Shown one piece after another: positions 1 through 30,781 of a DNA stretch of 30,781 nt. Location: the IMG/VR virus record IMGVR_UViG_3300043399_000684, positions 1-30,781 of that record; one strand, given 5' to 3'. Under the pieces are notes generated by a model. The model was not told where the DNA came from. It saw only the letters and a program-made list of their open reading frames with translations, and did not search any database. Numbering within the stretch: position 1 is the stretch's first letter; every line of letters begins with the position of its first letter. Source of the stretch: a virus. A program made the position numbers and the translations under genes.

Positions 1-35
1 GTGACCGTGATGGCCGCGAGTAGGGTGTCGCTCAT
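1..35 (-). CDS. 5' end of alanine/tyrosine-rich early protein (cut by window edge)
   Basis: The ATG at 35-33 overlaps the stop of the upstream gene (ATGA), and the first 11 codons read MSDTLLAAITV before the window ends. The two leftover bases (AC) plus base 30781 on the minus strand make an ACC codon, and the frame then continues into the alanine-rich open frame at 30781-30583. If the ends are truly joined, this is the start of that protein. Function is unknown; it belongs to the leftward early operon. Confidence 0.55.
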   Translation of the reverse strand, partial: MSDTLLAAITV

Positions 36-175
36 ACGGACCTCGCCAACAGCCACTTGGTGCCAAGGGCGCGCAGTTGTCGCGCCCAGGTGCGCTGGTT
101 GTGCCGGTTGACGTGCGCTTGCACGTACTCGCTGTTGAACAACTGGCGCGCGCGGCGCAGGTACTTGGTGTTCAT
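32..175 (-). CDS. small basic early phage protein (47 aa)
   Basis: A 47-codon gene starting at the ATG at 175-173, preceded by a clear GAGGAG ribosome-binding site about 5 bases upstream. It overlaps the stop of the upstream gene by ATGA, and its own stop overlaps the next start in the same way. The product is basic and Arg/Trp rich (RRARQLF, VNRHNQRTWARQLRALG, KWLLA). From memory, short proteins with the VNRHNQRxWxRxxRxLGxKWLLA pattern are common in early operons of proteobacterial phages, and their function is not known. The coupling on both sides and the strong binding site make it real despite its size. Confidence 0.75.
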   Translation of the reverse strand: MNTKYLRRARQLFNSEYVQAHVNRHNQRTWARQLRALGTKWLLARSV

Positions 176-357
176 TTACGCTCCTCAAAGAATTTGGCGG
201 CTTGCCCGCAGCGGCCACCCTCGCTGCGGCTCTGATCGCAGGCCACGCGGTAGGGCCTCATCCACAGCACACGATTCCGCGGGGACTCGCACAAGGCGAT
301 GTCCTCAACTGTACCGCCCCAGGTCATGTGGGCGCATTGGTAGCAGGACTTATTCAC
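172..357 (-). CDS. cysteine-rich small early protein, possible zinc binder (61 aa)
   Basis: A 61-residue protein starting with GTG at 357-355, overlapping the last codons of the upstream gene; the alternative ATG at codon 11 would delete the first CxxC. Visible motifs are C5-x2-C8-x-H10 near the N-terminus and further cysteines at about 23, 40 and 50, a pattern suggesting a small zinc-stabilised fold. Similar Cys-rich mini-proteins are frequent in early operons of Burkholderia- and Pseudomonas-type phages, without known role. It is translationally coupled to both neighbours. No HTH or enzyme motif is visible. Confidence 0.7.
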   Translation of the reverse strand: MNKSCYQCAHMTWGGTVEDIALCESPRNRVLWMRPYRVACDQSRSEGGRCGQAAKFFEERK

Positions 358-709
358 AGCTCAGCACCTCGCATTGATTGGCGTGGGCGCGGCCCAGGGC
401 GGTGCGAAGGGCTTGCGCGTACTGGCCGGCGTCTTTACGAAGGATGTTCAGGATGGCTTCGGACACTTCGTCGTCGTAGACGTGACGGTTGATCACGTCC
501 GTCAGTGGCTCGGTGTAGAAGCTCTTGCCGAGAAGGACCAACTCGCCGCAGGCGACTTGGTCCTTGTCGGTGCCGAGCAGGAAGTTCTCGAACTCGTCGC
601 GAATGCCGTCGCGCAGCAGTTCGTTGGCCAGGCTCCATTCGTCGTCGCGTGCGCAGATTTCCTCCCATTGCCTGGAGGCTGCTCTTGCGTCACAGAGATC
701 GGGTGTCAT
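350..709 (-). CDS. acidic hypothetical protein, first gene of leftward early operon
   Basis: A 119-residue acidic, mainly helical protein of unknown function. I chose the ATG at 709 over an upstream in-frame ATG at 790, because 709 has a purine-rich binding site (GAGAGGAAAG) at good distance and because 790 would lie upstream of the promoter's expected transcription start near 752. It is the first gene behind the operator-controlled promoter at 759-787, so it should be made immediately on infection. I see no DNA-binding, membrane or catalytic motif. In this position phages often carry host-takeover or anti-defence genes, but nothing in the sequence proves that here. Confidence 0.7.
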   Translation of the reverse strand: MTPDLCDARAASRQWEEICARDDEWSLANELLRDGIRDEFENFLLGTDKDQVACGELVLLGKSFYTEPLTDVINRHVYDDEVSEAILNILRKDAGQYAQALRTALGRAHANQCEVLSCE

Positions 710-758
710 TTCTTTCCTCTCAACGCGCCTTGGCGGGGTTGTTTCGGCGCTTGAGGGA

Positions 759-787
759 ATTATCACTCGAGTGTGTGCCGGTGTCAA
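759..787 (-). promoter_or_regulatory. strong leftward early promoter (PL-like)
   Basis: Read on the minus strand, TTGACA (plus bases 782-787), a 17-base spacer, then GATAAT (759-764). This is a near-perfect sigma70 promoter, with expected start near 752, about 43 bases before the ATG at 709. An operator palindrome (764-773) overlaps the spacer end and first base of the -10, and a second (788-797) abuts the -35, so a bound repressor should block polymerase directly. Confidence 0.85.
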
Positions 788-799
788 CACTCGAGTGAT
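762..799. promoter_or_regulatory. left operator pair (OL-like), two CACTCGAGTG palindromes
   Basis: Two identical 10-base palindromes CACTCGAGTG at 764-773 and 788-797, 24 bases centre to centre. With flanks they form a 13-base perfect inverted repeat (762-774 with 787-799). They sit over the leftward promoter in the same way as related sites sit over the rightward promoter near 1104-1113. They are most likely binding sites for the Cro-like protein at 1125 and for a now missing repressor. Confidence 0.8.
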
Positions 800-829
800 A
801 TTTATTTGCGAATTGCGCCCGAGCAGGCG

Positions 830-851
830 AAAAAAATCCCGCCGAAGCGGG
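830..851 (-). terminator. Rho-independent terminator of the repressor-remnant transcript
   Basis: On the minus strand CCCGC-TTCG-GCGGG (plus 838-851), followed by A and seven Ts (830-836). The 5-bp GC stem, stable TTCG tetraloop and T tract are typical. It lies 22 bases after the stop at 873 and closes a short minus-strand unit of about 230 nt that carries the repressor-like remnant and the CRISPR-repeat-like element. Confidence 0.85.
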
Positions 852-872
852 TCTGATGCTGGGCTGCGGTCG

Positions 873-1052
873 CTACAGCGCGTGCCTTATGCGCCCAATG
901 TCGCCGCCAGAGCGCCCAGCGCAGTCTCTGGGCCTATCCCCGCTCGCGCGGGGGAACCTGTTCCTTGTGACCTTGGCAAGGCGCGCACGTTGCTCCTGTG
1001 TCAGGTCCGCCGCTTCACGTAGTCTGAGCAGGCGTTGGCCTTTAGTCTCCAT
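873..1052 (-). pseudogene. remnant of a cI-type HTH repressor gene (59 codons)
   Basis: A 59-codon frame from ATG 1052 to the stop at 873. The first 30 residues (RLLRLREAADLTQEQ then RLAKVTR) look like the first helices of an HTH_3/XRE domain, and the end (DIGRIRHAL) resembles the last helix. The recognition-helix region is replaced by the residues read from a CRISPR-repeat-like DNA element (RFPRASGDRP). A full phage repressor of this type is usually 200 or more residues, with a C-terminal dimerisation part that is absent here. Position and direction, divergent from the Cro-like gene with operators between them, are exactly those of cI. A weak promoter candidate is TTGTCA-17-TGTTGT (plus 1068-1096). 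It could alternatively be a working HTH-only mini-protein, or just the leader of a small RNA. Confidence 0.5.
930..958 (-). CRISPR. solitary type I-E CRISPR-repeat-like unit (candidate RNA anti-CRISPR)
   Basis: On the minus strand a 29-base element reads GGTTCCCC, C, GCGC, G, AGCGGGGATA, GGCCC. Compared with the classical I-E repeat (GAGTTCCCC-GCGC-C-AGCGGGGATA-AACCG) it matches in the GTTCCCC block, GCGC and the whole AGCGGGGATA block; the differences are one extra C, the loop base and parts of the 8-base handle. The stem GCGGGG/CCCCGC (948-953 with 938-943) and the ATA start of the 5' handle are preserved. I find no second copy nearby, so it is not an array. Lone repeats of this kind in phages are known as solitary repeat units, some acting as RNA anti-CRISPRs (Racrs). 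It lies in a short transcription unit with its own terminator at 830-851, in crRNA sense. Confidence 0.6.
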
Positions 1053-1066
1053 TCTGGCTATTCCAT

Positions 1067-1113
1067 CACAACAGTGAAGCACTTTGGTGTTGACAAGTGG
1101 AAGCACTACAGTG
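1067..1113. promoter_or_regulatory. right operator cluster (OR-like), three sites
   Basis: Three related 10-base sites between the divergent remnant and the Cro-like gene: CACAACAGTG (1067-1076), CACTTTGGTG (1080-1089) and CACTACAGTG (1104-1113). The last two are 24 bases apart centre to centre, exactly as the two left operators. The site at 1104-1113 overlaps the -10 of the rightward promoter, and the site at 1067-1076 overlaps the weak -10 candidate of the leftward repressor promoter, mirroring lambda OR1/OR3 logic. The consensus from both regions is CACTNNAGTG. Confidence 0.75.
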
Positions 1114-1118
1114 ATAAT
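1090..1118 (+). promoter_or_regulatory. strong rightward early promoter (PR-like), likely leaderless
   Basis: TTGACA (1090-1095), a 17-base spacer, GATAAT (1113-1118). The expected transcription start, 7 bases after the -10, coincides with the A of the ATG at 1125, so the Cro-like mRNA should be leaderless. The last 11 bases (AGTGATAATTC) repeat the arrangement of the leftward promoter, where an operator also ends at the first G of GATAAT. Confidence 0.85.
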
Positions 1119-1124
1119 TCAGTG

Positions 1125-1346
1125 ATGAAAGCCTTAGACCGAGCCATTGAGATTGCCGGTGGCCTTGGCAAGCTTGCCGACGCCATTGGTGAGGGCCAGT
1201 CCACAGTAAGCAACTGGCGCGTGCGTGGCACGGTCCCCAGCGCCAAAAAATGCGTGGCTATCGAGCGGGCTACAGGCGTGAGCCGCCGTGAGTTTTACCC
1301 CGACTCGTGGCAAGAAATCTGGCCCGAGCTAGCGGGCGCTGCCTGA
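1125..1346 (+). CDS. Cro/YdaS-type helix-turn-helix regulator (73 aa)
   Basis: A small DNA-binding protein of 73 residues. Residues 1-45 fit the YdaS/Cro-type HTH: an N-terminal helix (MKALDRAIEIAGG), then LGKLADAIG-EGQSTVSNWRVRG, where STVSNWR is the recognition helix, followed by the VPSAKKCVAIERATGVSRREFYPD tail usual in this family. An in-frame ATG at 1035 is unlikely because it lies upstream of the promoter. There is no ribosome-binding site before 1125, and the promoter places the transcript start on the ATG itself. It probably binds the CACTNNAGTG operators flanking it and at 764-797, turning down both early promoters as Cro does. Confidence 0.85.
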   Translation: MKALDRAIEIAGGLGKLADAIGEGQSTVSNWRVRGTVPSAKKCVAIERATGVSRREFYPDSWQEIWPELAGAA

Positions 1347-1353
1347 CCCAACC

Positions 1354-1470
1354 ATGCGCACGCCGGCCTATCGCAGGGCCATGCATGAGGAGAAGCGCTG
1401 TCGCGAGTACTTTGTGCGGGAAGTGTTCTTTGTGGGCACGAAAAAGGTCATGAGGGCCGCCGTGACATGA
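1354..1470 (+). CDS. hypothetical 38-aa protein between cro-like gene and primase
   Basis: A short frame with ATG at 1354 and a stop that overlaps the primase start as ATGA (1467-1470). The product is basic (MRTPAYRRAMHEEKR, then an aromatic stretch YFVREVFF). Translational coupling supports expression and may serve to deliver ribosomes to the primase. There is no strong binding site before its ATG, and no recognisable family. Confidence 0.45.
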   Translation: MRTPAYRRAMHEEKRCREYFVREVFFVGTKKVMRAAVT

Positions 1471-3809
1471 CGGGTACGAGTAGCGTCACTGCCTTGCATC
1501 AGCGCGATGTGCTGAGCTGCGCGCTCGGCTATATCCGTTTGGGATGGTGGGTGTTGCCGTTGCTGCCGGGGTCCAAGTCGCCACTGAGCAAATTGGTACC
1601 CAACGGGGTGCACGGCGCGACCAATGACCCGACGGTGGCCAGGCGATGGTGGACTCAGTGTCCTGACGCGGGTATCGGCCTGGCGCTGCTCAAGAGCCTT
1701 TTGGTGGTGGTGGACGAAGACCCGCGCAACGGCGGCGAGCACACCATCGAGGCCCTGGAGGCCATCCACGGGCCGATGGTGTCGGACGTGATGGCGCTCA
1801 CGGGCGGCGGCGGGGTGCATTGGGTGTTCACGGCCTCGCTGGTGGGTAGCCTGCCGGGCAAGTTGGGACCCGGCGTGGACCTGAAAGCGGACGGGTACAT
1901 CGTGGTCGAGCCGTCGCTGCACCCGAGCGGCAAGAGATATGTTTGGGAGGCGAGCAGCGATCCGTTAGAGGGGGTGCTGCCTTCTGCGCTGCCGGGATGG
2001 ATTCGGAATTTATCGGTGCCGGTGGCGGCTCCTGGCATGGGGAGCGGCCCGCAGTTCATTACAGGGTCGCAGCAGGAGGAACTCGAGAGCGCACTGGGAG
2101 TTTTGCCCGCGGACGATTACCACCAATGGCTGCAGGTGGGCATGGCGCTGCACGGGACGCAGGACCGGGTATGGGGGTTTCAGGTTTGGGACTTGTGGTC
2201 GCAGAAGTCGTCGAAGTACGACTCGTCGACCATGGCGCACAAGTGGGCGAGCTTTCGCGCCGAGCGCCTGCAAACGGGAGTGACTTATCGGTCGATCTTC
2301 AAGTGGGCGCAGGAGTTGGGGTGGCAGTCGCCGATGATGGTGGGGACAAAGCAAGAGGGATCGCCGCCGGAGTTGTCGGACGCGGAGCTGGCGGCTATGG
2401 TGCGAGAACCCCCCCCGCAGCCGCCGTCACGTAAGGCGGCTGCGGCGATAGGGCCGGTGTCATTCCCGATCGATTCCTTGAACGCGTTGCACACGTGGTT
2501 CGATCGGCACGGCGATAGTACCCATCCACTGGCTTCGCAGGTTGGCGTTCTGGCGGTCGTTTGCGCCGCGGCGGCACGCCGCTATGTCTCGCCTTCCGGC
2601 GACCCGGCATCGTGCTACCTGGGCGTCCTGGCGCCTTCATTGCCGATGACGCGCTATGTGACCGAAGGAATTGAAAAGGTCCTGATCGACGCGGGCCAGT
2701 CCCACGCGCTCAGGACCGGACGGATGACAAGCCCGCAGCATGTGTACGCGACCCTATTTCGCGAACCGGCGTCCATCTACATGCCGGACGACTATGGCGG
2801 CCAGGTTAGGTTTTCCAGAAGACAGCCTTCCGGGCTGATGGAACAAACCCTGACGCTGATCGCTGGGCGTATTAATTCGGGGACCATGCTTGTACTTGAC
2901 AACTGGCAGGAGCTTGGCTTTTCGCGCGCGCCCGAGGGCGGCAGCGGTAACCCGGTTATCCATGCACCAAGCCTGAGCATGTTCGCGGCGATCACCGCGG
3001 CGCATATGCCGCAGATTTTCAAGACGGGCGAGTTTTCCCGCGGCTTGGTCGACAGCCTGTTGCTGGCTCCTGCCATGGACGGTTCGCAATGGCGGACTTC
3101 GGCGGCCAGGGCCAAAGAACCGGTGCCCGATGCGGTGGTCGGCCGCATCCGTGCATTGCGAGGGACGGCTGAACAGGACACTGCCACGGGCGGCCTGGGT
3201 GATCTGGCCGTCGCGATACCCGCTCAGCGTACCGTGAAGTTCGCGGGACAGGTCGCGGAGATCGAACGCGGATGGATTGAACTGTACGCCGGCCAGCGCG
3301 CAGAGGTCGTGCAACTTGCCGCTGGCGCACGGCGCACGTTGCGGCGCCTGTGCACGGCATTGGCGGCATGGGTAAACCCGAATGATCCGGTGGCAACGAA
3401 GGAAATCGTGAGCTGGGCGGCTACGTTCGTGAAGATGTGTCTGGACGCGACCATTGAGCAGGCGCATCTGCGCATCAGCGATGACGACGAGAAGCCTGAT
3501 GCGTACCAGCGAGTCCTAGAGTTCATCAGCCAGTACGGCCATGCGGGCGTGAGTATTCGTGACCTGACGCGCGGATGCCGTGCGTACCGATCCCTCAAGC
3601 CTGATGCGCGTACCGACCTGCGTATCGCCATGTTGGAGGACGAATCGCTCGTTGATTTTCCCTCCACGAGCGGACGCGGCAGGGTCTTGGTCGCATCGCA
3701 GTTCGTGGAAAACCCTAATACCGGAGATAAAAACGACGCAAATGGCCTCGAAGTGTCGACATGTGTCGACAGTGTCGACAACTCAGTGTCGACATATAGA
3801 ACCGCATGA
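1467..3809 (+). CDS. bifunctional prim-pol / PriCT primase with inactive helicase-like C-terminus
   Basis: A 780-residue replication protein. Residues about 15-185 match the archaeo-eukaryotic primase (prim-pol) fold: acidic motif VVVDEDP (D83/D85), GGGGVHW (H118), and GVDLKADGYIVVEPS with D138. Residues about 200-290 match a PriCT-2 segment (DYHQWLQVGMALHG, then the YRSIFKWAQELGW end). The rest resembles the RepA/DUF3987 helicase-like part of such proteins, but where a P-loop is expected (about 386-398) it reads GVLAPSLPMTRYV, without GKS/T, so ATP hydrolysis is unlikely. The separate helicase at 4010 may supply unwinding. The last 19 codons run into the palindrome cluster and encode a low-complexity VSTCVDSVDNSVST tail. 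It likely primes phage DNA synthesis at the neighbouring candidate origin. Confidence 0.85.
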   Translation: MTGTSSVTALHQRDVLSCALGYIRLGWWVLPLLPGSKSPLSKLVPNGVHGATNDPTVARRWWTQCPDAGIGLALLKSLLVVVDEDPRNGGEHTIEALEAIHGPMVSDVMALTGGGGVHWVFTASLVGSLPGKLGPGVDLKADGYIVVEPSLHPSGKRYVWEASSDPLEGVLPSALPGWIRNLSVPVAAPGMGSGPQFITGSQQEELESALGVLPADDYHQWLQVGMALHGTQDRVWGFQVWDLWSQKSSKYDSSTMAHKWASFRAERLQTGVTYRSIFKWAQELGWQSPMMVGTKQEGSPPELSDAELAAMVREPPPQPPSRKAAAAIGPVSFPIDSLNALHTWFDRHGDSTHPLASQVGVLAVVCAAAARRYVSPSGDPASCYLGVLAPSLPMTRYVTEGIEKVLIDAGQSHALRTGRMTSPQHVYATLFREPASIYMPDDYGGQVRFSRRQPSGLMEQTLTLIAGRINSGTMLVLDNWQELGFSRAPEGGSGNPVIHAPSLSMFAAITAAHMPQIFKTGEFSRGLVDSLLLAPAMDGSQWRTSAARAKEPVPDAVVGRIRALRGTAEQDTATGGLGDLAVAIPAQRTVKFAGQVAEIERGWIELYAGQRAEVVQLAAGARRTLRRLCTALAAWVNPNDPVATKEIVSWAATFVKMCLDATIEQAHLRISDDDEKPDAYQRVLEFISQYGHAGVSIRDLTRGCRAYRSLKPDARTDLRIAMLEDESLVDFPSTSGRGRVLVASQFVENPNTGDKNDANGLEVSTCVDSVDNSVSTYRTA

Positions 3810-3983
3810 AATAAGGCCAAAACCCAAGTGTCGACACTGTCGACACGACATATAGGGGGGGTATAGGGGGAAATAAAAAACCTCTATACGCACGTGTCGA
3901 CATGTCGACATTGGCCGGAACCCGCATGAATGCTTGATCTATGTGTCGACACCATTTGTCGACACCACTGTCGACAGTCGACA
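3754..3983. repeat. cluster of eleven TGTCGACA palindromes, candidate replication origin
   Basis: Eleven exact TGTCGACA copies start at 3754, 3764, 3773, 3787, 3829, 3838, 3895, 3903, 3944, 3957 and 3969, plus a seven-base match GTCGACA at 3977. Many are GTGTCGACA. They fall in groups spaced about 8-14 bases apart, separated by gaps of 41-57 bases. The middle gap (3846-3890) carries a G7 run, a G5 run, AT-rich AAATAAAAAA and an imperfect GTATAG/CTATAC inverted repeat that could be an unwinding element. The cluster begins in the 3' end of the primase gene and ends 27 bases before the helicase start. Iteron-like arrays beside primase/helicase genes are typical of phage origins; a regulatory array is the alternative. 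Confidence 0.75.
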
Positions 3984-4009
3984 CCACAGTAACTATACGT
4001 AACAAGAAC

Positions 4010-5380
4010 ATGCAAAATCAAGGGATAACCCTTACAGATTCACAGTCTGAGGTGCTCGAAGGGCTAAAAACCTTCATTTTTGCCCCGAGAGATGATTCGG
4101 GGACCGCCACGCTGGGGGGATACGCCGGCGTGGGAAAGACGACCGTGGTGGGGCGACTGATCAAATCCGCGGCGGATCAGGGCAAGCGGGTTCTGGCAAT
4201 GGCTCCGACGCATCAGGCGGTGTCAGTCCTTGCCTCCAAGATGCCAAGCTGTACGCAGGCGTCGACCGTGCACTCGGCGCTCGGGCTCAGAATGGTGGAG
4301 CGGAATGACGGCACGTTAGGCGTGGGCCAGCGCGTGGGGCAGGTTCGACTTCGGGAGTTCGATCTCGCCGTGGTGGATGAGGCTTCCATGCTGGACCGCG
4401 CACTGTTCGGCATGCTGATGCAGAACCGCGGGTGCTGCCGCGTTCTCTTTGTGGGGGACCCGGCGCAGTTGGCGCCCGTGGGGGATGGCGGGAAGTTGCT
4501 TTCCCCGGTGTTTGACGAAGCAATCGTGCCTACGCAGTTTCGATTGACTGAGGTCGTTCGGCAGGCTGCCGACAATCCGGTGATCCGATGGTCTCAGGTG
4601 CTGCGTCGCAATGTGAATAGCAACAGCACGCCAGATATTGCTGAGCTAGGTGTGTTGCTGCGCGAGGGGGACGATAAGTTCTTGAGCATTCAGCCAGGGG
4701 GGGCGTACCGGCTGACCGAGCTTTGCATTGACGCCATCAGGAACGGGGTGGCGGCACGCATCCTGTCGTTCAAAAATTCCTCGGTGATTCGGCATAACCA
4801 TGAGGTCCACAGCGCTCTGCACCCTGACGTGGATGGGTTTGCAGAGGGTGAGCCGGCCATTGTCCAGTCCCAGTTCTACGCCCACGACAAAGAGACCGAC
4901 CAGATGGTGCGGTTTCACACGTCGCAGCAAGTCGAAGTGCTGTCATGCGAGCCTGGTCGATCGGCGCAGTTTCCTGATGTTCCGTGCTGGCGGTTGAAGG
5001 TGGCGAGTTCGTACGGGTCAGAGGTATCGGTTCTGGTGCCGAAGTTCGAAGTGAACTTCACCCAGGAGATCGACGCGCTGTTTCGTGAGGCGAACTTCCA
5101 GAATGAGCAGGCCAGGCATGAACCGATGGCGAGCGCCTCAATGCGGCGCGCGCGAGCTGCGGCTGCGTTGGCAGAGGCAAAGTCCAGACGCGCTGCGTTC
5201 GCGCTGATCCGACATGCATATGCGATGACGTTCCATAAATCCCAGGGCAGCACTTTCGAAGCGTCGTTGATCGATTGGGAAGGCATGGCCGACCCGCGCC
5301 AAAGCGGCAGTGATAAGGCGCGTATGGCCTACGTAGGGGTGACGCGAACGTCGAAGTATCTTGTGGTGGTGACGGAATGA
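4010..5380 (+). CDS. SF1B 5'-3' DNA helicase (Dda/RecD-like)
   Basis: A 456-residue ATP-dependent DNA helicase. Walker A GYAGVGKTT (about 37-45), APTHQA (motif Ia, 65-70), Walker B VVDEAS (121-126), VGDPAQLAPVGDG (motif III), FRLTEVVRQ (motif IV region), and near the end MTFHKSQGSTF and AYVGVTRTSKYLVVV (motifs V and VI, UvrD_C_2-type). I start it at the ATG at 4010 (MQNQG); the longer frame from 3941 would translate the palindrome array as low-complexity residues. The binding site is weak (AACAAG). Its stop overlaps the next gene (ATGA). Together with the primase it forms the fork machinery of the phage. Confidence 0.9.
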   Translation: MQNQGITLTDSQSEVLEGLKTFIFAPRDDSGTATLGGYAGVGKTTVVGRLIKSAADQGKRVLAMAPTHQAVSVLASKMPSCTQASTVHSALGLRMVERNDGTLGVGQRVGQVRLREFDLAVVDEASMLDRALFGMLMQNRGCCRVLFVGDPAQLAPVGDGGKLLSPVFDEAIVPTQFRLTEVVRQAADNPVIRWSQVLRRNVNSNSTPDIAELGVLLREGDDKFLSIQPGGAYRLTELCIDAIRNGVAARILSFKNSSVIRHNHEVHSALHPDVDGFAEGEPAIVQSQFYAHDKETDQMVRFHTSQQVEVLSCEPGRSAQFPDVPCWRLKVASSYGSEVSVLVPKFEVNFTQEIDALFREANFQNEQARHEPMASASMRRARAAAALAEAKSRRAAFALIRHAYAMTFHKSQGSTFEASLIDWEGMADPRQSGSDKARMAYVGVTRTSKYLVVVTE

Positions 5381-5679
5381 ACGAGATAAATGGTTCAGGT
5401 GTTTTAACAGGCCTGATCGAGCACCTGGGGGCGAGGGCGGGCCCACAGGCAGCCCCTTCACAGCCAGCGTCCCCTCTCGATACCCAGGTGGGGGGCAGTC
5501 ATTACAAGAACCTGGCCATCCAGCCGGTCGAGTTCTGCCAGAGGAACGGGTTGGGGTTCTGTGAGTCGTCGGCGATCAAGTACCTGGTGCGCCATCGATC
5601 GAAGGATGGACGCAAGGATTTGGAGAAGGCGCGGCACTTCATCGATTTGTTGATCGCGATGGAGTACGGCGAAAAATGA
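5377..5679 (+). CDS. DUF3310 (SaV1-like) protein
   Basis: 100 residues. After a variable N-terminus, residues about 37-98 show the DUF3310 signature: VGGSHYKNLAIQPVEFCQRNGL, AIKYLVRHRSKDGRKDLEKA and HFIDLLI. The family is common in phage replication regions and has been described as nucleotide-kinase-like, but its biochemical role is poorly known. It overlaps the helicase stop and the RusA start by four bases each. Confidence 0.85.
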   Translation: MNEINGSGVLTGLIEHLGARAGPQAAPSQPASPLDTQVGGSHYKNLAIQPVEFCQRNGLGFCESSAIKYLVRHRSKDGRKDLEKARHFIDLLIAMEYGEK

Positions 5680-6131
5680 GATGTTCGTTCGTCGTCCTGG
5701 GGCTCCCCGCGCCTCAGGGTTCCAAGCGCTTTGTTGGTGTGAGCGCCTCCGGCAAGGGGCTGATGGTGGAGGCGTCGAAGAAGGTCGCGCCGTGGCGGGA
5801 GGTGGTGCACACGACGGCGCAGTTGATTCGTGCGCGCGACGGCCTCAGGGCGCCCATGGATGGGCCGTTGCGGGCGCGAATCGTGTTCACCCTGCCCAAA
5901 CCCGTGGCGGCGTCTAAAAAGCGGCCCGCGTGGCCGCTGAGATCGCCGGACCTGGACAAGCTGTGCCGTTCGACGCTCGATGCGCTGACGACTTCGGGGT
6001 TGATTGCGGATGACGCGCGCATCGTGGAGTTCGCGCGGCTGGCCAAGGTGTATCCCGGAGAGGACCCAGAGGCGCTTTCCTCGCCGGGCGCACGGATTGA
6101 GGTGGAGTTGATTGATTTGTCTTGGAGGTAA
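5676..6131 (+). CDS. rusA: RusA-family Holliday junction resolvase
   Basis: 151 residues. The RusA hallmark is complete: PDLDKLCRSTLDALT (D92, D94, K95) followed by GLIADDARIVE (D112/D113), giving the acidic metal-binding cluster and basic residue used to cut four-way junctions. The N-terminus FVVLGLPAPQGSKRF is also typical. It likely resolves recombination and replication junctions before packaging. It starts in an ATGA overlap with the DUF3310 gene, and its TGGAGGTAA end supplies the ribosome-binding site of the next small gene. Confidence 0.9.
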   Translation: MRCSFVVLGLPAPQGSKRFVGVSASGKGLMVEASKKVAPWREVVHTTAQLIRARDGLRAPMDGPLRARIVFTLPKPVAASKKRPAWPLRSPDLDKLCRSTLDALTTSGLIADDARIVEFARLAKVYPGEDPEALSSPGARIEVELIDLSWR

Positions 6132-6134
6132 TGC

Positions 6135-6248
6135 GTGCAAACAATGTTTTCGAATGCCACCGTCGCGTGGAACACGGATTGGCCTTTTGGCGAGGTTTAT
6201 GAGGTGGCGATTGGGCTGGATCGATTGGTAGCGTTGCAGGTGGGCTAA
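6135..6248 (+). CDS. hypothetical 37-aa protein
   Basis: A short frame with GTG at 6135, only six bases after GGAGG (6124-6128), which lies at the end of rusA. An ATG three codons later (6144) is further from the site. The product (MQTMFSNATVAWNTDWPFGEV, then YEVAIGLDRLVALQVG) has no recognised family. The very good binding site and tight packing argue that it is translated. Confidence 0.5.
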   Translation: MQTMFSNATVAWNTDWPFGEVYEVAIGLDRLVALQVG

Positions 6249-6259
6249 TAAGGGGTCTT

Positions 6260-6655
6260 GTGGCAAAACCTTACATTGACTTCGCCTCAGTCCCAGACTG
6301 CCAGCTGAGTGCGCATGAGCGCCTGCTGATGTGGGCGCGCTTCATCAAAAGCCGGCCCAATGGCTGGATGGCGGTTCACCCCATGTGGCAGAAAACGCCT
6401 TCCGGCTACCGCCAGTGGCATATGCCGGAGTTGGCCGTCCCGGAATCCCAGTCCGACGCAATGGAGGTCGAGCAATTGGTGCGAGAACTGCCAGTGCTGC
6501 TCAGGAAGGCGATTCGCTGGTACTACATCAATGGCCGCAGCCCGGTATTGTTTGCTCGGCGGTTTGGCGTGACTGTCGAGCGGCTGCGTGATTTAGTGCT
6601 GGAAGCGCGCGGGCAATTGGCGGTTGCTCTTGCCAGACCGTTGCGGGGCAAATAA
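6260..6655 (+). CDS. putative late transcription antiterminator (Q-like, HTH)
   Basis: 131 residues, starting with GTG 6260 behind AAGGGG. The C-terminal half (about 65-125) is a sigma70-region-4-like HTH: EVEQLVRELPVLLRKAIRWYY, then GRSPVLFARRFGVTVERLRDLV and ARGQLAVAL. This arrangement is usual in phage Q-type antitermination proteins. It is the last gene before the non-coding gap and the late genes, the classical place of Q, and several hairpin terminators lie within the late operon. Its assignment rests on pattern and position; it could be another small DNA-binding regulator. Confidence 0.55.
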   Translation: MAKPYIDFASVPDCQLSAHERLLMWARFIKSRPNGWMAVHPMWQKTPSGYRQWHMPELAVPESQSDAMEVEQLVRELPVLLRKAIRWYYINGRSPVLFARRFGVTVERLRDLVLEARGQLAVALARPLRGK

Positions 6656-6669
6656 TGTCGTTGTAAAAT
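6641..6669 (+). promoter_or_regulatory. candidate late promoter downstream of the Q-like gene
   Basis: TTGCGG (6641-6646), a 17-base spacer, TAAAAT (6664-6669). The -10 is five of six to consensus; the -35 is weak. The position, overlapping the end of the Q-like gene and facing the terminase genes, matches a lambda PR'-type late promoter. The weak -35 would fit dependence on an activator or antiterminator. Confidence 0.4.
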
Positions 6670-6703
6670 CACCGTACGCGCAAACAGCAACAGCATGGGT
6701 TTC

Positions 6704-6826
6704 GCGTCGCTTGCGCAGGGCTACCCGTCGGTAGATGGGGCCAGACACTCTGCTTTTACTCCTGGTTGAATTGGTCGAACGTCGTGTCGGGGCTTTACGT
6801 CAAGCGACGCCCCATAAATCGACCAA
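6704..6826 (+). other. non-coding structured leader / candidate packaging site before terminase
   Basis: The 180-base gap 6656-6835 holds no credible gene but several inverted repeats. GCGTCGCTTG (6704-6713) pairs with CAAGCGACGC (6801-6810). CTACC/GGTAG (6721-6725 with 6730-6734) is a tight hairpin. TTGGTCGA (6771-6778) pairs with TCGACCAA (6819-6826), and nested within it GGGGC (6789-6793) pairs with GCCCC (6809-6813). The first long-range pair and the nested GGGGC/GCCCC pair compete for the same bases, so two alternative folds exist. None is followed by a T tract. It may be a regulatory leader RNA or a cos/pac recognition region, which often lies just before the small terminase gene. Confidence 0.5.
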
Positions 6827-6835
6827 GCATTAATC

Positions 6836-7105
6836 ATGCCAGATAAAAAAACTACTAGGAATCTTCCCCCCGGCGCAGGCCCAGGCCGACCTAAGGGCAT
6901 GCCGAACAAAACTACGGCGCTGCTCAAGGACATGATCATGACCGCCCTACACGGCGCGGGTGGTGCTGCTTATCTTGAAGAACGCGCTAATGATCCAAAG
7001 ACGGCCCCTGCCTTTTTGGCTTTGATCGGCAAGGTATTGCCCATGCAAGTGACTGGACCGGGTGACGGCCCGATACAGACCCACATTAGGGTCACCTTCG
7101 AGTGA
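6836..7105 (+). CDS. terminase small subunit-like protein
   Basis: 89 residues. An N-terminal basic segment GRPKGMPNKTTALLKDMI is typical of DNA-recognising small terminase or DUF5681-like proteins; the rest is helical (YLEERANDPKTAPAFLALIGKVLPMQV). It lies directly before the large subunit and overlaps it as GTGA. It should select the packaging site on concatemeric DNA and hand it to the large subunit. There is no good ribosome-binding site before the ATG, so the structured leader may influence its translation. Confidence 0.7.
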   Translation: MPDKKTTRNLPPGAGPGRPKGMPNKTTALLKDMIMTALHGAGGAAYLEERANDPKTAPAFLALIGKVLPMQVTGPGDGPIQTHIRVTFE

Positions 7106-8364
7106 GCCTGGCGCGGTTTCCAAAGAAACTGCGCTTCCTGTTCTCGCCAGCTAGGTACAAGGTCGCCCGAGGCGGTCGCGGCTCCGGTAAGTCTTGGGGA
7201 TTTGCCCGGGCTCTATTAATCCAGGCGTCCCAGCGCACATTGCGTGTGCTTTGCACTCGGGAAGTCCAAAAGACGATCCAGCAGTCAGTCCATCAACTGC
7301 TCAAGGACCAAATCGCTGAACTTGGGCTGGGAAGCCAGTTCGAGGTACTCCAGACAGAGATTCGAGGGAAGAACGGCTCAGCGTTCTATTTCTCCGGCCT
7401 TTCGGACCAGACCGCTGAATCTCTCAAGTCTTTTGAGGGCATCGATATTGTTTGGGCAGAGGAGGCCCACGCAATTACTAAGCGGAGTTGGGAAATACTG
7501 ATCCCGACGATCAGAAAGCCCGGGTCTGAGATATGGGTAACTTACAACCCGCAGCTCGACTCAGACGATACACACCAGCGCTTTGTCGTTCAGCCTCCGC
7601 CCGACTGCGTATCGGTCGAGATGAACTATGTAGATAACCCATGGTTCCCAGAGGTTTTGGAGAGAGAGCGGCTGCACGCCAAGGCCACGATGCCCGAGGC
7701 GGACTATGACCATATTTGGGAGGGCAAGTGCCGCCCAGCAGTCGAGGGCGCGATCTTCTTTGCTCAGATGGCCCAGGCAGAGGGCCGAATTGGCAATTGC
7801 CCCCATGACCCGCTGCTCAAGACGCATGGCGTTTGGGACTTGGGCTTCAACGACTCAATGGCAATCATCCTCGTTCAGCGCCTGGGTGGCGAGGTCAGGA
7901 TCGTTGACTACATAGAGGGCGAGCAGCGCACCTTGGCGGATTACTCCGCTGAGTTGCGCGGGAGGCAGATCGACGGGCAGCCCGTGAATTGGGGCTATCA
8001 ATACCTACCCCATGACGGCTTTGCAAAGCGGCATCAAAGCGGCAAGTCAGACGCCGAAGTAATGCGCGGCCTGCAATGGCAGGTGATGCAAACGCCGCTG
8101 TCTGACGTTGAGTCGAGCATCAACCGGTGCCGAGAAATCTTCGGCCGGGTCTATTTCCACAAGCAGCGGGCGGCTCGCCTGATCGAGTGCCTCAAGCGCT
8201 ACCGGCGTGCGGTGAACAAAACAACCAACGAGCCCGGGGCCCCACTTCATGACGCATTCAGCCACGGCGCAGACGCTTTTAGGTATCTGGCGCTGGTGGC
8301 AGACCAGCTTTCAAACGACGAATGGGGCGGCGCTCTCAACTACCCGCGATTGGTGACTGCGTGA
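7102..8364 (+). CDS. terL: terminase large subunit (PBSX-type)
   Basis: 420 residues, starting with GTG in a GTGA overlap with the small subunit. N-terminal ATPase: Walker A GGRGSGKS (24-31), Walker B IVWAEEAH (116-123), coupling motif WVTYNPQ (145-151). C-terminal RNase H-like nuclease with D246 and D251 in VWDLGFNDSMA and D384/D391 in HDAFSHGADAFRY. The length is normal for the family. It is the motor that cuts concatemers and pumps DNA through the portal encoded next. Confidence 0.93.
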   Translation: MSLARFPKKLRFLFSPARYKVARGGRGSGKSWGFARALLIQASQRTLRVLCTREVQKTIQQSVHQLLKDQIAELGLGSQFEVLQTEIRGKNGSAFYFSGLSDQTAESLKSFEGIDIVWAEEAHAITKRSWEILIPTIRKPGSEIWVTYNPQLDSDDTHQRFVVQPPPDCVSVEMNYVDNPWFPEVLERERLHAKATMPEADYDHIWEGKCRPAVEGAIFFAQMAQAEGRIGNCPHDPLLKTHGVWDLGFNDSMAIILVQRLGGEVRIVDYIEGEQRTLADYSAELRGRQIDGQPVNWGYQYLPHDGFAKRHQSGKSDAEVMRGLQWQVMQTPLSDVESSINRCREIFGRVYFHKQRAARLIECLKRYRRAVNKTTNEPGAPLHDAFSHGADAFRYLALVADQLSNDEWGGALNYPRLVTA

Positions 8365-8383
8365 AGCGATCTACTCATTTTGA

Positions 8384-10984
8384 ATGGCTGATTTGGGAAA
8401 TGGTTGGTTTTGGCCTGTGACGACTGCGATGACTGAAAACGAATTGAAAGCCTTGGTCGCGAGCGAGATTCGCGACAGTGTGGGCTACATCGGCGGGAAG
8501 ATCGCGACCGCACGCCAAAAGGCACATCAGTACTACTTGGGCCGTGCGGTAGGTGATCTGGCCCCGCCCGAAGTCGATGGGCGCTCCGCAGTCGTTAGTA
8601 CCGATGTGCGCGACACCGTGGAGTCGATGCTGCCGCAACTGATGGCTAAGTTCGTTGGCGGCGACCGTGTGGTCGAGTTCGAGCCCACAAAGCCTGGGGA
8701 CGAGGAAAAAGCAGACCTTTGCACCGAGTACCTGAACTACTTGTTCTTCAAAAAGGCAAACGGCCACGGCATCACATTGACATGGTTCAAGGATGCGCTG
8801 GCGCAAAAGGTTGGGGTTGTTAAGTGCTGGTGGGACACCCGATCCGAGGAGAAGCGTGAAGAATATCGCGGACTGTCCAAGTTTGAACTCGCGCAGTTAC
8901 TTGACGACCCAGAGGTTGAGCCCAAAGAGCAAAAGAGCTATCCCGACGAAGAAGACGCCAAGCAGCGCCAACAAGTGATTGAGCAACTGACGGCCCAGCT
9001 TCCGAAGATGCCTCCCGAGCAGGCGATAGCGGCTCAGCAGCACATTACGGCTATTCAGGCGCAGCCCCCGGAAATGCTGTTTGACCTTGTGGTCAAGCGC
9101 AAGCCGACGAGCGGGAAGATCGCGATCGAGAACGTCCCGCCCGAGGAATTCCTGATCTCGCGGCGTGCCAAGTCGATTGCAGAGGCCCGCTTCGTCGGGC
9201 ACCGCGTGCTGCGCACCATGTCCGAGCTAAAAAGCATGGGCTACAAGCGCCTTGACCAGCTTGGCAACGATGAGTCGGGCCAGTGGCTTAGCGGCGAGAC
9301 GACCGAGCGTCGTATCCTGGACGACGACTATCTGATGCCCGATGGCGATGTGTCGATGGATGAAAGCCAGCGCCGAATCTGGGTGGTCGAGGGCTATATC
9401 CGCGCCGACTATGACGGGGACGGAATCGCCGAGCTGCGCAAGGTCGTCTATGCGGGCAACGAATTACTCGAGGAGTCGGTCGTCGATGTAGCGCCGTTTG
9501 TGGCAATTTGCCCCATCCCGCTGCCACATCGTTTTTGGGGACTGTCTGTTGCTGATCTGGCAATGGAGGCCCAGAAAACAAAGACCAGCATCTTGCGCGC
9601 CGTGCTGGACAACATGTATTTGCAGGTCAACGGCCGCTACTTTGCAGAAGAAGGCTTGGTCAACCTGGACGATCTGCTGTCATCGCGCCCAGGCGGTGTG
9701 GTGCGGATCAAGCGCCAAGGTGCGGTGGGCCGGCTGGATCAGGCCGCAGGAGACACCGCTGCTGGAATGAGCATGCTTGAGCACATGGAGGGCGTCCTGG
9801 AGTCGTCCACCGGCTGGACGCGCTACAGCCAGGGCAACGACGCTAGAAGTTTGCAGGGCACGGCGACGGGAATGAACATCGTCACCAACAAAGACGATAT
9901 GCGGCTCGATTTGATCGCCCGCAACTTCGCTCAGGGCTTTACTGAGCTTTTTAAGCTGATGCTCAAGCTGGTTTGTCAGTACCAGGACAAGTGGGCGCAG
10001 ATCCGGCTGTCGGGTAAGTGGATCGAGATTGACCCGCGCGAGTGGATCAACCAGTTCGACGTTGAAATCAACATCGGCCTTGGGGTCGGCAACAAAGACC
10101 AGAAGTTGCAGCACCTCATGGCACTTCTTCAAGTGCAGGCGCAAGTGCTGCCAATGGGTGTGGCGAACCCCAAAAACGTTTACGAAGGCGCAGTCGAGCT
10201 CGCCAAGCTGCAGGGCTTCAAGAGCCCTGACAAATTCTTTACCGACCCGGCGCAGCACCCCATGCCGCCGCAGCCGCACCCTGAGCAGATCAAGGCCCAG
10301 GCGCAGTTGCAGATCGAGCAAGTCAAGGCTCAGACGCAAACTGCGATTGAGCAGGGCAAGGTGCAGGCCAATATCGCGATTGAGCGCGACAAGATGGCGA
10401 TGCAGGCTCAAGTGGATCAACACCGCCAGCAAATGGAAGCGGGCCAGCAGCAGTTGAAGGCGCAGGCGCAGGCTGAACTCGAGGCCTACAAGATCAATTT
10501 GGAGTCGCAGCGCGAGCAGGCCAGGGCGCAACACGAAGCCGCACTGGAGCAGTTGCGCATACAGGCCGAAAACCAGCGCGCGCAACTGGATTCCGAGACC
10601 AAGATCGCAGTCGCCCGCATGGCTCACGAGGGCCGGATGCAGGAAATCGGCGCGCAGGCTCATTTGCATCAACAAAGCGCCCAACAGGCGGCGCAGCAGA
10701 CGGTGCAACCCGACACGCGAGAAATGCTCAAGGCTGTATTGCAGCCAACGGTACCGAAACCGAAAGAGGCTCCAAAAGAGCACAAGCAAGAGAACGAGGT
10801 CAGCCAAAAGCTGGCTTCAACTGTTTCTGAGCTCCAAAAACAGATTGCTGCGATGCAGCAGTCGCGCAGCTCCCCTGTGAGGTTCATTCGCGGCAAAGAC
10901 GGTCGAGCCGAGGGGTTCGACGTTGGCGGCGTCGTCCGAAAGATCAAGCGCGGCGCGGACGGCCGCATGTCCCATGTTGAATAG
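8384..10984 (+). CDS. portal protein with long C-terminal coiled coil
   Basis: 866 residues (851 if translation starts at the ATG at 8429, MTENELKAL, which is a more typical start; neither has a clear binding site). The N-terminal two thirds show portal features of podoviruses: DVRDTVESMLPQLMAKFV, ENVPPEEFLISRRAKSIAEARF, and DGIAELRKVVYAGN followed by FVAICPIPLPHRFWGLSVADLAMEAQ. Residues about 635-780 are an uninterrupted Gln/Ala/Glu/Lys-rich helix, probably the barrel/crown or a coiled coil extending inside the capsid. The end is basic (IRGKDGRAEGFDVGG, then KIKRGADGRMSHVE). It forms the ring at the packaging vertex. Confidence 0.88.
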   Translation: MADLGNGWFWPVTTAMTENELKALVASEIRDSVGYIGGKIATARQKAHQYYLGRAVGDLAPPEVDGRSAVVSTDVRDTVESMLPQLMAKFVGGDRVVEFEPTKPGDEEKADLCTEYLNYLFFKKANGHGITLTWFKDALAQKVGVVKCWWDTRSEEKREEYRGLSKFELAQLLDDPEVEPKEQKSYPDEEDAKQRQQVIEQLTAQLPKMPPEQAIAAQQHITAIQAQPPEMLFDLVVKRKPTSGKIAIENVPPEEFLISRRAKSIAEARFVGHRVLRTMSELKSMGYKRLDQLGNDESGQWLSGETTERRILDDDYLMPDGDVSMDESQRRIWVVEGYIRADYDGDGIAELRKVVYAGNELLEESVVDVAPFVAICPIPLPHRFWGLSVADLAMEAQKTKTSILRAVLDNMYLQVNGRYFAEEGLVNLDDLLSSRPGGVVRIKRQGAVGRLDQAAGDTAAGMSMLEHMEGVLESSTGWTRYSQGNDARSLQGTATGMNIVTNKDDMRLDLIARNFAQGFTELFKLMLKLVCQYQDKWAQIRLSGKWIEIDPREWINQFDVEINIGLGVGNKDQKLQHLMALLQVQAQVLPMGVANPKNVYEGAVELAKLQGFKSPDKFFTDPAQHPMPPQPHPEQIKAQAQLQIEQVKAQTQTAIEQGKVQANIAIERDKMAMQAQVDQHRQQMEAGQQQLKAQAQAELEAYKINLESQREQARAQHEAALEQLRIQAENQRAQLDSETKIAVARMAHEGRMQEIGAQAHLHQQSAQQAAQQTVQPDTREMLKAVLQPTVPKPKEAPKEHKQENEVSQKLASTVSELQKQIAAMQQSRSSPVRFIRGKDGRAEGFDVGGVVRKIKRGADGRMSHVE

Positions 10985-10992
10985 GAGCCTGT

Positions 10993-11460
10993 ATGGCGGC
11001 CCCCGGTGCATTCGTTTTTCCTGACAAAGCAAAGCTCAATTTCGTTAGCGCGACCGATTTGATCGGAGCGAACGCTGCCAACTTCAAAATTGCGCTGGTG
11101 TCGTCCGCCTGGACGCCCGCCAACAGCACTGATGAGGTGTGGGCGGACGTATCGGCTAACGAGATCGCCAACGGCAACGGCTACACCACGGGTGGGCTCG
11201 CCCTGACCGGTGTAACGCTCACGCAGACAGCCGGCACAGTGAAGTTCACCGGCTCTGCGGCAGTGTGGACGGCCAGCGGCGCGGGGATCGCGGCGTGGCG
11301 CCGGGGTGTCGTCTACTACAGTGGCACTTTGAACGCCAAGGTCAACCCGGTAGTCGGTCACTTCTTGGGCGACAGTGCTCCGGCTGACGTGCCGGTGACG
11401 ACCAGCGGAAACACGCTGACGATCACGCCGAACGCTTCGGGCATTCTGACCATCACCTAA
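10993..11460 (+). CDS. phage virion protein, decoration- or fibre-like beta protein
   Basis: 155 residues, rich in Ala/Thr/Gly/Val and predicted all-beta. The pattern NSTDEVWADVSANEIANGNGY and TTGGLALTGVTLTQ, then GVVYYSGTL and GHFLGD, ending NTLTITPNASGILTIT, is frequent in structural genes of many tailed phages. Its position between portal and capsid genes suggests a head decoration or vertex-associated protein. The binding site is TAGGAG, eight bases before the ATG at 10993. Confidence 0.65.
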   Translation: MAAPGAFVFPDKAKLNFVSATDLIGANAANFKIALVSSAWTPANSTDEVWADVSANEIANGNGYTTGGLALTGVTLTQTAGTVKFTGSAAVWTASGAGIAAWRRGVVYYSGTLNAKVNPVVGHFLGDSAPADVPVTTSGNTLTITPNASGILTIT

Positions 11461-11463
11461 ACG

Positions 11464-12837
11464 ATGGCTGCGCATCGTTACTGGCGGGTCTGCATCACCG
11501 CCAATAACGGAGATTCGTACTATTCAATTCAGGAGATCGAGCTAAGGGGGTCTGTCGGCGGCGCTGACCTGACCACGCCGGCAATGACGGCGGCGACGAA
11601 TAATGCCTTTTTGCCAGCCGCCAACGCGTTCGACAACGATTTCGCGGATTACTTCAGTCCGTGGTTGTCAAATCCAGGCGCAAGCACTCCGCTGTGGGTG
11701 TCGATTGACCTCGGCTCCGCACAATCGGTCGCCGAACTGGCAATGTGGTGCCAGAACTATGCAGGTGGGCCAGCTCGGGCGCCGCAAGACTTCAAACTCC
11801 AGTCGTCCGACGACAATAGCTCCTGGACCGATGAAGCCAGTTTTACCGGCGTCACAACCTGGGCCGCTGGCACTGCGAAAACGTTCGCGATAGGCGGTGG
11901 GGGGCCTGTAGACACGCCCATCAACCCAGGCGTTGGCACGCTCACACTTGCGGGCTATGCCCCCACAGTAGCGCAGACGGCCAACCAGGCGCTGGCGCCA
12001 GGTGTCGGCACACTGGCACTCACGGGCTACGCGCCCTCAGTGGTCCGCACCGCCAATGTGGCGCTAACCCCAGGCGTTGGGGCACTGACACTGGCCGGCT
12101 ACGCGCCAACGGTCACACGGTCCACCGGGGCCAATTTGACGCCCGGCGCGGGAACTTTGGCGCTGACCGGATATGCACCAACGGTGGCGCAGTCGGGCAA
12201 TCAGCTTATTGCGCCGGCCGTTGGCACGCTGACGATTACTGGCTACGCGCCTACGGTGTCGCAGCCTCAGAGCGTGACGCCGGGGGCGGGAACGCTGGCG
12301 ATTGCTGGCTATGCGCCGACTGTGGTTCAGTCGGTCAACCAGTCCGTGAGCCCAGGCGCTGGAACGCTCGCTATCACGGGGTATGCGCCGGCCGTGGCGC
12401 AGTCCAGCAATCAGCAGGTGACGCCCGGGGCGGGCGCGCTGTCCATTGTGGGATATGCGCCAACGGTTGGGCAGACGATCACCGTCGCGATTACCCCCGA
12501 TGTTGGGCAACTGACCGTCACAGGCTATGCGCCCACGGTGGCACAGGACCCGGCTTCTCCTGTCATCACGCCGGGCGCTGGCACTTTGACAGTCACAGGC
12601 TACGCGCCGGATATCCGCCAAGGGTCTATCGGCGCTGGCGACTATCCGCAGGGCAAGAGTAAGCGGCTGACGCAAAAGCAGATCGTCAGAGAGTTGACGC
12701 GCCTAAATGAGTTGGTGCGGCTTGAAGAGCTGCCGCAGTTCGAAGAAGTTGCTTTGGCAAAGACACCCGCCCCAGAAAAGCGGCGGCCCGTCGAGGACGA
12801 CGAAGACGAGGAAGCGCTAGCGCTGTTGTTCGCATGA
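11464..12837 (+). CDS. virion protein: discoidin-like domain plus ten 24-residue repeats
   Basis: 457 residues. Residues 1-145 resemble an F5/8 type C (discoidin) sugar-binding domain: YWRVCITANNGDSYYSIQEIEL, PLWVSIDLGSAQSVAEL and FKLQSSDDNSSWT. Residues 153-386 hold ten copies of a repeat with core PGxGTLxxxGYAPTV; the GYAP motifs lie at 164, 188, 212, 236, 260, 282, 306, 330, 354 and 379. The C-terminus (about 395-457) is helical, acidic (VEDDEDEEALALLFA) and could anchor the protein to the head. The likely role is an elongated head or neck fibre that binds surface glycans. Its stop overlaps the next start (ATGA). Confidence 0.65.
   Translation: MAAHRYWRVCITANNGDSYYSIQEIELRGSVGGADLTTPAMTAATNNAFLPAANAFDNDFADYFSPWLSNPGASTPLWVSIDLGSAQSVAELAMWCQNYAGGPARAPQDFKLQSSDDNSSWTDEASFTGVTTWAAGTAKTFAIGGGGPVDTPINPGVGTLTLAGYAPTVAQTANQALAPGVGTLALTGYAPSVVRTANVALTPGVGALTLAGYAPTVTRSTGANLTPGAGTLALTGYAPTVAQSGNQLIAPAVGTLTITGYAPTVSQPQSVTPGAGTLAIAGYAPTVVQSVNQSVSPGAGTLAITGYAPAVAQSSNQQVTPGAGALSIVGYAPTVGQTITVAITPDVGQLTVTGYAPTVAQDPASPVITPGAGTLTVTGYAPDIRQGSIGAGDYPQGKSKRLTQKQIVRELTRLNELVRLEELPQFEEVALAKTPAPEKRRPVEDDEDEEALALLFA
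11920..12621 (+). repeat. 72-bp coding repeats (GYAP repeats), ten copies
   Basis: Ten tandem units of about 72 bp within the gene at 11464, spaced 24 residues apart except one of 22 and one of 25. The protein core is strongly conserved, but codons differ between copies (GGCTATGCCCCC, GGCTACGCGCCC, GGATATGCACCA), so the copies are old or selected against recombination rather than newly duplicated. Confidence 0.85.
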
Positions 12838-13121
12838 GTAGTTTTGAGCAGCGGGTTTTTGAGGGCAATCGGGCCAAAGAAGTGCTTGACAACGAGGCCT
12901 ACCAAGGCGCGTTCGAGCTATTGAAACAGGAGCTACGAGAACGATGGGAAAGTTCCCCAGCGAGAGACGCGGAAGGCCGCGAGAAGCTATGGCTGATGAC
13001 CAGCCTATTGAACAAGTTGCAAGTCATGTTGCAGACGACTCTGGAAACGGGGCAATTGGCGGAATTGGACTTGAAGCACCGCAGGACGGTGCTCGAGCGC
13101 ATGAAGTCGCCCTTCGGCTGA
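12834..13121 (+). CDS. conserved helical phage protein of head gene cluster
   Basis: 95 residues, all-helical and charged: FEQRVFEGNRAKEVLDNEAY, then RWESSPARDAEGREKLWLM and LLNKLQVMLQTTLETGQLA. Proteins with this DAEGREKLWLM pattern are common between portal and scaffold genes in podoviruses and siphoviruses, without known function. It overlaps the upstream gene by ATGA and is followed by about 100 non-coding bases containing a terminator. Confidence 0.7.
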   Translation: MSSFEQRVFEGNRAKEVLDNEAYQGAFELLKQELRERWESSPARDAEGREKLWLMTSLLNKLQVMLQTTLETGQLAELDLKHRRTVLERMKSPFG

Positions 13122-13186
13122 AAAAGCACCGGCAAATCGCCGCCCTGCTGAATCGGTTTCTCTAAACAAATCTCACTCCCATCAAG

Positions 13187-13209
13187 GGCGCCTCTAGGCG
13201 CCTTTTTTT
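13187..13209 (+). terminator. Rho-independent terminator before scaffold gene
   Basis: GGCGCCT (13187-13193), loop CT, AGGCGCC (13196-13202), then seven Ts (13203-13209). It is a strong terminator placed between head genes, only 17 bases before the scaffold start. It must be read through, or followed by an unseen internal promoter; I see no convincing promoter in 13122-13226. Confidence 0.9.
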
Positions 13210-13226
13210 ATGCCTGAAAGGTTCTC

Positions 13227-14171
13227 ATGGATGAGTCCCAAGCCACCGATGATCAGTCGATAGACCAAGCGGCGGAAGAGTTCGCCGCGTTGCTCGGCGA
13301 AGTCGAGAAAAAGGACGCCCCCGCTGAGCCCGAGAAGGCGGCTCAGCCCGACAAGGCCGAGCCCGAGGAAAAGCCGGCCGAAGAAAACGAGCAGCAAGAA
13401 GGCGATGACGCCCCAGTCATCACGCTTGAGATCGACGGCAAGCAGGTCCAGATGACCGCAAAGCAGGTCGAGGAGGCCTACAAGAGCGGCCTTCGGGACA
13501 AGGACTACAGGCAGAAAACAATGGCGCTTGCGGACGAACGCAAGTCCGCCAGCGATGCCCAGGCCAAGGCCGAGGCAGAGCGATTCCAGCTTGCAGCGCA
13601 ACTCAAGCAGAGCATTGGCCAGCTTGAGGCGTTAACCCAAATCCAGTCGCAATCGGACTGGCAATCCCTGCTAGACAGCGATCCTGTCGAGTATCTGCGC
13701 CAGCAGCATCTCTTTCAACAGAGACAAGCCGCGCTCGCGCAGCAGCGACAGCACATGACCGCCTTGCAGGCACAACACGCGGCCCAACAGCAGGAGCAGC
13801 GAGCCCGCTTTGTCGAGAGTCAGCGAGAAGAAATGCTCGCCAAGATTCCCGCATGGAAGGACGCAGCCAAGGCTAAGGCCGAGATGACGCAACTCGCCGA
13901 GTACCTCAAGACCGAGGGCTACGACGAGCGGGCGCTCGAAGACATCACCGACCATCGTCCGGTCGTCATGGCCCGAAAAGCCATGTTGTACGACCAGATC
14001 ATGAACAAGGCGCAGGCGGCCACGAAGCGGGTGCAAACCCTGCCGACCAAGGTCGAGCGCCCCGGCGTCGGTGAATCCACGCAACTGGACAAGCGCAGTT
14101 CAGCGTACCAGCGCCTTTCCAAGAGTGGAAGGGTGGAGGACGCGGCGGCCTTGTTCGCGCAGATTCTTTAA
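13227..14171 (+). CDS. capsid scaffolding protein
   Basis: 314 residues, very acidic at the N-terminus (Glu/Asp/Ala/Pro rich, 1-65), then VITLEIDGKQVQMTAKQVEEAYKSG and RDKDYRQKTMALADERK, a long Gln/Ala/Glu coiled coil (about 105-220), and a helical, more basic C-terminus (VEDAAALFAQIL). This composition, together with its place directly before the capsid gene, is characteristic of scaffolding proteins that template procapsid assembly and then leave. AAAGG precedes the ATG. Confidence 0.8.
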   Translation: MDESQATDDQSIDQAAEEFAALLGEVEKKDAPAEPEKAAQPDKAEPEEKPAEENEQQEGDDAPVITLEIDGKQVQMTAKQVEEAYKSGLRDKDYRQKTMALADERKSASDAQAKAEAERFQLAAQLKQSIGQLEALTQIQSQSDWQSLLDSDPVEYLRQQHLFQQRQAALAQQRQHMTALQAQHAAQQQEQRARFVESQREEMLAKIPAWKDAAKAKAEMTQLAEYLKTEGYDERALEDITDHRPVVMARKAMLYDQIMNKAQAATKRVQTLPTKVERPGVGESTQLDKRSSAYQRLSKSGRVEDAAALFAQIL

Positions 14172-14181
14172 GGAGCCAATC

Positions 14182-15108
14182 ATGGCTGCACCTACTAATA
14201 CCTTCCTGACCACTGCTGCAATCGGCAACAGGGAAGACCTGACGGACATGATCTATCGGATCACTCCGACATTCACACCGCTTCTGAACTTGGCGGCCAA
14301 AACCAAGGCCACGAACTCGATTCACGAGTGGCAGACCCAAGACCTTGCGGTGGCGGCTGATAACGCCCAGCACGAAGGCGACGATGCTGTGGCGAAGGTC
14401 GTTACCCCGACTGTTCGCTTGTCCAACCGGACTCAGATTTCCAGCAAAACAGTCATCGTTTCCGGCACCCAACAGTCGCAGATGAACCCCGCTGGCCGCA
14501 AAAACGAGATGGGGTATCAAATGGCGATGGCCTCGTTTGAACTCAAGCGGGATATGGAGTTTGGCCTGACGCAAAACAACGTGGCGAGTACCTCCCCGCG
14601 TAGATCGCGCGGGCTGGTCGGCTGGATTGTTGACAACGTTGATACTGGCGCCGGCTACGTCGCTGCCAGCTATACCGGCAACACCGCTCAGACTGACGGC
14701 ACCCTGGCAGCGTTCACCGAGGCTCGCTTCAAGAACGTGCTACAGAAGATCTACACCGCAGGCGGCAGCGCAGACACTGTGATGCTTGGCCCGGCTGCGA
14801 AACAGACCTTCTCGGCGTTTCTTGGCAACAGCACCCGGTTTGACAAGGGCGAAGACCAGAAGCTATACGCATCGGTCGAAATCTACGTGGGCGACTTCGA
14901 CACTGTGACGGCGGTTCCTAACCGCTTCCAGCGCTCGCGTGACGTATTCATCCTGCAATCCGACAAGGTTGCAGTTGCCTATGGCCGCCCGTTCGAGCAG
15001 ATCGATCTTGCCAGGACTGGGGATGCTGACAAGAAGGAAATTATTGTCGAGTACACGCTCGAAGTGCGCGCCCCGAAAGCCCACGGCGCGGTATACGACA
15101 TCCTCTAA
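14182..15108 (+). CDS. major capsid protein (SU10/DUF5309 type, BPP-1-like)
   Basis: 308 residues, starting at the ATG at 14182 behind AAGGAGCC; a longer in-frame extension to 14071 overlaps the scaffold gene and has no binding site. The sequence MAAPTNTFLTTAAIGNREDL, then ITPTFTPLLNLAAKTKATN, NRTQISSKTVIVSGTQ and MDSFELKRDMEF-like helix AMASFELKRDMEFGL matches the SU10-type major head protein family with an HK97-like fold, used by BPP-1-type podoviruses. It is the shell subunit and should be the most abundant virion protein. It is bracketed by terminators at 13187 and 15124. Confidence 0.88.
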   Translation: MAAPTNTFLTTAAIGNREDLTDMIYRITPTFTPLLNLAAKTKATNSIHEWQTQDLAVAADNAQHEGDDAVAKVVTPTVRLSNRTQISSKTVIVSGTQQSQMNPAGRKNEMGYQMAMASFELKRDMEFGLTQNNVASTSPRRSRGLVGWIVDNVDTGAGYVAASYTGNTAQTDGTLAAFTEARFKNVLQKIYTAGGSADTVMLGPAAKQTFSAFLGNSTRFDKGEDQKLYASVEIYVGDFDTVTAVPNRFQRSRDVFILQSDKVAVAYGRPFEQIDLARTGDADKKEIIVEYTLEVRAPKAHGAVYDIL

Positions 15109-15123
15109 AACTGTCGCAACCTG

Positions 15124-15160
15124 AACAGGGCCGGATTAACCCCCGGCCCTGTTTCTTTTT
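15124..15160 (+). terminator. Rho-independent terminator after major capsid gene
   Basis: A perfect 11-base stem AACAGGGCCGG (15124-15134) with CCGGCCCTGTT (15143-15153), an 8-base loop, then TCTTTTT. It lies 16 bases after the capsid stop. Partial termination here would make capsid mRNA more abundant than downstream tail mRNA. Confidence 0.92.
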
Positions 15161-15171
15161 GGGGAAACCGA

Positions 15172-15459
15172 ATGGATATCACCATCGTAACGCCAGGGAC
15201 GCGAGTCGCGTCTGGCGCGGCCTCTGCGGGCGCAGCGCTGCCCAACGACGCATCGGGAACATTACCTCTGCGTATTCGCGTGGCAACCACTGCGGCGGCG
15301 CATTTTCGGATGGGCGCCGGAGCGCAGACCGCGACGACCAACGACATGCTGATCAGTCCGGGCGAGGCTCTCACCTTGTCTGTGCCGCGCGGCATCAACC
15401 AATTCGCCTGCATTCAGGCCTCAACGGGCGGGTTTGTCCAAGTGAGCCCGGTCGAATGA
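15172..15459 (+). CDS. small virion protein following the capsid gene
   Basis: 95 residues, Ala/Thr/Gly rich and beta-predicted (MDITIVTPGTRVASG, PLRIRVATTAAAHFRMGAG, NQFACIQASTGGFVQVSP). GGGGAAA precedes its ATG. Its position next to the capsid gene and its size suggest a decoration or cement protein; this is inferred from context only. It overlaps the next gene by ATGA. Confidence 0.65.
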   Translation: MDITIVTPGTRVASGAASAGAALPNDASGTLPLRIRVATTAAAHFRMGAGAQTATTNDMLISPGEALTLSVPRGINQFACIQASTGGFVQVSPVE

Positions 15460-15743
15460 ACGATATCAAGCCCTATTTCGCCCAGGAAGACGGCAAGGTG
15501 ATTCTCGGTACGGTGCAGGACTGCACCCCAATCGCCGAGCGAGCCAAGCGCTTGCACAACGAAGACTGCCACGGCAGCAGCGAGACGAAGCACGCGATGT
15601 CGCTTCCTCTGGTGATGGTCGAGAAGTACTGCAACGACCATGGCATCACATTCCGTGAATTCATGACCAATCGATCGCATCTAAAATCGGTGCTCCGCGA
15701 CCCCGACCTTAGCCACTTCCGCATTTGGAAGGGCAAGGTGTGA
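15456..15743 (+). CDS. conserved phage protein (95 aa), unknown function
   Basis: 95 residues starting at ATG 15456 within an ATGA overlap; a longer frame in the same phase begins at 15159 but merely shadows the preceding gene. The motif chain ILGTVQDCTPIAERAKRLHN, ETKHAMSLPLVMVEKYC, GITFREFM and DPDLSHFRIWKGKV is one I recognise as widely conserved in podovirus and siphovirus late operons, always near head-tail connector genes. No enzymatic signature. Confidence 0.75.
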   Translation: MNDIKPYFAQEDGKVILGTVQDCTPIAERAKRLHNEDCHGSSETKHAMSLPLVMVEKYCNDHGITFREFMTNRSHLKSVLRDPDLSHFRIWKGKV

Positions 15744-16342
15744 TCTCCGACTACACCGGCCTTCAATCGGCCATCGCCGACTGGATGCACCGGGCCGATC
15801 TATCGGCGCGCATTCCAGAATTCATCGCATTGGCCGAAACGCGCCTGAACGGCGACCTGGAGTCGCGCGAGCTTGAGGTCACATCGCAGGCCACTTTGTC
15901 GGCCGGCGTATCAACACTGGCCGTCCCGCCTGACCTGGTCGAGCTTCGACGCCTGCGCGTGCTCACGGACCCCGTGCGGGTGCTGGTGTACTCAACGCCA
16001 GATCAGATTACCGCTGAGTACGCCTACGCGGCGCCTGGGGCGCCTCGCACATTCACTGTGCTTGGCGGCAGCTTTGAGTTCGCGCCAGTGCCGGATTCGA
16101 ACTACGCGGTCGAACTCATCTACCGGCAGCGGATCACGCCCCTGTCTGCGGGCGCCCCTACAAACGTCATCCTGACGAACTACCCCGATGCGTACCTCTA
16201 CGGCACGCTGGCGGCAGCCCATCCCTATACGCAGGACGACGAGCGGCAGCCGCTGTTTGAAAGCCTGTACTCCAAGGCGGTTGATGCGATCAATTCGATT
16301 GACTGGTGGTCCGGTTCGTCGCTGCGCGTGAGGAATTTGTAA
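15740..16342 (+). CDS. head-tail adaptor protein
   Basis: 200 residues, starting with GTG 15740 in a GTGA overlap, with GGAAGGGCAAGG just upstream. Helical N-terminus YTGLQSAIADWMHRADL, IPEFIALAETRLNGDLESR, then a beta part (VSTLAVPPDLVELRRLRV, GGSFEFAPVPDSNYAVELIYRQ) and a C-terminal helical part (NYPDAYLYGTLAAAHPY). This is the usual layout of the adaptor that joins portal and tail in podoviruses of this group. Its TAATG end starts the tail-fibre gene. Confidence 0.75.
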   Translation: MISDYTGLQSAIADWMHRADLSARIPEFIALAETRLNGDLESRELEVTSQATLSAGVSTLAVPPDLVELRRLRVLTDPVRVLVYSTPDQITAEYAYAAPGAPRTFTVLGGSFEFAPVPDSNYAVELIYRQRITPLSAGAPTNVILTNYPDAYLYGTLAAAHPYTQDDERQPLFESLYSKAVDAINSIDWWSGSSLRVRNL

Positions 16343-17439
16343 TGGGCTTGGAAACTGCAACTTACATCAGCGATCTAAACCCAGCCAACCCGGTGGGGTC
16401 AGACCCGCGCAGTTCGAGCGACGATCACCTCCGTTTGATCAAGTCGGCGATCAAAGCCACCTTCCCGAACATCACTGGTGCGGTCAACCCAACTCAATCG
16501 GCGCTAAACCAGGTGGGCGTTACCCAATCGCCCGGAGACAGCAGCAACTCCCCGGCCAGCACCGCGTTCGTTTCAGCGGCCCTCGCCGCGGCCAGCACCA
16601 ATGGCGCAATGCAATTGCGGGTAGTGACCACGGTGACTGCGACCGCCGCAGCGGGCGAGCATCTGGTGTTGACTAACGTGGCCCAAAGCACGGCCACTCT
16701 GCCTGCTTCGCCAGTTGCGGGCGCGCGGGTGTGGGTGACCTCGGCCAACGGGCTAACGACCAACATCGTCAACGGCAACGGGTCGCTGGTCGAGGATTCG
16801 AGCACCTACACGATCACGCTCGCGGCGGGCACCAGCAAATTCCGCTACGTCAATGGCACCGTAAAGTGGATTGTCGAGGGTGAGCGAGCGCCCCAGAACG
16901 GCGCTGTGCTCGGCAGCACGGCTGGCGCGGCGCTTGGCATTGCCGCTGCGGGGGTCGCAACAACGGCGGCTCGCAGCGACCACGTACACGCCATGCCAAC
17001 CAAGGCAAATATCGGCCTGGGCAGCGTGGACAACACCAGTGACGCGGCAAAGCCCGTCAGCACGGCCCAGCAGGCCGCGCTGAACGGAAAGCTGGATTTG
17101 GCCGGTGGCACGCTCACTGGCGCACTGACCGGCACATCCGCCAATTTCCCCGGGGGTATCACCGGGCCGGCCAAAGAAACCATCGTTGTCGTCAACAGCA
17201 ATAGCACGGCAACAGCGGGACGAACCTACGTATTCAACACGGTGGTCATAGTGCTGCTGCCAGCCACTCCGGCTGATGGCGATTGGGTGGACTTCATCAA
17301 CGGCAATTTCACCACATGCATCGTCGGTCGGAACGGCAAAAACATTATGGGGCTCGGCCAGGATATGACCGTTGACGATGCCTATGCGGCATTCCGTCTG
17401 GTGTTCTCGTCGTCCCTGAATGACTGGAGGCTCAAGTGA
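16342..17439 (+). CDS. tail fibre protein
   Basis: 365 residues, with ATG 16342 behind GAGGAA. The N-terminus MGLETATYISDLNPANPVGS and SSSDDHLRLIKSAIKATFPN is the common virion-attachment start of tail fibres. The middle is Ala/Thr-rich beta repeat material, and the segment IGLGSVDNTSDAAKPVSTAQ followed by LDLAGGTLTGALTG is a classic fibre shaft motif. The C-terminal about 80 residues may be a trimer-forming tip. It should contact the host surface. A GGAGG within its last codons drives the next gene. Confidence 0.82.
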   Translation: MGLETATYISDLNPANPVGSDPRSSSDDHLRLIKSAIKATFPNITGAVNPTQSALNQVGVTQSPGDSSNSPASTAFVSAALAAASTNGAMQLRVVTTVTATAAAGEHLVLTNVAQSTATLPASPVAGARVWVTSANGLTTNIVNGNGSLVEDSSTYTITLAAGTSKFRYVNGTVKWIVEGERAPQNGAVLGSTAGAALGIAAAGVATTAARSDHVHAMPTKANIGLGSVDNTSDAAKPVSTAQQAALNGKLDLAGGTLTGALTGTSANFPGGITGPAKETIVVVNSNSTATAGRTYVFNTVVIVLLPATPADGDWVDFINGNFTTCIVGRNGKNIMGLGQDMTVDDAYAAFRLVFSSSLNDWRLK

Positions 17440-18041
17440 GCGCAATTTCTCAGTTCTTCGGTGGTGGCGGCGGCCCTAAGCGCGTTACGACCTACACCTC
17501 TGGTACGGGTACACATACCACGCTTGCAGGCTCGAATTCTATGCGCGTCACGTTGGTGGGCGGCGGGTCTGGCGGCGGCACTACATCGGGCGGCGGCGGT
17601 GGTGCTGCGAATCAATTTGTTCTTACGTCGCTGCTGTCTAGCTATTCCTACTCGATTGGCGCAGGAGGCGTTGGGGGCAGCGGGACTGGCGGTGCGGGTG
17701 GCAGCACGAAGTTTGGCCCATTGGGGGCGGCGGGCGCCATCGTTAACACCGGCTCGGGCGGCTCGGGCGGCGTCAGTATGGGAGGGGCCGGCGTCAGCGG
17801 CGGTCAAGGCTCAGGCAGTGCGGGGAGCAACGGCGCGGATGCGGGCGGCGCGCCGTCTGCAACGTCTGGCGGCGGTGCTGCGCCCTATGGCGGCGGCAAT
17901 TCGCTCTACGGTGTGGGTGGCGCAGGTAATGGCGCTGGCGCAGGTTCTGCTGGCACAGGCTACGGCGCTGGGGGTGGTGGTGGCAGCAGCGGGGCGCATG
18001 GCAACGGCTCAGGCGGACTGATCGTGGTAGAGGAATTCTGA
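17436..18041 (+). CDS. glycine-rich tail-fibre adhesin-like protein
   Basis: 201 residues starting with GTG in a GTGA overlap and preceded by GGAGG. About half of residues 40-195 are glycine, in runs such as GGGSGGG, GAGGVGGSGTGGAGG and GTGYGAGGGGGSSG, ending SGGLIVVEEF. This resembles polyglycine type II sandwich adhesins known from T2/S16-type gp38 fibre tips and glycine-rich domains at fibre ends. Directly after the fibre gene, it probably forms the receptor-binding tip, with specificity in the loops between glycine helices. Confidence 0.7.
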   Translation: MSAISQFFGGGGGPKRVTTYTSGTGTHTTLAGSNSMRVTLVGGGSGGGTTSGGGGGAANQFVLTSLLSSYSYSIGAGGVGGSGTGGAGGSTKFGPLGAAGAIVNTGSGGSGGVSMGGAGVSGGQGSGSAGSNGADAGGAPSATSGGGAAPYGGGNSLYGVGGAGNGAGAGSAGTGYGAGGGGGSSGAHGNGSGGLIVVEEF

Positions 18042-18472
18042 TGCGCTACGCCCAAATCCAAAACGGCACAGTCTCCAACGTCATCGAATCGGCCGCCGAC
18101 CCCGGTGCGCCGTGGGTGGCTTGCGGCAACGCTGGCCCAGGCTCAGCCTATGACGGCGCCAACTTCACGGCGCCCGCACAAGTCAATTCTCGGCACATTA
18201 CAAAACTTGCATTCCGCCAGCGCTTCACAAAAGCTGAACGGACAGCGATTGAAATAGCGAGTTTGGACGACCCTGCGGCCACCTTGTTTGCCCGACAACA
18301 AGCCGCTTTTATCCGCGCATCGCAAGAGGATTTGCGGGTTGCGAACTACATTGATCTCGACCGGACCGACACGCGGGCTGGCGTAATTTCGATGGAAGCA
18401 GCCGGGCTGCTTGCCGCAGGCCGCGCGCTTCAAATTCTGGATGCTCCGATCCAGCCAGCGGAGCGCGGATGA
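18041..18472 (+). CDS. tail-fibre-associated protein (assembly/chaperone-like)
   Basis: 143 residues. The N-terminus MRYAQIQNGTVSNVIES, then WVACGNAGPGSAYDGANF, is the short beta module often seen at the start of fibre-associated and fibre assembly proteins. The C-terminal half (ERTAIEIASLDDPAATLFAR, GVISMEAAGLLAAGRALQIL) is helical. It lies immediately after the adhesin (TGATG coupling) and before the NlpC/P60-like gene (ATGA). The role is inferred from position. Confidence 0.6.
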   Translation: MRYAQIQNGTVSNVIESAADPGAPWVACGNAGPGSAYDGANFTAPAQVNSRHITKLAFRQRFTKAERTAIEIASLDDPAATLFARQQAAFIRASQEDLRVANYIDLDRTDTRAGVISMEAAGLLAAGRALQILDAPIQPAERG

Positions 18473-18897
18473 AGGTCGCCCTCTACAAAGGCACGCGCCC
18501 GGGCGCAGCCGGCCTCTACAACCGCGCTATCCGGGCGGTGACGGGGCAGCAGTACAGCCACGTCGAACTTGTGTTTTCGGACGGCATGAGCGGCTCGTCG
18601 AGCTTTATGGACGGCGGCGTGCGGCTCAAGCCGATCAACTACACCACGCAAGCGAATTGGGACTTCATCGATTTGCCCGAGGGCCGGTTTAATGAAGCGG
18701 CCGCGCGAGAGTGGTTCCATGTGCACGCGCGGCAGGGTTACGACTTGCCCGGCGCTTTCCATTTCTTCCTGGCTTTGTTTCCCGACGACCCGAACCTTTG
18801 GTTCTGCAATGAGGCGGTCGGGGCTTCGCTCGGTATCGAGCATCCGGCGATGTACCACCCCGGCACCTTTGCCGCGTTGGTTCGGAGCATGGCGTGA
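18469..18897 (+). CDS. permuted NlpC/P60-like papain-fold protein
   Basis: 142 residues. H31 in QQYSHVELVF and C113 in NLWFCNEAVG are arranged His-before-Cys, as in circularly permuted NlpC/P60 enzymes (YaeF/YiiX/LRAT type). Between them are WDFIDLP and YDLPGAFHFF, typical of this phage family. It may hydrolyse peptide, lipid or amide bonds during entry, or act on a host component; the substrate cannot be read from sequence. It sits between the fibre genes and the tail hub, with ATGA and GTGA overlaps. Confidence 0.65.
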   Translation: MKVALYKGTRPGAAGLYNRAIRAVTGQQYSHVELVFSDGMSGSSSFMDGGVRLKPINYTTQANWDFIDLPEGRFNEAAAREWFHVHARQGYDLPGAFHFFLALFPDDPNLWFCNEAVGASLGIEHPAMYHPGTFAALVRSMA

Positions 18898-20453
18898 GCC
18901 CGACCGTCAAAACGGTTCCGCTGCTTGGCATCAACAAAGACATTTCGGCGAATGAAACACCCATCGGCGCGATCACAGATGCGTCCAATGTGCGGTTCCG
19001 TGAGGGAGCGGCTGAATTGTTTCAAGGGCAGACCGACGCCTACCCCACAGCGCCCATCGCGCCTGTTTCCACCTTCCCGGTGCGGATCGGGACGGCTCGC
19101 TACTGGATTGCGCTGTCGCTCAACAAGGCCTATTGCGTTACAGGCTCGCCGGCCACCTGGACCAACATTACGCGGCAGACGGCGAGCATTGATGTGGATT
19201 ACTCGGCCAGTCTCGATACGCTGTGGAACGGCGGCATCCTTAACGGCGTACCGATTCTGAACAACGGCACCGATGTGCCGCAAATGTGGTCGCCAGTCGC
19301 AACTTCGCAGAAATTGCAGGCGCTATCGGCCTGGCCCGCCAACGTCACGGCGCGCGTGATGCGGCCGTATCGAAACTATATGTTCGCGTTCGACGTGACG
19401 AAGGCGGGAACCCGCTACCCGCATCGCGTGAAATGGAGCCACCCAGCAGACCCGGGCACCGTCCCGGTGAGTTGGGATGAAACGGACGCTACTAAGGACG
19501 CCGGCGAGTTCGACTTGGACGGCGCCGGGTTCGTGGTCGATGCGCTGCCGCTGCGGCAAAACCTGGTCGTTTACAAAGAGAGCAGCACCTACCTGTGCAG
19601 CATTGCCAGCGCGCCTGCGTTTTTTAATTTCCAGCTTCTTTTCAGCGCGTCTGGAATGCTGTCGGCCGACTGCGCAGTCGAAATCGACGGCTCGCATGTG
19701 GTGCTCACCAGCAACGATGTAATCCGCCACGATGGCATATCGGTGCAGTCCATCGTTGACAAAGCAACGCGACGCTGGCTTTTCCAGAACATCGATAGCA
19801 CGGCCTACGACCGCTGCTTTGTGACCAAGAACGTGTATTTCAACGAGGTCTGGGTGTGCTTCCCGGAGCTTGGACAAACGCGCTGCACCAAGGCGCTGGT
19901 CTACAACTACAAAGACAACGCGATCAGCTTTCGCGATCTACCTGGTGTCACGTCGGCCAACACAGGCTTGGTGGACGAAGGCGCGTCGGAGACCTTCGAC
20001 AGCGCGGCCGGCACGTTCGATAGCGACGTGGCGCCCTACAACCAAAACGAATTCGGCGCTCAGCTCACCCGTACGATGATGTGCGCCCCTGACAGGCCGG
20101 CGCTGGTGTTGGCTGACAGCACAACGCAGTACTTCGGGGAGAATATCCCCGGCTATGTCGAGCGAACCGGAATCAGCCTGGACGCGCCGAATCAGGTAAA
20201 GACGATCAAGCGGCTGCGCCCAAGAATTCGCGCCACCGCAGGGTCGATCATGACCTTCAAGGTGGGCTCGCATATGGACCTGTACGGCCCCGTCACCTGG
20301 AGCGCGCCAGTCACCTATCGCGTGGGCCAAGACTTCACGGTAGACGCTTTTGCGTCTGGTCGGTTCCTTGCTTGGCGCATGGAATCTTCGTCGTCTTACG
20401 GGTGGCGAATGGACGGCCTGGACCTGGAATTCACTGCCAGAGGAGGGTATTGA
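18894..20453 (+). CDS. tail hub / nozzle beta-propeller protein (P22 gp10-like)
   Basis: 519 residues, beginning with GTG in a GTGA overlap behind GGAG. Start motif LLGINKDISANETPIGAITD and ASNVRFREGAAEL followed by many beta blades (VKWSHPADPGTVPVSW, LVVYKESSTYLCS, GMLSADCAVEIDGSHVVLTS). This is the pattern of podovirus tail nozzle or stabilisation proteins. It should form the hexameric channel through which DNA leaves the particle. Confidence 0.75.
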   Translation: MSPTVKTVPLLGINKDISANETPIGAITDASNVRFREGAAELFQGQTDAYPTAPIAPVSTFPVRIGTARYWIALSLNKAYCVTGSPATWTNITRQTASIDVDYSASLDTLWNGGILNGVPILNNGTDVPQMWSPVATSQKLQALSAWPANVTARVMRPYRNYMFAFDVTKAGTRYPHRVKWSHPADPGTVPVSWDETDATKDAGEFDLDGAGFVVDALPLRQNLVVYKESSTYLCSIASAPAFFNFQLLFSASGMLSADCAVEIDGSHVVLTSNDVIRHDGISVQSIVDKATRRWLFQNIDSTAYDRCFVTKNVYFNEVWVCFPELGQTRCTKALVYNYKDNAISFRDLPGVTSANTGLVDEGASETFDSAAGTFDSDVAPYNQNEFGAQLTRTMMCAPDRPALVLADSTTQYFGENIPGYVERTGISLDAPNQVKTIKRLRPRIRATAGSIMTFKVGSHMDLYGPVTWSAPVTYRVGQDFTVDAFASGRFLAWRMESSSSYGWRMDGLDLEFTARGGY

Positions 20454-20698
20454 TGCGCTACGAATTCAAGATGCCGCCCGCCGACCCAAAGAGCCTTCCA
20501 GCTTATTTGTCGGAGGAGTTCTCTCGTGTGCAGCAAGCCTTCGTGCAGCCGGCAGAAATGATCCTGTTGAAGTCGGTCAACGTCGCGCCGTCGAAGGCGC
20601 GCGATGGAATGGTTTTGCTCGCTAGCGGCGCCTGGAACCCAGGCAGCGGCCCCGGCTACTACGGCTATCGCGCTGGGGCGTGGAGGTTCCTCGGATGA
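20453..20698 (+). CDS. short tail-region protein (81 aa)
   Basis: 81 residues, ATG 20453 in a TGATG overlap behind AGAGGAGGG. Features: MRYEFKMPPADPKSLPAYLS, EEFSRVQQAFVQPAEM, and an aromatic/glycine end (NPGSGPGYYGYRAGAWRFLG). Small proteins like this often follow the hub gene. Function is unknown. Confidence 0.7.
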   Translation: MRYEFKMPPADPKSLPAYLSEEFSRVQQAFVQPAEMILLKSVNVAPSKARDGMVLLASGAWNPGSGPGYYGYRAGAWRFLG

Positions 20699-21129
20699 GT
20701 GAAGTCATTGAGCGCCCGCAGGCCGAATTGGCGACGCAAGAAATACGAGACCGGATTGCGCACTTCGAGGCGGCTATGGGGACGGTCGAGCATTGCGGCC
20801 CCGAGGGCTTCGACACCGAGCATGTTTTCACCCCAGGGGTTTATATCCGGACGATTCGAATCCCCGCAGGCACTGTGCTGGTAGGGCGGATTCACAAGGA
20901 GGAGCACCTCAATCTCTTGCAGGCCGGGACCATCACTGATTTCAGCCAAGACGGCCTTTGTACTTACAGCGCTCCCGCAATGCTGGTTGGGAGCAAAGGC
21001 GTCAAACGTGTGGGCTACGCGCACACAGACGTAATTTGGACAACTGTTCACCACAACCCGGACAACGTGACTGACCCAGAAAAGATTCTGGATGTCATCA
21101 CGGTGCCAAGTTATGAGGATTTAGTATGA
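20695..21129 (+). CDS. cupin-like phage virion-region protein
   Basis: 144 residues from ATG 20695 (ATGA overlap; GGAGG nine bases upstream; a GTG at 20680 is less likely). Residues about 42-120 look like a cupin barrel: FTPGVYIRTIRIPAGTVLVG, HKEEHLNLLQAGTITDFS, YSAPAMLVGSKGVKRVGYAH, TTVHHNP. Such small cupins are frequent beside podovirus tail and ejection genes, and their role is not known. Confidence 0.7.
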   Translation: MSEVIERPQAELATQEIRDRIAHFEAAMGTVEHCGPEGFDTEHVFTPGVYIRTIRIPAGTVLVGRIHKEEHLNLLQAGTITDFSQDGLCTYSAPAMLVGSKGVKRVGYAHTDVIWTTVHHNPDNVTDPEKILDVITVPSYEDLV

Positions 21130-21761
21130 GCGCAGCGATCATTGCAACTGTTGGGGCTGCGGCCATCGGAGCGATGAACGCGCCAGATGGTCCGTCGCAA
21201 ACATCGACCAACCAGGCCGATCCTCGTTTTAACAAGTTGCTGTATGGAAGCGACAACCAAAGCGGGCTGATGGGCGCGGCGGCTGACTGGTACAAGCGCA
21301 ACAAGTCGGGCATGAACCCGCAAATGTTGCAGGCGTTGAACGATCAGTTTTCCACGCTCAGCGATCCTGGCTTGAAAGCGGGCTATCAGCAAATCCAGAA
21401 CCTGGGGCTTGGCCTGATGGGATCGCCGGTTGCGAGCAATCCGTTCACTGGCGGCGGAACTCTGATGGCGCCTGGCTTGCAGCAGTCAAGCGTGGTTCGA
21501 CAGGCTCCGGCGAACTCTCTGTTGCAGCAGCCCGGGGAACGGCAAACCGGAGGGTTGCTCGGCGGGCCGTTTGCCATGCCCGAGGTGGGCGGGTTTGATG
21601 CCAAACCAGTAGACCCGAAGCCGGTAGACCCCTACGCAAGTTCGTTCCTTGACCCTTACCAGCAGCAAATTCAGGACTACTGGAAAAAGGTCGCGGAAGG
21701 CACGATGACGCCCGAGGACTCGGCCAAATTCAACAGCTTGACAATGCGCAACGCGGGGTAA
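21126..21761 (+). CDS. putative internal virion / ejection protein
   Basis: 211 residues. A hydrophobic N-terminus (AAIIATVGAAAIGAM, about 3-17) is followed by polar, Gln/Gly/Pro-rich sequence and a repeated KPVDPKPVDPY segment. The helical C-terminus FLDPYQQQIQDYWKKVAEG resembles internal virion proteins that leave the head with the DNA. First of four consecutive ejection-type genes. Assigned by context and composition. Confidence 0.6.
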   Translation: MSAAIIATVGAAAIGAMNAPDGPSQTSTNQADPRFNKLLYGSDNQSGLMGAAADWYKRNKSGMNPQMLQALNDQFSTLSDPGLKAGYQQIQNLGLGLMGSPVASNPFTGGGTLMAPGLQQSSVVRQAPANSLLQQPGERQTGGLLGGPFAMPEVGGFDAKPVDPKPVDPYASSFLDPYQQQIQDYWKKVAEGTMTPEDSAKFNSLTMRNAG

Positions 21762-21764
21762 ATC

Positions 21765-23141
21765 ATGGCAATGACCGAAAGTCAAAACGCTGCGATCCGC
21801 GAGTTCTGGCAGGCAAACCAGAACAACCCGACGGCCATCCAGTCGGCGATGGAGCAATACGGCGTTAGCGCGCAGGATTTGGCGGCAGCAACCGGCCAAA
21901 CGCTCGATCAGGTGGGAAGTTCGTTCCAGCAGATGGGATTGCCCAACGGGTTCGGTGGCGTTCCTCAGCGCCAAAGCACCGACTACTGGCAGCAGCAGTT
22001 CAACGACTACAGCAAGGCTAACAATGTCGCCATGCCGAACCTGAACCAGCAGGGGTTCGAGTGGCTGAAAAACTCCGCTGATCCGCTGGCGACCTGGAAG
22101 CAGTACTCAGGCTTCAACATGGGCGGCGCGATGGACGGCGGCCGTGCGCCAACGACCTACACAGCGACCGCAGACGGCGCGTTTGGCCCGGGGCTGTCTC
22201 AGGACCGGGCGAACCAGTTGAACTTTTGGGGTGGGCAACTACGCAATGCGTCGGCATCGATGCAGGCCAACGGTGGCGTCCCGAACTGGAATCAGCCGAC
22301 CATCCCTGCCGGGCAACTTGGCGCGACCGCCGTCACCAATGCGCAGGCTGCGCAGAACGGACAGAGCGGGCAGAGCGGACAAGCGGGCGCGCCTGGCCGG
22401 GCCGGCTTCGGCGGCGGACTTGGGGGCGGGCAAGCGGGCGGGAATCTTGGACTTGGCGGCGGAAATTTGTTCGCGGGCGAGTACAAGCCAAATCCCTACT
22501 TGGATCAGCAGGCCGACGCGATCCGCAACAAGGTCAATCAAAACCTAAGCCTCAACATAATGCCGAGCATTCGCTCGGGCGCGATGGCGGCGGGCCAGTA
22601 TGGCGGCTCTCGGCAAGGTATTGCCGAAGGCGTCGCGTCGGGTCTTGCTTCGCAAGGGTTGTCCGATTCGCTGTCGAACTTGTACGGCAACGCTTACAAC
22701 ATCGACCAGAACCAGATCACCAATCGCACGGGCCAGAATCAGGCGTTCTACACCAACCAGCGCGGGCAAGACCTGAACCAGTACGCGCTCGGGGCCAACA
22801 TGTTCACCCAAGGCCTGCAAGGAAATCTCGGCCTTGGTTCGGCCATGTATGGATTGGGGCAGCAGTATATGAATGCACCGCTCGGAGCCTTGCAGCAGTA
22901 CAGCAACACCATCAGCCCCTACTCGGGCCTGAACAGCACGCAGGCCACAACCTCGAACAGCGGAGCGGGCGGCATCACAGGCGCTCTTGGCGGAGCGATG
23001 GGGGGGCTTCAAATGTATAAAAACCTCGGCTTCGGCGGGCAAGCCGTTTCAGCGCCGTCTTCGCTGAACTCGACCAACATATACAGCGGCTCGTCTACGC
23101 CCGATCTGTCGATGGGTTACTACGGCTCGTTTGGAGGCTGA
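21765..23141 (+). CDS. internal virion / ejection protein with N-terminal helical module
   Basis: 458 residues. Residues about 8-57 (NAAIREFWQANQNN, IQSAMEQYGVSAQDLAAATG, LDQVGSSFQQMG) form a helical module that recurs in the protein at 29289. The middle has Gln/Asn-rich and Gly-rich stretches (QSGQSGQAGAPGRAGFGGGL), and the C-terminal part (KPNPYLDQQADAIRNKVNQNL, IMPSIRSGAMAAGQYGGSRQ) is a pattern known from podovirus internal or DNA-transfer proteins. GGGGTAA precedes the ATG. Confidence 0.7.
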   Translation: MAMTESQNAAIREFWQANQNNPTAIQSAMEQYGVSAQDLAAATGQTLDQVGSSFQQMGLPNGFGGVPQRQSTDYWQQQFNDYSKANNVAMPNLNQQGFEWLKNSADPLATWKQYSGFNMGGAMDGGRAPTTYTATADGAFGPGLSQDRANQLNFWGGQLRNASASMQANGGVPNWNQPTIPAGQLGATAVTNAQAAQNGQSGQSGQAGAPGRAGFGGGLGGGQAGGNLGLGGGNLFAGEYKPNPYLDQQADAIRNKVNQNLSLNIMPSIRSGAMAAGQYGGSRQGIAEGVASGLASQGLSDSLSNLYGNAYNIDQNQITNRTGQNQAFYTNQRGQDLNQYALGANMFTQGLQGNLGLGSAMYGLGQQYMNAPLGALQQYSNTISPYSGLNSTQATTSNSGAGGITGALGGAMGGLQMYKNLGFGGQAVSAPSSLNSTNIYSGSSTPDLSMGYYGSFGG

Positions 23142-23142
23142 C

Positions 23143-24318
23143 ATGGGGCTTCTGGATTCGTTCGGTGACGGCTTTGAAGACCCGAAGTCGCAGGCCATCA
23201 TGGCGCTTGCGGGCGGCCTGCTTTCTGCTCGCGGCCCGCGCGGGCTCTCGGCTGGTCTGCTCGGCGCGAATCACGCGTTCAATCAGGGAAAGAAGCTGGA
23301 ACTGGAGGGTGCGCTGCAAAAAGCCCATGCCGACGCTTACAGCGCCGATGCGGCAGACAAGCAGCGCAAGCTCCAGATCGAAGCGCTCAAGCAAAAAATG
23401 CTACCCGCCATCATGGCGGCAGGCGGCAGCATCGATGTTCAGTCGGCGCTTGCGGCGGGCTTTTCGCCCGAAGAAATCGCGAAGTTGGCATCGCTGCGCA
23501 ATGTCAACCTAGAAAAAGTGGCGCGCACAGTGGATTCGACGGATGCAAATGGTCGACCGGTGACGCAACAAATGGACGATTACGGCCGCCCGGTCGGTCA
23601 AGGGCTGAATCAGTGGAAAGCCCCAAGCGTGCAGGACATGGGCGGCTCTCTCTCATCGTTCGACCCGGTATCGAAACAATTGTCCCCGTTGGCGGCCAAA
23701 ACCCGCAGCCCGGATGCCATGGCAGCCAACCTTGTCGCGATGCGCGGGCAGGACATGACTGACGCCAGAGCGGGCGAGACGCACCGCGCCGCTCAAGATC
23801 AAAAGCAGCTCGAGCAGCAGCAAAAGCAAGATGGCGCCGTGGCGAGCATCGACACCGCAATCTCGACACTCGGACGATTGATCCAGCACCCGGGGCTGCC
23901 AATGGCGACGGGGCTATATAGCATAGTTCCCGCTATCCCAGGCTCCAATTCGGCCAATTTCGAGGCCGAGCTTGAGGCGCTCAAGGCGCAGACATTCTTG
24001 CCGATGGTCGAGAAGATGCGCGGCACAGGGGCGCTGTCTGATGCCGAAGGAAAGAAGCTGGCGGCGGCGGTGGGCGCACTCGATCCGAAGATGAGCACAA
24101 AGGAATTCAGGGAATCGATGGGGCGGGTTATGTCCGACCTGGAGGCTTCCAGGGCTCGGGCGGCGCGCTCGCCCGACAGCCCACAGGGCGGCGCTTCTGG
24201 CGGGTGGGGCAACACCAAGTCTGGTGAATCGGTGCGCGTGTCCAGCGTTTCCGAGGCGATGGCGCTGCCCAAAGGCACGGTGTTTCAAACGCCCGATGGG
24301 CGGTGGAAGGTGCGGTAA
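23143..24318 (+). CDS. internal virion / DNA ejection protein
   Basis: 391 residues, ATG 23143 with GGAGG five bases upstream. The N-terminus has IMALAGGLLSARGPRGLSAG and LLGANHAFNQGKKLELEGAL, a small membrane-seeking helix and then a coiled coil. The C-terminal domain, NFEAELEALKAQTFLPMVEK, MRGTGALSDAEGKKLAAAVG and FRESMGRVMSDLEASRA, is common to podovirus ejection proteins. It ends with a small FQTPDGRWKVR tail seen on many virion proteins. It overlaps the transglycosylase gene (TAATG). Confidence 0.75.
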   Translation: MGLLDSFGDGFEDPKSQAIMALAGGLLSARGPRGLSAGLLGANHAFNQGKKLELEGALQKAHADAYSADAADKQRKLQIEALKQKMLPAIMAAGGSIDVQSALAAGFSPEEIAKLASLRNVNLEKVARTVDSTDANGRPVTQQMDDYGRPVGQGLNQWKAPSVQDMGGSLSSFDPVSKQLSPLAAKTRSPDAMAANLVAMRGQDMTDARAGETHRAAQDQKQLEQQQKQDGAVASIDTAISTLGRLIQHPGLPMATGLYSIVPAIPGSNSANFEAELEALKAQTFLPMVEKMRGTGALSDAEGKKLAAAVGALDPKMSTKEFRESMGRVMSDLEASRARAARSPDSPQGGASGGWGNTKSGESVRVSSVSEAMALPKGTVFQTPDGRWKVR

Positions 24319-26348
24319 TGGCCGGCGAATGGGACTCTTTCCGGGATGCGTCGCCGGTTGATGTGGCGCTGGTGCGCGAGGGCGCTGATGGTAAATTGGC
24401 GGCGCTTGCGCGCAGCGTGTTTCAGCAGGAATCAGGCTCCGGGAAAAATACCGCGACTTCAAGCGCAGGCGCTCGGGGCGGCATGCAGATTATCCCGGCC
24501 ACGTTCAAGAGCGTCGCCGACGCCGGGTGGAACATCGATAACCCGGCACACAACGCCCAGGCTGGGGTCCGCTATCTCAAGAAAATGCTAGAGGCTGGCG
24601 ACGGCGATCCGAGATTGGCGGCCGTGGGTTACTACGGCGGGCCAGGGGCCATCGACAAGGCCAAGCGCGGGGTAGCGGTTTATGACCCGCGCGAACCGAA
24701 GGCTCCGAGCACGTTGCAGTATGGCGATCAGGTCGTATCGCGCATGGCGAAGGCCGATTCGTGGGACATGTTCAAGGACGCCCCGCAGGTCAAAAGCCAA
24801 AGTACGGCTCCGGCGATCCAGTCTCCGACCGACACCATGAATACGGGCGAGACGTTCTTGGCCGGGATCGGCAAAGGGTTGACAGACGTTGTGCGCGGCG
24901 GCAAGCAGCGGCTCGACGAAGGGGCCGCTGCACTGGAGGCGATCGTCCCCGGAGGCGCCGCGCTGAGCCGTCTGTTTGGCGGCAAGACGGCGGCGCAGAT
25001 CAAAGATGAGGGGCAGAACGCCGTCACTGAGTCAAAGCGCCTTGACGCCCCCCTGCTCGATAGCACAGCCGGCACTTTAGGGAACGTGACAGGGAATCTG
25101 GCCGCTGGGCTGCTGACTGCCCCTATGGGGGCGGTCGGGGGCGGCGTAGCCCTCGGGTTCATGGCTCCGACAACCGGTGGCACACAGGAAGTCCTGCAAA
25201 ACATGGGCGCGGGCGCGGCTGGCGGCTTTATTGGAGATCGGGCGGCGCGCGGATTGGCTCGGGTGGTCAGCCCAAAGGCGGCCAACAACGAAGCTGTTCG
25301 CAAATTGATCAACGAAGGCGTGACACCGACACCGGGGCAGATTCTCGGAGGCCGCCTCGCGAGAGTAGAGGCGCGCGCTACCAGTCTGCCGGTCATTGGA
25401 GACGCCATCGTTGGGGCCAACAAGCGGGCGACAGCCGAACTCAACGCCGCCGCCTTCAATCGCGCGCTGGCGCCGATCGGCGAGAAATTGCCAAATGGCG
25501 TCGCAGGGCGAGATGCTGTGGAGTACGCCAGCGCGCAGTTGGGCAACGCTTACGACAATCTGCTACCGAAGCTCTCAGTTCAGATGGACCGTAAGTTTTT
25601 GGCCGAGACGAGCAAGCTGCAGCAAATGGTCCAGCAGGGCGCGATTGACCCGAAATACGCCGATCTTTTCGAGCGGTTCTTGCGGAACCGGGTGCTTGGG
25701 AAGTTTCAGGGGCAAAACGCTGTCACCGGCCAGACGCTGAAAGACATTGAATCCTTCCTCGGCAGCGAGTCCAGGAGATTTGGGCAGTCGATGGACCCGG
25801 ATGCACGCTTGATGGGGAATGCGCTCCAAGAGCTACAAGCGAATGTCCGTAGGCTGGTTCAGCGCACGAATCCTGCCCATGCCAAAGAGCTGCAAGCCAT
25901 CAATACGGGCTGGGACAACTTCAAGCGTGTGCAGCGTGCCGCAAGTTCGCTAGGGGCCGAGGACGGCCAATTCACGGCGGCGCAACTGCAAAACTCAGTC
26001 AAGGCTCTGGACAGGAGCAAAGACAAGGCGCGATTCTCAGAGGGCCGCGCGCTGATGCAGGACTTGAGCGACGCAGCCAAGGGCGTGATGGGGTCCAAAT
26101 ACCCAGACAGTGGTACGGCTGGGCGAATGAGGGACGCAGGAGTCATCGGCTCTTGGCTGATCAATCCAGCCATTCCGATGAGTATTTACGGCGGATCGGC
26201 ACTTTACAGCGCGCCGGCACAAAAGCTGATCGCCGGCCTTCTCACCAGTCGCCCGCAAGGGGCTGGATTGCTTGCCGACGCCATACGGCCCCAAGCGCCC
26301 AAAGCTGGCCTGCTCGGCGCCGCTGCGGCGCTGGAAGCAACACGCTAA
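24318..26348 (+). CDS. ejection protein with lytic transglycosylase (SLT) domain
   Basis: 676 residues, ATG 24318 behind GGAAGG. Residues about 25-125 form an SLT domain: catalytic Glu38 in VFQQESGSG, then AGARGGMQIIPATFKSVAD, AGVRYLKKML and AAVGYYGGPG. It should cleave peptidoglycan glycan strands during DNA entry. After a linker, residues about 180-300 contain hydrophobic Ala/Gly-rich stretches (LAAGLLTAPMGAVGGGVALG, GAGAAGGFIGDRAARGL) fit for membrane insertion, and the remainder is helical. It probably forms part of the trans-envelope conduit. It is the last of the ejection genes. Confidence 0.85.
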   Translation: MAGEWDSFRDASPVDVALVREGADGKLAALARSVFQQESGSGKNTATSSAGARGGMQIIPATFKSVADAGWNIDNPAHNAQAGVRYLKKMLEAGDGDPRLAAVGYYGGPGAIDKAKRGVAVYDPREPKAPSTLQYGDQVVSRMAKADSWDMFKDAPQVKSQSTAPAIQSPTDTMNTGETFLAGIGKGLTDVVRGGKQRLDEGAAALEAIVPGGAALSRLFGGKTAAQIKDEGQNAVTESKRLDAPLLDSTAGTLGNVTGNLAAGLLTAPMGAVGGGVALGFMAPTTGGTQEVLQNMGAGAAGGFIGDRAARGLARVVSPKAANNEAVRKLINEGVTPTPGQILGGRLARVEARATSLPVIGDAIVGANKRATAELNAAAFNRALAPIGEKLPNGVAGRDAVEYASAQLGNAYDNLLPKLSVQMDRKFLAETSKLQQMVQQGAIDPKYADLFERFLRNRVLGKFQGQNAVTGQTLKDIESFLGSESRRFGQSMDPDARLMGNALQELQANVRRLVQRTNPAHAKELQAINTGWDNFKRVQRAASSLGAEDGQFTAAQLQNSVKALDRSKDKARFSEGRALMQDLSDAAKGVMGSKYPDSGTAGRMRDAGVIGSWLINPAIPMSIYGGSALYSAPAQKLIAGLLTSRPQGAGLLADAIRPQAPKAGLLGAAAALEATR

Positions 26349-26453
26349 AAGGAATGTGGCGTGCGCAACAGCGGCTGTTCGAAAAGCCGCGCTCCAACAT
26401 GACGATGAATTGCTGGCAGGAGCGAGACAGCTTGTGGGCAGTATCAGCCCACG

Positions 26454-26603
26454 CTAAACCGCCCCGCCGCGATCTTTGGTAAGCATGTCCTTGATTGGCC
26501 CAGGCGGGATTCTGTCCACGACCCAGGCGGCGGTAGGCTTGATGACGTAGGCCCAGACGATGGGGACCAGGGCGGCAGATATGAACAACGACAGATTTTC
26601 CAT
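26454..26603 (-). CDS. small membrane protein encoded on the opposite strand (49 aa)
   Basis: A 49-codon minus-strand frame (ATG 26603-26601, TAG at 26456-26454) in the only sizeable gap of the late region. Residues 3-20 (NLSLFISAALVPIVWAYVI) are a membrane segment, followed by KPTAAWVVDRIPPGP and a charged end (KDMLTKDRGGAV). Third codon positions are mostly C or G (GCC, GTC, ATC, TAC, TGG), like the real genes here. No clear binding site is present upstream (ACAATTCAACCT). It is divergent from the gene at 26614, with ten bases between starts. Small one-helix proteins occur near lysis cassettes, but a role is not shown. The rest of 26349-26613 has only two hairpins without T tracts (26371-26390, 26434-26452). 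Confidence 0.5.
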   Translation of the reverse strand: MENLSLFISAALVPIVWAYVIKPTAAWVVDRIPPGPIKDMLTKDRGGAV

Positions 26604-26613
26604 AGGTTGAATT

Positions 26614-26988
26614 GTGATCTATTTCGATGATGGCGTGGTGGGTTTAAGTGTCGAGCGCCGAGGTGCCACGCTGCGATTACTCGAGAGGCCGGCCAAGGGT
26701 GGCAAGCCCGATTACGTCGCGGTGGCCCATATCCAGCGTTGGACCGAGGACGCCGCGTCAATCAGCGGCTTGCTTGGATCCGTGTCGATGCGACATCAAG
26801 CGCTGATTGTGAAGGTGCTGCACGGGCTTGGCATTCGATGGCTGTTCTCCGAGCGGTCTTTCGGCCGAACCGGTATGGCCCATCGGGTGGACTACATGCC
26901 GCTTCGGGGCTGGTTCATAACCGATATTGATGAGGCGGTAAAGCGTGCCAGCGCGCGCTATCCGAAAATTCATGACGTGGGTCAGTGA
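26614..26988 (+). CDS. hypothetical protein (124 aa)
   Basis: 124 residues starting with GTG 26614 (weak site AGGTTGAA). Begins VIYFDDGVVGLSVERRGATL as genomic codons (initiator read as Met), then ISGLLGSVSMRHQALIVKVLH, GLGIRWLFSERSFG and RGWFITDIDEAVKRA. A fold resembling phage GNAT-like acyltransferase proteins is conceivable, but no acetyl-CoA motif is visible, so I leave it unassigned. It lies between ejection and lysis genes; the end of its frame (GTCAGTGAGG) provides the binding site of the next gene. Confidence 0.6.
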   Translation: MIYFDDGVVGLSVERRGATLRLLERPAKGGKPDYVAVAHIQRWTEDAASISGLLGSVSMRHQALIVKVLHGLGIRWLFSERSFGRTGMAHRVDYMPLRGWFITDIDEAVKRASARYPKIHDVGQ

Positions 26989-26995
26989 GGAAAGC

Positions 26996-27538
26996 ATGCC
27001 GATGCCGCTGACGATCGGGCGGGCCGCCCCCGATGCCCGGATCGACTCGCTTTACGGGAGCGACTGGGCCAACACTCCAGAGAGCGCGCGCGCCGTGGTG
27101 TCGCACCAGCATTTGATGATGCGGCTCAACACGGCGCTGGTGACGGTGTTCTTCGGGGTCATCACGTCCTACCCCGCCGTGATGATCGCGTTCAGCGACC
27201 AGACCATCCTGGCGCGCGTGGCGGCGGTGGCGGGCATCGGCACATGGGCGTCGGCCGGCTTTGCGCTGGCGGCGTTGCTGTACCTACCGTTCCTTGTGGT
27301 GCAGTTGCGCTGGCCGTTCTGCAAGGCGCGGCGCACGATTGCCAAGGTGGCCGCGTTCGGCTCGGGGCTGGCCGGCGTGCTGTGGATCTTGTTGTCGTTC
27401 GTCGGGCGTCGCACCGACTTCGGCCCCGCCATCGAATACCTGTCTGTTTTCGGCGCGCTGAATCTGGCGTTCGCCTTTGTGATCGCCCTATCGCTCAACA
27501 ATGAACTGCTGCTCTTGTCGCGGCGCAAAGCCGAATGA
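26996..27538 (+). CDS. four-helix membrane protein before holin gene
   Basis: 180 residues, ATG 26996 behind GAGGAAAG. Residues 1-40 are soluble, followed by about four hydrophobic segments (near 45-66, 73-98, 113-136, 147-168), e.g. ALVTVFFGVITSYPAVMIAF, GFALAALLYLPFLVVQL, VAAFGSGLAGVLWILLSFVG, SVFGALNLAFAFVIALSL. It overlaps the holin-like gene by ATGA. The position suggests involvement in lysis timing or superinfection, without direct evidence. Confidence 0.65.
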   Translation: MPMPLTIGRAAPDARIDSLYGSDWANTPESARAVVSHQHLMMRLNTALVTVFFGVITSYPAVMIAFSDQTILARVAAVAGIGTWASAGFALAALLYLPFLVVQLRWPFCKARRTIAKVAAFGSGLAGVLWILLSFVGRRTDFGPAIEYLSVFGALNLAFAFVIALSLNNELLLLSRRKAE

Positions 27539-27981
27539 GCCGCATCAAACACATCGGGCTGGTCCACCTTATGACGTTCCTCTGGGCGGTGGCCTGCAGC
27601 ACCACGGCGCGGGCCACCACGTTGGCGCAGGGGATGCGCGAGTTTGATGTCGAGTCGCTGGCGTGGTCGCTCAAGATCGGCTTGTTGGGAGGCTTCCTGA
27701 GCCTGATTCTGAAACTCGCCATGGATCGCCGCCCGGTGCTTGAACTAGCCAAGGAATCGTGGCGCGCGCTGATCATCAGCGCCACCGCAGGACTGCTCGC
27801 GCATGTGGTGCTGGCGGCGTCTGGCGATATGGGCTGGCTGACCTTGACGGGCAGTTTCTACTTCGCCGCCGTACTGCTGGCCGGGTTCGCCCCGGTGAGC
27901 TTTTTTGACGCGCTCAAGCGACTTGGCTCCGAGGTGCGCAATGCACTGATCAGCCGCATTTCGAGCGAAGCCAAGCAATAA
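27535..27981 (+). CDS. putative holin
   Basis: 148 residues. A hydrophobic N-terminal segment (GLVHLMTFLWAVACS, possibly a signal sequence ending near TARA) is followed by three further membrane stretches: LKIGLLGGFLSLILKLAM (about 46-63), LIISATAGLLAHVVLAA (79-95) and SFYFAAVLLAGFAPVSFF (106-123), then a charged cytoplasmic end (SEVRNALISRISSEAKQ). Size, topology and position directly before the endolysin support a holin, the timer that opens the inner membrane. The four-helix protein upstream is an alternative candidate. Confidence 0.6.
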   Translation: MSRIKHIGLVHLMTFLWAVACSTTARATTLAQGMREFDVESLAWSLKIGLLGGFLSLILKLAMDRRPVLELAKESWRALIISATAGLLAHVVLAASGDMGWLTLTGSFYFAAVLLAGFAPVSFFDALKRLGSEVRNALISRISSEAKQ

Positions 27982-28008
27982 GGCGCGCTGCGCCATTCAG
28001 GGGGTTTC

Positions 28009-28734
28009 ATGAGTTTTGCATTCACGATCAGCCGTGAAGGCTTTGACCTGCTCAAAGAGTTTGAAGGGTTTGAGCGGCGGCTGTCAGATGGCACGGCAGA
28101 GGCCTATTTCGACAACCTTGGCGGCGTCTGGACTGGCCCCTACGGGTTCACCGCTGGAGTCAAGCCAGGGCAGGTCTGGACCCGCGAGGAGGCTGACGAC
28201 CGACTCGCAAGAGAGTTGTCGAACTACGTGTCGGCGGTGGTCAGAAACTGCACTATCGCGCCCAACGAGAACCAGCTTGCAGCGATGGTGTGCCTGGCGT
28301 GGAACATCGGCGTTCGTGGCTTCGAGCGGTCGAGCGTGTTGAAGGCCCATAACCGGGGCGACTTCGACGCCGCCGCGCAAGCGTTTGGGCTGTGGAATCA
28401 GGCGGGTGGCAAGGTGGTTCGTGGCCTGACCCGGCGCCGTGCGGCCGAGGCTGCGCTTTATCTCAAGCCAGTGAAGGCCAAGCCTGAGCCGATGCCGCAG
28501 CAAGTAGACGCCGAGTCGAGCCTGACGCAAAGCCCCATCGTTCGGGGCGCGGCTGCGACGGCGGCTTCATCCGTCATCGGCGTGATTGCCGGCCAGGCAG
28601 CCAAAGTGCGCGAAGTTGCCGAGTCGTTCGGGGTGAGCGCCTATCTGCCGTACCTGTTCGTGGTGGCTGCGGTCGCTGGCGCCTGCTACGTCATCTACTG
28701 GCGCCACAAGCAGCGTTCGCAGGGGTTTGCCTGA
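28009..28734 (+). CDS. GH24 endolysin (T4/P22-type lysozyme) with C-terminal membrane anchor
   Basis: 241 residues, GGGGG before the ATG. Residues about 8-160 form a GH24 lysozyme: catalytic Glu19 in LLKEFEGFERR, Asp35 in AYFDNLGGVWTGPYGFTAGV and Thr42, then NQLAAMVCLAWNIGV, GLTRRRAAEAALYL. It cuts the glycan backbone of the cell wall. Unlike the SAR endolysins, the hydrophobic segment is at the C-terminus (about 213-231, LPYLFVVAAVAGACYVIYW, followed by RHKQR). The linker (165-210) is Ala-rich with a second mildly hydrophobic stretch. It overlaps Rz by TGATG. Confidence 0.9.
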   Translation: MSFAFTISREGFDLLKEFEGFERRLSDGTAEAYFDNLGGVWTGPYGFTAGVKPGQVWTREEADDRLARELSNYVSAVVRNCTIAPNENQLAAMVCLAWNIGVRGFERSSVLKAHNRGDFDAAAQAFGLWNQAGGKVVRGLTRRRAAEAALYLKPVKAKPEPMPQQVDAESSLTQSPIVRGAAATAASSVIGVIAGQAAKVREVAESFGVSAYLPYLFVVAAVAGACYVIYWRHKQRSQGFA

Positions 28735-29222
28735 TGTGGCTCGCGGTGGTTTCGTTCTTGCGCGCTGTCAGCCCGCGCGCATGGGCAATCGTGGCTGTCG
28801 TGGCCGCGCTGTCGTTCACCCACATGCAGGCCTACCGCCGTGGCGGCGATGCAGTGCAGGAGCGCTGGGACAAGGCGTCTGCGGCACAGCGGGCGGCCGT
28901 CGAGAGTGAGCGCGTCGAGGCCAAGCGCCGCGAGGACGCTCTAAGCGCGTCCGCCGCAATCCAGCAAAAGGAACATGATGAACAAGTCACAGCTATTCGC
29001 GCTCGCCTTGACCGCGCTCTTATCAGCTTGCGCCAGCGTGCCGCCCGTCGCCCAGACGTGCCCACGGCTGCCGCCGCTTGCAAAGGAGCCACTGGGGCCG
29101 ACCTATCAGGACCGGATGGAATCTTTCTTGCAAGGGAGGCTGCCCGAGCCGAGCGGCTCCGAGGCGCCCTTGCCGCCTGCTACCAACAGTACGACGCGGC
29201 GCGTGAAGCGCTGAACCGCTGA
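28734..29222 (+). CDS. Rz: i-spanin Rz
   Basis: 162 residues. An N-terminal membrane segment (about 16-33, AWAIVAVVAALSFTHMQAYR) is followed by a periplasmic coiled coil (QERWDKASAAQRAAVESERV, KRREDALSASAAIQQKEHD) and a variable end. The outer-membrane partner is encoded inside it in the +1 frame. Together they fuse inner and outer membranes in the last step of lysis. Starts in TGATG with the endolysin. Confidence 0.85.
   Translation: MWLAVVSFLRAVSPRAWAIVAVVAALSFTHMQAYRRGGDAVQERWDKASAAQRAAVESERVEAKRREDALSASAAIQQKEHDEQVTAIRARLDRALISLRQRAARRPDVPTAAAACKGATGADLSGPDGIFLAREAARAERLRGALAACYQQYDAAREALNR
28978..29214 (+). CDS. Rz1: o-spanin lipoprotein Rz1, nested in Rz
   Basis: 78 residues in a different frame wholly inside Rz. 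I prefer the second of two adjacent ATGs (28975, 28978), because AAGGA (28968-28972) is five bases from it. Signal peptide NKSQLFALALTALLSAC with lipobox LSAC, Cys18 being lipidated, then a proline-rich mature chain (ASVPPVAQTCPRLPPLAKEP, EPSGSEAPLPPA) as in outer-membrane spanins. Confidence 0.88.
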   Translation: MNKSQLFALALTALLSACASVPPVAQTCPRLPPLAKEPLGPTYQDRMESFLQGRLPEPSGSEAPLPPATNSTTRRVKR

Positions 29223-29248
29223 TAACCGCCCACTCCGGGCCATTTGCT

Positions 29249-29269
29249 GCCGCCTACGGGCGGCTTTTT
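29249..29269 (+). terminator. Rho-independent terminator after lysis genes
   Basis: GCCGCC (29249-29254), loop TACG, GGCGGC (29259-29264), then TTTTT (29265-29269). It follows the Rz stop by about 26 bases and precedes the gene at 29289 by 19 bases. Confidence 0.88.
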
Positions 29270-29288
29270 GTTCCCGAAAGGAAATGTC

Positions 29289-29723
29289 ATGACTCCTGAG
29301 CTTAAAAGCGCCATCTCGACCTACTTCAACCGCGAGAAGGCGAACGGCCTTCCGATCATCGCTGCCATGATCGAATTCGGCGTCAATACCCAAATGGTGG
29401 CCGAAGCCACCGAGATGCCGCTGGATGTGGTGGGCTACTACTTGATGTATTGGGGCGCAGAGCCCAGCTTTGGCGGCTGGTCGCCAGAGCGCGCTGGTGC
29501 GACTCCGACCGCCAAGCAGACCAAGTTTATTGAGTGGCAGAAGCGCCAGCCGGCTATTGATGGCCCGGGCACCATTGGCGACGGCTTTGTGCGCAACAAC
29601 ATCAACCCCTACGACGCGGTTCATATCCAGCGAGCGCAGGACATGATCGACCGCGCAGGCCGCGCAAATGCGGTTCGCTTGTTCAACGGCATGGCAATAG
29701 TCACCCCGCCCTGGGAGGCTTGA
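29289..29723 (+). CDS. hypothetical protein sharing a module with the ejection protein
   Basis: 144 residues, ATG 29289 behind AAAGGAAA; a longer frame to 29244 runs through the terminator and is unlikely. Residues about 5-55 (SAISTYFNREKANG, IIAAMIEFGVNTQMVAEAT, PLDVVGYYLMYWGA) align with the N-terminal module of the ejection protein at 21765 (shared AI, AM, GV, AT, LD-VG positions). The C-terminal half (FVRNNINPYDAVHIQRAQDM, DRAGRANAVRLFNG) is polar. It may be a virion component expressed after the spanins. Its stop touches the stop of the convergent transposase fragment (TGATCA). Confidence 0.65.
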   Translation: MTPELKSAISTYFNREKANGLPIIAAMIEFGVNTQMVAEATEMPLDVVGYYLMYWGAEPSFGGWSPERAGATPTAKQTKFIEWQKRQPAIDGPGTIGDGFVRNNINPYDAVHIQRAQDMIDRAGRANAVRLFNGMAIVTPPWEA

Positions 29724-30134
29724 TCACAGCCGCGCTGAAATCTGCTCGCTCGACTCCCTCGTCATCGTCGGCTCCTTTGGTGGTTGAGGTATTCGAGGCC
29801 GGGCGCCGAACAGCAAGCGGGCGCGAAGCACCTCGAAGCTGTACCCCCGCCCGGCACGGTTGATGGTTTTGGCAACCCCATTCAATGCCTCGGTGTAAGC
29901 ATTGCTGATCGGGTGGTCGAAGTAAGCGGTGATCTCAGGCCGCCAGTTGCGCATGGCCGTGAGCAGCACCTTGAAGTCGGCCTTGAGCGGCGCCGGCACG
30001 CTGCCCTTGAAGGCGTCGTAGGCGACCAGGGCCTGCGGCTTCTTCATCTCGTAGATACCGTAGAACGCTTCCTTGAGTCGGTAGGCGTCAGCCAGCTCGG
30101 GCTCGTTGTCGAGCCACATCCTATAGATCAACAT
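29724..30134 (-). pseudogene. 3' fragment of an ISL3-family transposase
   Basis: A 136-codon frame (140 from an ATG at 30146) matching only the C-terminal part of ISL3 transposases: RLKEAFYGIYEM, then the NWRPEITAYFDHPIS block, NAYTEALNGVAKTINR with the last catalytic Glu of the DDE triad, and GRGYSFEVLRARLLFGARPR. ISL3 transposases are normally about 400 or more residues; the first two Asp and the zinc-finger N-terminus are absent. I see no terminal inverted repeats. It is in frame, with GGAAG before the ATG at 30134, and overlaps the end of the upstream early gene, so it may still be translated as the last gene of the leftward operon. Confidence 0.75.
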
Positions 30135-30586
30135 GGAGACTTCCACAAGTTATTCCGGAGAGCCATGAAGTCGCCCTTGTCCTCGACGATGGCCGGTTCG
30201 GCCTCGACGCATGGGCATTCGTAGCCGCTCAAGTGGTCAGCCACCGGCCGCCAGAAGTTGCGCGCTCGACCGCTTGGCACGTGGTTGTCTTCTTTTGCGT
30301 CGAGCAATCCGAAAGCCGCCAACACCCAAAGCGCATCTGCTGTCGAGCAGCGCCGGCCATTGGCCGAAATGCTGATGTGATATTCGGGGCCGAGTTGCAG
30401 CTTTCCTGGCTCGTTGGCCACTTCGACAGCACTTAAAACAAAGAGTCCGTGCTCTGCGTGAGCCCATGCCTCAATCGGGTAGCCGAGCGAAGCGAGATCA
30501 GGCGGTGCGGTCCAGGCACGATCGCAGCGCCACCCGACGCCAGTCGGCCGCTTTGGTTTGATAATCGATTCCACTTCGACTTTCAT
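30128..30586 (-). CDS. conserved early phage protein of unknown function (152 aa)
   Basis: 152 residues with a strong AGGAGGT binding site and an ATGA overlap with the alanine-rich gene. Motifs LQLGPEYHISISANGRRCST, ADALWVLAAFGLLDAKEDNH, GRARNFWRPVADHLSGYECP, and CVEAEPAIVEDKGDF form a conserved family of small phage proteins I have seen in early regions, with no known function. The last about 12 residues (ALRNNLWKSPC) overlap the transposase fragment and may have been altered when it was acquired. Confidence 0.75.
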   Translation of the reverse strand: MKVEVESIIKPKRPTGVGWRCDRAWTAPPDLASLGYPIEAWAHAEHGLFVLSAVEVANEPGKLQLGPEYHISISANGRRCSTADALWVLAAFGLLDAKEDNHVPSGRARNFWRPVADHLSGYECPCVEAEPAIVEDKGDFMALRNNLWKSPC

Positions 30587-30781
30587 GCGACCTCCTTTAG
30601 TGGAGGATGCCCCGATGGGGTTCGGCCCTCTATTTCTTCAAGGATTTCCCTGAGTTTTTTGGTCTGTGAGGCTCTGGCGGCGGCGTAGGCGGCGTCGGCT
30701 CTGGCGGCGGCGTAGGCGGCGTCGGCGGCGGCCTCGGCGGCGTAGGCGGCCTCGGCGGCGTAGGCGGCGTCGTAGGCGGCG
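30583..30781 (-). CDS. alanine/tyrosine-rich early protein, C-terminal part
   Basis: An open frame entering from the window edge and ending in TGA at 30585-30583, which overlaps the next ATG. About 37 codons are built from AAY, AAE, AAD and AAR units, followed by a normal helical end (SQTKKLREILEEIEGRTPSG, then KEVA). The frame agrees with the 11 codons at 35-1, so the whole protein would be about 78 residues if the ends join. Alanine-rich helical proteins of this type occur in phage early operons without known role. Confidence 0.6.
   Translation of the reverse strand, partial: AAYDAAYAAEAAYAAEAAADAAYAAARADAAYAAARASQTKKLREILEEIEGRTPSGHPPLKEVA
30674..30781. repeat. low-complexity GGCGGCGTAGGCGGC repeats
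   Basis: Repeated units around GGCGGCGTA and GGCGGCGTC, with longer copies such as CTCTGGCGGCGGCGTAGGCGGC occurring twice (from 30672 and from 30699). They encode the alanine-rich tract. The sequence ends within this tract, so it is a likely place for an assembler to stop or collapse copies. Confidence 0.8.

Follow-up and report, generated by a model that had tools for sequence, protein, structure and literature searches.

A solitary type I-E CRISPR repeat in the immunity region of a phage as a candidate RNA anti-CRISPR

The viral contig analyzed here (30,781 bases in full length, hereafter the window) carries a single, isolated copy of a type I-E CRISPR repeat in its immunity region. We consider it probable that this element is a type I-E RNA anti-CRISPR (Racr), a decoy that would tie up Cas6e and Cas7e. 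This interpretation is based on identity to the repeat of bacterial arrays over all 29 positions, the solitude of the element, its location in a phage genome, the terminator that follows it, the occurrence of sister repeats in unrelated phages, and the precedent of the RacrIE elements.

Phage genome and relatives

The window encodes phage genes for a terminase, a portal protein, a major capsid protein, an endolysin, a prim-pol primase, a Dda-like helicase, RusA and a Cro-like YdaS regulator. Ten proteins from the left end and ten other ORFs were scanned, and none showed a Cas family. A second contig (L005) is from the same phage, with 99.99% identity over 17.8 kb (two mismatches) and an identical element. 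DNA searches with the region and with the whole genome found no match among named phages, and a DNA search with the 34-nt element region found none among phages and plasmids. No close prophage was found in the 401 Hydrogenophaga-family genomes, five of which have terminase matches at E<=1e-100 (the best at 61%). One genome that contains the exact repeat (G005) has a terminase gene 55% identical to that of the phage. Close to the right end of the contig (29724-30146, minus strand) is an insertion-sequence remnant that encodes the C-terminal part of a transposase of the ISL3 family (phrog_5749, E=3e-32) and for which the closest DNA is from Dyella and Xanthomonas plasmids (74%).

The repeat element

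The element comprises the following features:

930-958, minus strand: solitary 29-nt type I-E CRISPR repeat unit, GGTTCCCCCGCGCGAGCGGGGATAGGCCC; 29/29 with Burkholderiales arrays
938-953, minus strand: repeat stem-loop, CCCCGC-GCGA-GCGGGG; RNA fold of the 29-mer, -16.5 kcal/mol
930-937, minus strand: 8-nt handle, AUAGGCCC, predicted to stay on the downstream product; letters identical to the host-array handle

The original prediction placed a repeat-like element with a 6-bp stem on the minus strand at 958-930, and this is where we find it. The six base pairs, CCCCGC/GCGGGG, enclose a GCGA loop, and both the stem and the Cas6 site appear, from their letters, to be intact. The Cas6e cut is predicted after base 938, a position that we take from what is generally understood of type I-E systems.

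The same prediction took the element for an imperfect E. coli-like repeat whose stem flank had gained a C. This description was mistaken. GGTTCCCCCGCGCGAGCGGGGATAGGCCC is the repeat of arrays with a 61-bp period in Hydrogenophaga sp. NFH-34, Rhodoferax UBA6134, and Comamonadaceae and Burkholderiales MAGs. All 29 letters are shared, and the identity of the phage version extends to the loop CGA. Both the ATAGGCCC handle and the run of five C's belong to this repeat by nature, and a 6-bp stem plus that C is the normal form of the Burkholderiales 5-C lineage. Comparison with I-E repeats of candidate host groups, proposed as a check for a match better than chance, thus gave a perfect one.

As a null for the repeat match we used 200 third-order Markov copies of the window, in which the best repeat match was 18-21/29. 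The number of exact matches expected by chance is ~4e-12 per window per repeat, or ~2e-8 per window if the number of repeats is assumed to be 5,000. Across the 401 Hydrogenophaga-family genomes, the exact 28-mer is present in one, solely as an array (71 copies; the reversed control gave 0), and non-array copies number zero. Given the 29/29 identity, the chance figures and the scan of 401 genomes, we conclude that the element was genuinely copied from a CRISPR repeat. An Rfam scan identified no family.

In the stretch retrieved for Hydrogenophaga sp. NFH-34, the array has 62 exact copies of the repeat and adjoins genes for cas3 (HD domain), cse2, cas7e (CT1975) and cas1, and is thus of subtype I-E. 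A scan of one genome per species located the repeat lineage in 62 stretches from Burkholderiales, Rhodocyclaceae, Chromatiales and others. The repeat serves the immunity of some freshwater and soil bacteria. The Burkholderiales I-E arrays and the phage have an identical 29-nt repeat, but the arrays consist of many repeats with 32-nt spacers and cas genes (as seen for NFH-34), whereas the phage has a single repeat and lacks the other components.

The element is single, as had been predicted. No full or partial second repeat was found nearby; the best other match is 16/29 within 600-1400 and 20/29 elsewhere in the window. With 100% identity over 29 nt, no other repeat within ~100 bp, and a location in a viral contig with no Cas family among the proteins scanned, the element has several of the properties of a solitary repeat unit (SRU). 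No likeness to the leaders, spacers or flanks of host arrays was identified beyond terminator-like stretches. With up to 3 mismatches allowed, the 32 bases that follow the handle have no match in eight genomes, most of which contain the exact repeat. No PAM-proximal seed match extends beyond 8 positions in the window or around the NFH-34 array and its cas genes. Together, the solitude of the element, the lack of array-like flanks and the unmatched 32 bases speak against a mini-array or a guide.

We also collected 1,802 repeat-spacer units and scored about half of them against the phage by full-length identity. The best spacer matches reached 25/32, slightly above the 23/32 of the reversed-spacer null. 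These were rejected, as one spacer is itself terminator-like and the other match is low-complexity and GCG-rich.

Immunity region and putative leftward transcript

The region that contains the element resembles a lambda-type immunity region, with Cro at the right and a short leftward frame in the position of cI. Its features are:

1110-1346, plus strand: Cro-like YdaS-family regulator (Pfam YdaS_toxin, E=2.6e-12; phrog_35, E=2.3e-18)
1090-1118, plus strand: PR-like strong promoter, TTGACA-17-GATAAT, with operator-like palindromes (sigma-70-like consensus)
759-787, minus strand: PL-like strong promoter, TTGACA-17-GATAAT, downstream of the terminator, with CACTCGAGTG palindromes on both sides (sigma-70-like consensus)
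873-1052, minus strand: 59-codon frame, residues 1-31 of which resemble the N-terminal part of an XRE/cI-type HTH repressor (HTH_31 and phage repressor matches)
885-929 (approximate), minus strand: out-of-frame stretch encoding GPETALGALAATLGA-stop (suggestive alignment)
1065-1093, minus strand: weak PRM-like candidate promoter, TCAACA-17-TGTGAT, with TG extension (consensus match, below the 9/12 threshold)
939-1058, minus strand: RNA from the putative start to the hairpin, ~120 nt, the candidate inhibitory part by the precedent of RacrIF1 (weak promoter-like site; PMC10651486)
838-851, minus strand: Rho-independent terminator stem-loop, CCCGCTTCGGCGGG, then a T run at 837-830, ATTTTTTT

The PR-like and PL-like promoters have the same hexamers. 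CACT-N2-AGTG operator-like palindromes are present at 757-803 and 1062-1120, around both promoters; a Cro/CI switch would have such palindromes, yet the cI-like frame appears broken.

The match of the 59-codon frame to Pfam HTH_31 (E=0.0027, residues 5-33) is below the curated cut-off, and matches to phage repressors are confined to residues 1-31. Among these is a repressor from a Vibrio phage (47% identity across 30 residues, E 0.3), whose gene is divergent to a regulator gene. The HTH similarity ends exactly where the repeat starts, and the repeat overlaps the frame. Searches of viral and genome collections with the 59-aa frame recovered the same phage only. In direct alignment, the spacing of GPETALGALAATLGA relative to the HTH fits (shuffle p ~0.09 for the best two among six comparisons), and GPETALGALAATLGA-stop may be the remainder of that HTH domain in another frame; in the two-frame HTH profile test, X residues lower the score. 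We suggest that the repeat took the place of the recognition helix and put the rest out of frame, and thus that the repressor is probably dead. In the relatives found by way of the terminase, the repressor opposite Cro is full-length and unrelated.

A Rho-independent terminator that closes the minus-strand unit had also been predicted, and was confirmed (stem at 851-838, then the T run) ~80 nt past the repeat. The weak PRM-like candidate suggests that transcription may start near 1058, just ahead of the ATG at 1052, in the manner of lambda PRM.

Solitary repeats in other phages

When viral contigs were scanned for the 5-C form, a real array of GGTTCCCCCGCGTGCGCGGGGATAGACCC with a 61-bp period was recovered. 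An unrelated phage, represented by seven contigs, has a solitary GGTTCCCCCGCGCTCGCGGGGATAGGCCC between two genes (L086:5399-5427; also L087, L089-L092 and L094). GGTTCCCCCGCGCTCGCGGGGATAGGCCC is the array repeat of Chromatiaceae-type genomes and of Rhabdaerophilum.

More solitary 5-C I-E-like units are present in other phage contigs (L203:8989; L204:12905 and L206:332; L205:9954; L207:5384; L209:2182). Most of these lie between genes, several just upstream of a gene start, and in L205 the palindrome GACGTACTCC-AAAA-GGGAGTACGTC is directly upstream of the repeat. In another viral contig (L112:1375), small HicA/HicB-like genes flank a solitary repeat, GTTCCCCGCGCCAGCGGGGATAAACCG, that is exactly of the E. 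coli type. Also recovered was a contig classed as viral (L088 and L093; IMGVR_UViG_3300022181_000093), with arrays of >50 I-E 5-C repeats and 32-nt spacers; it is either a host contig or a virus with a long array.

Proposed function as an RNA anti-CRISPR

Solitary repeats that act as RNA anti-CRISPRs were published in 2023 (Camara-Wilpert et al.; PMC10651486), with a catalogue of 2,103 viral SRUs. These were defined by >=90% identity over >=90% of a known repeat, and confident ORFs were masked in the search (PMC10651486). By sequence, the phage element is an SRU in this sense; given the masking, an element inside a reading frame may have been passed over. RacrIE1 and RacrIE2 inhibited a Pseudomonas type I-E system (PMC10651486). 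For RacrIF1, the only case with a worked-out mechanism, Cas6f binds and cuts the repeat, and the upstream product holds Cas6f and a Cas7f filament without Cas5f or Cas8f. The inhibiting RNA is the portion before the Cas6 cut, beginning at the transcript start and including everything up to the hairpin, and is 70-76 nt long; a handle-only variant was inactive (PMC10651486). A solitary I-E repeat in a phage immunity region, within a short terminated unit, is the genomic signature by which Racr candidates are called (PMC10651486).

Like RacrIE1 and RacrIE2, the phage element is a solitary, phage-borne mimic of an I-E repeat in which the stem and the Cas6 site appear intact, and it is accompanied by neither a second repeat nor cas genes. 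Unlike them, it matches the Burkholderiales 5-C repeat at 29/29, and its location is not a simple gap between genes but the interior of a small frame in the cI slot.

We propose a leftward transcript from the cI slot, with a start near 1058 and an end at the terminator (851-838). In an infected cell that carries a matching I-E system, Cas6e would bind the hairpin, cut after 938 and remain on the upstream product, and Cas7e would polymerise over the ~100 nt upstream of the hairpin. The upstream product would have no 5' handle, and thus Cas5e and Cas8e would not be recruited. The Cas proteins would be held in dead complexes, and interference would fall.

The original prediction was of a crRNA mimic, with emphasis on the ATA handle and the spacer-like bases. 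A solitary I-E repeat in a terminated unit of a phage immunity region stands from that proposal. That emphasis does not, given the precedent of RacrIF1; because the handle-only variant of RacrIF1 is inactive, the ATA handle and the 32 bases are probably a by-product.

Several observations count against an RNA anti-CRISPR. No sigma-70 promoter of >=9/12 facing the element was identified on the minus strand at 1090-960, and folding of the whole transcript is not better than that of shuffles (z 0.36). The 59-codon frame crosses the hairpin, and its translation could melt it. The putative upstream RNA (~120 nt) is longer than that of RacrIF1. The element was not found in any diverged phage, the only other occurrence being in the 99.99% identical contig, and among the spacers scored no accepted protospacer links the phage to a bearer of the repeat.

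Alternative explanations

The most direct alternative to an anti-CRISPR RNA is that the element is an inert passenger, a host repeat that recombination brought into a repressor gene, which was thereby inactivated, with no anti-CRISPR role for the repeat. The position of the repeat, exactly at the end of the HTH similarity, and the lack of a good promoter are consistent with this, and a recent capture would also account for the perfect identity. We nevertheless regard it as unlikely, as the 29 repeat bases are all that is shared with host arrays (neither leader nor spacer accompanies them), the unit is bounded by a terminator, and unrelated phages also have solitary sister repeats, for the most part between genes. 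That the element resembles a repeat by chance, through an HTH motif (SGDRP/AGIG) in GC-rich DNA together with a hairpin, has in its favor the location within a weakly HTH-like frame, where HTH codons such as GCG-GGG-ATA-GGC are similar to part of the repeat. As a full explanation this is refuted by the 29/29 identity set against an expectation of ~4e-12, and the best chance match of 21/29 and the zero non-array copies in 401 genomes also oppose it; we give it essentially no credence. Partial pre-existing similarity could have eased capture of the repeat.

Two further possibilities assign the repeat an active role of another kind. Host Cascade could use the downstream 32 nt (RNA starting AUAGGCCCAGAGACUG) as a single-spacer guide against rivals, host genes or the phage's own promoters. 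The handle and orientation are correct for this, and phage CRISPR mini-arrays, with one or two spacers that mostly target related viruses, are known in such roles (PMC11656645). As in those mini-arrays, a virus has borrowed a host repeat, but they have at least two repeats around a spacer, whereas the phage has one, and a matching target was not found in the genomes searched. With no second repeat to form a 3' hairpin, and the 32 bases unmatched in eight genomes (<=3 mismatches) and without a seed of >8 positions in the window or around the NFH-34 array and cas genes, a guide is very improbable. The repeat could instead serve at the DNA level, as a site for recombination or for Cas1-Cas2 integration by which the phage enters or loads a host array. 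Exact identity would provide 29 bp of homology, although this is short for homologous recombination as generally understood, and neither a leader nor a spacer-repeat duplication lies alongside. Integration into arrays via repeat-like sequences has been mentioned (PMC10651486), yet for this element we judge such a role highly improbable.

Significance

Racr-type decoys are already known; what is new here is a clean example in an unusual place. The uncommon features are the perfect identity and the position inside an apparently broken repressor frame. A more specific version of the RNA anti-CRISPR interpretation, which we hold to be rather doubtful, is that a host CRISPR repeat overwrote the recognition helix of a cI-like repressor and that the former repressor transcript, still controlled by the same PRM and operators, has become the source of an RNA anti-CRISPR. 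If this is true, the immunity region switched from making a repressor to disarming CRISPR.

The element adds a letter-perfect I-E candidate against the GGTTCCCCCGCG...ATAGGCCC lineage of repeats, which is spread over Burkholderiales and other Proteobacteria. It is also a warning that masking of reading frames in searches can miss such elements. If the element is active, its position in the cI slot would couple the output of anti-CRISPR RNA to the lysis-lysogeny switch.

Follow-up and report, generated by a model that had tools for sequence, protein, structure and literature searches.

Iteron plasmid and lambda-O type origins typically consist of direct repeats, each about 17-22 bp long, next to an AT-rich element. 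In the SaPI/SCCmec group of self-loading helicase origins (SaPI Rep, Cch, Cch2), short iterons lie directly downstream of the initiator gene. The SaPI/SCC initiators bind these downstream iterons through their C-terminal domain; SaPI Rep reads the iterons behind its own gene in this way, apparently as two hexamers (PMC7581432). PrimQH-type archaeo-eukaryotic primases combine PrimPol and PriCT domains with a P-loop ATPase region and a C-terminal winged helix (WH) suggested for origin recognition, and the passages of the source considered here describe no origin array (PMC5862659). For the PrimPol of phage NrS-1, replication is thought to start from a specific priming site, a short single-stranded sequence of 8 nt of which each genome has two copies (PMC7102993, PMC8718748). 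In the open-access literature searched, no description of an origin for DUF3987-type initiators was found.

In the viral DNA analysed here (the window, 30,781 nt in full), an array of short palindromes at 3754-3983 lies directly behind a primase gene and, judged from sequence comparison, is very probably the replication origin of the phage. Its best reading, by analogy, is a SaPI-like iteron origin that the C-terminal domain of the primase would bind. The features of the region are as follows:

1467-3809, + strand: PrimPol (AEP), PriCT_2, DUF3987-like region and C-terminal winged-helix-like domain, 780 aa; proposed origin-binding initiator/primase
3501-3704, + strand: primase segment at about residues 679-746, presumed to be the winged-helix end and proposed to bind the iterons
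3705-3809, + strand: C-terminal extension of the primase that the Vibrio-phage homologues lack; the array encodes part of it
3754-3794, no strand: left outer block, four TGTCGACA (3754, 3764, 3773, 3787)
3829-3845, no strand: left inner block, two TGTCGACA spaced 9 bp
3846-3894, no strand: core separating the halves, containing TATAGGGGG repeats and an A-rich run; candidate site of unwinding
3895-3910, no strand: right inner block, two TGTCGACA spaced 8 bp
3944-3983, no strand: right outer block, three TGTCGACA (3944, 3957, 3969) and AGTCGACA (3976-3983)
4010-5380, + strand: Dda-like SF1B helicase (phrog_325, E 5e-83), probable start 4010 in an ORF open from 3941; candidate helicase partner
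6836-7105: small terminase subunit, assigned by position
7102-8364: large terminase subunit

All eleven exact copies of TGTCGACA in the window fall within 3754-3976, whereas 0.37 +/- 0.63 are expected from dinucleotide shuffles (maximum 3 in 100 shuffles), which bears out the preliminary description of a palindrome cluster far beyond chance. A twelfth site, AGTCGACA, is the sole one-mismatch copy in 3500-4300 and shares one base with the last exact site; GTCGAC sites in the array number 12 in total. Spacing, measured from start to start, is 7-14 within blocks and 42, 57 and 41 between blocks. The 49-bp core contains TATAGGGGGGG-TATAGGGGG-AAATAAAAAA-CCTCTATA and has an AT content of 55% against 39% for the window, consistent with the earlier picture of sites grouped around an AT-rich core. 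The array begins 56 bp before the primase stop and finishes 174 bp after it, and the region has no match in Rfam. GC skew, which had been proposed as a check, shows no inflection at the array and lends the origin no support.

The preliminary description missed that the twelve sites form a 4-2-core-2-4 dyad, with an axis at 3868.5 and mirror pairs that match within 3 bp (site centres at -111/+111, -101/+104, -92/+92, -78/+79, -36/+38 and -27/+30). Dyad symmetry of this kind arises by chance with p = 0.0024 when the gaps are permuted and p = 8e-6 under uniform placement. Permuting the gaps of the array itself gives p = 0.0019 for a 4-2-2-4 order whose widest gap is central. The orientation of single sites is invisible because TGTCGACA is a palindrome. 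Spacers facing each other across the axis show partial complementarity as well (TATAGA/TCTATG, GGCC/GGCC, TATAGGGG/CCTCTATA), and 1 of 300 within-spacer letter shuffles matched the native mirror score. As a single strand, the array is predicted to form one long hairpin with z = -9.3, a value inflated because the shuffles break the palindromes, the within-spacer shuffle being the fair control.

The primase carries Prim-Pol (E 8e-27) and PriCT_2 (2e-17) domains, and its residues 501-728 align with the C-terminal half of DUF3987 plus a winged-helix-like segment (E 2.7e-6 in one profile comparison). Full-length homologues with 25-26% identity occur in Vibrio phages H188 and 1.030.O, and a third (L173) matches the Pfam family DUF3987 at 3.5e-12. 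The winged-helix-like end is conserved in L153 and L155 and alignable with the end of DUF3987 proteins; the assignment of this DNA-binding domain comes from alignment, the predicted structure of the C-terminal half being too poor to use (pLDDT 36), and no PDB relative was found. Homologues end straight after the winged-helix-like segment, whereas the window primase runs about 30 residues further, its ORF traversing the first four sites so that the last residues of the tail (EVSTCVDSVDNSVSTYRTA) are array-encoded. This agrees with the earlier suggestion that the array enters the coding end of the primase and forces the tail upon it. At the Walker A position, the alignment sets GVAKSTAGKE in the homologues against GVLAPSLPMT in the window primase, and the ATPase of the latter is therefore probably inactive.

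The locus resembles SaPI/SCCmec origins in the placement of the array directly behind the initiator gene and in two opposed iteron sets around a core. It differs from them in that the initiator is PrimPol-PriCT_2-DUF3987-like with a lost Walker A motif, the iteron is a perfect palindrome and a Dda-like helicase gene follows. Because Walker A is lost, a pure SaPI-style self-loading helicase is unlikely and full membership is not claimed; by analogy, the array would work like a SaPI-type origin short of it. With the PrimQH-type primases, as far as the passages considered describe them, the window protein shares AEP and PriCT_2 domains; a DUF3987-like ATPase region is suggested by profile comparison and through a homologue, and a WH-like end by alignment. 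Its ATPase is apparently inactive. The double-stranded 12-site dyad represents a different principle from the priming site of NrS-1. Like iteron plasmid and lambda-O origins, the window has a short-repeat array adjoining an AT-rich stretch, but the repeats are 8-bp palindromes forming a dyad around the core, and direct repeats of about 17-22 bp are absent. What appears to be new here, from the sequence, is the combination of a perfectly palindromic iteron with a DUF3987-like initiator that lacks Walker A, a Dda-like helicase being encoded next door.

The same layout recurs behind replication genes elsewhere when any repeated 7-mer, not the literal TGTCGACA, is sought behind the DUF3987-WH region. 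About nine of 14 cyanobacterial DUF3987 plasmids, a proportion that applies only to this group chosen by similarity to the cyanobacterial locus L065, each have their own word, present in 7 to 16 copies (for example GCTGACA, AGTGGAC, ACTGTAG, AAGTAGA or ACTACTG) in opposite orientation in the two halves; about five of the 14 lack a clear dyad. Iteron counts are 7-16 per 600 bp, against 6 or fewer in nearly all control windows of the same loci, the exceptions being two loci with local tandem repeats (L157 and L162). Two distant IMG/VR PrimPol phages show the layout directly behind the gene, with CGGCAAC in L178 and GTGGAC in L180. Among six annotated phages fetched irrespective of repeats, it is clear in three (THSA-485A, FP_Epona, LfeSau), partial in phiRg507T2_3 and weak in AC844P1 and Jekyll. 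The geometries, given as outer-inner gap / inner spacing / core gap / inner spacing / inner-outer gap, are:

Window: 42/9/57/8/41
L178: 44/9/75/9/46
L180: 42/8/72/9/52
THSA-485A: 54/9/107/7/51
FP_Epona: 47/9/107/9/47
Cyanobacterial plasmid L158: 66/9/138/9/69
Cyanobacterial plasmid L165: 55/9/108/9/42

Across these elements, inner sites lie 7-10 bp apart with few exceptions, the outer-inner gap is 41-69 bp and the core gap 57-138 bp, the window standing at the compact end of the range. The L180 initiator has DUF927 and a Cch HTH domain (HTH_56) and, by its domains, belongs with SCC Cch and SaPIbov1 Rep, so that an initiator of the SaPI/SCCmec kind shows the block geometry of the window. The recurrence of one layout, with other words, behind related replication genes in unrelated phages and plasmids is what makes the array a very probable origin, and the candidate iteron origin put forward earlier is thereby strengthened. 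Against it, the nearest full-length homologues, those of the Vibrio phages, share the C-terminal domain but lack an array, both directly behind the gene and in the rest of the 7-12 kb examined. The search for close relatives yielded a single further copy of the same phage (L005/L007/L171). The cores of L178 (7120-7185) and L180 (around 7480) contain a GCGCGCACGCGCG stretch, and that of the window contains TATACGCACG only.

In the proposed mechanism, the C-terminal winged helix of the primase would bind TGTCGACA, each palindrome offering two half-site contacts. Each 6-site half would carry one assembly, perhaps a hexamer, with the two placed head to head; the core between them would be strained and then opened, and the exposed strands would be primed by PrimPol. 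Since Walker A is missing in the alignment, unwinding would probably fall to the neighbouring Dda-like helicase or to one from the host. Co-evolution of the repeats with the domain that reads them would leave each replicon with an iteron of its own on one shared geometry. A broader reading, which we favour by a narrow margin over its negation, is that a single mirror-image origin design (an outer group of 3-4 iterons, then 40-70 bp to an inner group of 2-3 spaced 8-9 bp apart, then the core and the same in mirror image) is common to mobile-element initiators with different engines, namely DUF3987, DUF927/Cch and VapE/D5-like, across a range that takes in cyanobacterial plasmids as well as Firmicutes and other phages. 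The window phage would then be the extreme case, its initiator keeping origin reading and priming, with a replicon-specific iteron word, and giving unwinding to the Dda-like helicase. In uncultured phages, satellites and plasmids, such a geometry would allow the origins behind PrimPol, DUF3987, DUF927 and VapE genes to be called directly from the sequence, and it poses a testable recognition problem of one scaffold with many initiators and different iteron words.

That the sites are instead an operator array, through which a regulator such as the YdaS/Cro-like protein (1035-1346) would control the helicase operon, is unlikely. Palindromic 8-mers fit dimeric HTH repressors, the array lies upstream of the helicase gene (followed 3' by DUF3310 and then RusA genes) and a YdaS/Cro-like HTH gene is present, but the sites near that gene carry another word. 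Three CACTNNAGTG palindromes surround it (764-773, 788-797 and 1104-1113; 0.29 expected), with CACTCGAGTG found twice and CACTACAGTG once, and these are probably the operators of the phage's own repressor, which speaks against the array as repressor sites. TGTCGACA itself is found nowhere in the window outside the array, including the repressor's own promoter, no + strand promoter-like match was found in 3500-4300, and the fixed block geometry of the 12-site dyad recurs with replication genes.

The tie between this geometry and replication initiators also weighs against a packaging (pac/cos) or partition site, a very unlikely reading: although a marine phage group has TGTCGACA clusters near a small-terminase-like gene (its identity judged by eye) and multi-site arrays also serve ParB-type partition, the terminase genes of the window are at least 2.9 kb away and no partition gene was seen in it. 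The long imperfect inverted repeat that makes up the region might suggest a selfish repeat or a functionless inverted duplication, but the sites are exact while the spacers have diverged, and unrelated replicons show this layout built from unrelated words, which leaves this explanation highly improbable. Attachment sites or arm-type recombinase sites are scarcely credible here, since neither a recognisable integrase nor a tRNA gene was found in the window and a 12-site dyad behind a primase is unlike arm sites; what recommends them is that some bacterial TGTCGACA triplets (L048, L071, L074, L109) lie within about 250 bp of tRNA/tmRNA genes.

The word TGTCGACA is not confined to such candidate origins. 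Triplet arrays of it occur in 20 viral contigs of IMG/VR, against 4 for a control palindrome. In the cyanobacterium L065, a TGTCGACA array and the end of a DUF3987 gene overlap, and in L109 one lies about 620 bp behind such a gene, in each case the sole DUF3987 gene of the genome. Clusters are also found beside non-replication genes and tRNA/tmRNA genes or in coding repeats, and the word was not found in most of the cyanobacterial DUF3987 plasmids, which use others. A universal meaning of TGTCGACA was therefore rejected, and geometry rather than word is the shared trait. A Burkholderiales source of the array was likewise rejected, as only the starting genome among 399 contains a TGTCGACA triple.

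Several further occurrences were recorded. L023 has three TGTCGACA (5834-5899) immediately upstream of a replication gene of inovirus type (phrog_702, E 1e-90). The L020-type replication protein has no match among annotated phages, so its replication role rests on appearance only. The triplets near tmRNA/tRNA genes in L048 (5159-5188), L071 (5146-5184) and L074 (7728-7757), with a like case in L109, are possible integration-related sites. TGTCGACA minisatellites with an exact 21-bp period are shared by MAGs of Treponema and Tannerella/Tannerellaceae (L042-L046, L051, L052, L073, L080, L102 and others), many of which belong to sister accession series. In AT-rich viral contigs (L010, L011, L014, L019, L022, L029, L032), inverted GGTGTCGACA / TGTCGACACC blocks with an 80-90 bp core lie between an exonuclease gene and a gene resembling a small terminase, and are perhaps the origin or packaging site of these contigs.

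DNA-level comparison with the phage collection gave no match for the first 24 kb of the window. The large terminase subunit has about 51% identity to those of Pseudomonas phages H66 and LKA5. Near the contig end, a C-terminal fragment matching transposase family phrog_5749 (29724-30146, - strand) is perhaps an insertion remnant or host sequence, and the very end of the contig (30649-30781) consists of GGCGGCGTAGGCGGC-type low-complexity repeats.
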